DNA of 41,504 nt from positions 1 to 41,504 of the forward strand of contig JAUMVO010000014.1 in assembly GCA_030530095.1 (NCBI GenBank), in the 5' to 3' direction. The notes beneath the pieces are model-generated. The model was not told the DNA's origin. It saw only the letters and a list, made by a program, of their open reading frames with translations, and searched no databases. The translations under genes and the position numbers were made by a program. The DNA comes from Clostridiaceae bacterium. GTDB lineage: Bacteria; Bacillota; Clostridia; Oscillospirales; Acutalibacteraceae. This document shows, in pieces, positions 1 to 41,504 of the stretch (the first letter of the stretch is position 1; every line of letters begins with the position of its first letter).

Positions 1-102
1 TCTTACGAAACCAGGTTTGTTCTTTATTAATTCTCAGTTTTTCCCGCTTATCCTTCCACTTCCCTTTGTTCAGTTTTTAGGGTGTAATTAACATCACAGA
101 TT

Positions 103-130
103 ACGGACTTCGTTTGAAGTCCGTTTTTTT
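103..130 (+). terminator. Rho-independent terminator
   Basis: A perfect 9-bp stem (ACGGACTTC / GAAGTCCGT) with a GTTT loop is followed by a run of seven T. It ends a transcript that enters from upstream of the window. Bases 1-102 hold no credible gene. Confidence 0.85.
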
Positions 131-131
131 G

Positions 132-160
132 TTGATTTTTGATTGTTGTTGTGATACTAT
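132..160 (+). promoter_or_regulatory. Promoter for the 191-715 gene
   Basis: TTGATT (132-137), a 17-bp spacer and TACTAT (155-160) match a sigma-A promoter. It lies just after the terminator and about 30 bp before the TTG start at 191. Confidence 0.5.
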
Positions 161-190
161 TGAACTGTTCTGTTAGGAGTTGATGTTAAC

Positions 191-715
191 TTGTTTAATA
201 AAATCAAAGTTAATCCGCAGGAAATTGCTGAACTTGAAAAATCATTTAATAGTACCAGATTGGAATTTTTAACCGATTCAAACTATGACGGCTATTCCGA
301 TTGTTCAGGGCTTTACTGTTATAGAGTGGTTGATTATGATTTATATGAGTTCGTTAAGAAATATACTTACTACAAGCCGTTTGTTGAGAAAAAACAGTAT
401 ATAAAAACTGATGAAAAGACAGAATCTCTGTTAAATAAACTGTATCCTACTTCATTCAGTACTAATGAAATCTGCATTGTTGTCGATTCTTTCGATCAGT
501 TGCCTGATACTCAATCGGTACGAGAGGAATTGAACGAATTAGCATTAAAAAGTTCAATTCATCTTTTCATTCCGATAAAAAAAGGTATATATTTTGATTA
601 TGTAAACTTAAACTATATCAAGGTTGATATAGTTAACGAATATCCGGGAAGTGCTGATGATGCTGCGACCTACGGAGTTATAGGTTTGACTGAAATTGAT
701 AAAGATAGAATATAA
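191..715 (+). CDS. Hypothetical protein, 174 aa, unknown family
   Basis: I do not recognise this protein. The start is TTG at 191, preceded by AGGAG at 176-180. An ATG at 183 lies in another frame. The product is soluble-looking and rich in Tyr, Asp and Asn, with no signal peptide or membrane segment. There is a CSGLYCY stretch near residue 40 and a hydrophobic IVVDSF strand near residue 97. It is clearly more AT-rich than the housekeeping genes downstream, which suggests an accessory or recently acquired gene. It has its own promoter and sits 22 bp before the tautomerase gene, so the two may be co-transcribed. It could be a small immunity-type or orphan protein, but nothing in the sequence proves a function. 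Confidence 0.7.
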   Translation: MFNKIKVNPQEIAELEKSFNSTRLEFLTDSNYDGYSDCSGLYCYRVVDYDLYEFVKKYTYYKPFVEKKQYIKTDEKTESLLNKLYPTSFSTNEICIVVDSFDQLPDTQSVREELNELALKSSIHLFIPIKKGIYFDYVNLNYIKVDIVNEYPGSADDAATYGVIGLTEIDKDRI

Positions 716-737
716 TTATAAATAAGGAGAAATAATT

Positions 738-1082
738 ATGCCGTTTATTAATGTAAAAACATCAGCAAAGCTTTCTGACGAGCAGATAGGACAGATAGTT
801 AAGGATATGGGACAGGCGATAACGGTTTTTCCCGGAAAAACCGAAGCTTATCTTATGGTAAACGTTGAACCTGATTGCAAGCTTTATTTCAAGGGCAACA
901 ACGACGGCGAAACCGCATTTGTTGACGTTGCGATTTTCGGCAGCTCATCAAAGGAATACTGCGGACTGTTTACCGAAAAGGTCTGCGACGTACTCGAAAA
1001 GGTCGCGGGAGTACCGTCTGACAGATGTTACGTCAAGTTTGAATTCAACACCATGTGGGGTTATGACCGGTTTATGTTCTGA
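738..1082 (+). CDS. MIF/phenylpyruvate tautomerase family protein
   Basis: A 114-residue protein of the tautomerase superfamily, MIF branch. In this family the N-terminal proline exposed by removal of Met is the catalytic base. Here Pro2 begins the typical PFINVKT strand. The middle carries the family-like pattern KTEAYLMVNVEPDCKLYF, and the end WGYDRFMF resembles the MIF C-terminal strand. Length matches the usual 110-120 aa trimer subunit. AAGGAG lies a proper distance before the ATG. A strong terminator follows, so this ends the short unit beginning at 191. The physiological substrate in bacteria is generally unknown, and assignment as phenylpyruvate tautomerase is only a family-level inference. 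Confidence 0.85.
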   Translation: MPFINVKTSAKLSDEQIGQIVKDMGQAITVFPGKTEAYLMVNVEPDCKLYFKGNNDGETAFVDVAIFGSSSKEYCGLFTEKVCDVLEKVAGVPSDRCYVKFEFNTMWGYDRFMF

Positions 1083-1100
1083 CATCACGGAATATGTATC

Positions 1101-1126
1101 AAAGGCAGCTTAGGCTGCCTTTTTCT
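1101..1126 (+). terminator. Rho-independent terminator after the MIF-like gene
   Basis: Stem AAAGGCAGC / GCTGCCTTT with a 4-nt loop (1110-1113), followed by a T-rich tail. Confidence 0.85.
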
Positions 1127-1158
1127 TTTGATTTGTTTAACAATTATTCGTTTATGTG

Positions 1159-1187
1159 TTGACATTTTGTTGTGTATGTTGTATAGT
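1159..1187 (+). promoter_or_regulatory. Strong sigma-A promoter of the GntR/ABC operon
   Basis: A perfect -35 TTGACA (1159-1164), an exact 17-bp spacer and -10 TATAGT (1182-1187). It is the best promoter in the window and is overlapped by the palindrome at 1186-1207. Confidence 0.85.
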
Positions 1188-1207
1188 TAGTTACAGGAGT
1201 AACTAAC
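1186..1207 (+). promoter_or_regulatory. Palindromic operator, likely autoregulatory
   Basis: A perfect 9-bp inverted repeat, GTTAGTTAC-AGGA-GTAACTAAC, begins in the last two bases of the -10 box and covers the expected transcription start. A dimer bound here would block RNA polymerase. The adjacent gene encodes a YtrA-type GntR regulator, a family known to repress its own ABC-transporter operon, so this is the obvious operator candidate. Confidence 0.8.
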
Positions 1208-1248
1208 CTATCAAAAATCAGGCCTGATTTTTATATGTGAGGTGTTTT

Positions 1249-1623
1249 ATGAACTTCAGATTTACGGGCGATAAACCCATTTATATTGAAATCGCCGAGC
1301 AGCTTGAGGATGCGATTTTTACCGACATTTATCCCGAGGAAACCCAGATTCCTTCGACAACCGAGCTTTCCGTTTCGCTTTCGATAAATCCTGCAACCGT
1401 CTTAAAGGGTATGAACATACTTGTTGACGGCGGAATTATCTATAAGAAACGCGGACTCGGTATGTACGTCTGCACAGGCGCGGTTGATAAAATCCGTCAA
1501 AAGCGTCAGCAGGGCTTTTACGAAAGCTACGTTGCGCCGCTTCTCTGTGAGGCAAAAAAGCTCGGACTTGATGAAAATGAAATTATCAGCTTAATCAAAG
1601 GGGGAAATGCAGATGAGCATTGA
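1249..1623 (+). CDS. GntR-family transcriptional regulator, YtrA subfamily
   Basis: A 124-aa regulator with an N-terminal winged helix-turn-helix (about residues 7-75) beginning with the typical DKPIYIEIAEQL helix and containing IPSTTELSVSLSINPATV as the recognition region, then a wing ending GLGMYV. The C-terminal part is only a short helical dimerisation segment, which is characteristic of YtrA-type members rather than the long effector domains of FadR or HutC types. I chose ATG 1249 because GAGGTG at 1239-1244 is a good ribosome site for it; the in-frame GTG at 1237 would fall on that site. The gene overlaps the ABC ATPase start. It probably represses the whole operon through the palindrome at 1186-1207. 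The inducing signal is unknown; relatives often respond to cell-envelope-active compounds. Confidence 0.9.
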   Translation: MNFRFTGDKPIYIEIAEQLEDAIFTDIYPEETQIPSTTELSVSLSINPATVLKGMNILVDGGIIYKKRGLGMYVCTGAVDKIRQKRQQGFYESYVAPLLCEAKKLGLDENEIISLIKGGNADEH

Positions 1624-2476
1624 AATCAAAAACGTAACGAAGAAATTCGGAAAAACCGTTGCCGTTGACGCTATTACGGCAAAAATAGACGAAGATAAGA
1701 TTTATGGAATACTCGGCAGAAACGGTGCTGGTAAATCGACGCTCCTCAATATCATTTCTAACCGTATAATTGCAACGGACGGCGAGGTGCTTGTTGACGG
1801 CGAAGAGGCAGTTGAAAACAATTCTGCTCAGGAAAAGGTGTTTCTTATGAGCGAGGTCGATATGTACCCGTCGTCAATGAATACCGCCGAAATACTTAAA
1901 TGGACCGCAAAGTTCTATCCCGATACCGATGTCGAAAAGGGAAAAGAAATTGCAAAACGCTTTACTCTTGATACCAAGAAGGGCATAGGTCAGCTTTCAA
2001 CGGGTTACAGAACGATAGCCAAATTCGTTGCGGCAATTGCTTCAAATGCAAAATACACCTTCCTTGACGAGCCGGTTTTAGGACTGGATGCAAACCACAG
2101 AGAGCTGCTTTATAAAATTATCGTTGAGGAATACGCCGAAAATCCACGTATGATAGCGGTTGCAACTCACATAATTGAAGAAGTCGCAGGACTGCTTGAA
2201 GAGGTAATCATTATAGAAAAGGGTAAAGTTATCGAAACCGACAGTGTTGAAAATTTGCTCTCGCGCGGTTACGGTGTTACGGGAAAAGCCGAGCTCGTTG
2301 ACGGCTTCTGCGCAAACAAAAACGTTATCGGCACGGAGTCAATCGGCTCGCTGAAGATTGCCTATATACTCGGACACGATAATATAAGCGAGATACCCGA
2401 CGGACTTGAAATTTCGCCGCTCAATCTGCAAAAGCTCTTTATTGTTCTTACCGGCGGAGAGGAGGAAGCAAAATGA
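1613..2476 (+). CDS. ABC transporter ATP-binding protein
   Basis: A 287-aa ATPase. Walker A GRNGAGKST lies at residues 35-43, an LSTGY-type signature precedes a FLDEP Walker B with a GLD D-loop, and a THIIEE switch His follows. The C-terminal extension of about 70 residues is common in YtrB/BcrA-like exporters. Start choice: AAGGGGG at 1598-1604 is too close to ATG 1607 but well placed for ATG 1613. The gene overlaps the regulator by 11 bp and the permease by 4 bp (ATGA), so the three are translationally coupled. It should energise the permease encoded next, at the inner face of the membrane. Substrate cannot be told from sequence; lantibiotic/bacitracin-type export or lipid transport are the usual guesses for this arrangement. 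Confidence 0.93.
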   Translation: MSIEIKNVTKKFGKTVAVDAITAKIDEDKIYGILGRNGAGKSTLLNIISNRIIATDGEVLVDGEEAVENNSAQEKVFLMSEVDMYPSSMNTAEILKWTAKFYPDTDVEKGKEIAKRFTLDTKKGIGQLSTGYRTIAKFVAAIASNAKYTFLDEPVLGLDANHRELLYKIIVEEYAENPRMIAVATHIIEEVAGLLEEVIIIEKGKVIETDSVENLLSRGYGVTGKAELVDGFCANKNVIGTESIGSLKIAYILGHDNISEIPDGLEISPLNLQKLFIVLTGGEEEAK

Positions 2477-3240
2477 AACTGAAGGCTGCTGTTTTATACA
2501 GATATCAGAAATACTTGAAGGCAATAGGACTGTTTTGCGGTCTGTTGCTTATACCCGTTATCGGAGCATTGATTGCGACAAAAATGAACAATTACGAGAT
2601 TTTCACCAGAGACTCGTTTTATATGTTCGCTCTGTGCGCAATACTGAGTTTTATAATCGGCATTACGTCATACAAGCCGGTTTTCAAGTTCTTCCTTCAG
2701 AACGGTGTTTCGAGGCAGTCAACGCACTTAAGTTTTGTATTAAGCTTACCGTTAGGCATTGTTCTCGCTCTTGCAGAGACTATTTATCACAATGTGTTCG
2801 TTCGTGTTTCTGAGATGCTTACGGACAGCACGGGTGTTAAGACTGCCTGGTTTGATATGTTCTCAAGAGTGTTTAATTATAACGGTTCGCCGCTAAAGAT
2901 ATTTGTATTGAGAGTGGTTATAGGCTCACTTGCATTTATGATGCTGATGAGCTTCGGCTATCTTATGAGCGCCATATTCTCTGGCATGAAGCCGTTTTAC
3001 AAGCTGATTGTAAGCGTGGTTTTAGTCGTGCTGATTATACTTTCATTTGTTATAAGCTCGGTAACCGACAGCTACGCTTCGATGGGTATGCCCACATGGC
3101 TTGCGTTTATCGCGTTCTTTGCGCTGGGCGGAATTGGCTCATACTATGTCGACCACTATATTGCGGCTATGATAATTCTCACAGTGCTGTTTACGAGTAT
3201 TTCACACCTGCTTATAAGAAAAGCGATTGTCAGAAAATAG
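2473..3240 (+). CDS. ABC transporter permease, 6-TM type
   Basis: A 255-aa integral membrane protein that overlaps the ATPase gene by ATGA and has GGAGG upstream. About six hydrophobic segments can be seen: near residues 15-36, 52-70, 85-105, 135-160, 176-198 and 208-250. No extracytoplasmic solute-binding domain is present. It matches the ABC-2-like permeases found next to YtrA-type regulators. It probably forms the membrane channel with the ATPase at 1613-2476. Twelve bases after its stop the first of four paralogous anchored proteins begins, so those proteins are likely functional partners. No specific permease family motif was recognised, so the type is inferred from topology and position. 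Confidence 0.85.
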   Translation: MKLKAAVLYRYQKYLKAIGLFCGLLLIPVIGALIATKMNNYEIFTRDSFYMFALCAILSFIIGITSYKPVFKFFLQNGVSRQSTHLSFVLSLPLGIVLALAETIYHNVFVRVSEMLTDSTGVKTAWFDMFSRVFNYNGSPLKIFVLRVVIGSLAFMMLMSFGYLMSAIFSGMKPFYKLIVSVVLVVLIILSFVISSVTDSYASMGMPTWLAFIAFFALGGIGSYYVDHYIAAMIILTVLFTSISHLLIRKAIVRK

Positions 3241-3251
3241 GGGGCGACGGT

Positions 3252-4043
3252 ATGAAAAAGAAAAATATTATTATTCCCGCCGTACTTGTTGCGCTGACCT
3301 TACTGATTATACCGCTTGTAACCGTGTTTACTACTGCGTATTCCTATGACTTTGCTCTGGCAAAATACAGCTTCGGCGCTGACAGCGATCATACGGTGAT
3401 TTTTAAGAATTCCTTCAGACCGATTGAAATAGCTTCAAAACTGTCTCCGAATGCCTCAACACTCGGAACGAGGAATTTCCTGTTCGGAAACCGTTACGGC
3501 GACGTTAAATTAAGCGACCTTGAAAAGCTATGTCCCGATTACAAGCAGAAGGCTATAGAATACACAAAGGAATACGTTGATTTCGTAAAGAGTGACGGTT
3601 ATATCAACAACGACCGCGACCGCGCCTATGTTGCAATGTCCGGCGATGCGAAGGAAAGCGAAATATCCTACGCGGTATTCATTTACGCCACAAATCTCTA
3701 CGATTACGGTAATAAGGAACAGGCAAAGAAGGTATGTGAGGATTATATTAAATCCTTGCCTCCCGAAAAGCTTGCGGAGTTTACGAATATTCTTTTCTTT
3801 GCTAACAATATTTATGCCGACAGTCAGGAGAATGCGGACTGGGCGCAAGGCCTTTGCGATTATATTGTCAATTCACACAACTCGAATCTTGAAGCAATCA
3901 AAAAGGCTTTTGCCGAAACCGGAGGTTACGTTGAAAAGTACAACTCAGCCGAATGGATGAAATTCAAGCCTGAGACCGCAAATGAGGATATGCTGTATGT
4001 GTTTATAAGACCGACAAATATAGATGAGGTCGTTGAATACTAA
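3252..4043 (+). CDS. Membrane-anchored extracytoplasmic protein, paralog 1 of 4
   Basis: A 263-aa protein of unknown function. MKKKN is followed by a hydrophobic segment (about residues 6-27), predicting an N-in signal anchor with the rest outside the membrane; there is no lipobox Cys. The ectodomain looks helical and repeat-like: motif LSPNASTL near residue 65, CPDYKQKAIEYTKEYV near residue 95, and a helix pair LYDYGNKEQAKKVCEDYIK resembling a TPR-type hairpin. I start at ATG 3252, preceded by a GGGG-rich site, rather than an upstream in-frame codon that would run into the permease gene. Closest in sequence to the next gene (shared KKVCEDY.KSLP). Likely an accessory subunit or sensor of the ABC transporter, by context only. 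Confidence 0.85.
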   Translation: MKKKNIIIPAVLVALTLLIIPLVTVFTTAYSYDFALAKYSFGADSDHTVIFKNSFRPIEIASKLSPNASTLGTRNFLFGNRYGDVKLSDLEKLCPDYKQKAIEYTKEYVDFVKSDGYINNDRDRAYVAMSGDAKESEISYAVFIYATNLYDYGNKEQAKKVCEDYIKSLPPEKLAEFTNILFFANNIYADSQENADWAQGLCDYIVNSHNSNLEAIKKAFAETGGYVEKYNSAEWMKFKPETANEDMLYVFIRPTNIDEVVEY

Positions 4044-4054
4044 AAGGTGAGATT

Positions 4055-4825
4055 ATGAAAAAGAAAAATGTAATAATCCCCGCAATTCTTGTTGCCTTAA
4101 CACTGTTGCTTATACCGTTTATCACGCTGTTTACAACTAATGTTTTATACGAGATGGCATTAGATAAAACAAGTTTTCAGGGATATGATAAGGAATACAT
4201 TGCCCTATTCGGTGAAACCTATAAATCCGTAGAAATAGCAGCAAAGCTCTCACCAAACATTTCAACGCTTTGGGCAAGAAACCGAATGTTCGGAGACCGT
4301 CCCGGGGATACAGTGGTAAGAGAACTTGAAAAGGTTTGTCCCGATTATAAAGAAAAAGCGATTGAATATACGGGCGAATACGTTAATTATCTTAAGAAAA
4401 ACGTCTCGCGATTTGACGATAGCAGTGTTATGTTCATATCGAATAGCGGTGACGGCAAAGAGGACAGTATAGCTTTTGCAACGTTGTACTATATTCAGGT
4501 GCTGTACGATTACGGCAAGCCCGAAGAAGCGAAAAAGGTCTGTGAGGATTATGTAAAATCTCTTCCCGTAGAGAAGCTATCTTCCGGAGTATATTTGTTA
4601 TCGTTTTGCAGGCAGTTGACATCCGGAGACAATGAGGCTGATAAGGCGTGGGCAGAGGATTTAATCGATTATGTTTTAACAACTCATAACAATAATCTTG
4701 ACACACTTGAAAAAGCGTTTGCCGACGATAAAAACACTACAAGAATTACATATAACACGTCAAAGTGGCTATATGTAAATGAAGAAGGATATGTAATAAC
4801 CGATAAGGAAAACGTTGATTTATAA
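4055..4825 (+). CDS. Membrane-anchored extracytoplasmic protein, paralog 2 of 4
   Basis: A 256-aa protein, clearly a duplicate of paralog 1. The N-terminus MKKKNVIIPAILVALTLL is nearly the same, and it shares LSPNISTL, CPDYKEKAIEYTGEYV and LYDYGKPEEAKKVCEDYVK at corresponding positions, as well as the end-of-domain TTHNNNL helix (NSHNSNL in paralog 1). One N-terminal membrane anchor (about residues 6-27) and a helical outside domain are predicted. The intergenic gap is 11 bp, with a GGTGAGATT-ATG start region also seen before paralog 3, a trace of tandem duplication. Function unknown; its place in the operon ties it to the ABC transporter. Confidence 0.85.
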   Translation: MKKKNVIIPAILVALTLLLIPFITLFTTNVLYEMALDKTSFQGYDKEYIALFGETYKSVEIAAKLSPNISTLWARNRMFGDRPGDTVVRELEKVCPDYKEKAIEYTGEYVNYLKKNVSRFDDSSVMFISNSGDGKEDSIAFATLYYIQVLYDYGKPEEAKKVCEDYVKSLPVEKLSSGVYLLSFCRQLTSGDNEADKAWAEDLIDYVLTTHNNNLDTLEKAFADDKNTTRITYNTSKWLYVNEEGYVITDKENVDL

Positions 4826-4840
4826 TCGAAGGGTGAGATT

Positions 4841-5620
4841 ATGAAGAAAAAGCATATTGTTATTTCCATATTATGCGGGCTGCTTGCTCTGGTAATCGGC
4901 GTACTGGCAGTAACGCTCACTACTCCGCTTTCGTACGAACTGAATTCGGATAAATTCGATAAGCTTTATAATCCGTACGGACCGAACGGCGAGGTTGTGC
5001 CGACTCCGCTTTCGGATGTTGACTGGTTTTTTATGGCAAAGAACTGCGGCAAAACAATGAACCTTGCGTACAGAATAAATCCGTCAATAAGCAACCTCAA
5101 AGCCTGTTATAGTATTTATCGGTACAAGAATTATATTTACGGCAACTTCTACGGCTATGATATGCCGGATGATTTCGTAACAAACTGTGTTAAATATACC
5201 AAGGCGGTTTATGAAACACCCTATGAGAAGTTACAGGGTAATATTACTTATGTTCCTATCGGGAACAATATGGAAAATCAGATGAAGCTGACGTTCGGCA
5301 TCGAATATGCCCTTGCGCTGTATTTTGACGGTCAGGTAAAGCAGTCTCAGGCATTGGTCGATGAACTGATGACGCTTGTCGATACCGAGAATATTGCGTT
5401 CTCCTACACATTAAAGGACTATTTTTACTATGTAAACGCTACAACTGCCGACAAGGCGGTTGAGTCATGGGTACTGGAAAAAGAAACCGCTGTTGAACAG
5501 CTGATTAAGGATTCGGGAAAACTGAAGGCGTTTTACGAAATGCACGACAGGTTCTTTTCAAACCCCGACCTTACTACCTATGTCAACGGCGACTGGGAAG
5601 AATACAGGGAGAGTGATTGA
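4841..5620 (+). CDS. Membrane-anchored extracytoplasmic protein, paralog 3 of 4
   Basis: A 259-aa protein with the same plan: MKKKH, a hydrophobic anchor (about residues 6-27) ending in VTLTTPLSYEL, then an outside helical domain. The motif INPSISNL replaces LSPN.STL of paralogs 1 and 2. The C-terminal part has ESWVLEKETAVEQL and FFSNPDLTTYVNGDWEEY, both shared with paralog 4 but not with 1 and 2, so the cluster consists of two sub-pairs. GGGTGAGATT-ATG serves as the start region. Not recognised as a named family. Regulation should be through the operator at 1186-1207 as part of one transcript. Confidence 0.85.
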   Translation: MKKKHIVISILCGLLALVIGVLAVTLTTPLSYELNSDKFDKLYNPYGPNGEVVPTPLSDVDWFFMAKNCGKTMNLAYRINPSISNLKACYSIYRYKNYIYGNFYGYDMPDDFVTNCVKYTKAVYETPYEKLQGNITYVPIGNNMENQMKLTFGIEYALALYFDGQVKQSQALVDELMTLVDTENIAFSYTLKDYFYYVNATTADKAVESWVLEKETAVEQLIKDSGKLKAFYEMHDRFFSNPDLTTYVNGDWEEYRESD

Positions 5621-5622
5621 TT

Positions 5623-6399
5623 ATGAAAAAGAGTAAGAAAAGAATAGCGTTACCCTTAATAGTTATTGCAATCTCGCTTTGCGCTATAGTTGCGATTTGC
5701 GTATTTACTACACCGCTGGTATATTATCTGTACGAGGCGAAATATACCTATGCCGACGGTGAAACGGAAGCTCCTTCGAGCTTTGATATGGCAAATAAAA
5801 TAGGCAAAATATGCGAAACGGTGTATAAGGTTCATCCTTCGCTTGATAACCTTCAGAGAGTATATCAGTGCTACAGCACAGGATTTGTTTATTTTGACGG
5901 TATTTATAAGGGCGAACAGGCTCCTGAGGGTTACCTTGAAAAGAGTCTTAAATACGCAAAACTGCGCTATGAAACCGAGTTCGATGAGGAAGCCGAGAAG
6001 AAATACGCCGCCGTACCCGTTGCGGAAAACTATGAAAAGCAGTGGAGAATATCAAACGGTGCGGATTATATGACGGCTTTATATCTCAACGGTAAGAAAG
6101 ACGAGGCGATGAGGCTATATGAGAAAATTGCCTCGACTATCAACGAAAAGGATATGGAACGTCCCGTTTACGGCGTATTCAAGAGCTTTTTCTATCTTGT
6201 GTATTCCGACGCCAAGGATGATACTCAGAGGAACTGGGTACTCGAGAAGGAAGCAGTATTTGACAAAAACGCAAGGCAAAAAGAGTCATATGACAAGTAT
6301 TTCTCAAAGCACGACAGCCTTTTCACCAATCCCGATTATAAGACCTTTATAAGCGGAGAATGGCCCGAATTTCAGGACGGGTACAACGATTATGATTAA
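5623..6399 (+). CDS. Membrane-anchored extracytoplasmic protein, paralog 4 of 4
   Basis: A 258-aa protein, the last gene of the operon. Start ATG 5623 is preferred: GGGAG at 5608-5612 is 10 bases upstream, whereas the in-frame TTG at 5617 overlaps the previous stop. MKKSKKR precedes a hydrophobic anchor (about residues 9-30), followed by FTTPLVYYLYEAKYTY. The motif VHPSLDNL, then RNWVLEKEAVFDK and LFTNPDYKTFISGEWPEF, align with paralog 3. A TPR-like helix pair ALYLNGKKDEAMRLYEKI occurs mid-protein. As with its sisters, the outside location is inferred from the anchor and the function is unknown. Confidence 0.85.
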   Translation: MKKSKKRIALPLIVIAISLCAIVAICVFTTPLVYYLYEAKYTYADGETEAPSSFDMANKIGKICETVYKVHPSLDNLQRVYQCYSTGFVYFDGIYKGEQAPEGYLEKSLKYAKLRYETEFDEEAEKKYAAVPVAENYEKQWRISNGADYMTALYLNGKKDEAMRLYEKIASTINEKDMERPVYGVFKSFFYLVYSDAKDDTQRNWVLEKEAVFDKNARQKESYDKYFSKHDSLFTNPDYKTFISGEWPEFQDGYNDYD

Positions 6400-6438
6400 T
6401 AAGTGTTAATTAAGCCTTTAAGGCTTGATTATAAAAAA

Positions 6439-6471
6439 GCTCCCTGCGGCAAACCCCTCGTCGCAGGGAGC
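6439..6471 (+). terminator. Terminator-like hairpin closing the ABC/paralog operon
   Basis: Perfect 10-bp stem GCTCCCTGCG / CGCAGGGAGC with a 13-nt loop. The following GATTTGTAA is only weakly U-rich. A smaller palindrome AAGCCTT-T-AAGGCTT lies just before it at 6412-6426. Confidence 0.6.
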
Positions 6472-6482
6472 GATTTGTAATA

Positions 6483-6511
6483 TTGAAATATAATCCGTAA
6501 TGTGCTACAAT
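6483..6511 (+). promoter_or_regulatory. Promoter of tsaD
   Basis: TTGAAA (6483-6488), 17-bp spacer, TACAAT (6506-6511), about 30 bp before the ATG. Confidence 0.65.
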
Positions 6512-6541
6512 ACATAACCGAAATATTCTTAAGGAGCAATT

Positions 6542-7555
6542 ATGAGGATTTTAGGTATTGAAAGCTCGTGCGACGAGACGGCGGCAGCTGTCGTCGAAGA
6601 CGGCAGAACGGTACTTTCAAATATCGTTTCGACACAAATTGAAAAGCATAAGATATTCGGCGGAGTAGTGCCCGAGATAGCTTCGAGGCTGCACACCGAA
6701 TCAATTTGCTATGTAGTAAATGAGGCGCTCAAAAAGGCGGATTGCACACTGTCGGACGTTGACGCGATTGCCGTTACGTACGCTCCCGGTCTTATCGGTG
6801 CGCTGCTTGTAGGCGTGAACTATGCGAAGGGTCTGTCATTCTCGTCAGGCATACCGCTCGTTCCCGTGCATCACCTTCGTTCGCATATCGCTGCGAACTA
6901 TATCACTCATAAGAACCTTGAACCGCCGTTTCTCTGCCTTGTCGTTTCCGGCGGAAATACACTGCTTGTCAACGTAAAGGGTTATACGGATTTTGAAATA
7001 ATCGGGAGAACCCGCGACGACGCTGCGGGAGAGGCGCTTGACAAGGCGGCGAGAACTCTCGGTCTGCCGTATCCCGGCGGAGTTAATCTCGATAAAGCGG
7101 CGCAGGGCGGCGACGTAAACGCCTACACCTTCCCAAAGCCGAGAGTCAGCGACAATCCGCTCGATTTCAGCTTTTCGGGACTCAAGACGGCGGTTATCAA
7201 TACTGTTCATAACGCATCGCAGAAGGGTGAGGAACTGAACGTTGCCAATATAGGTGCGTCCTTCCTTAACGCAGTTGTAAACTCGCTTGAAACGAATACC
7301 GAAAAGGCGATTGAACTGACCGGTGCGAAAACGCTTGTGCTTGCGGGCGGAGTTTCCGCCAATTCAATGCTTCGTTCAAGAATGGAAAAACTTGCGAAAA
7401 AGCACGGAACTGACGTTTTCTTTCCCGAGTTGCCGCTTTGCGGCGATAATGCGGCAATGGTTGCGGCACAGGGCTATTATGAATACCTGGACGGCAGAAG
7501 GGGAGATATGTCCCTGAATGCCGCGGCGACAATGGATATAACAGAGGGCATATAA
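6542..7555 (+). CDS. tsaD: tRNA N6-adenosine threonylcarbamoyltransferase TsaD
   Basis: A 337-aa ASKHA-fold protein that transfers the threonylcarbamoyl group to A37 of ANN-decoding tRNAs, working with TsaB and TsaE in the cytoplasm. The N-terminus MRILGIESSCDETAAAVV is the family signature. Metal-ligand histidines are visible as H111 and H115 in HHLRSH. The nucleotide-binding strands LVVSGGNTLL and LVLAGGVSANS and a late metal-ligand region ELPLCGDNAAM are also present. Length is standard. AAGGAG precedes ATG 6542. It is transcribed alone from its own promoter and ends in a terminator that overlaps the stop codon. Confidence 0.97.
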   Translation: MRILGIESSCDETAAAVVEDGRTVLSNIVSTQIEKHKIFGGVVPEIASRLHTESICYVVNEALKKADCTLSDVDAIAVTYAPGLIGALLVGVNYAKGLSFSSGIPLVPVHHLRSHIAANYITHKNLEPPFLCLVVSGGNTLLVNVKGYTDFEIIGRTRDDAAGEALDKAARTLGLPYPGGVNLDKAAQGGDVNAYTFPKPRVSDNPLDFSFSGLKTAVINTVHNASQKGEELNVANIGASFLNAVVNSLETNTEKAIELTGAKTLVLAGGVSANSMLRSRMEKLAKKHGTDVFFPELPLCGDNAAMVAAQGYYEYLDGRRGDMSLNAAATMDITEGI

Positions 7556-7569
7556 TATGCCCTCTTTTT
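7543..7569 (+). terminator. Terminator overlapping the tsaD stop codon
   Basis: Stem AGAGGGCATA / TATGCCCTCT, whose loop is the TAA stop itself (7553-7555), followed by a run of five T. Confidence 0.85.
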
Positions 7570-7603
7570 GTGCATTTTTATTGATAAAAGTTTAACGTTT
7601 TTA

Positions 7604-7632
7604 TTGCAAAACAGCTTATTTTATAGTATAAT
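7604..7632 (+). promoter_or_regulatory. Promoter of pckG
   Basis: TTGCAA (7604-7609), 17-bp spacer, perfect TATAAT (7627-7632), about 46 bp before the ATG. Confidence 0.75.
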
Positions 7633-7678
7633 ATCAGCGGTAAAAATGTAATTATCATATCGAAAAGGAGAAAAAATT

Positions 7679-9469
7679 ATGTCAGCACTTACTACCAATA
7701 AGAGCATTCTCGACTGGATTGACGAGAAGGTTGAGCTCGTTAAGCCCGACAAAATTGTCTGGATTGACGGCTCTGAGGCTCAGCTCGACGAAATCCGTAA
7801 GGAAGCTATCGCAACGGGCGAAATGATCAAGCTCAACGAGGAAATTCTTCCCGGTTGTCTTTATCACAGAACAAAGCCCGACGATGTTGCAAGAGTAGAG
7901 GACAGAACTCTTATCTGCTCACGCAAGGAAGAGGACGCAGGCCCGACAAACCACTGGATGGACCCCGTCAAGGCCTATGAGATGCTTTATGATATCGCCC
8001 GCGATTCTTACAAGGGCAGAACGATGTACGTAATCCCTTATTCAATGGGTCCCGTAGGCTCTCCCTTCTCAAAGGCGGGCATTGAGCTTACCGACTCCAT
8101 CTATGTTGTTCTTAACATGGTTATCATGACCAGAGTAGGCAAGGCTGTTCTCGACGTACTCGGCGACTCAAACGACTGGGTAAGAGGACTTCACTGCAAG
8201 TGCAACGTTGACGCTGAAAAGAGATGGATCTGCCAGTTCCCCGAGGACAATACCATCATCTCGGTTAACTCGGCATACGGCGGAAACGTACTTCTCGGCA
8301 AAAAGTGCTTTGCTCTTCGTATCGCCTCCTATCAGGGCAAGAACGAGGGTTGGCAGGCTGAGCATATGCTTATTCTCGGCCTTGAGAATCCTCAGGGCGA
8401 GGTTAAGTACATCTGCGCCGCTTTCCCGTCGGCATGCGGTAAGACCAATCTTGCTATGCTTATTCCGCCCGAGGGATACAGAGCCAAGGGTTATAAGGTT
8501 TGGTGCGTAGGCGACGATATTTCGTGGATCCGTAAGGGCCCCGACGGCAGACTTTACGCCATCAATCCCGAGAACGGCTTCTTCGGCGTTGCTCCCGGCA
8601 CAAATGAGAAATCAAATCCCAACGCTCTTAAGTCAACTATGAAGGGCGCAATCTTCACAAACGTTGCGAGAAATCTCGATACAAATACAGTTTGGTGGGA
8701 AGGCCTTGACAAGAATCCTCCCGTTAATGCTGAGGAGTGGACCGGCATCAAGTGCAACGGCGTAGAGTGGAAGGCAGAGGGCAAGAATCTTGCTCATCCC
8801 AACAGCCGCTTTACCGCACCTGCAAAGAATTGTCCGTGCCTTTCGTCGGAATTTGAGAACCCGAACGGTGTTCCGATTTCCGCTTTCGTATTCGGCGGAA
8901 GACGCGCAAAGCTTGCTCCGCTGGTTTATCAGTCGAGAGACTGGGATCACGGCGTATTCGTAGGCGCTACAATGGCTTCTGAGACAACTGCCGCAGCTGC
9001 AGGCGCAGTAGGTGTTGTAAGACGTGACCCGATGGCTATGCTTCCGTTCTGCGGTTATCACATGGCTGACTACTGGCAGCACTGGATCGATATCGGTAAG
9101 ACGCTCGATCCCGACAAGGCTCCCAAGATTTTCAACGTCAACTGGTTCAGAAAGGACGACGAGGGCAACTTTATGTGGCCGGGCTTCGGCGACAATCTCC
9201 GCGTTCTTGAATGGATCATCAAGCGTTGCGAGGGTAAGGTTGACGCTCAGGAAACCGCTATCGGTTACATTCCTTATGCCAAGGACATCAATATCGAAGG
9301 TCTTGAGGGCGAGGTAACGGTTGAATCGCTCGATAAGATTCTCGACGTTGATAAGGCGCTCTGGAAGGATGAGGCTGCGGGTATTGAGGAATTCTTCAAG
9401 AAGTTCGGCGACAAGCTTCCTGCCGAGCTTAAGGAAAGCCTTGCAACCCTTAAAGCAAACCTTGAATAA
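7679..9469 (+). CDS. pckG: Phosphoenolpyruvate carboxykinase (GTP)
   Basis: A 596-aa cytosolic enzyme interconverting oxaloacetate and phosphoenolpyruvate with GTP/GDP. In anaerobes it often runs in the CO2-fixing direction toward oxaloacetate. The P-loop is SACGKTN at residues 251-257; the cysteine inside the loop distinguishes the GTP form from the ATP form. SRKEEDAGPTNHW near residue 80 and FGGRRAK near residue 401 are further conserved active-site regions. The start ATG 7679 has AAGGAG 8 bp upstream. Codon use is strongly biased, as in highly expressed genes. It is transcribed alone, with its own promoter and a strong terminator. Confidence 0.96.
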   Translation: MSALTTNKSILDWIDEKVELVKPDKIVWIDGSEAQLDEIRKEAIATGEMIKLNEEILPGCLYHRTKPDDVARVEDRTLICSRKEEDAGPTNHWMDPVKAYEMLYDIARDSYKGRTMYVIPYSMGPVGSPFSKAGIELTDSIYVVLNMVIMTRVGKAVLDVLGDSNDWVRGLHCKCNVDAEKRWICQFPEDNTIISVNSAYGGNVLLGKKCFALRIASYQGKNEGWQAEHMLILGLENPQGEVKYICAAFPSACGKTNLAMLIPPEGYRAKGYKVWCVGDDISWIRKGPDGRLYAINPENGFFGVAPGTNEKSNPNALKSTMKGAIFTNVARNLDTNTVWWEGLDKNPPVNAEEWTGIKCNGVEWKAEGKNLAHPNSRFTAPAKNCPCLSSEFENPNGVPISAFVFGGRRAKLAPLVYQSRDWDHGVFVGATMASETTAAAAGAVGVVRRDPMAMLPFCGYHMADYWQHWIDIGKTLDPDKAPKIFNVNWFRKDDEGNFMWPGFGDNLRVLEWIIKRCEGKVDAQETAIGYIPYAKDINIEGLEGEVTVESLDKILDVDKALWKDEAAGIEEFFKKFGDKLPAELKESLATLKANLE

Positions 9470-9480
9470 ATTGTAATAAT

Positions 9481-9510
9481 AAGGGCGGGACACATTTCCC
9501 GCCCTTTTTT
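9481..9510 (+). terminator. Rho-independent terminator after pckG
   Basis: Perfect 10-bp stem AAGGGCGGGA / TCCCGCCCTT with a 6-nt loop and a T tail. Confidence 0.9.
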
Positions 9511-9526
9511 GAATCAGAGGAACAAT

Positions 9527-9808
9527 ATGCAAAACATACTCGAAACTGTAATGCTTGTCTGCTTCGGTCTTTCGTGGCCGATAAATCTTATCAAGAATAT
9601 CAAGGCTAAAACCGCCAAATCCGCGAGCCTGCCGTTCTATCTGCTTATCACTTTAGGCTATATTGCGGGAATTGCGGCGAAGTTTATCGGTAATAACATA
9701 AACTACGTGCTTATTGCATACTTTATAAATACGCTTTTCGTGCTGCTGAATATAATAGTTTATTTCAGGAATCGCTCACTTGACAAGAGGACGTTAAACA
9801 ATGCTTAA
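9527..9808 (+). CDS. Small 3-TM membrane protein, SemiSWEET/PQ-loop-like
   Basis: A 93-aa protein with three hydrophobic helices (about residues 4-20, 34-54 and 60-82). The first helix ends in SWPINLIKNIKAKTAKSAS, which resembles the PQ-loop pattern (Pro at the end of helix 1, then a KS...S loop) of SemiSWEET sugar transporters; these are three-helix half-transporters of this size that act as dimers. The glutamine of the PQ pair is replaced by Ile, so the assignment is tentative. ATG 9527 is chosen because AGAGG lies at 9516-9520; an upstream TTG sits within the pckG terminator. It overlaps the next gene by 8 bp, so the two are probably co-translated. Confidence 0.6.
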   Translation: MQNILETVMLVCFGLSWPINLIKNIKAKTAKSASLPFYLLITLGYIAGIAAKFIGNNINYVLIAYFINTLFVLLNIIVYFRNRSLDKRTLNNA

Positions 9809-10946
9809 ATTCAACGAAAACGGTAAATTCCGTATTATGCAGGTGTCCGACATTCAGGACACTCAGTTTACCTCGAAAAACACAATTGAATTTCTCGGCG
9901 CCGCCATTGATTACGAAAAACCCGATCTGGTAGTCTTTACGGGCGATCAGGTCAAGGGTTACGGAACATTTCTGATGCTCGGAGACCGTGATAAAAACAC
10001 GGAAACTACTATACGCAACTTTATGAAACCGCTTGCCGAGAGAAATACGCCGTTTACCTTCGTTTTCGGCAATCATGATGCTCAGGTATTTGCAAGCTCA
10101 AAGGAAAGGCAGCTTGAAATATACAAGAGTTATCCGTCCTGCCTTGCCGAGGCAGGGGAGAAGGAGCTTGCGGGGCTTTGCAATCATAACCTTGAAATCA
10201 AGGACTCAAAGGGCGAAAAGACCGTTTTCAATCTCTATATGTTCGACTCGCTTTCGGCTTCACCCTCGGGTAAATGCGACCACGTAACCGAAGGTCAGCT
10301 TGACTGGTACAGACGCACACGCGACCGACTGAAAAAGGAAAACGGTGAATATGTCAAATCAATAGTATTTCAGCATATTCCCGTGCCCGAAATATGGTAT
10401 CTGCTCAAGCTCGTTGCAAAAAATGAGAAGCCCTATGCTGTGGGTTACGGCGATCTGGAAGGAAAATATTTTGCTATAGATAAAAAATATCTTAAGCCCG
10501 GCAATAACGATTTTGTGCTTGAAACTCCGGGAACACCGTATGAGAATTCGGGTGAATTTGACGTTTTGCGCGAGAAGGGCGACGTAATAGGGGCCTTCTT
10601 CGGCCATGACCACAACAACAGCTTTGTCGGCGAGTTTATGGGGCTGAAGCTCGGTTATGCTCAGGGACTCGGATTCAATGTTTACGGCCCGTATATGGAC
10701 AGGGGAGTCAGAATAATTGATTTAGACGAAAATAATCTAAACATATTTGAAACTCATACTCTGCACTATAAGGATTTATTCAAATTTAAGGATATTCATC
10801 AGAAGGCAAGATATTTAATTTATTCGGCATCGCCGCCGTCGCCCGCGGTTGTAAAACCTCTGCTCAAAAAGACGGCAAAGGTGCTTGCGGTTGCAGCTGC
10901 CGTTACGGTTTCGGCGTTGTTTATAGCCAAGAAAATCGACAAATAG
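9801..10946 (+). CDS. Calcineurin-like metallophosphoesterase with C-terminal hydrophobic anchor
   Basis: A 381-aa member of the metallophosphatase superfamily. Metal-binding motifs occur in the expected order: VSDIQD (residues 15-20), VVFTGDQV, FVFGNHDAQ and FGHDHNN. The first motif has Gln where many members have His (SDxH), seen in some DCR2/YkuE-like proteins. There is no signal peptide. A hydrophobic stretch close to the end (AVAAAVTVSALFIA) followed by KKIDK suggests a C-terminal tail anchor with the catalytic domain in the cytoplasm. Overlaps the preceding SemiSWEET-like gene by 8 bp. Substrate unknown; phosphate monoester or nucleotide hydrolysis is a family-level guess. Confidence 0.85.
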   Translation: MLKFNENGKFRIMQVSDIQDTQFTSKNTIEFLGAAIDYEKPDLVVFTGDQVKGYGTFLMLGDRDKNTETTIRNFMKPLAERNTPFTFVFGNHDAQVFASSKERQLEIYKSYPSCLAEAGEKELAGLCNHNLEIKDSKGEKTVFNLYMFDSLSASPSGKCDHVTEGQLDWYRRTRDRLKKENGEYVKSIVFQHIPVPEIWYLLKLVAKNEKPYAVGYGDLEGKYFAIDKKYLKPGNNDFVLETPGTPYENSGEFDVLREKGDVIGAFFGHDHNNSFVGEFMGLKLGYAQGLGFNVYGPYMDRGVRIIDLDENNLNIFETHTLHYKDLFKFKDIHQKARYLIYSASPPSPAVVKPLLKKTAKVLAVAAAVTVSALFIAKKIDK

Positions 10947-11003
10947 TGTATGATGTTTATTTTCTACAATTATTCAATGAATATTTGTCTATGTTTAACG
11001 AAA

Positions 11004-11021
11004 AGTCAGTTTTGGCTGACT
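11004..11021 (+). terminator. Weak hairpin after the metallophosphatase gene
   Basis: Stem AGTCAG / CTGACT with a 6-nt loop, followed by ATTTG; the U tract is poor, so termination is likely partial. Confidence 0.4.
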
Positions 11022-11037
11022 ATTTGACAGAATTTAC

Positions 11038-11065
11038 TTGATTTATTGAAAATAAGTGTTATTAT
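11038..11065 (+). promoter_or_regulatory. Promoter of gdhA
   Basis: TTGATT (11038-11043), 16-bp spacer, TATTAT (11060-11065). A perfect TTGACA at 11024-11029 has no -10 at the right distance. Confidence 0.55.
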
Positions 11066-11089
11066 ATGGGTGAATGGAAATTCACCCAT
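11066..11089 (+). promoter_or_regulatory. Perfect inverted repeat in the gdhA leader
   Basis: 10-bp arms ATGGGTGAAT / ATTCACCCAT around GGAA, directly after the -10 box and about 40 bp before the start codon. It can be a repressor operator covering the transcription start or an RNA hairpin at the 5' end of the mRNA. There is no U tract, so it is not a terminator. Confidence 0.6.
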
Positions 11090-11128
11090 TATAATGTATA
11101 TTAAAGAAATTTGTGGAGGTTGTATTTT

Positions 11129-12475
11129 ATGAATGACTACATTAACAGCGTAATAGAACAGGTTAAGCAGAGAGACGGCGACAAGCCTGAGTTTCTGCAG
11201 ACGGTAACCGAGGTTTTCGGTTCTCTCGAAAAGGTTGTCGAGGCTCATCCCGAGTACGTTAAGAACGATATTCTCGGCAGAATGGCTAACCCCGACAGAT
11301 TCATTTCATTCCGTGTTACATGGGTTGATGACGCAGGTGTTACCCGCACCAACAGAGGCTACAGAGTTCAGTTCAACTCTGCTATCGGTCCCTACAAGGG
11401 CGGTCTCCGTTTCCAGGCTAACGTTAATCCGAGCGTTATCTGGTTCCTTGGCTTTGAGCAGGTATTCAAGAACAGCCTGACCGGCCTGCCCATGGGCGGC
11501 GGCAAGGGCGGTTCTGACTTTGATCCCGCAGGTAAGAGCGACGCTGAAATCATGCGTTTCTGCCAGGCATTTATGACCGAGCTTTACCGTCATATCGGTC
11601 CCGACGTTGACGTTCCCGCAGGTGATATGGGCGTCGGCGGCAGAGAAATCGGCTATCTTTTCGGACAGTATAAGAGAATCCGCAACGCTTATGAGAACGG
11701 CGTTCTCACCGGTAAAGGCTTAAGCTACGGCGGTTCGCTTATCCGTCCTGAGGCAACCGGCTACGGTGCAATCTACTATGCAAACGAAGTCTTCGCACAT
11801 GACGGCGACTCAATCAAGGGCAAGACCTTTGCAGTTTCCGGTTTCGGTAATGTTGCATGGGGCGCGGTTAAGAAGATCGCAGAGCTCGGCGGCAAGGCCA
11901 TTACAATCAGCGGACCCGACGGTTACGTTTACGATCCCGACGGCATCACAACCGACGAAAAGATTAACTATATGCTTGAACTTCGCGCAAGCGGTAAGAA
12001 CATTGTTAAGCCCTATGCGGAAAAGTTCGGCGTTGAGTACTTCGAGGGTCAGAAGCCCTGGGGCGTCAAGGCTGACGTTATGCTTCCCTGCGCTACTCAG
12101 AACGAGGTCGGCATGAAGGAAGCAGAGCAGATAGTTGCCAACGGCGTTAAGTACTACATCGAGGTTTCAAATATGCCCACCACAAACGAAGCTCTTGCTT
12201 ACCTTATGGACAACGGACTTATCGTTGCTCCGTCAAAGGCTGTTAACGCAGGCGGCGTTTGCACATCCGGTCTTGAGATGAGCCAGAACTCGATGAGACT
12301 CGGCTGGTCGGCTGAAGAGGTTGACGAAAGACTTCACAACGCTATGAGAAACATCTTTAAGAACTCCGTTGACGCTGCAGAGCGTTACGGACTCGGCTAC
12401 AATCTTGTTGCAGGCGCCAACATCGCAGGCTTCGAGAAGGTTGCGGAGGCTATGATGGCAGAGGGTATTTTCTAA
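11129..12475 (+). CDS. gdhA: Glutamate dehydrogenase, hexameric class I
   Basis: A 448-aa cytosolic enzyme that interconverts 2-oxoglutarate plus ammonia and glutamate, using NAD(P)H. The substrate-site motif PMGGGKGGSDFDP contains the catalytic lysine region. GPYKGGLRF upstream and the Rossmann motif SGFGNVAWGA near residue 240 are as in bacterial NADP-type enzymes. GGAGG at 11115-11119 fixes the ATG at 11129; an in-frame TTG at 11111 would overlap the ribosome site. Codon bias indicates high expression. It is transcribed alone, possibly controlled through the palindrome in its leader. Coenzyme preference cannot be settled by eye. Confidence 0.96.
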   Translation: MNDYINSVIEQVKQRDGDKPEFLQTVTEVFGSLEKVVEAHPEYVKNDILGRMANPDRFISFRVTWVDDAGVTRTNRGYRVQFNSAIGPYKGGLRFQANVNPSVIWFLGFEQVFKNSLTGLPMGGGKGGSDFDPAGKSDAEIMRFCQAFMTELYRHIGPDVDVPAGDMGVGGREIGYLFGQYKRIRNAYENGVLTGKGLSYGGSLIRPEATGYGAIYYANEVFAHDGDSIKGKTFAVSGFGNVAWGAVKKIAELGGKAITISGPDGYVYDPDGITTDEKINYMLELRASGKNIVKPYAEKFGVEYFEGQKPWGVKADVMLPCATQNEVGMKEAEQIVANGVKYYIEVSNMPTTNEALAYLMDNGLIVAPSKAVNAGGVCTSGLEMSQNSMRLGWSAEEVDERLHNAMRNIFKNSVDAAERYGLGYNLVAGANIAGFEKVAEAMMAEGIF

Positions 12476-12489
12476 ACAAAACACAATGA

Positions 12490-12521
12490 AAAACGGACAG
12501 CTTATGAGCTGTCCGTTTTTT
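12490..12521. terminator. Strong terminator between converging genes
   Basis: 13-bp stem ending in ACGGACAGCT / AGCTGTCCGT with a TATG loop, A-rich on the left and T-rich on the right. It can stop gdhA transcripts and also those of the oppositely oriented oxidoreductase gene. Confidence 0.9.
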
Positions 12522-12531
12522 GATGTCAAAA

Positions 12532-13833
12532 TTAAAGCGTAACCTTTTGCGGCATACCGTTCTCTTCTCTTGATTTGTCGGCGAGATAAACGCAAAGATG
12601 TCCCGCGACAGAGTCGAAAATCGAGGTGCAGGCGAGGGAGGGCTTTTCGCCGCGGATAAACTTAACGAAGTCTTCGGCAAGTCTTTCATCACCGCCGCCG
12701 TGACCGCCGTATGCGCCGACCATATCGCCCGTAACCCGAAGGTCAACCTCTTCGAGCGTCCTTTCGTCGGTCTTGGTCGGATGAATCTTTGAAACATAGA
12801 ATTTCGACTCCTCAAAATCGCCGTAGATTTCGCCGAGAGTACCGACTATATGTATTCTTCTCAGCGGGGTTGAAGAGCCGCCGACCATATTGTGAGTGCC
12901 CGTTGCACCGCTTGCGAAATTGACGAGCACCGATTGATGGTCAACTACATTGTTGTCGCATTTGTAGATGCATCTGCCGTAATTGGAATCACCCTTGAGA
13001 AGATTAATTCTGTCCTCATCTGTCGGGTTTTCGATGCCCTCCAGTTTGTCCCAAATATAGAACGCCCATCTTTCGGGCTGATCGAGGTAAAGCCGCTTTG
13101 CCGAGTATCTGCACTCGTCAACCAACGGACAGTCGACAAGACAGCGTGTACCTGCGTTTTCGGGTGCGTTTTCGGGCTTGAACTGGAATTTTGAACCGAA
13201 GCTCGAAATGCTCACAGGCTTTGTTTCGGACATCATCCACATCATTATATCAATGTCGTGGCAGCATTTTGCAAGCAGCATTGACGTATGACATCTGTCG
13301 GAATTTGCCCATTTTCCTCTTACATAAGAGGTCGAAAGATGGTGATAACTGACGTGCTCGGCGGTCTGAATATTGATAATGTCGCCGATTTCGCCGGAAT
13401 GAACACGCTCTTTAATCGAAAGGTAAAACGGTGTATAGCGAAGCACGTGGCAAATCATAACCTTGTTGCCGTTTTCCTTTACGCAGTCAACAAGCTGACG
13501 AAGCTCGGACTCGTTGGTTGCAAACGGCTTTTCCAAAAGCATATCATAGCCTTTTTTCAGCAGGGGGATGGAGGTAGCTATATGCTGTTCATCCATAGTG
13601 CCGTTAATAACCGTATCGGCAAGCTTGTCGTGCCGTGCCAGCTCCTCAGCACTGTCAAAGCAGTTTTCGGCAGGGAAACCGAACATATCCATAGCCTTTT
13701 TCTGCCTTATCTTATCGGGGTCTGCAACTCCGACAATTTTCAGAAGCTCAGGATTTGTCAGCGCAAGCTTTGCATACGTAAAGGCTCTGTGTCCTGCGCC
13801 TACGATTATCGCGGTTACGGGTTTTTCATTCAT
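12532..13833 (-). CDS. Gfo/Idh/MocA-family NAD(P)-dependent oxidoreductase
   Basis: A 433-aa cytosolic oxidoreductase. An N-terminal Rossmann fold has AIIVGAGHRAF, and LLEKPFA (the Glu-Lys-Pro of the family) comes near residue 105. The C-terminal half is the alpha/beta substrate domain, with HDIDIMMW carrying the family's conserved HDxD site. Members act on sugars, inositols or amino-sugar derivatives; the substrate cannot be told here. I place the start at the second in-frame ATG (13833), because the GAGATG stretch in front gives it some ribosome-site spacing while the first ATG (13842) has none; both are possible. It is convergent with gdhA, sharing the terminator. A 5-bp inverted repeat (TTGAT/ATCAA) surrounds a TATAAT-like box upstream, which could be its promoter. 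Confidence 0.9.
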   Translation of the reverse strand: MNEKPVTAIIVGAGHRAFTYAKLALTNPELLKIVGVADPDKIRQKKAMDMFGFPAENCFDSAEELARHDKLADTVINGTMDEQHIATSIPLLKKGYDMLLEKPFATNESELRQLVDCVKENGNKVMICHVLRYTPFYLSIKERVHSGEIGDIINIQTAEHVSYHHLSTSYVRGKWANSDRCHTSMLLAKCCHDIDIMMWMMSETKPVSISSFGSKFQFKPENAPENAGTRCLVDCPLVDECRYSAKRLYLDQPERWAFYIWDKLEGIENPTDEDRINLLKGDSNYGRCIYKCDNNVVDHQSVLVNFASGATGTHNMVGGSSTPLRRIHIVGTLGEIYGDFEESKFYVSKIHPTKTDERTLEEVDLRVTGDMVGAYGGHGGGDERLAEDFVKFIRGEKPSLACTSIFDSVAGHLCVYLADKSREENGMPQKVTL

Positions 13834-13913
13834 AACTGTCATCTCTTTTTGATTTGATAACTTGATTATATATCAAAACGGTTGATAAATAAAGCATTTT
13901 ATTGATTTTGAGA

Positions 13914-13943
13914 TAAAAAAAGACACGGTATTGCTACCGTGTC
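13914..13943 (-). terminator. Terminator of the SCP2-domain gene
   Basis: Perfect 9-bp stem GACACGGTA / TACCGTGTC with a 4-nt loop and a run of A on the plus strand (T on the transcript) at 13915-13921. Confidence 0.85.
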
Positions 13944-13956
13944 CGTTTTAATATTC

Positions 13957-14280
13957 TTATTTTGCAAGCTTAACGAAACGAAGAACAGTGTCAACGTCGC
14001 CGCTGATTTCAACCTTACCCGAAGTGTAAGCTGCTACAGCGTCCATCTTGCCGTCAAGAATTTTGAAAAGGTTTGTGGGCGCTACGGTTACGGTTGCCCA
14101 ATTGTCATGATAATCATAAGGCTCAACGTTTACCTTGCCGTCCTTAACCTCGATATAGAAAATGCCTTCTGCATTCTTGCCTGCGAGGTTAACCTGGATA
14201 GCCTGAGTACCCTCGATAGCCGATACGTCAGCGTCCTGATACTTTGCTCTTACCTTTTCAACGATCTGCTCGTATGTCAT
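13957..14280 (-). CDS. SCP2 sterol-binding-domain protein
   Basis: A 107-aa protein consisting of almost nothing but an SCP2-type lipid-binding fold: IQVNLAGKNAEGIFYIEVKDG, the central ATVTVAPTNLFKILDGK and the terminal AYTSGKVEISGD segment are characteristic. Bacterial single-domain members bind hydrophobic ligands such as acyl-CoA or fatty acids; the natural ligand here is unknown. The start at 14280 has a perfect GGAG site (reverse strand of CTCC at 14287-14290); an upstream in-frame start would lack one and lie in promoter sequence. Monocistronic, divergent from the alpha/beta hydrolase gene, with its own terminator. A functional link with that lipase-like neighbour is possible but unproven. 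Confidence 0.88.
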   Translation of the reverse strand: MTYEQIVEKVRAKYQDADVSAIEGTQAIQVNLAGKNAEGIFYIEVKDGKVNVEPYDYHDNWATVTVAPTNLFKILDGKMDAVAAYTSGKVEISGDVDTVLRFVKLAK

Positions 14281-14450
14281 AATATCGTCTCCTTTCAAAG
14301 TTTTGAATATTTTAGCACAATATATTGAGATAAACAACAAAAAAATGTCGTTAAAACCACGATATTTAAGGTTGATACCCTGTATTTTTTAGGTAATTAG
14401 TCAATAGTGTGAATAAATTGAAAATTTCTTTGATAGATTTCGAAAAACTG

Positions 14451-14479
14451 ATGACAAATTTTACAATATATAGTATAAT
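14451..14479 (+). promoter_or_regulatory. Promoter of the alpha/beta hydrolase gene
   Basis: ATGACA (14451-14456), 17-bp spacer, perfect TATAAT (14474-14479), 40 bp before the start codon. Confidence 0.7.
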
Positions 14480-14518
14480 TACTTGGTATATTATAATTAA
14501 TAAGTTTGGTGGTAAGTT

Positions 14519-15454
14519 ATGGCTATTGTAAAAACCGAAGCATATTTCAATTCGTCTGACGGCGAGCATAAAATCAGAACTCTTATCTGGAAAGACGATG
14601 AGCTTTCGCCCATAGGCGTAGTTCAGCTCGCTCACGGTATGGCGGAGCATATTGAGAGATATGACGAGTTTGCCCGTTTCCTTGCGTCGAATTCGTTCGT
14701 AGTCTGCGGCAACGACCATCTCGGTCACGGCAAATCGGTTAACGATAAAAGCGAACTCGGCTTCTTTGCGGAGAAAAACGGCAACATAAGACTTGTTGAC
14801 GATATGCACATTCTCACAAAGATTATGAAAAAGAAGTTCCCCGATATTCCTTACTTCCTTTTCGGCCACAGCATGGGTTCTCTGTGCGCCAGAGTTTATG
14901 CATCGCATTTCGGCGATGAACTTAACGGAGCGATTTTCTGCGGTACGGCAGAGCTTCCGTCTGCGGCATCTGCTCTCGAGCCTATACTCAATTCACTTAT
15001 CGAAAAATTCGGACCGAGAACCGTTTATCCGAAGATGGGCGAGCTTTTCAACAACTTCTCGTCAATGAACATTCCGGATAAGACCTCGAATATCGACTGG
15101 CTTTCGAGAAATGCAGAGAACAGAGAAAAATACGCTGCGGACGAGCTTTGCGGTTTTACGTTTACCATTTCTGCATACAGAGATGTTTTCGCACTTGCAA
15201 GCGAATGCTCGGCAAAGGAATGGGCTTTCCTCGTTCCTCACGAGCTTCCGGTTATGTTCATCTCCGGCGCGCTTGATCCCGTTGGCATGAGCGGCAAGGG
15301 GGTTATTGCGGCATCCGACGCTCTCGTCAGAGCGGGTATGGATCCGACAGTTATTCTTTATCCGGGCGACAGACATGAGATTCTCAACGAGGACGACAAG
15401 GACAAGGTTTATAACGACGTTCTCGCGTGGATTAATTCAATTTACGTTTCATAG
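14519..15454 (+). CDS. Alpha/beta hydrolase, monoacylglycerol lipase/lysophospholipase type
   Basis: A 311-aa serine hydrolase of the Hydrolase_4 group. The oxyanion-hole region is QLAHGMAEH near residue 41. The catalytic triad is readable as Ser118 in GHSMG, Asp253 in GALDPVG and His286 in DRHEIL. There is no signal peptide, so the enzyme is probably cytosolic or loosely membrane-associated, splitting monoacylglycerols, lysophospholipids or similar esters. The stop TAG lies 11 bp before the TTG start of miaB, within whose ribosome site it falls, so this gene leads the following tRNA-modification/repair run and may be co-transcribed with it. Confidence 0.9.
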   Translation: MAIVKTEAYFNSSDGEHKIRTLIWKDDELSPIGVVQLAHGMAEHIERYDEFARFLASNSFVVCGNDHLGHGKSVNDKSELGFFAEKNGNIRLVDDMHILTKIMKKKFPDIPYFLFGHSMGSLCARVYASHFGDELNGAIFCGTAELPSAASALEPILNSLIEKFGPRTVYPKMGELFNNFSSMNIPDKTSNIDWLSRNAENREKYAADELCGFTFTISAYRDVFALASECSAKEWAFLVPHELPVMFISGALDPVGMSGKGVIAASDALVRAGMDPTVILYPGDRHEILNEDDKDKVYNDVLAWINSIYVS

Positions 15455-15465
15455 GAGTTATTGGT

Positions 15466-16899
15466 TTGTCAGTTAATCTGAATGTTTCCGATGCCGAAAA
15501 GCAGAGGCAGACGGAGTATAGCGAAAAGGTGCAGGAGCTTCTGTCACACAGATATCCCGACAGGGCGCCCAGAGCCTATATTCATACCTACGGTTGTCAG
15601 GGCAACGTTGCCGATTCCGAGAGAATTATGGGTATGCTGAAGGTAATGGGCTACGAATTCTGCGATTCTCTTGAGGATGCGGACTTCGTGCTGTACAACA
15701 CCTGCGCTGTACGCGAGCACGCCGAGGACAGAGTTTTCGGTAACGTCGGAATTCTTAAAAAGTACAAGGAAGAAAACCGAAACTTAATAACTGCGCTGTG
15801 CGGCTGTATGATGCAGCAACAGCACGTGCGTGATAAGATTTATAAAAGCTATCCTTATGTTGATATCGTTTTCGGCACGAATGCCGTTCACAAGCTGCCC
15901 GAGCTTCTTTATAAGCGAATGTCGGGCAAAAAGCGTATAGTGTATGCTCCCGACGAAACGGGCGAGATAGCCGAGGACATTCCCGTTTACCGCGATAAAT
16001 CGGTAAAGGCGTGGCTGCCGATAATGTACGGCTGCGACAATTTCTGCACTTACTGTATTGTGCCTTATGTCAGAGGACGTGAGAGAAGCAGGGAGCCCGA
16101 GCAGGTAATTGCCGAGGCTAAGGATATTATCGCTCAGGGCTACAAGGAGATAACGCTTCTCGGACAGAATGTCAATTCCTACGGCAAAAACAACAAAAGC
16201 GATATGAACTTCGCGGGACTTCTGCGTGAGATAAATGCTCTTGACGGCGAGTTCAGAATACGCTTTATGACCTCGCATCCAAAGGACTGTACAAAAGAGC
16301 TTATTGATACGATAGCCGAGTGTGATAAGGTTTCCAAGCATCTGCATCTTCCGTTCCAGTCCGGCAACGACAGAGTGCTGAAGGCTATGAACCGTCACTA
16401 TGACCGTGAGAAGTATCTTGAACTTATAAACTACGCAAAAGAGAAGATTCCGAATCTTTCACTTACAAGCGACGTTATAGTCGGTTTCCCCGGCGAAACC
16501 TACGAAGAGTTTCTCGATACGGTTTCGCTAATAAAAGAAGTTGAGTTCACCTCGCTGTTCACCTTCATTTATTCTCCGCGAAAGGGCACAAAGGCGGCAG
16601 AACTGCCCGATCCCGTATCGCGTGAGGAAAAGGGCAGGTGGTTCAAGGATCTGTGCGACGTGCAGGAGGAGATTGCAGCCAAGCGTACCGCTCAGATGAA
16701 GGGTAATACATACGAGGTGCTTATTGAAGGCGAGTCCAAGAATAAGAAGGGCTGGCTTTCGGGCAGAACGGACTCGAACATTATTATTGAATTTCCCGCG
16801 ACAGCGGAACAGTTCGCGCTGACAGGCACATATCAGAACGTGCTTGTAACCGAATCGCTCAACTGGATTTTACGCGGAGAACTCGCAAACGGTAAATAA
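15466..16899 (+). CDS. miaB: tRNA-2-methylthio-N6-dimethylallyladenosine synthase MiaB
   Basis: A 477-aa radical-SAM methylthiotransferase that converts i6A37 to ms2i6A37 in tRNA. The N-terminal UPF0004 domain has cluster cysteines C44 (TYGCQGN), C80 (YNTCAVRE) and C114 (LCGCM). The radical-SAM triad is C190, C194, C197 in GCDNFCTYC, and a C-terminal TRAM domain follows (EVLIEGESK onward). The start is TTG at 15466 with AGGAG 8 bp upstream; no ATG fits. MiaA, which makes the i6A substrate, is encoded 5 kb downstream in the same run, so the two pathway steps are linked. Confidence 0.96.
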   Translation: MSVNLNVSDAEKQRQTEYSEKVQELLSHRYPDRAPRAYIHTYGCQGNVADSERIMGMLKVMGYEFCDSLEDADFVLYNTCAVREHAEDRVFGNVGILKKYKEENRNLITALCGCMMQQQHVRDKIYKSYPYVDIVFGTNAVHKLPELLYKRMSGKKRIVYAPDETGEIAEDIPVYRDKSVKAWLPIMYGCDNFCTYCIVPYVRGRERSREPEQVIAEAKDIIAQGYKEITLLGQNVNSYGKNNKSDMNFAGLLREINALDGEFRIRFMTSHPKDCTKELIDTIAECDKVSKHLHLPFQSGNDRVLKAMNRHYDREKYLELINYAKEKIPNLSLTSDVIVGFPGETYEEFLDTVSLIKEVEFTSLFTFIYSPRKGTKAAELPDPVSREEKGRWFKDLCDVQEEIAAKRTAQMKGNTYEVLIEGESKNKKGWLSGRTDSNIIIEFPATAEQFALTGTYQNVLVTESLNWILRGELANGK

Positions 16900-16934
16900 C
16901 CTAACGGTTAAATATATTTTTTAAGGAGAAAACT

Positions 16935-17351
16935 ATGGAACTCGAAAAGTTAGCGCGTCAGTTAGGCGCTGCAATTCAGCAGGACAAGCTTTATCTTGAC
17001 TACAATGAGGCTATGAAGGCCAATGAGGCAGACTCAGAGCTCAACGAGCTTATGGGCAAAATCAGACTTCTTCAGATGTCTTATCAGCAGGAAGCTCAGA
17101 AGGAAGAGCCCGACGAGGGCAAGCTTAATTCCTACAATCAGGAATTTCAGGGCCTTTATGCTCAGATTATGGGTAACAAGAACATGCAGGCTTACGAGCA
17201 GGCAAGACAGGCTCTCGACGATATGATGAACTATCTCACCGGCATCCTTGCGCTTTGCGTTCAGGGCGAAGACCCCGAGACCTGCGATCCCAAGGCTCAT
17301 ATGCATGACCACGAGTGCGGCTGCGATTGCGAAAGCTGCTCAGGTTGCTGA
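16935..17351 (+). CDS. YlbF/YmcA-family protein with cysteine-rich tail
   Basis: A 138-aa, mostly helical protein of the YlbF/YmcA family (residues about 1-110), whose Bacillus members RicF and RicA belong to the Ric complex that carries [4Fe-4S] clusters and affects mRNA maturation and sporulation/competence decisions. The last 25 residues are a separate Cys/His-rich tail with HMHDHECGCDCESCSGC. It holds six Cys (plus an earlier CVQ... Cys and a CDP Cys) and three His, fit for metal or Fe-S binding. It lies 35 bp after miaB and 37 bp before mutS, with AAGGAG at its start. Whether it works with MiaB, another Fe-S protein, or in a Ric-like complex is inference. Confidence 0.88.
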   Translation: MELEKLARQLGAAIQQDKLYLDYNEAMKANEADSELNELMGKIRLLQMSYQQEAQKEEPDEGKLNSYNQEFQGLYAQIMGNKNMQAYEQARQALDDMMNYLTGILALCVQGEDPETCDPKAHMHDHECGCDCESCSGC

Positions 17352-17388
17352 ACCGATTAACTGATTATTTTTTTGTAGGAGTCGTAAA

Positions 17389-20007
17389 ATGGCAGAATTA
17401 TCTCCGATGATGAAACAATACTTTGAAATAAAAAAAGATTACCCCGATACAATTCTTATGTTTCGTCTGGGCGACTTTTACGAAATGTTCTTTGAAGACG
17501 CTAAGCTCGTCTCCAGAGAGCTTGAACTTGTGCTGACCGGCCGCGATTGCGGACAGGAGGAAAGGGCGCCGATGTGCGGCGTTCCTTTCCACAGTGCAGA
17601 CGGCTACATAGCAAAGCTTGTAAGCAAGGGTTATAAGGTAGCCATCTGCGAGCAGGTCGAGGACCCGAAAACCGCCAAGGGGATAGTTAAGCGCGAGGTT
17701 ATACGCGTTATCTCGGCGGGTACGGTTATCGAGAGCAGTATGCTTGACGAGACAAGGAATAATTATCTCGCAGTTGTCTGCTCAACATCCGAGAGTGTTG
17801 GCGTGTGCTTTGTTGACGTATCAACCGGCAGTGTTAATCTGACCGAGCTTACCGACAATTACGACGAAAGACTTGTTGACGAGCTTTCACGCTTTATGCC
17901 CAGTGAGCTTCTGATTAACAAGGAAGCCGCAACACTCAAACGCTTTTCAGCCTTTATTGCAAAGAAGCTCGATACTACCGCACAGGTACTGTCTGCGGAC
18001 AGTTTCGACTTCGACACGGCAAAGAAAACAGTACTTAATCACTTTAAGTGCGAAAGCCTTGAAAAGCTTGATCTTGAAAATAAGCAGAGTGCCGTATGCG
18101 CCCTGGGCGCGGCGCTCGCATACTTATATGAAGCTCAGAAAAATGAGCTCGACAATATTAAAAAAATCGATTTCTATACCGATGCAAAGTATATGAAAAT
18201 CGGTCTGTCTACCAGACGCAATCTTGAAATCACCGAGACTATGCGTGAGCGAGAAAAGCGCGGTTCGCTTCTCTGGGTGCTCGATAAGACAAAAACAGCC
18301 ATGGGCAAGCGCCTTATCAGAAACTGGCTTGAATGCCCTCTGTATGACTGTGCTATGATTTCAAAACGCCATAACGCCGTTCAGGAGCTTTATGACGGTA
18401 CGGTGCTTCGCGACGAGCTGACCGGCCTGATGGTTGATATTTACGATATGGAACGCCTTATGACAAGGGTGCTCTATAACACAGCTAATGCAAAAGAGCT
18501 TCTGTCGCTTAAGACAACGCTTGCGCCTTTACCGAGAATCAAGGAATTGACGGGTGCCTGCAAGTCCGCGCTGCTTAAGGAAATACACGGCGATATTGAT
18601 TTGCTTGAGGATGTATATAACCTTGTCGACGAGTCAATCGACGAAAATGCGCCGTTCTCGGTGCGCGAAGGCGGTATGATTAAATCCGGCTTCAACGCAG
18701 AGCTTGACGAACTGCGAAATATAGTTCACGGCGGCAGGGATTTCCTTAACGAGCTCGAGCTCAAAGAGCAGGAGAGCACGGGTATTAAGAAACTGAAAAT
18801 CAAATACAACAAAGTTTTCGGCTACTTTATTGAAGTGCCAAATGCATATAAGGAGATTGTTCCCGAGAACTATATCAGAAAGCAGACGCTTGTGAACTGC
18901 GAGCGATACATAACCGAGGAGCTTAAGGAGCTCGAAACCAAAGTGCTCGGTGCTCAGGAGAGAATTGTTTCACTTGAATACGAGATATTCTCGTCAATAC
19001 GTAAAAAGATAGGTGAGCAATTCGACAGAACGTCAAGGACATCCAAGGCTATAGCTGCGCTTGATACTCTCTGCTCACTGGCTTCGGTTGCGGTTGCAAA
19101 CAACTATACCCGTCCGGATATCAACAACACAGACGAGATTATTATAAAAGACGGCAGACATCCGGTAATTGAAAAGATGCTTAAGGATATGCCGTTTGTT
19201 CCAAACGATACTACGCTTGACTGTAAGGAAAACAGAATTGCGATTATTACCGGTCCGAATATGGCGGGTAAATCGACGTATATGCGTCAGGTTGCAATAA
19301 TTACCATGATGGCGCAGATGGGCTCGTTTGTTCCCGCGTCTTACGCGTCAATAGGACTAGTGGACAGCGTGTTTACGCGCGTAGGCGCTTCGGACGACCT
19401 GGCTTCGGGACAGTCAACCTTTATGGTTGAAATGAGCGAGGTTGCCGAGATACTTGAAAATGCGACTAACAAGAGTCTGATTATTCTTGATGAAATCGGC
19501 AGAGGCACTTCGACCTTTGACGGTATGAGTATCGCGAAGGCGGTAATTGAGTATATTGCCGACAATAAGAAAATCGGCGCCAAGACGCTTTTCGCAACTC
19601 ACTATCATGAGCTGACTGAGCTCGAAAATGAACTCAAATGCATCAAGAATTACAATATCGCCGTAAAGAAACGCGGCGAGGACATCATTTTCCTGCGCCG
19701 TATTGTCCGCGGCGGAGCGAGCAGCAGCTACGGTATCGACGTAGCGAGACTTGCAGGCGTACCCGATACGGTCGTCAGACGCGCAAAGGTTATACTCAAA
19801 TCGCTCGAGGACGGAGATTCCGTTTATCAGCCACGCGCCAAGTCGGATTACGATACCGAGCAGGAGCTTTTACAGATGAGCTTCTCCTCATCCAACAGCG
19901 ATGAGATTGCCAAGGAATTAAGAGAACTTGACGTTAATACATTAACTCCCATTGAGGCAATGACCAAGCTGTTTGAACTTGCGAACAAGGCTCATAAGGG
20001 AGAATAA
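17389..20007 (+). CDS. mutS: DNA mismatch repair protein MutS
   Basis: An 872-aa mismatch sensor. The N-terminal mismatch-binding motif F30-Y31-E32 is in RLGDFYEMF, where Phe stacks on the mispaired base. The clamp/lever region follows, and the ATPase has Walker A GPNMAGKST (about residues 622-630), Walker B LIILDEIGRGTS and the THYHEL switch. The C-terminus carries the conserved QMSFF-like tail used for tetramer/beta-clamp contact (QMSFS). Length is standard. Thirty bases separate it from mutL, so they form one repair unit. Confidence 0.97.
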   Translation: MAELSPMMKQYFEIKKDYPDTILMFRLGDFYEMFFEDAKLVSRELELVLTGRDCGQEERAPMCGVPFHSADGYIAKLVSKGYKVAICEQVEDPKTAKGIVKREVIRVISAGTVIESSMLDETRNNYLAVVCSTSESVGVCFVDVSTGSVNLTELTDNYDERLVDELSRFMPSELLINKEAATLKRFSAFIAKKLDTTAQVLSADSFDFDTAKKTVLNHFKCESLEKLDLENKQSAVCALGAALAYLYEAQKNELDNIKKIDFYTDAKYMKIGLSTRRNLEITETMREREKRGSLLWVLDKTKTAMGKRLIRNWLECPLYDCAMISKRHNAVQELYDGTVLRDELTGLMVDIYDMERLMTRVLYNTANAKELLSLKTTLAPLPRIKELTGACKSALLKEIHGDIDLLEDVYNLVDESIDENAPFSVREGGMIKSGFNAELDELRNIVHGGRDFLNELELKEQESTGIKKLKIKYNKVFGYFIEVPNAYKEIVPENYIRKQTLVNCERYITEELKELETKVLGAQERIVSLEYEIFSSIRKKIGEQFDRTSRTSKAIAALDTLCSLASVAVANNYTRPDINNTDEIIIKDGRHPVIEKMLKDMPFVPNDTTLDCKENRIAIITGPNMAGKSTYMRQVAIITMMAQMGSFVPASYASIGLVDSVFTRVGASDDLASGQSTFMVEMSEVAEILENATNKSLIILDEIGRGTSTFDGMSIAKAVIEYIADNKKIGAKTLFATHYHELTELENELKCIKNYNIAVKKRGEDIIFLRRIVRGGASSSYGIDVARLAGVPDTVVRRAKVILKSLEDGDSVYQPRAKSDYDTEQELLQMSFSSSNSDEIAKELRELDVNTLTPIEAMTKLFELANKAHKGE

Positions 20008-20037
20008 ATATAAAAGACCGAACGGAGGTGTGCGGCT

Positions 20038-21867
20038 ATGGGAAAAATTAATAAACTGCCCAGAAGTATATGGGAACTGATAGCCGCCGGCGAGGTTGTC
20101 GAAAGACCCGCTTCCGTGGTTAAGGAGCTTATTGAAAACTCGATTGATGCGGGAGCCGATACGGTTACCGTTGAAATTCAGTCGGGCGGAATACGCTATA
20201 TAAGAATTACCGACAACGGCTGCGGTATTGCGCGTGAGGATGTGCCTACTGCTTTTATAAGCCACGCTACAAGTAAAATTGCGAAAGCAACCGACCTTGA
20301 CGCTATCGGAACACTGGGCTTCCGCGGTGAAGCGCTGTCCTCGGTTGCGGCTGTGTCTCAGGTTGAGATGCTGACCAAGACCGCGGAAGAAGCAGTCGGT
20401 ACACGAATTGTTATCAGAGGCGGCGAGACCGTTTCGATAGATGATGCGGGCTGTCCCGACGGAACGACGGTTATTATCAGGGATTTGTTTTACAACACTC
20501 CTGCGAGAATGAAATTCCTTAAATCCGACAAGTCCGAGGGTATGGCGGTTGCCGGCGTAGTAGATAAGCTTGCGCTTTCCCATCCCGAGGTTGGAATACG
20601 CTTTATAAAGGACGGAAAGCAGATAATGATCACGAGCGGCAACGGCTCGCTTAAGGACGCAATTTACTCGGTTTACGGAAGGGAATTTGCCGATTCGCTT
20701 CTGGAATGCGAATATGAACTCGGCGGTATGAGGGCGAAGGGCTTTATTTCTATGCCTCACGAATCCCGCGGTTCGGGCTCAATGCAGGTGTTCTTTGTCA
20801 ACAACAGATTTATAAAATCAAAGACCGCGTGCGCAGCGCTTAACGAAGCGTATAAGAATTCAATTATGGTCGGCAGATTCCCGGCGTGTGTTCTTTTTAT
20901 TGACGTAGCGCCCGAGCTTGTTGACGTAAACGTTCATCCTGCCAAGACGGAAGTTCGCTTCTCTAACGAGAAGGCAATATTTGACCTTGTTTACTACGCG
21001 GCTAAAAATACGCTTGCCGTTGACAATTCAAGACCGCAGGTTAAGCTTGATAACGTAAAATCAGCAGCAGAACTGCTCGCAAAACCTGTACCGGAAACCA
21101 AACAGGAAAGCTTTTATGATTATCATCCTGCCGACAGTGTATATAAACCCGAGCCGAAAGTTACTCTCCGCGATGCCGCGCAAGCGGTTTACGGCGGGGA
21201 TGAGGATTTACCCGACCTTTCGGTAAAAACTGTTGTCAGCGAAGAAAAGCCTGAGATTAAAACCGAGATTAAAAACGAGGCTCAACCGAAGAAGGATGTC
21301 AGCTTCAGATATCTCGGCGAGGCGTTCAGAACGTATATTTTTGCCGAGTACAACGGTAAACTTGTTATTATCGATAAGCATGCCGCCCACGAGAGAATGC
21401 TTTACAATAAGCTCAAAAGCGAAATGGGCGAGGCGCCGAGTCAGATGCTTCTCAAGCCCGTAAGTGTGCTTCTCTCCAAGGAAGAGTACATGGCGGTTGT
21501 CGAGAATACCGACGTTATGACACGTGCGGGATTTGAAATCGAGGACTTCGGCGAGGGAACGGTTATCGTAAGAGCGTGTCCGCTGAACCTCGAGGGTGAG
21601 GATATCACGGGACTTGTGGGCGAAATGGCATCCTATCTTGTAAATAACAAGAGAAGCGTTGAACCCGAAAAGCTTGACTGGCTTTACCACAATATTGCTT
21701 GCCGCGCCGCTATAAAGGCCGGCAATGTGCAGACAGACTATGAGCTTATAGAATTCACAAAACAGCTTCTTGCCGACGAGAGCATACGTTTCTGCCCTCA
21801 CGGCAGACCTGTGCTTATAGAAATGACTAAATATGAGCTTGACAAGCAGTTCGGGAGGATTCAGTAA
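20038..21867 (+). CDS. mutL: DNA mismatch repair protein MutL, endonuclease type
   Basis: A 609-aa protein with an N-terminal GHKL ATPase: AAGEVVERPASVVKELIENS, DNGCGI and GFRGEALSS are canonical. A linker of about 90 residues, rich in Glu, Lys and Pro, leads to the C-terminal dimerisation/endonuclease domain. The metal-site motif starts at D446 as DKHAAHERMLYN, and ACRAAIKAG and CPHGRP complete the site, so this is a nicking MutL, as expected in an organism without MutH. The last position of the DQHA(x2)E(x4)E motif reads Asn instead of Glu. AACGGAGGTG precedes ATG 20038. The stop overlaps the miaA start by one base. Confidence 0.96.
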   Translation: MGKINKLPRSIWELIAAGEVVERPASVVKELIENSIDAGADTVTVEIQSGGIRYIRITDNGCGIAREDVPTAFISHATSKIAKATDLDAIGTLGFRGEALSSVAAVSQVEMLTKTAEEAVGTRIVIRGGETVSIDDAGCPDGTTVIIRDLFYNTPARMKFLKSDKSEGMAVAGVVDKLALSHPEVGIRFIKDGKQIMITSGNGSLKDAIYSVYGREFADSLLECEYELGGMRAKGFISMPHESRGSGSMQVFFVNNRFIKSKTACAALNEAYKNSIMVGRFPACVLFIDVAPELVDVNVHPAKTEVRFSNEKAIFDLVYYAAKNTLAVDNSRPQVKLDNVKSAAELLAKPVPETKQESFYDYHPADSVYKPEPKVTLRDAAQAVYGGDEDLPDLSVKTVVSEEKPEIKTEIKNEAQPKKDVSFRYLGEAFRTYIFAEYNGKLVIIDKHAAHERMLYNKLKSEMGEAPSQMLLKPVSVLLSKEEYMAVVENTDVMTRAGFEIEDFGEGTVIVRACPLNLEGEDITGLVGEMASYLVNNKRSVEPEKLDWLYHNIACRAAIKAGNVQTDYELIEFTKQLLADESIRFCPHGRPVLIEMTKYELDKQFGRIQ

Positions 21868-22808
21868 TGGATAAAATCCCGTTGCTTGTTATAGTCGGTC
21901 CTACCGCGTCGGGTAAGACCGCGCTCGCGGTTGAATGCGCGCTTGAGTTCGGCGGCGAGGTCGTTTCTGCCGATTCAATGCAGATATACAAGGGTATGAG
22001 CATAGCAACTGCAAAACCGACGGCGGATGAGATGAAGGGTGTTAAGCACCGTCTGATTGATTTCGTTGACGTTACCGATAACTATAGCGTTGCCGATTAC
22101 GTAAAAGACGCAAATGAGGCGATTGACGCAATTGTTGCCGAAGACAAACTGCCGATACTCTGCGGCGGTACGGGATTGTATGTTGATTCACTTGTCAATA
22201 ATATCAGGTTTTCTCAGGAGGAAACCGACAGCGAACTTCGCGGTAGCCTTGAAGATAAGATGGAAAAAATCGGCGCCGAAGCTATGCTTGAAGAGCTTGC
22301 GCAGTTTGACCCCGAGACAGCCGAAAGACTGCATGCTAACAACAAAAAACGCATAATAAGAGCGTTTGAGGTATATATGTCAACGGGCAAGACGTTTTCC
22401 GAGATGCAGGCTTTGTCGCGTGAGGAACCGTCGAGATTTAATCCCGTGTTTGTCGGTATAGGCTGTGAGGACAGGCAGAAGCTTTACGAAAGAATCGACA
22501 GACGTGTTGATATAATGCTTGAAAACGGACTTGTCGAAGAGGCAAGGGAGTACTATGACTTACCCGAAAAGGCTACGTCATCCCAGGCGATAGGTTACAA
22601 GGAATTGAAGCCTTACTTTGAAGGCGAAATAACACTTGAAAAAGCGGTTGACAATCTTAAGCTTGCGACAAGGCACTACGCCAAGCGACAGCTTACTTGG
22701 TTCAGGCGAAACGAAAATATAAGATGGTTCAATTTTGACACTTATACGGATTTCAGGGCGTTTTCGGACGATGTTAAAGAATATGTGAGGAGGAAGCTTT
22801 ATGAGTGA
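21867..22808 (+). CDS. miaA: tRNA dimethylallyltransferase MiaA
   Basis: A 313-aa enzyme that adds a dimethylallyl group to A37 of tRNAs reading UNN codons, giving the substrate of MiaB. The P-loop GPTASGKTAL is at residues 10-19, then SADSMQIYKGM (the conserved catalytic Asp-Ser), CGGTGLYVDSL, and a C-terminal RQLTWFRR that contacts tRNA. The start codon overlaps the mutL stop (TAATG). Its own end overlaps the next gene by 8 bp. The mutSL-miaA order is widespread in Firmicutes. Confidence 0.97.
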   Translation: MDKIPLLVIVGPTASGKTALAVECALEFGGEVVSADSMQIYKGMSIATAKPTADEMKGVKHRLIDFVDVTDNYSVADYVKDANEAIDAIVAEDKLPILCGGTGLYVDSLVNNIRFSQEETDSELRGSLEDKMEKIGAEAMLEELAQFDPETAERLHANNKKRIIRAFEVYMSTGKTFSEMQALSREEPSRFNPVFVGIGCEDRQKLYERIDRRVDIMLENGLVEEAREYYDLPEKATSSQAIGYKELKPYFEGEITLEKAVDNLKLATRHYAKRQLTWFRRNENIRWFNFDTYTDFRAFSDDVKEYVRRKLYE

Positions 22809-24057
22809 GACGAGAAGTGAAAAAATCTTAAAGTTCAGAAGCAACAAAAAGTATATGACTATAGTCTATATAGTTATAGCTTTGCTGTTTATTGCATTCT
22901 TCCTCTACCAGCTTTTCAAGATTAACTACGAACCCGTTAAAACAGAGGTAGCTCTTGAAAAAACTGTTGCCGCAAGCGCGGTTGCGGATTCGTTTATCGT
23001 CAGGGATGAATACCCGATAAGCGCTTCGGTTTCGGGAACGCTCGTTCCGCTTGTTGAGGACGGTAAGCGCGTTGCTTCGGGCGACAACGTTGCGGTAGTT
23101 TTTACAAATGAAGAGGCTGCGAAGAGTTATAACGAGATTAAAAATCTTGAGAAGAGCATATCGTATTATTCTTCGCTTCAGAATAAGGTTGGCGTACAGA
23201 CCGCCGACATCACTCCGCTCGACGACAGAGTTTATTCGTCGTGTGAGGAATACATTATTGCAATTAACAAAGGCAGATATGACAGTTTTTACAGCTTTGA
23301 GGAAAATGTCAGAGATGCCATAACCTCGCGTCAGCTTTCGACGGGCGCGATTATAGACCCGAGCGTTAAGCTGGAGGAGCTGACGACAAGACTTGAACAG
23401 TTAAAGCAAAAGAATATCGGTTACAGTACAATCAACGCCCCGCATCCCGGTTATTACGTAAGTGTTGCGGACGGTTTTGAGGACGCCGTTGAGTATAACC
23501 GCGTTGCCGAACTGACTACTCAGGAGATTATGGGACTGTTTGACGAGTCGTTGCAGCCAAAGAGCACAGAGTTGTATCTCGGCAAGCTCGTTGACGGCTT
23601 TAACTGGTATATACTTTGCGTTCTCAACTACGACGATGCGGTACGTCTTTCAAAAGGCGAGAAGGTTAAAATTGAATTTACAATGACTACCGCTGAGCCG
23701 CTTACGGCAACGGTTGTCAACATCGCCAATACCATCGACGGCAGGGCTGCGGTTGTATTCAGGTCTAATCTGATGAATGACGAATACGCTTCTCTCCGCC
23801 GGGAGCAGATACGCGTTACCTTCGACGAGCATGTTGGTTATCAGATTAGCAACAGGGCCATCCGTGAGATTGACGGTGAGAAGGGCGTATTTGTGCTGAG
23901 CGGAAATATTGTTAAGTTCAAAAAGATTAATATCGACTATTCCGACAACGAATTTTCAATTTGCAACAATCCCGAAAACAAGAGCGGCTATGTTCAGCTC
24001 TACGATGAAATAATAGTGGAAGGAACCGACCTATATGACGGAAAAATCATTGATTGA
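22801..24057 (+). CDS. HlyD-like membrane-anchored envelope protein
   Basis: A 418-aa protein with one N-terminal transmembrane anchor (about residues 20-40, IVYIVIALLFIAFFLYQL) and a large outside part. The outside part begins with a biotinyl-lipoyl-like half motif (SVSGTLVPLVEDGKRVASGDNVAVVF), followed by a coiled-coil segment and a beta-rich C-terminus, the architecture of HlyD/membrane-fusion proteins. Genes of this type commonly precede yggS/ylmE and sepF in Clostridia, which points to a role in envelope or division rather than toxin export; no transporter gene is next to it. It overlaps miaA by 8 bp and the next gene by 23 bp. Confidence 0.8.
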   Translation: MSETRSEKILKFRSNKKYMTIVYIVIALLFIAFFLYQLFKINYEPVKTEVALEKTVAASAVADSFIVRDEYPISASVSGTLVPLVEDGKRVASGDNVAVVFTNEEAAKSYNEIKNLEKSISYYSSLQNKVGVQTADITPLDDRVYSSCEEYIIAINKGRYDSFYSFEENVRDAITSRQLSTGAIIDPSVKLEELTTRLEQLKQKNIGYSTINAPHPGYYVSVADGFEDAVEYNRVAELTTQEIMGLFDESLQPKSTELYLGKLVDGFNWYILCVLNYDDAVRLSKGEKVKIEFTMTTAEPLTATVVNIANTIDGRAAVVFRSNLMNDEYASLRREQIRVTFDEHVGYQISNRAIREIDGEKGVFVLSGNIVKFKKINIDYSDNEFSICNNPENKSGYVQLYDEIIVEGTDLYDGKIID

Positions 24058-24760
24058 GGAAAAGTTCAGAAATATTGAGTACAATCTCAAGACCATAAAC
24101 GAGGAGATTGCCGAGGCGGCGGTAAAATCGGGCAGAAAACCCGAGGATATCGAGTTTATGGCAGTCACCAAAACCGTTGACGAGATGTATATCAATCACG
24201 CCTTGGATTGCGGTATAAAGCTTATCGGCGAAAACAAGGTTCAGGAAATGCTCCGCAAAAAGCCGAATCTTAAGCTTGACGGCGTCAGGAAAAACCTTAT
24301 CGGACATCTTCAGTCCAATAAGGCTTCGCAGATTGTCGGCGAGGTTGATATGATTGAGTCGGTTGATTCTCTGAAAATAGCCCGTGAAATCGGAAAGCAG
24401 TCCTTAAAGAAGGGGATAGTTACCGATGTGCTTCTTGAGGTCAATATCGGTATGGAGGAATCCAAGACCGGTTTTATGCCCGATGAGGTGCCGGAAAAAA
24501 TATATGAAATCGCAGAAATTGAGGGCATAAAGGTCTGCGGATTGATGACAATACCCCCGATTTGCGAAAAAAATGCCGAACTTTGTAAATTTTTTAATAA
24601 AATATACAATATGTATGTTGACATTGACTCAAAAATAATAGATAATGTATGTATGAGAGTTTTGTCAATGGGTATGTCGGGTGATTATACCGAGGCAATT
24701 CTCTGTGGTTCCAACCACGTCAGAATCGGTTCAAAAATATTCGGACCGAGAATTTACTGA
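24035..24760 (+). CDS. YggS/YlmE-family PLP-binding protein
   Basis: A 241-aa single-domain PLP protein (TIM-barrel, alanine-racemase-like N-domain) involved in vitamin B6 and amino-acid homeostasis. PLP would bind K46 in MAVTKTVD; IGENKVQE, IGHLQSNKA and the terminal VRIGSKIFG are family signatures. It has no racemase C-domain. The start lies inside the preceding gene (23-bp overlap). Its place just before sepF corresponds to ylmE in the dcw-associated ylm cluster of Firmicutes. Confidence 0.93.
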   Translation: MTEKSLIEEKFRNIEYNLKTINEEIAEAAVKSGRKPEDIEFMAVTKTVDEMYINHALDCGIKLIGENKVQEMLRKKPNLKLDGVRKNLIGHLQSNKASQIVGEVDMIESVDSLKIAREIGKQSLKKGIVTDVLLEVNIGMEESKTGFMPDEVPEKIYEIAEIEGIKVCGLMTIPPICEKNAELCKFFNKIYNMYVDIDSKIIDNVCMRVLSMGMSGDYTEAILCGSNHVRIGSKIFGPRIY

Positions 24761-24784
24761 GAATATTTTATAGGAGGATATATT

Positions 24785-25258
24785 ATGAGCTTAAAGGACA
24801 AATTGAGTAAGTTTATTCAGGTTTCCGAGGATGAGTATTACGACGCTCCCGAGACCGAGGAGTATGAGGAATACGAGGAAGAGGATCAGGAGAACTACGA
24901 GCCTGTTCCGCGCTTCAATCCCAGAAGTTTCAAAGAGAATAAGAATAATGACAGTAAGGTTGTCAGCATCAACCCTTCGTCCAAGCTTCAGGTAGTTCTT
25001 ACCAAGCCCAAGACGATGGAAGAGGCGAGAGTTATCGCCGACAGCGTTAAGCAGAAGAAGGCGGTCGTTGTTAATCTTGAATCCGTTAACGGCGAGACCT
25101 GCAGACGAGTTCTCGATTTCTTGAGCGGTGTTACTTATGCTACCAACGCAACCATGCGTCAGGTTGCCAACGGAACATTTATGATTACTCCTCAGAATGT
25201 TGACGTAAACGGCGACGTTATCAGCGAGCTGGGTAATAACGGCTTTGTACTTGACTAA
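24785..25258 (+). CDS. sepF: Cell division protein SepF
   Basis: A 157-aa protein that tethers and bundles FtsZ at the division site. The N-terminus (MSLKDKLSKFIQ) is the amphipathic membrane-binding helix, followed by a very acidic linker (residues about 13-45) and the compact SepF core from about residue 70 (VVLTKPKTMEEARVIADS, VVVNLESV, ATNATMRQVANGTFMITP). AGGAGG stands in front of the start. Followed directly by divIVA: the ylmG and ylmH genes that lie between them in many Firmicutes are absent here. Confidence 0.95.
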   Translation: MSLKDKLSKFIQVSEDEYYDAPETEEYEEYEEEDQENYEPVPRFNPRSFKENKNNDSKVVSINPSSKLQVVLTKPKTMEEARVIADSVKQKKAVVVNLESVNGETCRRVLDFLSGVTYATNATMRQVANGTFMITPQNVDVNGDVISELGNNGFVLD

Positions 25259-25279
25259 TAATAAAGGAGAATTTGTAAC

Positions 25280-26329
25280 ATGCTGACCCCCGATAAGATT
25301 AAGAATAAGACTTTCCAGACTACGGGTAAGGGCTCATACAGAGCGGAAGAGGTTAACGCCTTTATGGAAGAGGTATCGGCTTCTTACGAGCAGGTTTTCC
25401 GTGAGAACGGTGAAATCATAAAGAAGATGAGCATCCTTGCCAACAAGATTGAGGAATATAAGAAGGAAGAGGATTCTCTTCGCTCTGCTCTTTTGTCAGC
25501 TCAGAAGCTTGCCGATCAGATTACCGCCGAGGCTCAGGAAAAGGCTGACAGTGTTGTAGCCGAAGCTAAGGCTAAGGCTGACGCGATAGTTGCCGAGGCC
25601 GAGAGCAATGCTCAGAAGCTCGAAAGCGACGCAAAAACTCAGGCTGACGCTAAGATTTATGAGGCGAATAAAGAGGCGAACGAGGTTATCGGCGGGTTGA
25701 ACCGTAAGGTTACCCAAGAAAAGCTCGTTCTTGAGATGCTTCAGAGAGAGGTCGGTGCGTTCAAGAACAAGATGATGGATATGTACAAGGATCATCTTTC
25801 GTTGCTTGACAGACTTCCTTCAATTGCCGCTGAGCAGGCTGAGACTGAGGATCCTGCCGAGGAAGCTCCCGTTGAGGAGACTGCTGCCGAGGAAATCGCC
25901 GAAGAGACAACCGAGAGCGCCGATGACGTAATCGAGGCTCTTGAAGATGTAGCAGGGGACAGTGATGACGGCTTCGTATTTATTGATACGGAAGCTGACG
26001 ATGAAGAAGCCGAAACCGAGGAAGAGGCAGCTTCCGAAATCCTTACCTATGAGCCCGCTGCAGCTCTTGACGATACAGATGAGTTTACGCTTGATTCAAC
26101 ATCCTCCGATGAGGGCGAGCTCGTATTTGAAGATGTTGCTTCGGGTTCGGACGAGGAAGACGGCTTTTCGCTTTCCTTCGACGATGTTGACCTTGATGAC
26201 GACGAGGAAGAAGAGGTTATAGAGCCTATTGCTTCCGAATATGCTCCCGCTGATGAAATCAGTGAGGAAAAGGATGACGAGGAAGACGATGAGGGCTTCT
26301 CGTTCAAGGGATTTTTCAAAAAGAAATAA
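25280..26329 (+). CDS. divIVA: DivIVA-domain protein with long acidic tail
   Basis: A 349-aa coiled-coil protein that marks curved membrane at poles and septa. The N-terminal domain has LTPDKIKNKTFQTTGKGSYR followed by EEVNAFMEEV, the usual DivIVA start, then a coiled coil (about residues 40-170) with Ala/Glu/Lys heptads. From about residue 190 the protein is a highly acidic, low-complexity tail of about 150 residues rich in Glu, Asp, Ser and Ala, ending in a basic SFKGFFKKK. Typical DivIVA is about half this length, so the tail is lineage-specific. GGAG precedes ATG 25280. The tail suggests interaction with basic partners, but that is inference. Confidence 0.93.
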   Translation: MLTPDKIKNKTFQTTGKGSYRAEEVNAFMEEVSASYEQVFRENGEIIKKMSILANKIEEYKKEEDSLRSALLSAQKLADQITAEAQEKADSVVAEAKAKADAIVAEAESNAQKLESDAKTQADAKIYEANKEANEVIGGLNRKVTQEKLVLEMLQREVGAFKNKMMDMYKDHLSLLDRLPSIAAEQAETEDPAEEAPVEETAAEEIAEETTESADDVIEALEDVAGDSDDGFVFIDTEADDEEAETEEEAASEILTYEPAAALDDTDEFTLDSTSSDEGELVFEDVASGSDEEDGFSLSFDDVDLDDDEEEEVIEPIASEYAPADEISEEKDDEEDDEGFSFKGFFKKK

Positions 26330-26344
26330 TCAGAGGGTGAAACA

Positions 26345-26842
26345 ATGCTTCAGCTTATAACTGTATTGGTTATCGCCGCGTTAATTGCGGTCGATCAGCT
26401 TATAAAGTTTGCCGTGCTGGAGCATTTAGCCCCGATAGGCAGCTATTGCCTTATAGATAAAGTATTAAGTCTGACGTACGTTGAAAACACCGGTGCCGCA
26501 TTCGGCTCACTTAGCAGTCATACTGCTTTGCTGAGCGTTTTTACGGCGGTTGTGCTTGTAGTCGGACTTATTTACTTATTAACGGGAAAAAGCACCTCGA
26601 AGCTTGCTTACGTCTGCATTACCGCGATTATTGCCGGCGGTGCCGCAAATCTTATAGACCGCGTGTTCAGAGGTTATGTAATCGATTATATCGAGCCGCT
26701 GTTCGTAAAGTTTGCGGTGTTCAATTTTGCCGATATCCTTGTCACCTGCGGCGCTATAATACTGATTATCCGATTGATTTACGATATAGTTAAGCAGGCT
26801 GAAGAAGATAAGGCGAAAAAAGGGGAGAGTGCCGATGAATAG
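26345..26842 (+). CDS. lspA: Lipoprotein signal peptidase LspA
   Basis: A 165-aa membrane aspartyl protease that removes signal peptides from diacylglyceryl-modified prolipoproteins. It has four hydrophobic helices. The catalytic aspartates are D105 in NLIDRVFRGYVIDYI and D130 in FNFADIL; VENTGAAFG is another conserved region. A charged C-terminal tail (EEDKAKKGESADE) stays in the cytoplasm. It overlaps rluD by 8 bp. Confidence 0.96.
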   Translation: MLQLITVLVIAALIAVDQLIKFAVLEHLAPIGSYCLIDKVLSLTYVENTGAAFGSLSSHTALLSVFTAVVLVVGLIYLLTGKSTSKLAYVCITAIIAGGAANLIDRVFRGYVIDYIEPLFVKFAVFNFADILVTCGAIILIIRLIYDIVKQAEEDKAKKGESADE

Positions 26843-27755
26843 TATCAGTATTCTCGTCGACAGCCAGTTTGAGGGTGAGAGAATCGACCGCTTTCTGGCG
26901 TTCGTGTTTCCCGCTTCATCACGTTCGTATATACAGAAAGCCATTGAAAGCGGCGGCGTACTTGTAAACGGCAGTCCGGTCGGCAAAAGCTATAAGATAA
27001 AAGCCGAGGACAGTGTTGAATACACACCGCTTGAACCCGTTAAGCTTTCGGTCGAGGCTGAGAATATACCGCTCGATATCGTTTATGAGGACGACGATTT
27101 GCTCGTTGTAAACAAGCCGAAGGGCATGGTTGTTCATCCTGCGCCCGGCAATTACAACGGAACGCTTGTTAACGCGCTTATGTATCACTGCGGAGACACT
27201 CTCTCAGGTATTAACGGCGTTTTACGACCGGGAATAGTTCACCGTATTGATAAAAACACAAGCGGATTGCTGATAGTCGCAAAAAACGATTTTGCGCACA
27301 AAAGCCTTGCTCTGCAGATTAAGGAGCACAGCTTCACCCGTGAATACCGTGCGGTTGTCACGGGACATCTTAAGGAGCAGTCGGGTTCGGTCTGCGCGCC
27401 TATCGGCAGAAACCCGAATGATCGTAAAAAAATGTGCGTAACCGAGCATAACTCGAAAAATGCGATTACTCATTATGAGGTTATAAAGCAGTACGAAGGA
27501 TACGACTACGCGAAGTTTCGCCTTGAAACGGGCAGAACGCATCAGATAAGAGTGCACATGGCGTATATTGGCCATCCCGTTGCGGGCGACGACGTTTATT
27601 CGAAACCTAAGCCAAATGAGCTTCAACTTGACGGTCAGTGTCTGCACGCGGCAAAGATAGGCTTCATCCATCCGAGAAGCGGCGAGTACATTGAATTTGA
27701 AGCAGAGCTTCCCGAATACTTCAGGAAGTTTTTAGATACACTTAAAGAGTATTGA
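26835..27755 (+). CDS. rluD: RluA/RluD-family 23S rRNA pseudouridine synthase
   Basis: A 306-aa RNA pseudouridine synthase. The N-terminal S4 RNA-binding domain is at residues about 1-75 (RIDRFLAFVFPASSRSYIQ). The catalytic domain has D139 in HRIDKNTSGLLIVAK and the family motif GRTHQIRVHM. ATG 26835 is chosen: GGGGAG lies 7 bp before it, while an in-frame GTG at 26829 is too close. The lspA-rluD pair is common in Firmicutes. The exact uridine targets (1911/1915/1917 in helix 69 for true RluD) are inferred from family only. Confidence 0.92.
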   Translation: MNSISILVDSQFEGERIDRFLAFVFPASSRSYIQKAIESGGVLVNGSPVGKSYKIKAEDSVEYTPLEPVKLSVEAENIPLDIVYEDDDLLVVNKPKGMVVHPAPGNYNGTLVNALMYHCGDTLSGINGVLRPGIVHRIDKNTSGLLIVAKNDFAHKSLALQIKEHSFTREYRAVVTGHLKEQSGSVCAPIGRNPNDRKKMCVTEHNSKNAITHYEVIKQYEGYDYAKFRLETGRTHQIRVHMAYIGHPVAGDDVYSKPKPNELQLDGQCLHAAKIGFIHPRSGEYIEFEAELPEYFRKFLDTLKEY

Positions 27756-27776
27756 TATAAAAAAGGAGAAAAGGTT

Positions 27777-28619
27777 ATGGATGCTTCTATGAAAAAAGAG
27801 CTTGAGATTTTCGCCACTAAAGCGCGTATAGCTTCTACGGAAGGTATCTACTGCGCCAAGGCGGGACATCCGGGCGGTTCACTGTCGATCTGCGACGTGC
27901 TTTCGTATCTTTACAACGTTGAAATGAAGATTGACCCTGCCAATCCCAAGTGGGATGAAAGAGACCGTTTCGTTCTCTCAAAGGGCCATGCGGCTCCTGC
28001 ACTTTATGCGACGCTTGCGCTTAAGGGCTTCTTCCCCGTAGAGGATATGAAGACTCTGCGTAAATCCGATTCCTACCTTCAGGGACACCCGAATATGAAC
28101 AAGGTTCCCGGTGTTGATATGAGCACGGGTTCTCTCGGTCAGGGAATTTCCTGCGCGGTCGGTATGGCAATCGGAGCGAAGCTCGACGGTGCCGATTACA
28201 GAGTTTACACTATACTCGGTGACGGCGAAATCGAGGAGGGCGAGGTATGGGAGGCCGCTATGCTCGCGGCTAACAGAGGACTTGACAATCTCGTTGCAAT
28301 CGTTGACTTCAACGGACTTCAGATTGACGGCACTATCGAAGAGGTTAATTCAGCCTGCCCGATAGCCGATAAGTTCCTCGCGTTTAACTGGAACGTAATC
28401 GAAATCGACGGTCACAACTATGACGAAATCGAGTCTGCTTTCAAGGCGGCGAGAGACGAAAAGGGCGCGCCGACATGTATCGTTATGAAGACGGTTAAGG
28501 GCAAGGGCATTTCCTATATGGAAAATGCAGTCGGCTGGCACGGCAAAGCTCCCAATGAAGAGGAGTTTAATCAGGCTATGACCGAGCTTAATGCGAAGCT
28601 TAAAGAATTGGAGGCGTAA
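27777..28619 (+). CDS. Transketolase, N-terminal (TPP-binding) subunit
   Basis: A 280-aa subunit of a split transketolase, which shifts two-carbon units between sugar phosphates in the pentose phosphate pathway. The substrate region GHPGGSLSICD and the thiamine-diphosphate motif GDGEIEEGEVWEA with the downstream FN pair (VDFNGLQIDG) are clear. Length equals the N-terminal half of a full transketolase, and the second half follows as its own gene after 2 bp. Splitting is common in Clostridia and archaea. AAGGAG precedes ATG 27777. Confidence 0.95.
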   Translation: MDASMKKELEIFATKARIASTEGIYCAKAGHPGGSLSICDVLSYLYNVEMKIDPANPKWDERDRFVLSKGHAAPALYATLALKGFFPVEDMKTLRKSDSYLQGHPNMNKVPGVDMSTGSLGQGISCAVGMAIGAKLDGADYRVYTILGDGEIEEGEVWEAAMLAANRGLDNLVAIVDFNGLQIDGTIEEVNSACPIADKFLAFNWNVIEIDGHNYDEIESAFKAARDEKGAPTCIVMKTVKGKGISYMENAVGWHGKAPNEEEFNQAMTELNAKLKELEA

Positions 28620-28621
28620 TT

Positions 28622-29566
28622 ATGGCAGACGTAATTAAATGCGCAACCCGTGACGCTTACGGTAAGGCGCTCGTTGAACTGGGCGACAGAGGGGAGAATA
28701 TTATCGTTCTCGATGCTGACCTTGCCGCCGCTACAAAGACGGGTATGTTCAAAAAGGCTCATCCCGACAGATTTATCGACGTAGGTATTGCCGAGGGCAA
28801 TCTTATGGGCGTTGCCGCTGGACTTGCCGCGACGGGACACACTGTATTCGCTTCGTCCTTTGCAATGTTTGCGGCGGGCAGAGCCTTCGAGCAGATAAGA
28901 AATTCAATCGGTTATCCGCATCTTAATGTTAAAATAGGCGCTACTCATGCAGGTATATCGGTAGGCGAGGACGGCGCAAGCCATCAGTGCTGTGAGGACA
29001 TCGCGCTTATGCGTACAATTCCGGGTATGGTTATACTCAATCCCGCAGACGACGTTGAGGCGAGACTCTGCGTATTTGCGGCACTCGAGCACGAAGGTCC
29101 CGTCTATATGCGTTTCGGCAGACTTGCGGTTCCGAGAGTGTTCGATGAGGATTATAAGTTTGAAATCGGCAAGGGCAACGTGCTTGTCGAGGGTACTGAC
29201 GTTACAATTATTGCGAGCGGTCTTATGGTAAACGAGGCGCTCATTGCCGCCGAAAACCTTAAGGCTGACGGCATTTCGGCAAGAGTTGTAAATATGGCGA
29301 CAATCAAGCCGATTGACCGTGATATTATCATTGATTCGGCTAAGAAAACGGGCGTTATCGTTACTGCTGAGGAGCATAACATTATCGGCGGTCTCGGCTC
29401 GGCAGTAACAGAGGTTGTATGCGAGAGCGTACCCGTACCGGTTATCCGCGTCGGTGTTAACGACGTGTTCGGAAAATCCGGCCCTGCAGTTGAACTCCTG
29501 CATATTTACGGACTTGACGCCGAGAATATTGCCGCCAACGCAAAAGAGGCAGTGAAGCTCAAATAA
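28622..29566 (+). CDS. Transketolase, C-terminal subunit
   Basis: A 314-aa partner of the preceding gene, holding the pyrimidine-binding and C-terminal domains. E58 in GIAEGNLMG is the glutamate that activates TPP; GASHQCCEDIALMRTIPGM and VTAEEHNIIGGLGSAV are typical. The ribosome site GGAGG is inside the end of the N-subunit gene, giving tight coupling. It ends the housekeeping run and is followed by a strong terminator. Confidence 0.95.
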   Translation: MADVIKCATRDAYGKALVELGDRGENIIVLDADLAAATKTGMFKKAHPDRFIDVGIAEGNLMGVAAGLAATGHTVFASSFAMFAAGRAFEQIRNSIGYPHLNVKIGATHAGISVGEDGASHQCCEDIALMRTIPGMVILNPADDVEARLCVFAALEHEGPVYMRFGRLAVPRVFDEDYKFEIGKGNVLVEGTDVTIIASGLMVNEALIAAENLKADGISARVVNMATIKPIDRDIIIDSAKKTGVIVTAEEHNIIGGLGSAVTEVVCESVPVPVIRVGVNDVFGKSGPAVELLHIYGLDAENIAANAKEAVKLK

Positions 29567-29586
29567 TTTAATATTTCAATTATTAG

Positions 29587-29620
29587 CGGGCGCTCATCAG
29601 AGCGCCCGTTAACTTTTTTA
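29587..29620 (+). terminator. Rho-independent terminator after the transketolase genes
   Basis: Perfect 9-bp GC-rich stem CGGGCGCTC / GAGCGCCCG with ATCA loop, followed by TTAACTTTTTT. Confidence 0.9.
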
Positions 29621-29674
29621 CAACTTGTACATAGTATGAACAGGGGAGCAAAATACAATTAAGGAGAGTTTAGT

Positions 29675-29863
29675 TTGAACACTGACGAAACTATGAAAAG
29701 CGAGTATTTCGGCACACCGATTTTGCCGGAAACAGTCGCAGTGACTATGGCGTACGTTCCGTTTCAAACGGATACGACCGAATATACGCCCGAAAAGGCG
29801 CTCAAATGCGGCACACTGTTTCCCGATCTGAACAAACCGTTTCTTGGAGGTGCGTGCAAATGA
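29675..29863 (+). CDS. cotJA: Spore coat protein CotJA
   Basis: A 62-aa spore-coat-associated protein. The C-terminal half matches CotJA: MAYVPFQ, then EYTPEKALKCGTLFP and the closing LNKPFLGG. The start is TTG at 29675 with AAGGAG at 29661-29666; the next ATG has no ribosome site. First gene of the cotJABC operon, which in Bacillus is transcribed in the mother cell under sigma-E. The stop overlaps the cotJB start (ATGA). I saw no convincing sigma-E promoter. Presence of these genes argues the host forms spores. Confidence 0.9.
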   Translation: MNTDETMKSEYFGTPILPETVAVTMAYVPFQTDTTEYTPEKALKCGTLFPDLNKPFLGGACK

Positions 29864-30108
29864 CGCGAAAGCAGGCTTTATTGAGACTTTCACAGGTGCA
29901 GTTTGCAGCCTGGGAGCTTCACGTCTATCTCGACACACATCCTGACGACATGGCTGCTGCGCTTCGTTACAAGCAGTATGCGTCCGAATATCAGAAAATG
30001 CTCTCGGAGTTCGAGATGCAGTTCGGACCGATTACCGGACCGGCAAACGGAAATGAATGGCTTAAGGACCCGTGGCCGTGGGAAAACGCAAAGGAGAGTG
30101 ATTGCTGA
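29860..30108 (+). CDS. cotJB: Spore coat protein CotJB
   Basis: An 82-aa protein, recognised by its position between cotJA and cotJC and by the family pattern of an N-terminal helix (LLRLSQVQFAAWELHVYLD), THPDD, then LRYKQYASEY. The end contains a PWPWE motif also seen in CotJB proteins. GGAGGTG at 29847-29853 sets ATG 29860, which overlaps the cotJA stop by 4 bp. Likewise its stop overlaps the cotJC start (TGATG). It probably needs CotJC for assembly into the coat; that gene is broken here. Confidence 0.9.
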   Translation: MTRKQALLRLSQVQFAAWELHVYLDTHPDDMAAALRYKQYASEYQKMLSEFEMQFGPITGPANGNEWLKDPWPWENAKESDC

Positions 30109-30323
30109 TGTTCCAATATGAAAAGAAACTTCAATTTCCCGTCAATATAAAGAATCCCAACCCCGTTTACGCTAAGATAATCGCCACGCAGTACGGCGGC
30201 CCCGACGGTGAGCTCGGTGCCTCGCTGCGCTACCTTTCACAGCGCTATTCGATGCCCTATGCCGAGCTTAAAGGCCTGCTCACTGATATCGGCACAGACG
30301 AACTTTCGTTGGGATTTTTTTGA
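30108..30323 (+). pseudogene. cotJC: cotJC 5' fragment, interrupted by mobile element
   Basis: The first ~66 codons are a near-canonical CotJC (manganese-catalase-like spore coat protein): FQYEKKLQFPVNIKNPNP, then ATQYGGPDGELGASLRYLSQ, then LLTDIGTDEL. After DEL (codon ending 30305) the family should continue with Ala-His and metal-binding residues; instead the frame reads SLGFF and stops. The change falls at the end of the serine recombinase element, within the palindrome ACGAA-CT-TTCGT (30298-30309). The 3' two thirds of the gene, including most metal ligands, are not in the window. Either the gene is dead or it is restored by excision of the element. Confidence 0.9.
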
Positions 30324-31921
30324 TTATAAGCCTCAATTTCACTGCTTCCTGCAAGTATTCGTGCTGTCCAGACGCTCGGAATTGACTTTAAGTGAATATC
30401 CATCTTTCTGCCCTTGTAAACCACTATTTTGTCAATCATTTCCCGCATGAAGGCTTCGTCCGAAACCGAGCCGTCCATAATTTGTCTGAGATGCTTTTCA
30501 ATATCCTTGAGTATTTTTCCTTTATCCGCAATGTTCTGATTGTGGATTTTTTCTTTTTTAAGCCGTTCGGTCAGGGTTTCATATTCGGCGTTCAGGCGTT
30601 CACAGCCCTTTTTGTATTCTTCGGTTTCGATATCTCCCGACAGACACATGTCAAGCAGCTTCTGCTTCTTCTTTTCGGTTTTGGCAAGCTCCTTTTCATA
30701 GTAGGCTATGTTATCGTTGCTCGGCTCACTGTCAAGAACTGCTTTAACCGTTTTAAGCACCTTTTTAATGACTTTCTCTCTGCTTTTAAGTACATCGGTC
30801 ATTATTCGGTTAAGTATATCCGTGATGTCCTTTTCGCTTATGGAGTTCGTAGTGCATCCGATTGTTTCGCCGTTTTTATCCTTGCGCTTTGAACCGTTCT
30901 TCTGCGATTCAATACATACCCATTTGTTAGTTTTCTTTCCGTTTTTCATATACTTCGTTGTCCTTGTGAAGGTTGAACCGCATTCGGCACATTTGATTTT
31001 GCCTGAGAGCATATATCTGTTTGCAAATCCTGCCTGATTGGGTGTGCTTTTCTTTCTGCGCCGTTCTATTTCGAGCTGAGTTGCTTCAAACATTTCTCTT
31101 GAAATAATCGGCTCGTGGTGATCTCTTATTACAACGAATTCAAGTTGCCCTTCGTTTTTCTTTTTGGAGTGGGAGAGATAGTCGGGGGTGTAGGTCTTTT
31201 GCTGTATTAGATCTCCGCAGTATTTTTCATTTTTCAGCACACGCAGAATTACCGTATATGACCATTTCTTCATATAGGTTGAGGTTCTTATACCTTCTTC
31301 CTGAAGCTCTTTAGCAATCATGTGAGTGCCTTTTCCTTCGACAAGGAATTTGTGGAAGATAAGCCTGACTGTTTTTGCGCCTTCTTCGTTAATAATAAGT
31401 TTTCCGTCACGAACATCGTAACCGAGCATATCTCTGCCGAACACCTTGCCTTGCTCCATCATTCTTCGCTGTCCCCATTTTACACGCTCACTTGTCTTTC
31501 GGCTTTCTTCCTGTGCTATTGAGGACATTATTGTTAAGCGTAATTCTGCATCGGGATCAAGCGTATTTATGTTATCGTTCATAAATATTACGCCTATGCC
31601 CAATCGCTTCAGCTCTCTGGTATAACCGATACTGTCAAGCGTGTTTCTTGCGAATCGGCTTATCTCCTTTGTGATTATGATATCGAAGTTACCTCGCTTG
31701 GCATCCTCAATCATCTGATTGAAGGCGTTGCGCTTTTTTGTGCTTGTTCCGCTGATGCCTTCATCAACATAGATTTTAGAAAGCTCCCACAGGGGATTAC
31801 GCTTAATATAGTCATTGAAGTATCTCTGCTGACTTTCAAGCGAATTCGCCTGATCGAGACTGTCCGTTGATACACGGCAGTAAGCGGCTACCCGTTTAAT
31901 ATCGTTATCAAATTTATACAT
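30257..31921 (-). CDS. Large serine recombinase of the element
   Basis: A 554-aa site-specific recombinase. The N-terminal resolvase domain has the nucleophile Ser18 in YCRVSTD, then EISRFARNT and SSIAQEESRK. The Recombinase domain includes GYDVRDGKL and LKNEKYCGDL, followed by a zinc-ribbon with CAEC and later single cysteines (residues about 325-385) and a coiled coil near residues 420-480. ATG 31921 has AAGGAG upstream (reverse strand); the longer frame is not supported. The gene runs through the junction, so its last 15 or so residues (SSVPISVSRPLSSA) come from antisense cotJC. It is the integrase and probably the excisionase core, requiring a separate directionality factor. It is transcribed toward cotJABC. 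Confidence 0.95.
   Translation of the reverse strand: MYKFDNDIKRVAAYCRVSTDSLDQANSLESQQRYFNDYIKRNPLWELSKIYVDEGISGTSTKKRNAFNQMIEDAKRGNFDIIITKEISRFARNTLDSIGYTRELKRLGIGVIFMNDNINTLDPDAELRLTIMSSIAQEESRKTSERVKWGQRRMMEQGKVFGRDMLGYDVRDGKLIINEEGAKTVRLIFHKFLVEGKGTHMIAKELQEEGIRTSTYMKKWSYTVILRVLKNEKYCGDLIQQKTYTPDYLSHSKKKNEGQLEFVVIRDHHEPIISREMFEATQLEIERRRKKSTPNQAGFANRYMLSGKIKCAECGSTFTRTTKYMKNGKKTNKWVCIESQKNGSKRKDKNGETIGCTTNSISEKDITDILNRIMTDVLKSREKVIKKVLKTVKAVLDSEPSNDNIAYYEKELAKTEKKKQKLLDMCLSGDIETEEYKKGCERLNAEYETLTERLKKEKIHNQNIADKGKILKDIEKHLRQIMDGSVSDEAFMREMIDKIVVYKGRKMDIHLKSIPSVWTARILAGSSEIEAYNQKNPNESSSVPISVSRPLSSA
30298..30309. other. Candidate attachment-site core (one end of the element)
   Basis: A perfect small inverted repeat, ACGAA-CT-TTCGT, falls exactly where cotJC similarity ends. 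Large serine recombinases cut at a two-base core flanked by imperfect inverted repeats, so CT (30303-30304) is a reasonable crossover dinucleotide. The partner site is outside the window, so no direct repeat can be shown. Confidence 0.5.
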
Positions 31922-31937
31922 TTTTTCATCTCCTTGT

Positions 31938-31953
31938 TGTGTTCTTAAACACA
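31938..31953 (-). promoter_or_regulatory. Inverted repeat in the recombinase leader
   Basis: Perfect TGTGTT-CTTA-AACACA lies between the -10 box and the ribosome site of the recombinase gene, positioned as an operator. Confidence 0.5.
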
Positions 31954-31954
31954 C

Positions 31955-31982
31955 ATTATATTCAGAACTTTTAATAAGTCCA
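31955..31982 (-). promoter_or_regulatory. Promoter of the recombinase gene
   Basis: On the minus strand: TGGACT (31982-31977), 16-bp spacer, perfect TATAAT (31960-31955), about 35 bp before the start codon. Confidence 0.6.
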
Positions 31983-31994
31983 GCATTATTTTTC

Positions 31995-32020
31995 GGTGCG
32001 GCGAGGGGAGTCGCCGCACC
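31995..32020. terminator. GC-rich hairpin between the small ORF and the recombinase
   Basis: Perfect 10-bp stem GGTGCGGCGA / TCGCCGCACC with a 6-nt loop, 8 bp after the stop of the small minus-strand gene. Neither side has a good U tract, so it may be a weak terminator or a structural element separating the mobilization operon from the recombinase gene. Confidence 0.5.
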
Positions 32021-32027
32021 TCTTTAA

Positions 32028-32189
32028 TTATTGCTTTTCAATGTATCGCTCGTATTGATTCTGATTTATAAAACCGTTTTTCAAAAGTGAAATGAGCAAC
32101 GCATTTTCAATCGTTTGTTCCAATAAGTCATTATCAACATTCGCAGTATAATTTTCGTTTTCATTTTCAAAGATGATTTTGGTTTTCAC
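32028..32189 (-). CDS. Small SHOCT-like protein, 53 aa
   Basis: A gene starting at GTG 32189 with GAGG 8 bp upstream on the minus strand. The product begins MKTKIIFENENENY and ends with a SHOCT-type short helical hairpin: LEQTIENALLISLLKNGFIN followed by QNQYERYIEKQ. Comparable short C-terminal domains occur in tiny proteins encoded next to serine recombinases in Clostridial elements. Function unknown; it could be a recombination directionality factor, but this is a guess from size and position. It lies between the relaxase and the recombinase, on the same strand. Confidence 0.65.
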   Translation of the reverse strand: MKTKIIFENENENYTANVDNDLLEQTIENALLISLLKNGFINQNQYERYIEKQ

Positions 32190-32230
32190 TCCAATCGCCT
32201 CAACGAAAACTATGCTTTGTCAACTTGTAC

Positions 32231-32290
32231 TTATGCTATCAACGCTCCTTTCATAATGAAACTTGATTTGCTAAAAAATATGTTTTTCAT
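32231..32290 (-). CDS. Possible 19-aa leader peptide
   Basis: ATG 32290 has a nearly perfect ribosome site (TAAGGAGGAAAT) that overlaps the end region of the relaxase gene. The frame encodes MKNIFFSKSSFIMKGALIA and then stops, 41 bp before the GTG of the SHOCT-like gene. Its strong start and position suggest translational coupling or a leader role; a functional peptide is unproven. Confidence 0.3.
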   Translation of the reverse strand: MKNIFFSKSSFIMKGALIA

Positions 32291-32299
32291 ATTTCCTCC

Positions 32300-33628
32300 T
32301 TACATGCTCTGAACATACTGGCTTTCCTCATCTTCTTCTTTTTTCTTACGCTGGGCGTAATCAATCATTTCGGCGAACGTTCCAGCCAGATGTACAACAG
32401 CAGGAATAGTAAATTGATTATTGTCGGCACGGCGAACAGAAGAGCGATGAGTCTTCTTTTGAACTTTTTTGTCTTGTTGTCTAAGTCCGACATGAACGAA
32501 GTAAACTGTTCTCTCTGCTTCCCAGCCAGTTCGGACAGTTCCTTCTCCCGATCCAGCAGCTTCTTGTTCGTTTCCTCTGCCGCCGAAAGAAGAACTCCTT
32601 TCAGACAAACCAGATTCTCCTCCCATTGAGTCAGGTTGTTGAAGCATATCGTGTCCACGAATTTCTCTGCTTCCTCGTAATTCGGAGTGTTTGCCACGTC
32701 CTTTGCCAGAGCGTCCGTCGCCCGGCTCTGGAACTTCAGAACTTTGATCAGCTCTTCCCATTTGTCTTTGTCCACTATCGTCACCGACAGTGCGTCCTCC
32801 ATGTTGGAGATGTAACCCGGCACCGGGTTGCATCTGTTCTCCGTGTTCCATATAAGTTCGTCGTATTTTGAACTCATTTGATATATTCTCCTTTAAAAAT
32901 TTTTCGTTGTGCAGATTATCATCTCTGCATCTGTGTTTTGGATTGTCCGATTCAATGAAAGTAATATTCTTTCTTGAATCCGACCATTTGACTTCGTAAC
33001 CTTTCCGTTTCATCTCTTTGATGAATTCTTCCTTTGATCCGGATTTTTTCATCGCAGAGACAATGGCAATTATCATATTCCGTTTCCAGCTTGAACCGTT
33101 TCTTGCAGAATAGTATTCGCCGGCTTTTGTCGGTTTGATTTTTTCTTTCGGCTTCGCAGGACAGACAGGCAAACCGTATTTCATACACAGCTCATCATTT
33201 ACCGAACGCATCCGTTTAATATCATCACCGTTCTGATGGATCTTTTTACCGTTTACACAGTTGACGGAGTTGATAATGATATGCGAATGTATGTTGTCCG
33301 TATCAAGATGAGTTGCAATAACAATTTCGTGATCGGGATAACATTTTTCTGCCCACTCTCTCGCAAGAGTATGAGCGAGCACGGGATCAATGTCAGCGTC
33401 CTTGAATGACTGTATCGCATAATAGTACTGCCGACCTTCTGTTTTGTTAAAGCGTTCCTTAGTAGAAACGAAATCCTTTAACGCCGTTTCGGGTAAGCAG
33501 TTAATACCCGATATCAATCTGCCGTTGTCATATTCAGTTTTTTCTTCCTGAAAAGAATATGAAATTACGCTGCCGAGCGAACCGACATTCCCGCTGTCCT
33601 TTCTTCCAATAAAACTTATCGTTGCCAT
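32300..33628 (-). CDS. Relaxase, MOBP-type (pfam03432-like)
   Basis: A 442-aa mobilization nuclease that would nick oriT and pilot the strand during conjugal transfer. The N-terminal relaxase domain (about residues 1-200) opens with SLGSVISYSFQEEKTEY and carries the metal-binding His cluster THLDTDNIHSHIIINSVN. From about residue 265 to 400 the sequence turns into a Gly/Ser/Arg/Gln/Glu-rich, apparently disordered stretch; this is exactly where a second gene is read in another frame. The last 35 residues (HLAGTFAEMIDYAQRKKK onward) look ordered again. AGAGG precedes ATG 33628. It overlaps mobC by 13 bp. No coupling protein or secretion genes are visible, so the element would borrow another element's machinery. 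Confidence 0.92.
   Translation of the reverse strand: MATISFIGRKDSGNVGSLGSVISYSFQEEKTEYDNGRLISGINCLPETALKDFVSTKERFNKTEGRQYYYAIQSFKDADIDPVLAHTLAREWAEKCYPDHEIVIATHLDTDNIHSHIIINSVNCVNGKKIHQNGDDIKRMRSVNDELCMKYGLPVCPAKPKEKIKPTKAGEYYSARNGSSWKRNMIIAIVSAMKKSGSKEEFIKEMKRKGYEVKWSDSRKNITFIESDNPKHRCRDDNLHNEKFLKENISNEFKIRRTYMEHGEQMQPGAGLHLQHGGRTVGDDSGQRQMGRADQSSEVPEPGDGRSGKGRGKHSELRGSREIRGHDMLQQPDSMGGESGLSERSSSFGGRGNEQEAAGSGEGTVRTGWEAERTVYFVHVGLRQQDKKVQKKTHRSSVRRADNNQFTIPAVVHLAGTFAEMIDYAQRKKKEEDEESQYVQSM
32365..32877 (-). CDS. MobB-like membrane protein overprinted in the relaxase gene
   Basis: A 170-aa protein read in a different frame wholly inside the relaxase gene. The start has its own AAAGGAG site 10 bp upstream of ATG 32877. 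The protein looks natural: an N-terminal globular part, a charged coiled-coil stretch (KLLDREKELSELAGKQREQF) and a single transmembrane helix near the C-terminus (about residues 142-166, LIALLFAVPTIINLLFLLLY). Overlapping mobilization genes inside relaxase genes are known from RSF1010 and ColE1-type plasmids, where the second product helps the relaxosome dock at the membrane; a similar role is inferred here. Confidence 0.8.
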   Translation of the reverse strand: MSSKYDELIWNTENRCNPVPGYISNMEDALSVTIVDKDKWEELIKVLKFQSRATDALAKDVANTPNYEEAEKFVDTICFNNLTQWEENLVCLKGVLLSAAEETNKKLLDREKELSELAGKQREQFTSFMSDLDNKTKKFKRRLIALLFAVPTIINLLFLLLYIWLERSPK

Positions 33629-33954
33629 TTGCCTGACCTCTTAATGATTTTTGCGAGCTGAGAATTAATTTCAGACAGCTCATCAGTAAATTCATCAAGA
33701 CCTATTACGCTTATCTTTCCGAACTGCGCTAACATACGAAGCTGATTTATGTTGTTGCCGATGATTTTTACCTGTCTGACTAATTCGTCAAACGAATCCT
33801 TGTCACCGATAACAGTTATGTCCTTATCTATTGCAGCAGCGGTCAGGTAGGATGACATACTCATACCGTACTGCCTTGCCTTTGAGGTGATTGTTTGTTT
33901 ATCCGAGGGAGTAAAGTGAATGGTAAATCTTTCGCTTTTTGTTTCCTTTGGCAT
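33616..33954 (-). CDS. MobC-like relaxosome accessory protein
   Basis: A 112-aa DNA-binding accessory protein of the MobC family (pfam05713-like). The N-terminal part has a ribbon-helix-helix look (RFTIHFTPSDKQTITSKARQ, then YGMSMSSYLTAAAID), followed by the MobC signature ELVRQVKIIGNNINQLRMLA. Such proteins bind and melt oriT to help relaxase nicking. ATG 33954 is chosen because AAGGATG stands upstream; a longer frame to 34026 would need a TTG start inside a hairpin. It overlaps the relaxase start by 13 bp, so the two are coupled. Confidence 0.9.
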   Translation of the reverse strand: MPKETKSERFTIHFTPSDKQTITSKARQYGMSMSSYLTAAAIDKDITVIGDKDSFDELVRQVKIIGNNINQLRMLAQFGKISVIGLDEFTDELSEINSQLAKIIKRSGKWQR

Positions 33955-33989
33955 AGTTATCACATCCTTATCCGTTGTTGAAGTGGGTT

Positions 33990-34065
33990 CGGGCTTCTGC
34001 CCGTTCTTTCGGCTTGTCCGAAACAAGACGCCTACAGGCGATGCTTGGACTCTCTTAAAGAGAGT
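33990..34065. other. Hairpin-rich region upstream of mobC, oriT candidate
   Basis: Four inverted repeats occur within 76 bp: CGGGC-TTCT-GCCCG (33990-34003), CTTGT-CCGAA-ACAAG (34013-34027), CGCCT-AC-AGGCG (34029-34040) and ACTCTCTT-A-AAGAGAGT (34049-34065). No gene is present here. Origins of transfer usually lie just upstream of the relaxosome genes and consist of inverted repeats next to the nick site, so this is the best oriT candidate; a regulatory leader for mobC is the alternative. Confidence 0.5.
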
Positions 34066-34253
34066 TATTACTGAAAGAGGTGAACTGAATGTAAATCTCC
34101 GGAGGCTTCGTGCTTTGCCGCACAGGCGGTTTTAAGGCGGTTAAAAGGCGTTTTCAGGTTCTTGGCGGTTAGTTTGCTGTCTTAAGGTAAAACGGCGAAA
34201 AACTGCGGAAGGCTTTTATGATTGTTTGTGCCAGATTTCTTTACGGGAGGTTG

Positions 34254-34550
34254 TCAGATTTTCTGTACAGTGTACAGGTGCGATAGCATATTACCGTTAC
34301 TGCAGTCACGGCGGTGAGTGATCATAATATATCCGCTGTTCTCAAGATTTTTCAGAGCGATATCTACTGTCGGTAATGATATACAGCAGTTCTCGGATAT
34401 GTTCTTTCTTGAGGGAAAGCACTGATATTTCTGATCGGCACAGCGTTTAAGATAACTGTAAACGATGAACTCTCTTGGCTTCATTTTCTCCTTGAATATG
34501 TTGTTCGGCAGGAGGAAATAGTTGCCGTTGAAATCAACATTTTTGTACAT
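34254..34550 (-). CDS. Helix-turn-helix protein of the element, 98 aa
   Basis: A small winged-helix protein of the HTH_36 type, as in plasmid/ICE replication-initiator N-domains. FKEKMKPREFIVYSYLKRC is the first helix pair, CFPSRKNISENCCISLPTV the recognition region, LKNLENSGYI the wing. ATG 34550 has AAAGGAG 5 bp upstream. It may regulate the mobilization genes or be a remnant of a replication initiator, since nothing follows the wing. Separated from mobC by 300 bp that hold the oriT candidate and no gene. Confidence 0.75.
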   Translation of the reverse strand: MYKNVDFNGNYFLLPNNIFKEKMKPREFIVYSYLKRCADQKYQCFPSRKNISENCCISLPTVDIALKNLENSGYIMITHRRDCSNGNMLSHLYTVQKI

Positions 34551-34780
34551 AAAAACTCCTTTCTCAAGATTAAAAGATTGCTTCCGCTGACAGTAATACT
34601 CATCAAGGTCATGGCAATTCCTCTCGGTAACCGGACCGAAATTTATCGCTCTGGATGTTATCCGTTATGGCGCTTTCGTCCGTGTCGCTCGTTTGACTTT
34701 TTAGTCTGCAACGGCTATTTAATTGTCGGTTAAAGCTTTCTTAACATCACTCCTTGCAAGTGAAAATATCTATGTAAACA
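34551..34780. other. Gene-free region between the HTH gene and the repeat array
   Basis: No convincing gene. A few short inverted repeats (for example GGAT-GTT-ATCC near 34656) are present. A weak 39-aa minus-strand frame overlapping the HTH gene was judged not to be real. Confidence 0.5.
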
Positions 34781-34960
34781 ATCCCTTCATCTAATAACAA
34801 CGGGATTGGGATTTTACAACCTTTTTTGATAATATTTTTTATCTTTTTAAAAACTCCTTTCACTTAACGGACAAAAAATTGTCATTTTACAAGGTTTTTT
34901 TTAAAAAATCTCTCAATAAGCTATTAGCGAATTTTTTATAGTTTTAACCAAAACTTTTTT

Positions 34961-35079
34961 AAAAAGTCCTCTCACCTATAGCCAGGAAAAGGGCCATTTT
35001 ACAAGGTTTTTATATATGAACTTTTTGTAAATATTTTTTTGAATGAGAAAAAAGCCCTTCCATATAACGGACAAAAATC
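34961..35079. repeat. 118-bp repeat unit, copy 1
   Basis: Runs from AAAAAGTCCTCTCACC through a TTTTACAAGG block, TATGAACTTTTTGTAAAT and AAAAAGCCCTTCCATA to AACGGACAAAAA. Carries an extra T relative to copy 2 in the GGGCTTTTTT tract (minus strand). Confidence 0.75.
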
Positions 35080-35191
35080 AGGCAAATTATGCAGTTTTTG
35101 TTTAAAATAATTGTTATATTTTTTATTTAACACTTCCATATAACGGACAAAAATCGGCGAAAATATGACGCTTTTTTGAAAAATAATTTTT

Positions 35192-35308
35192 AAAAACTCT
35201 CTCACCCTAATGCCTTTTTTCGAGCGTTTTATTAGCTTTTTAGATATGAACTTTTTGTAAATGTTTTTTTGAATGAGAAAAAGCCCTTCCATATAACGGA
35301 CAAAAAAT
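35192..35308. repeat. 118-bp repeat unit, copy 2
   Basis: Same block order as copy 1; the first part reads ACCCTAATGCCTTTTTT, and the last 64 bp are almost identical to copy 1. Confidence 0.75.
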
Positions 35309-35525
35309 TGCCGTTTTACAACCCTTCTTGAAAAATATCTCTCACTTAATAACAACGGGAAGCGAAAAATATCGGCTTTTTGAAAAAAATACCTTTCACC
35401 TAACGGACAAAAATCTGGAAAATTATTAGGTTTTTGAATAAAAAATATGCAAATTATTTTTGAAGTGCGATTATTCTTCTCACTTGTATAGGAGTATTCA
35501 GGGCAAAAACGGGGGGTATCTTTTT

Positions 35526-35643
35526 AAAAAGTCCTCTCACCCTAATGCCTTTTTTAGGGCGTTTTACAACCTTTTTTGATATGAATTTTTTGTAAATCTT
35601 TTTTGAAAAAGAAAAAAAGCCCTTCCATAATAAGTACAAAAAT
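35526..35643. repeat. 118-bp repeat unit, copy 3
   Basis: Same block order; first part shares ACCCTAATGCCTTTTTT with copy 2 and GTCCTCTCACC with copy 1. The last block diverges (AAGTACAAAAA instead of AACGGACAAAAA). Confidence 0.7.
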
Positions 35644-35668
35644 ATGGCAAAATATGCGGTTTTTAAAT

Positions 35669-35704
35669 AAAAAAATCCCTCCAAATGTTTTTACACTTGG
35701 AGGG
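35669..35704 (-). terminator. Terminator in minus-strand orientation
   Basis: Stem CCCTCCAA / TTGGAGGG with an internal TGT/ACA extension; on the minus strand it is followed by ATTTTTTT. It would stop transcription coming from higher coordinates on the minus strand, where no gene was recognised. Confidence 0.7.
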
Positions 35705-35842
35705 TGACTCTGTTGCATTATGTAGTTTTTGTTTTTAGTTTTGTCACCTATTTGTTACACATCGGATGATATACTTAACAACGAAAACGAAAATAGTGTT
35801 CAGCATAACTATCTTTTTATTATCAAAATGTTTTGTTCCTTA

Positions 35843-35879
35843 TGGACATTTGTTGGACATCATAGTATAATATTATAAT
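35843..35879 (+). promoter_or_regulatory. Promoter(s) of the surface-protein gene
   Basis: TGGACA (35843-35848), 17-bp spacer, TATAAT (35866-35871). A second TATAAT at 35874-35879 has TTGGAC at 35853-35858 (15-bp spacer). The transcript would include the stub ORF at 35911. Confidence 0.6.
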
Positions 35880-35910
35880 TATGTACTGTCATAAAAAGAG
35901 AGGTAAATAT

Positions 35911-35976
35911 ATGACAAGAACTGTTACACGCACGATTTCTCTGCTGCTTGTTGCGGTGATGCCTAATAGCAATTAA
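35911..35976 (+). pseudogene. Orphan signal-peptide stub, 21 aa
   Basis: AGAGAGG precedes ATG 35911. The frame reads MTRTVTRTISLLLVAVMPNSN and stops. The N-terminus (basic residues, then a hydrophobic ISLLLVAVM core) looks like the first half of a secretion signal with the rest gone. It probably is the remains of a deleted secreted-protein gene that left its promoter and start in front of the next surface-protein gene; a leader peptide is the alternative. Confidence 0.5.
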
Positions 35977-36030
35977 TTTATGGATTTATTAGAATTTTTG
36001 TTTTCAGTTTTATGTCACAGGAGGTATTTT

Positions 36031-39000
36031 ATGAAAACATTGAAAAAGGCTTTGGCGGTTTTACTGTCTGTAATTATGATTATCGGTATTGTGCCGGTTT
36101 CTGTACTGCCCGTTACGGCGGCTGAAACGGACGAAGGTGTGCCGTCTGTTCCGTCGGATATAAGCTTTAACGAAACATATACTTATGATATTTATATTCA
36201 AACGGTTGATGACGCTGACTTATGGAATTCGGCGTACTTCTCTATTGGCGACGGAAGCAATGATGCCGTTAAATGGGATATAATGTCAGACATTGACGAC
36301 TATGGAGATACTTTTTCAAAAACATATACTTCCGATACATTGTTTCCTGTTATGAAGCTCGAAACAGATTTCGGCTTGGTCATGCCTCGTGAATGGAAAG
36401 GAAATGTTCGTATCAGAATTAACGGTTATACAGTTTGCAGCAAAGCTTTTACTATTCGTACCAGTGATTACAATAAGGATATTTATATTTATCCCGAACC
36501 TCCCAGAATAGAAAAATTAAAGCTATATACAAAGGATCCTTACAACAATACATATCCCGTGTCGCTCACTTCTGATTTGCGTTTAATGCAGGGAAATGAA
36601 ATCGGCAATACTTTGTCAGGCAATATCTATGCTCTTGCCGTTAACCAGTACAATGTGCCTTTCGACAATTGGATAAAGTCTGTCAATCATTCAGGGGCTA
36701 TAGCCTCGGGCAAGGATGTCTGGCTTAGTGCAATATCACCTGACTATTCGGGTATGGATAAGATTGAGTTTTCGCATCAGGCAGGAAAATACGGAGTTTT
36801 CAAACTGACAAGTACTGCAGGTGTTGATCATAATATCGGTCTTAACTTATATTGCGGTAATTATAGCAAATGGGTGAAGAACGGCGATCCTTTTACTAGT
36901 TTTGTAGATACTTCCGGAATACGGAGATATACCGGAACTCAGCAGTTTAATCCGGGAAATGTTGAATTAAAGTTCAGAAGAGGTCTTAATGTTTATCTCA
37001 ATGCAGACTTATATAAATCCTTCACAGGCAACATCGGTGATTCTATTGCAGTTTTCTTTAAAGAGGACGATATACCCGAAGGGTACTACCTGAACAGCGT
37101 TACCTCCAGCGGCGCAGGTGAGTTGGAGCACTACGGCTATTACGGTCAGTATTTTTATACTTTAGGTGACGGAAATGCGGTAATAACCGCAACAACTGCG
37201 CCTAATAACTATACAATTGAGTATAATGCAAATGCATCGGATGCAACGGGAGAGATGGAAAGTACAGCTGCAACCTATGATAAGGATGTTCAGCTCAGAA
37301 GTTGCGGCTTTACGAGAAACGGCTGGGGCTTTGTCGGCTGGAATACCAAGGCTGACGGCAGCGGCACTGCTATTACCGATATGGGTTATGCAAAGAATCT
37401 TACGAGCGAAAGAGACGGTACAGTTACTCTTTATGCTCAGTGGGGCAGCTCTACCGTTGATGTTACGCTGAAATATCCGCAGGAAATGGGTATAGCCGAC
37501 AAGAATATTCTCGTAAATCGTGGCGGCAGCATTCCTGTTGAGAGTGATATTAACACAGGCGACGCTGAAGGACATTATCATTTTGTCAGCGCTGACAGAA
37601 GTCTTGACAATATACAGCAGGAGGGTGTAATAAACCTCACTTACGAAAAAACGGCGCACACCTACGGCGAAACGTTTTATACTGTCGCACCTACCTGTAC
37701 GACGGACGGTGTTGAAGCACAGCTTTGTACTGAGTGCGGCTACGAAAAAAGTGAAACCGTTACTGCTTTTCACCAGGATGTAGTTCATGTTGACAGCATA
37801 CCTGCAACCTGCGAATCGGACGGCGTTGAGGATGCTACTGTTTGTAACGCCTGCGGCGAGGTTCTTGAGAGAGGAGCCGTGATTCCTGCTCTCGGACACA
37901 ATTATAATTTCAAGAATATTACATGGGATTTAACTACCGAAAGCGGAACGCCTGAGGGCTATGTTTATGTAGTGTGCAAAAACGATTCGGACCACATCTG
38001 TATTTCCGAGGCTACTGTTACCGAGGAGGATGGCGGTTTCCTTGCGAGCGCCGTACTTGATGACCTGCCTGTATCAAAATTCCTTGAAAAAGGTAAGGAT
38101 ATTTTCACCGTAACTGCTTCCTGTAACGAGGGAGGTACTTTGACTGCCGACCATACCGTAGCTTTGCCGGGTGAAACAGTTAATTTTGAGTATTCCGTTA
38201 ATGACGGCTGCTATCTTAATAAACTGACCGTTAAGCAGGGCGACACAGATATAGCATTAAACGGAAATTCCTTTATTATGCCGCAGGGCAATGTAACTCT
38301 TAATGCGGTATTCGGCACGATTGCACCCAATCAGTGCGGTGCCGACGCTTACTGGAGATATGATGAGCCGACAAAAACTCTTACGGTTTTCGGCAGCGGA
38401 CCTATGTTTGATTTTACTGCAGAGGAAGCTGATGAAAGACTGAACAACGGCTTGCAGTATTATGCTTATAAGGATGAATGCGAGTATATAGTAATTGATG
38501 AAGGTATTACATATATAGGCGATTTTGCATTTATGGGACTCAGCAAGGTTACGGACGTTCAAATGTCCGACAGCGTAACATCCGTCGGCAGATGTGCTTT
38601 CCTTAATGATATTTCTGTAAATAATATCAAAATGTCCGAATCCCTTAATGAAATCGGAAATAACGCTTTTGCTTATATCGGCACAATAGATTACATTGAT
38701 ATTCCTGCGTCGGTTACAAGCATTTCAGGCGGCGCTTTCTACGGCACTCAGCCGACTGAGATATACAGCTTTGCCGACCCCGACAGCTTGACGTGGAGCA
38801 ATACCGCTGATGAGCTTCTTCCCTCAAAGCAGACTGTCGTACATGTTTACAGTCAGTATCTTTCAAGATATCAGGAAAAATTCGGCAGCTCTGTCAATGC
38901 AACCTTTGTAGGCGACCTTGACTCGAAAATACACGATATTACAATTATTCAGTCAGCTCACGGCACTGTTACCGCTAATTATGAAACAGTTCATACGGGC

Positions 39001-41504
39001 GCAGTAGTTAAGCTTACAAATACTGCTGATTCAGGATACGGACTTAAAAACTATGTTGTAAGAGATACAAAGAAGAATAACATTACAGTTACCGACGGTA
39101 CCTTTGTTATGCCTGACAGAGATGTTATAGTAACCGCCGAATTCAGCAGGATTTATTCAATCGGTTATGAGGTAGCTTCGGGCGAGGGTACTATTGAACT
39201 GCCTGCCGATGCACCTGCAGGAGCAACCGTCAGCGTTACGGTTAATCCGTATACTAATAACGAACTGAAAAGGATGTATTATACAGCTGCTAACGGCGAG
39301 GTTACCGAAATTACAGGTAATCAGTTTGTAATGCCTGCTTCCGATATTACCGTTACGGCTGAATTCGGACTTATAGATTACAGCATTAGCTATGCCGACG
39401 CTCAGAACGGCTCTGTAACAGGTGTTGCAACAGCTCACCTCGGCGATTTGATTGAGCTTACCGTTACGCCTGATGAGGCTTATAAGCTTAAATCGCTGAC
39501 TGTTACGGACAGCGAAGGAAACGAAGTGAGTGTTACCGAAGATTATAAGTTCAATATGCCTGCTTCGGATGTTACCGTCAGCGCAGAGTTTGTAAGGGAT
39601 TATTACAGAATTACTTATTTGGATATGACTAACGGAACTGTCAGCGGAGTGCAAAGGGCTGATGAGGGTGATACAGTTCAGCTTACTGTCACACCTGCAA
39701 AAGGATATGAGCTTGACAGTCTGACTGTTAAGGACAGTAAGGACAATTCAGTCGATATTTCTGCTGATTATTTCATAACTATGCCGCAGGATGATATAAC
39801 TGTCAGTGCTTCATTTAAGAAAACTGATTATTCAATAAGCTATGAAGCTCAGAACGGATCGGTGTCCGGCGTCACTACTGCAAATTACGGTGATAATATT
39901 TCACTTACACTGACTCCTAATACAGGCTATGAGCTTTCAGAATTGACAGTTAAGGATTCAAACGGTAATACTGTCGAAGCAAATCAGGACGGCTTTATTA
40001 TGCCTGACTCAAATGTTACGGTGAATGCTGCTTTTGCAAAGGTTGATTATACCGTTACATATTCTGCTGAGCATGGCTCGGTTACGGGTTTACTCGCTGC
40101 AAATTATCAGGATATTGTAACATTAAGCATTACGCCTGATGAAGGTTACGGTATCAAGTCTGTTTCAATTAAAGATGCAAAGGGTAATACCATTGGCTTT
40201 GATGACAGCTATTCATTTACTATGCCCGATTCGGATGTTACTGTCAGTGTAATCTTTTCAGAGCTGAGAGCTTATGCAGTTTATGACAGCGATTCCCAAA
40301 CGCTGACATTTAAGTATGATGCAAATTATAATTATTCATCAAACACATGGGATGTTGAACATACAGGCACAACCATGGGTTGGAACAGTTACAGATTTGA
40401 TATGAAGCATATAGTGTTTGAACCTTCTTTCGCACAGGCGAGACCCTTGAGTACGGCATATTGGTTTAATGAGTGTTATAATATTATTGACATTCAAGGT
40501 CTTGAGTATTTAAATACCTCACAGGTTACAGATATGAGCTATATGTTTTACGGTTGTCAGACTAATGTACAGATCGATACATTTGATATAAGCCATTTTG
40601 ACACTTCAAAAGTTACCGATATGTCATATATGTTTAGTAATTGCAGAACCGTAAAAGAGCTTGATGTAAGTAACTTTGACACATCAAATGTCACATCGAT
40701 GGACCATATGTTTAATGAGTGCAGTTCATTAACAGAACTTGATTTAACCGGCTTTGATACCTCAAATGTTACCGATATGGGCGTTATGTTTGGTAACTGT
40801 ACAGGTCTTACCTCACTTGACTTAACAAGCTTTGACACCGCAAAGGTTGAACGAATAGTAAGTATTTTCAGAAACTGTTCCTCTCTCTCGTCAATTGATT
40901 TAAGCAGCTTTGACGCTTCTGCCTTTTCCAACGCCAAGTATATGTTCTATGACTGTACCAATCTTGAAACTATTTATGTTTCAAGTGCCGATGCGGCTTG
41001 GACAAAAGGCGATGGTACCGATATGTTTGTCAACTGCGACAAACTCGTAGGCGGAACCGGAACGGCTTATAACAGTGCAAACGTCGGCATATCAATGGCG
41101 AAGGTTCAGGATGGTTATTTTACCGTAAAAACTTATAATATCGTTGTTGCAGACAGCACAGACGGTACGGTACAGGCAGACAAAACTACTGCTGCTAAGG
41201 GCGAAACCGTAGCACTTACCGCCTCTCCCGATACCGGTATGACTTTGGCTTACTATACTGTTACCGACAAAAACGGCGACAAGGTTACGGTAAACAGCGA
41301 TACCTTCACAATGCCCGCTTCCGATGTAACCGTTACGGCAGTATTCAGAGAAGCAGGAATTTACGATATCAACGAGGACGGCGTTGAGGATATAAACGAT
41401 ATAGCATTTATTATTTCTGCCTCTGCAGGCGAGGTAACTATGACCGAAGCACAGTCCGCCAAAGCTGACCTCAACGGTGATGGTGCTGTCGATGCCTTTG
41501 ATGC
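36031..41504 (+). CDS. Giant secreted BspA-like, dockerin-bearing surface protein (3' end cut by window)
   Basis: The frame is open from ATG 36031 (AGGAGG upstream) to the window end: 1,824 codons without a stop. Domains in order: signal peptide (residues 1-30, cleavage near PVTA-AE); unknown beta-rich region (about 31-390); InlB B-repeat (about 392-472, with GWGFVGWN and LYAQWG); two Cys-pair segments (about 551-627, CTECG and CNACG) ending IPALGH; a divergent repeat (about 690-760); BspA-type leucine-rich repeats (about 817-909); six tandem divergent InlB repeats of about 70 aa (968-1409), each ending like MPASDVTVSAEF; a DUF285 BspA region (about 1411-1650, with repeated FDTSNVTDM and MSYMF); another 70-aa repeat (1701-1772); and a dockerin-like end with calcium loops DINEDGVEDIND and DLNGDGAVDAFD. 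Likely exposed on the cell surface or attached to a cohesin scaffold, binding host or plant polymers; targets are unknown. No LPXTG is visible in the part present. Confidence 0.88.
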   Translation, partial: MKTLKKALAVLLSVIMIIGIVPVSVLPVTAAETDEGVPSVPSDISFNETYTYDIYIQTVDDADLWNSAYFSIGDGSNDAVKWDIMSDIDDYGDTFSKTYTSDTLFPVMKLETDFGLVMPREWKGNVRIRINGYTVCSKAFTIRTSDYNKDIYIYPEPPRIEKLKLYTKDPYNNTYPVSLTSDLRLMQGNEIGNTLSGNIYALAVNQYNVPFDNWIKSVNHSGAIASGKDVWLSAISPDYSGMDKIEFSHQAGKYGVFKLTSTAGVDHNIGLNLYCGNYSKWVKNGDPFTSFVDTSGIRRYTGTQQFNPGNVELKFRRGLNVYLNADLYKSFTGNIGDSIAVFFKEDDIPEGYYLNSVTSSGAGELEHYGYYGQYFYTLGDGNAVITATTAPNNYTIEYNANASDATGEMESTAATYDKDVQLRSCGFTRNGWGFVGWNTKADGSGTAITDMGYAKNLTSERDGTVTLYAQWGSSTVDVTLKYPQEMGIADKNILVNRGGSIPVESDINTGDAEGHYHFVSADRSLDNIQQEGVINLTYEKTAHTYGETFYTVAPTCTTDGVEAQLCTECGYEKSETVTAFHQDVVHVDSIPATCESDGVEDATVCNACGEVLERGAVIPALGHNYNFKNITWDLTTESGTPEGYVYVVCKNDSDHICISEATVTEEDGGFLASAVLDDLPVSKFLEKGKDIFTVTASCNEGGTLTADHTVALPGETVNFEYSVNDGCYLNKLTVKQGDTDIALNGNSFIMPQGNVTLNAVFGTIAPNQCGADAYWRYDEPTKTLTVFGSGPMFDFTAEEADERLNNGLQYYAYKDECEYIVIDEGITYIGDFAFMGLSKVTDVQMSDSVTSVGRCAFLNDISVNNIKMSESLNEIGNNAFAYIGTIDYIDIPASVTSISGGAFYGTQPTEIYSFADPDSLTWSNTADELLPSKQTVVHVYSQYLSRYQEKFGSSVNATFVGDLDSKIHDITIIQSAHGTVTANYETVHTGAVVKLTNTADSGYGLKNYVVRDTKKNNITVTDGTFVMPDRDVIVTAEFSRIYSIGYEVASGEGTIELPADAPAGATVSVTVNPYTNNELKRMYYTAANGEVTEITGNQFVMPASDITVTAEFGLIDYSISYADAQNGSVTGVATAHLGDLIELTVTPDEAYKLKSLTVTDSEGNEVSVTEDYKFNMPASDVTVSAEFVRDYYRITYLDMTNGTVSGVQRADEGDTVQLTVTPAKGYELDSLTVKDSKDNSVDISADYFITMPQDDITVSASFKKTDYSISYEAQNGSVSGVTTANYGDNISLTLTPNTGYELSELTVKDSNGNTVEANQDGFIMPDSNVTVNAAFAKVDYTVTYSAEHGSVTGLLAANYQDIVTLSITPDEGYGIKSVSIKDAKGNTIGFDDSYSFTMPDSDVTVSVIFSELRAYAVYDSDSQTLTFKYDANYNYSSNTWDVEHTGTTMGWNSYRFDMKHIVFEPSFAQARPLSTAYWFNECYNIIDIQGLEYLNTSQVTDMSYMFYGCQTNVQIDTFDISHFDTSKVTDMSYMFSNCRTVKELDVSNFDTSNVTSMDHMFNECSSLTELDLTGFDTSNVTDMGVMFGNCTGLTSLDLTSFDTAKVERIVSIFRNCSSLSSIDLSSFDASAFSNAKYMFYDCTNLETIYVSSADAAWTKGDGTDMFVNCDKLVGGTGTAYNSANVGISMAKVQDGYFTVKTYNIVVADSTDGTVQADKTTAAKGETVALTASPDTGMTLAYYTVTDKNGDKVTVNSDTFTMPASDVTVTAVFREAGIYDINEDGVEDINDIAFIISASAGEVTMTEAQSAKADLNGDGAVDAFD

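Follow-up and report, generated by a model that had tools for sequence, protein, structure and literature searches.

Does an element lodged inside cotJC, a coat gene, simply destroy it, or does the element leave so that the gene can be rebuilt at sporulation? This question is raised by the window, the whole stretch of 41,504 nucleotides analysed here, which is one contig (C30) of a 1.8 Mb assembly in 48 contigs (genome G000). Our overall explanation, which we regard as likely, is that of an intervening element excised so that cotJC works at sporulation, with the excision and its timing being what we infer.

The interrupted gene and its element

As put forward in the original prediction, the window's cotJ operon has intact cotJA and cotJB genes, which the Pfam matches confirm, followed by a cotJC gene that begins canonically and then gives way to foreign sequence (Table 1). 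Here, the first 61 codons of cotJC are canonical, the switch point is a GGCAC core beyond which only element sequence is found, and the resulting hybrid frame (cotJC 5' half plus element) extends to position 30323. In the Pfam search, the 5' piece matched positions 2-68 of the 284 in the Mn_catalase profile. A large serine recombinase gene is located at this junction, as had been predicted, but rather than ending exactly there, its frame goes 34 nt beyond the core into the antisense strand of cotJC. Adjoining cotJC are the host sporulation genes Spore_III_AA and Spore_III_AE, and the host also has sigma-K/E-like factors (286 and 244 bits) that score below the 298.65-bit curated cut-off of the sigma-K model.

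A whole-assembly search revealed no intact cotJC in this genome, and just two pieces, the window's 5' half and a 3' half on contig C17. The missing 3' part, which the original prediction had proposed to look for, was thus located behind attR; it had been expected to start with Ala-His after a CT core, but the core shared by both ends is GGCAC, and the 3' half in this genome reads GTEEL-Gly-His, with Ala-His being found in many relatives. The joining of C30 to C17 is based on the start of C17 being an exact overlap with the window's last 55 bases, on the dockerin frame of a giant protein that runs uninterrupted over this overlap, and on the arrangement in a congener (G262), where the 5' half, an 11.6-kb element, and the 3' half are all on one contig. 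The window's element is ~12.8 kb in length, and both cotJC halves are open and in phase.

Table 1. Features of the cotJ locus and the inserted element (window positions, unless contig C17 or its locus L003 is named)
Feature	Position	Strand	Basis or remark
cotJA, intact	29675..29863	+	Pfam PF11007
cotJB, intact	29860..30108	+	Pfam PF12652
cotJC 5' half up to core	30108..30295	+	Pfam PF05067, cotJC HMM
attL core GGCAC	30291..30295		same core at attR, L003:1646-1650
Large serine recombinase, 554 aa as integrated	30257..31921	-	Pfam Resolvase, Recombinase, Zn-ribbon; last 34 nt past core in cotJC antisense
Site resembling cotJ promoter, weak, 30 nt ahead of recombinase start	31952..31982	-	promoter motif search
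53-aa ORF directly upstream of recombinase, candidate directionality factor	32028..32189	-	homologue upstream of 69/79 parsed recombinases; no Pfam/NCBIfam match
Relaxase, MobA/VirD2 type	32300..33628	-	Pfam PF03432, NCBIfam
MobC/NikA-like mobilisation protein	33616..33963	-	Pfam PF21983, PF05713
Small HTH_36 protein	34254..34550	-	Pfam PF13730
AT-rich block of diverged direct repeats, iteron-like	34787..35734		repeat analysis
Cargo: giant protein with InlB B-repeat-like, LRR, and dockerin domains	35980..41504, on to L003:362 in C17	+	Pfam
cotJC 3' half, behind attR	C17:1631-2011 (L003 ~1634-2071)		profile search of own genome

Reading from the 5' half of cotJC, the element consists of the recombinase, the 53-aa ORF, the relaxase (whose gene overlaps another ORF), MobC/NikA, HTH_36, the direct repeats, the giant BspA-like protein, a lipoprotein-like ORF, and attR, the last two being situated on C17. 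The proposal that the cargo is a mobilization module rather than a phage agrees with the presence of the relaxase and MobC, and no phage structural genes (capsid, tail, packaging) were recognised by Pfam/NCBIfam among the six window element proteins tested or in the lipoprotein-like ORF; a prophage identity was therefore rejected for the window's element. What the proposal left out is that a giant surface protein is carried as well. Moreover, the recombinase, relaxase, and MobC are accompanied by no recognised conjugation apparatus among the few large ORFs. The window's element is quite probably a mobilisable, site-specific gene-intervening element in cotJC.

Cut sites and recombinases among relatives

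Our PF05067 search of 250 family genomes gave matches in 190, and 68 of these with a weak best match were re-searched along with 39 genomes of the window's genus. From the fetched flanks, 85 cut-site rows in 70 genomes were tabulated, five of which were dropped, namely G144-A for a frameshift, G196-B and G201-B because the contig stops while still in native sequence, and G098-B and G258-B as surplus 3' halves next to an intact gene. The 80 rows kept, from 67 genomes, represent site A after QYGG (n = 32), site B at IGTEEL, which is the window's site (n = 39), and site C at DLAAEQ (n = 9). In 11 of the 67 genomes, two or three sites are cut, and in G106 sites A, B, and C are all occupied on one contig. 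Both halves were found for 57 of the 80 rows, and in 24 of those 57 they are bridged by one contig over 2.3 to 98.5 kb, on the same strand in every case (24/24); these single-contig cases rule out a contig-edge artefact. Within the window's genus, the gene is cut in 11 of the 39 genomes, and in one related genus this applies to 9 of 11. The figure of 67 genomes is a lower bound, as G021 and G079, which have better-scoring matches too, also proved to be cut. An order-wide search gave a match in 234 of 295 genomes, many being weak or multiple.

Relatives of the window's recombinase occupy 22 places in the 250 family genomes at 350 bits or more, after which the scores drop to 301 bits, and they share 47-66% identity apart from the window's own and two that are either shorter or more distant. 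Among the loci fetched for these 22 places, a cotJC piece adjoins 13, plus G144. In the genome_contigs collection, the best 80 recombinase relatives gave a cotJC piece at 74 loci, and in 67 of the 73 of these 74 with a parsed recombinase, the piece lies no more than 300 nt from the recombinase 3' end; of the remaining six of the 80 loci, five belong to genomes whose cotJC is cut or partial, the sixth being L265. A recombinase is within 400 nt of a junction in 20 of the 24 single-contig elements. Among the carriers are Anaerocolumna sp. AGMB13025 and MB42-C2, which have complete genomes, as well as Intestinibacillus massiliensis and Ructibacterium gallinarum. The best match in the plasmid collection, Pusillibacter faecalis MM59, has the recombinase beside an annotated CotJB, and the cotJC 5' half lying between the two is unannotated. 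The two best matches in the phage collection, both of them fecal contigs, likewise contain cotJC halves. Recombinase groups were defined by similarity scores, and against the window's recombinase those of site A scored about 78-150 bits and those of site C 61-93 bits, with two site-B recombinases (G063 and G151) being likewise distant.

Small site-A elements (2.3-4.1 kb; L066, L050, L073, and L082) have ORFs that, judged by eye, resemble cell-wall hydrolases or holins. In the one-contig genome G556 (L230 and L234; same genus as G054), the cotJC halves are on opposite strands and ~2.1 Mb apart, so that, unless the assembly is wrong, their recombination would flip a section of the chromosome instead of cutting anything out. 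Some contigs also break off right at the site-B core or close to it (the end of G050:C6 and the starts of G113:C60 and C21), as is expected when reads carry more than one junction there, and integrated and excised states may have been present side by side.

Selection on the cut gene, and the proposed excision and its timing

When the pieces were joined at codon boundaries, an uninterrupted full-length CotJC was obtained in 44 of 50 genomes. The six failing joins comprise two that are incomplete (G061 and G201), two that are not insertions (G120, and G284 with its frameshift-like break), one with an internal stop (G099), and one (G100) that was matched from position 4 and failed the start criterion only. 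In G144, the 5' half is frameshifted.

Four species (G054, G173, G560, and G559) share one site-A element, whose recombinase is as diverged as the host gene (dS of 0.32-0.52 vs 0.25-0.52 for the cotJC 3' half), and the synonymous to nonsynonymous changes in this cut 3' half amount per pair to 31:2, 44:4, 47:8, 42:4, 40:9, and 26.5:4.5. Judging from these substitution patterns, cotJC in the four site-A species is under strong, long-term purifying selection, which argues against simple disruption. For the window's own element, the 3' half differs from that of the sister genome G256 by 22.5 synonymous and 1.5 nonsynonymous changes. The window's element and its G262 counterpart are 93-96% identical across large aligned blocks, with a dS of 0.11 for the recombinase vs 1.45 for the cotJC 5' half; the element is thus much younger than the host split, which suggests its transfer between cells and also its horizontal movement between species. 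Long residence is therefore best shown for other elements, and it is mainly through these that there is indirect evidence for the interrupted cotJC still being functional in the lineage.

Two genomes, G098 (L145) and G258 (L177/L178), have an intact cotJC followed by element cargo and a second 3' half behind attR, with the recombinase end being lost, and these we read as decayed elements whose cargo stayed. Comparison of the paired 3' copies gave 1 synonymous change in G098, and 60 synonymous and 10 nonsynonymous changes in G258.

As for excision itself, the window's genome revealed the integrated state only, with no excision product seen in the assembly, and an attP pattern search of viral_contigs gave 0 matches. 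The small ORFs homologous to that upstream of the window's recombinase had no NCBIfam match, and sub-threshold Pfam matches were obtained in only two of the four tested; the adjacent 53-aa protein is the best candidate for a probable recombinase partner (directionality factor). The regions upstream of cotJA share a conserved promoter resembling the sigma-K consensus. Among recombinase upstream regions, a cotJ-type promoter was found at p <= 0.05 in 7 of 55, a weak enrichment, and a further search gave 6/65 and 9/67 vs 1/67 for a control inside the recombinase. With the enrichment being this weak, a cotJ-like promoter was not upheld as proof of sporulation control.

The in-phase halves and the purifying selection are also accounted for by a reversible but unprogrammed insertion, wherein the element is lost randomly from some cells of a population, these being the cells on which selection acts, with no link to sporulation. 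This would sit comfortably with the weak promoter evidence, and also with yin, whose excised circles are described at all culture time points in the relevant part of one report (PMC10747680), but we judge it unlikely given that a coat gene is targeted in many genera and at three sites, and given the conserved sigma-K-like promoter of cotJA, by which cotJC is of importance in the mother cell only, a place where the element loses nothing by leaving. Somewhat less probable again is plain disruption, the alternative also voiced in the original prediction, whereby cotJC is merely a convenient target and dead wherever elements sit: no excision product was observed, damage is seen in a small number of cut or broken copies (G144 and G284), and CotJC-type proteins may be dispensable, judging from the account of C. 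difficile cotCB and cotD mutants that lost catalase activity with no significant coat defect (PMC11222575, in part), but the 2-9 nonsynonymous vs 26-47 synonymous changes per pair in the four species are far from decay and, together with the 44/50 intact joined genes, led us to reject it as the main reading.

Under the preferred explanation of an element excised for sporulation, the recombinase, probably with its partner protein, would remove the element from the DNA of the sporulating mother cell, and cotJC would be rebuilt, while the forespore would keep the element. Such mother-cell timing is proposed by analogy. In growing cells, the relaxase module may permit transfer, followed by re-integration into the cotJC of another cell.

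The recombinase tail and comparison with known elements

In the window subtype, attP lies inside the recombinase gene. Since the frame spans its own attachment site, the conserved C-terminus of the recombinase is exchanged for another on integration. The final recombinase codons of the integrated form are read from the cotJC antisense strand, and when the frame is instead read on into the element's far end, as in the circle form, there are 48-76 more codons that end in or near the motif [VIL]YA[AVM]. This motif is present in the recombinase phase at 11 of 13 element ends (7/9 with types treated as separate) and in 0 of the 26 other phases. Moreover, the five G000-type tails are under purifying selection (e.g., 9 synonymous to 2 nonsynonymous changes between G256 and G262). 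The tail motif is not general, as G080 and G281 are without it, the recombinase frame in G215 and G271 stops before the core, and the tail feature is found in 0 of 4 sense-oriented elements. An ssrA-like reading of the terminal YAA was set aside, since other tails extend beyond the YAA motif. In the site-B locus L048 (G247), no stop separates the recombinase frame from the cotJC 3' half, and the two form a fused frame of 727 codons when integrated.

Recombination in the window subtype would then also switch the recombinase C-terminus, with the circle encoding the conserved tail that integration removes. We lean modestly toward a broader reading in which cotJC is a gene split at the DNA level across much of Clostridia, with three codon sites, their own recombinase groups, and up to three stacked inserts that would all leave before CotJC is made, and in which excision of the window subtype would both join cotJC and restore the conserved tail of the recombinase, the antisense-derived tail of the integrated form perhaps setting the enzyme for excision over integration.

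According to the parts of the literature drawn on, the sporulation genes found interrupted are sigK, spsM, spoVFB, gerE, and yabG. Like skin in sigK (B. subtilis and C. difficile), the cotJC element lies inside a sporulation gene with a large serine recombinase at its edge, though the target gene, recombinase, and small protein are different, and while skin is prophage-like and its precise excision rebuilds sigK, excision would have to do the same for cotJC, from an element carrying a relaxase, MobC, and a surface protein. The directionality factor of C. difficile skin is the 72-aa CD1234, described in the relevant section of PMC5025042 as being under sigma-E and SpoIIID. Another non-phage intervening element is gin in gerE (B. 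cereus ATCC10987), with a serine recombinase and an extra factor, GirX, although it has three recombinases and another target gene, and no relaxase is reported in the portion of its description used here (PMC5595907). Sporulation genes are also interrupted by yin in yabG (C. botulinum V73), which excises as a circle, SP-beta in spsM, and vfbin, named as an element in spoVFB (PMC10747680, in part); unlike the cotJC element, these are prophages or prophage-like and, in the accounts consulted, described gene by gene, with no mention of cotJC. Its in-phase insertion within the coding sequence of a sporulation gene and its own site-specific recombinase are features that the cotJC element shares with the skin/gin/yin type.

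A likeness to the split recombinase is found in the integration-dependent immunity of mycobacteriophage BPs, wherein attP lies in an element gene and integration alters the protein end, the affected gene being the phage repressor in the portion of that work consulted (PMC4557955) and the serine recombinase itself here. Many serine recombinases share single target genes, such as a chelatase or a prolyl isomerase (PMC10083194, in part). Furthermore, in C. difficile R20291, the attR of prophage phi027 adjoins a cotJC-like catalase gene, ORF 1465, according to the relevant passage of PMC11222575, and this is a possible parallel to the cotJC elements. Our search of the open-access literature naming cotJC gave no report of an element inside this gene. 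The principle is thus known, and what is new comprises the target gene, the unusual breadth, the stacking, the mobilisation cargo, and the recombinase itself being split.

In practical terms, carrier genomes appear to lack cotJC, which is a warning for annotation; an intact homologue also exists in AGMB13025 and MB42-C2, which points to a possible redundancy of cotJC in certain hosts. The intervening elements known from sporulation genes are isolated cases in a few Bacillus and Clostridium strains, and in the present set at least 67 genomes have the same coat gene cut, at three sites, by elements with dedicated recombinases, cultured isolates with complete genomes included. Programmed gene reconstitution thereby becomes testable as a common strategy, as do the questions of why mobile elements pick genes needed only by the dying mother cell, how several inserts would exit in time, and whether a swap of the recombinase C-terminus may set the direction of the reaction.
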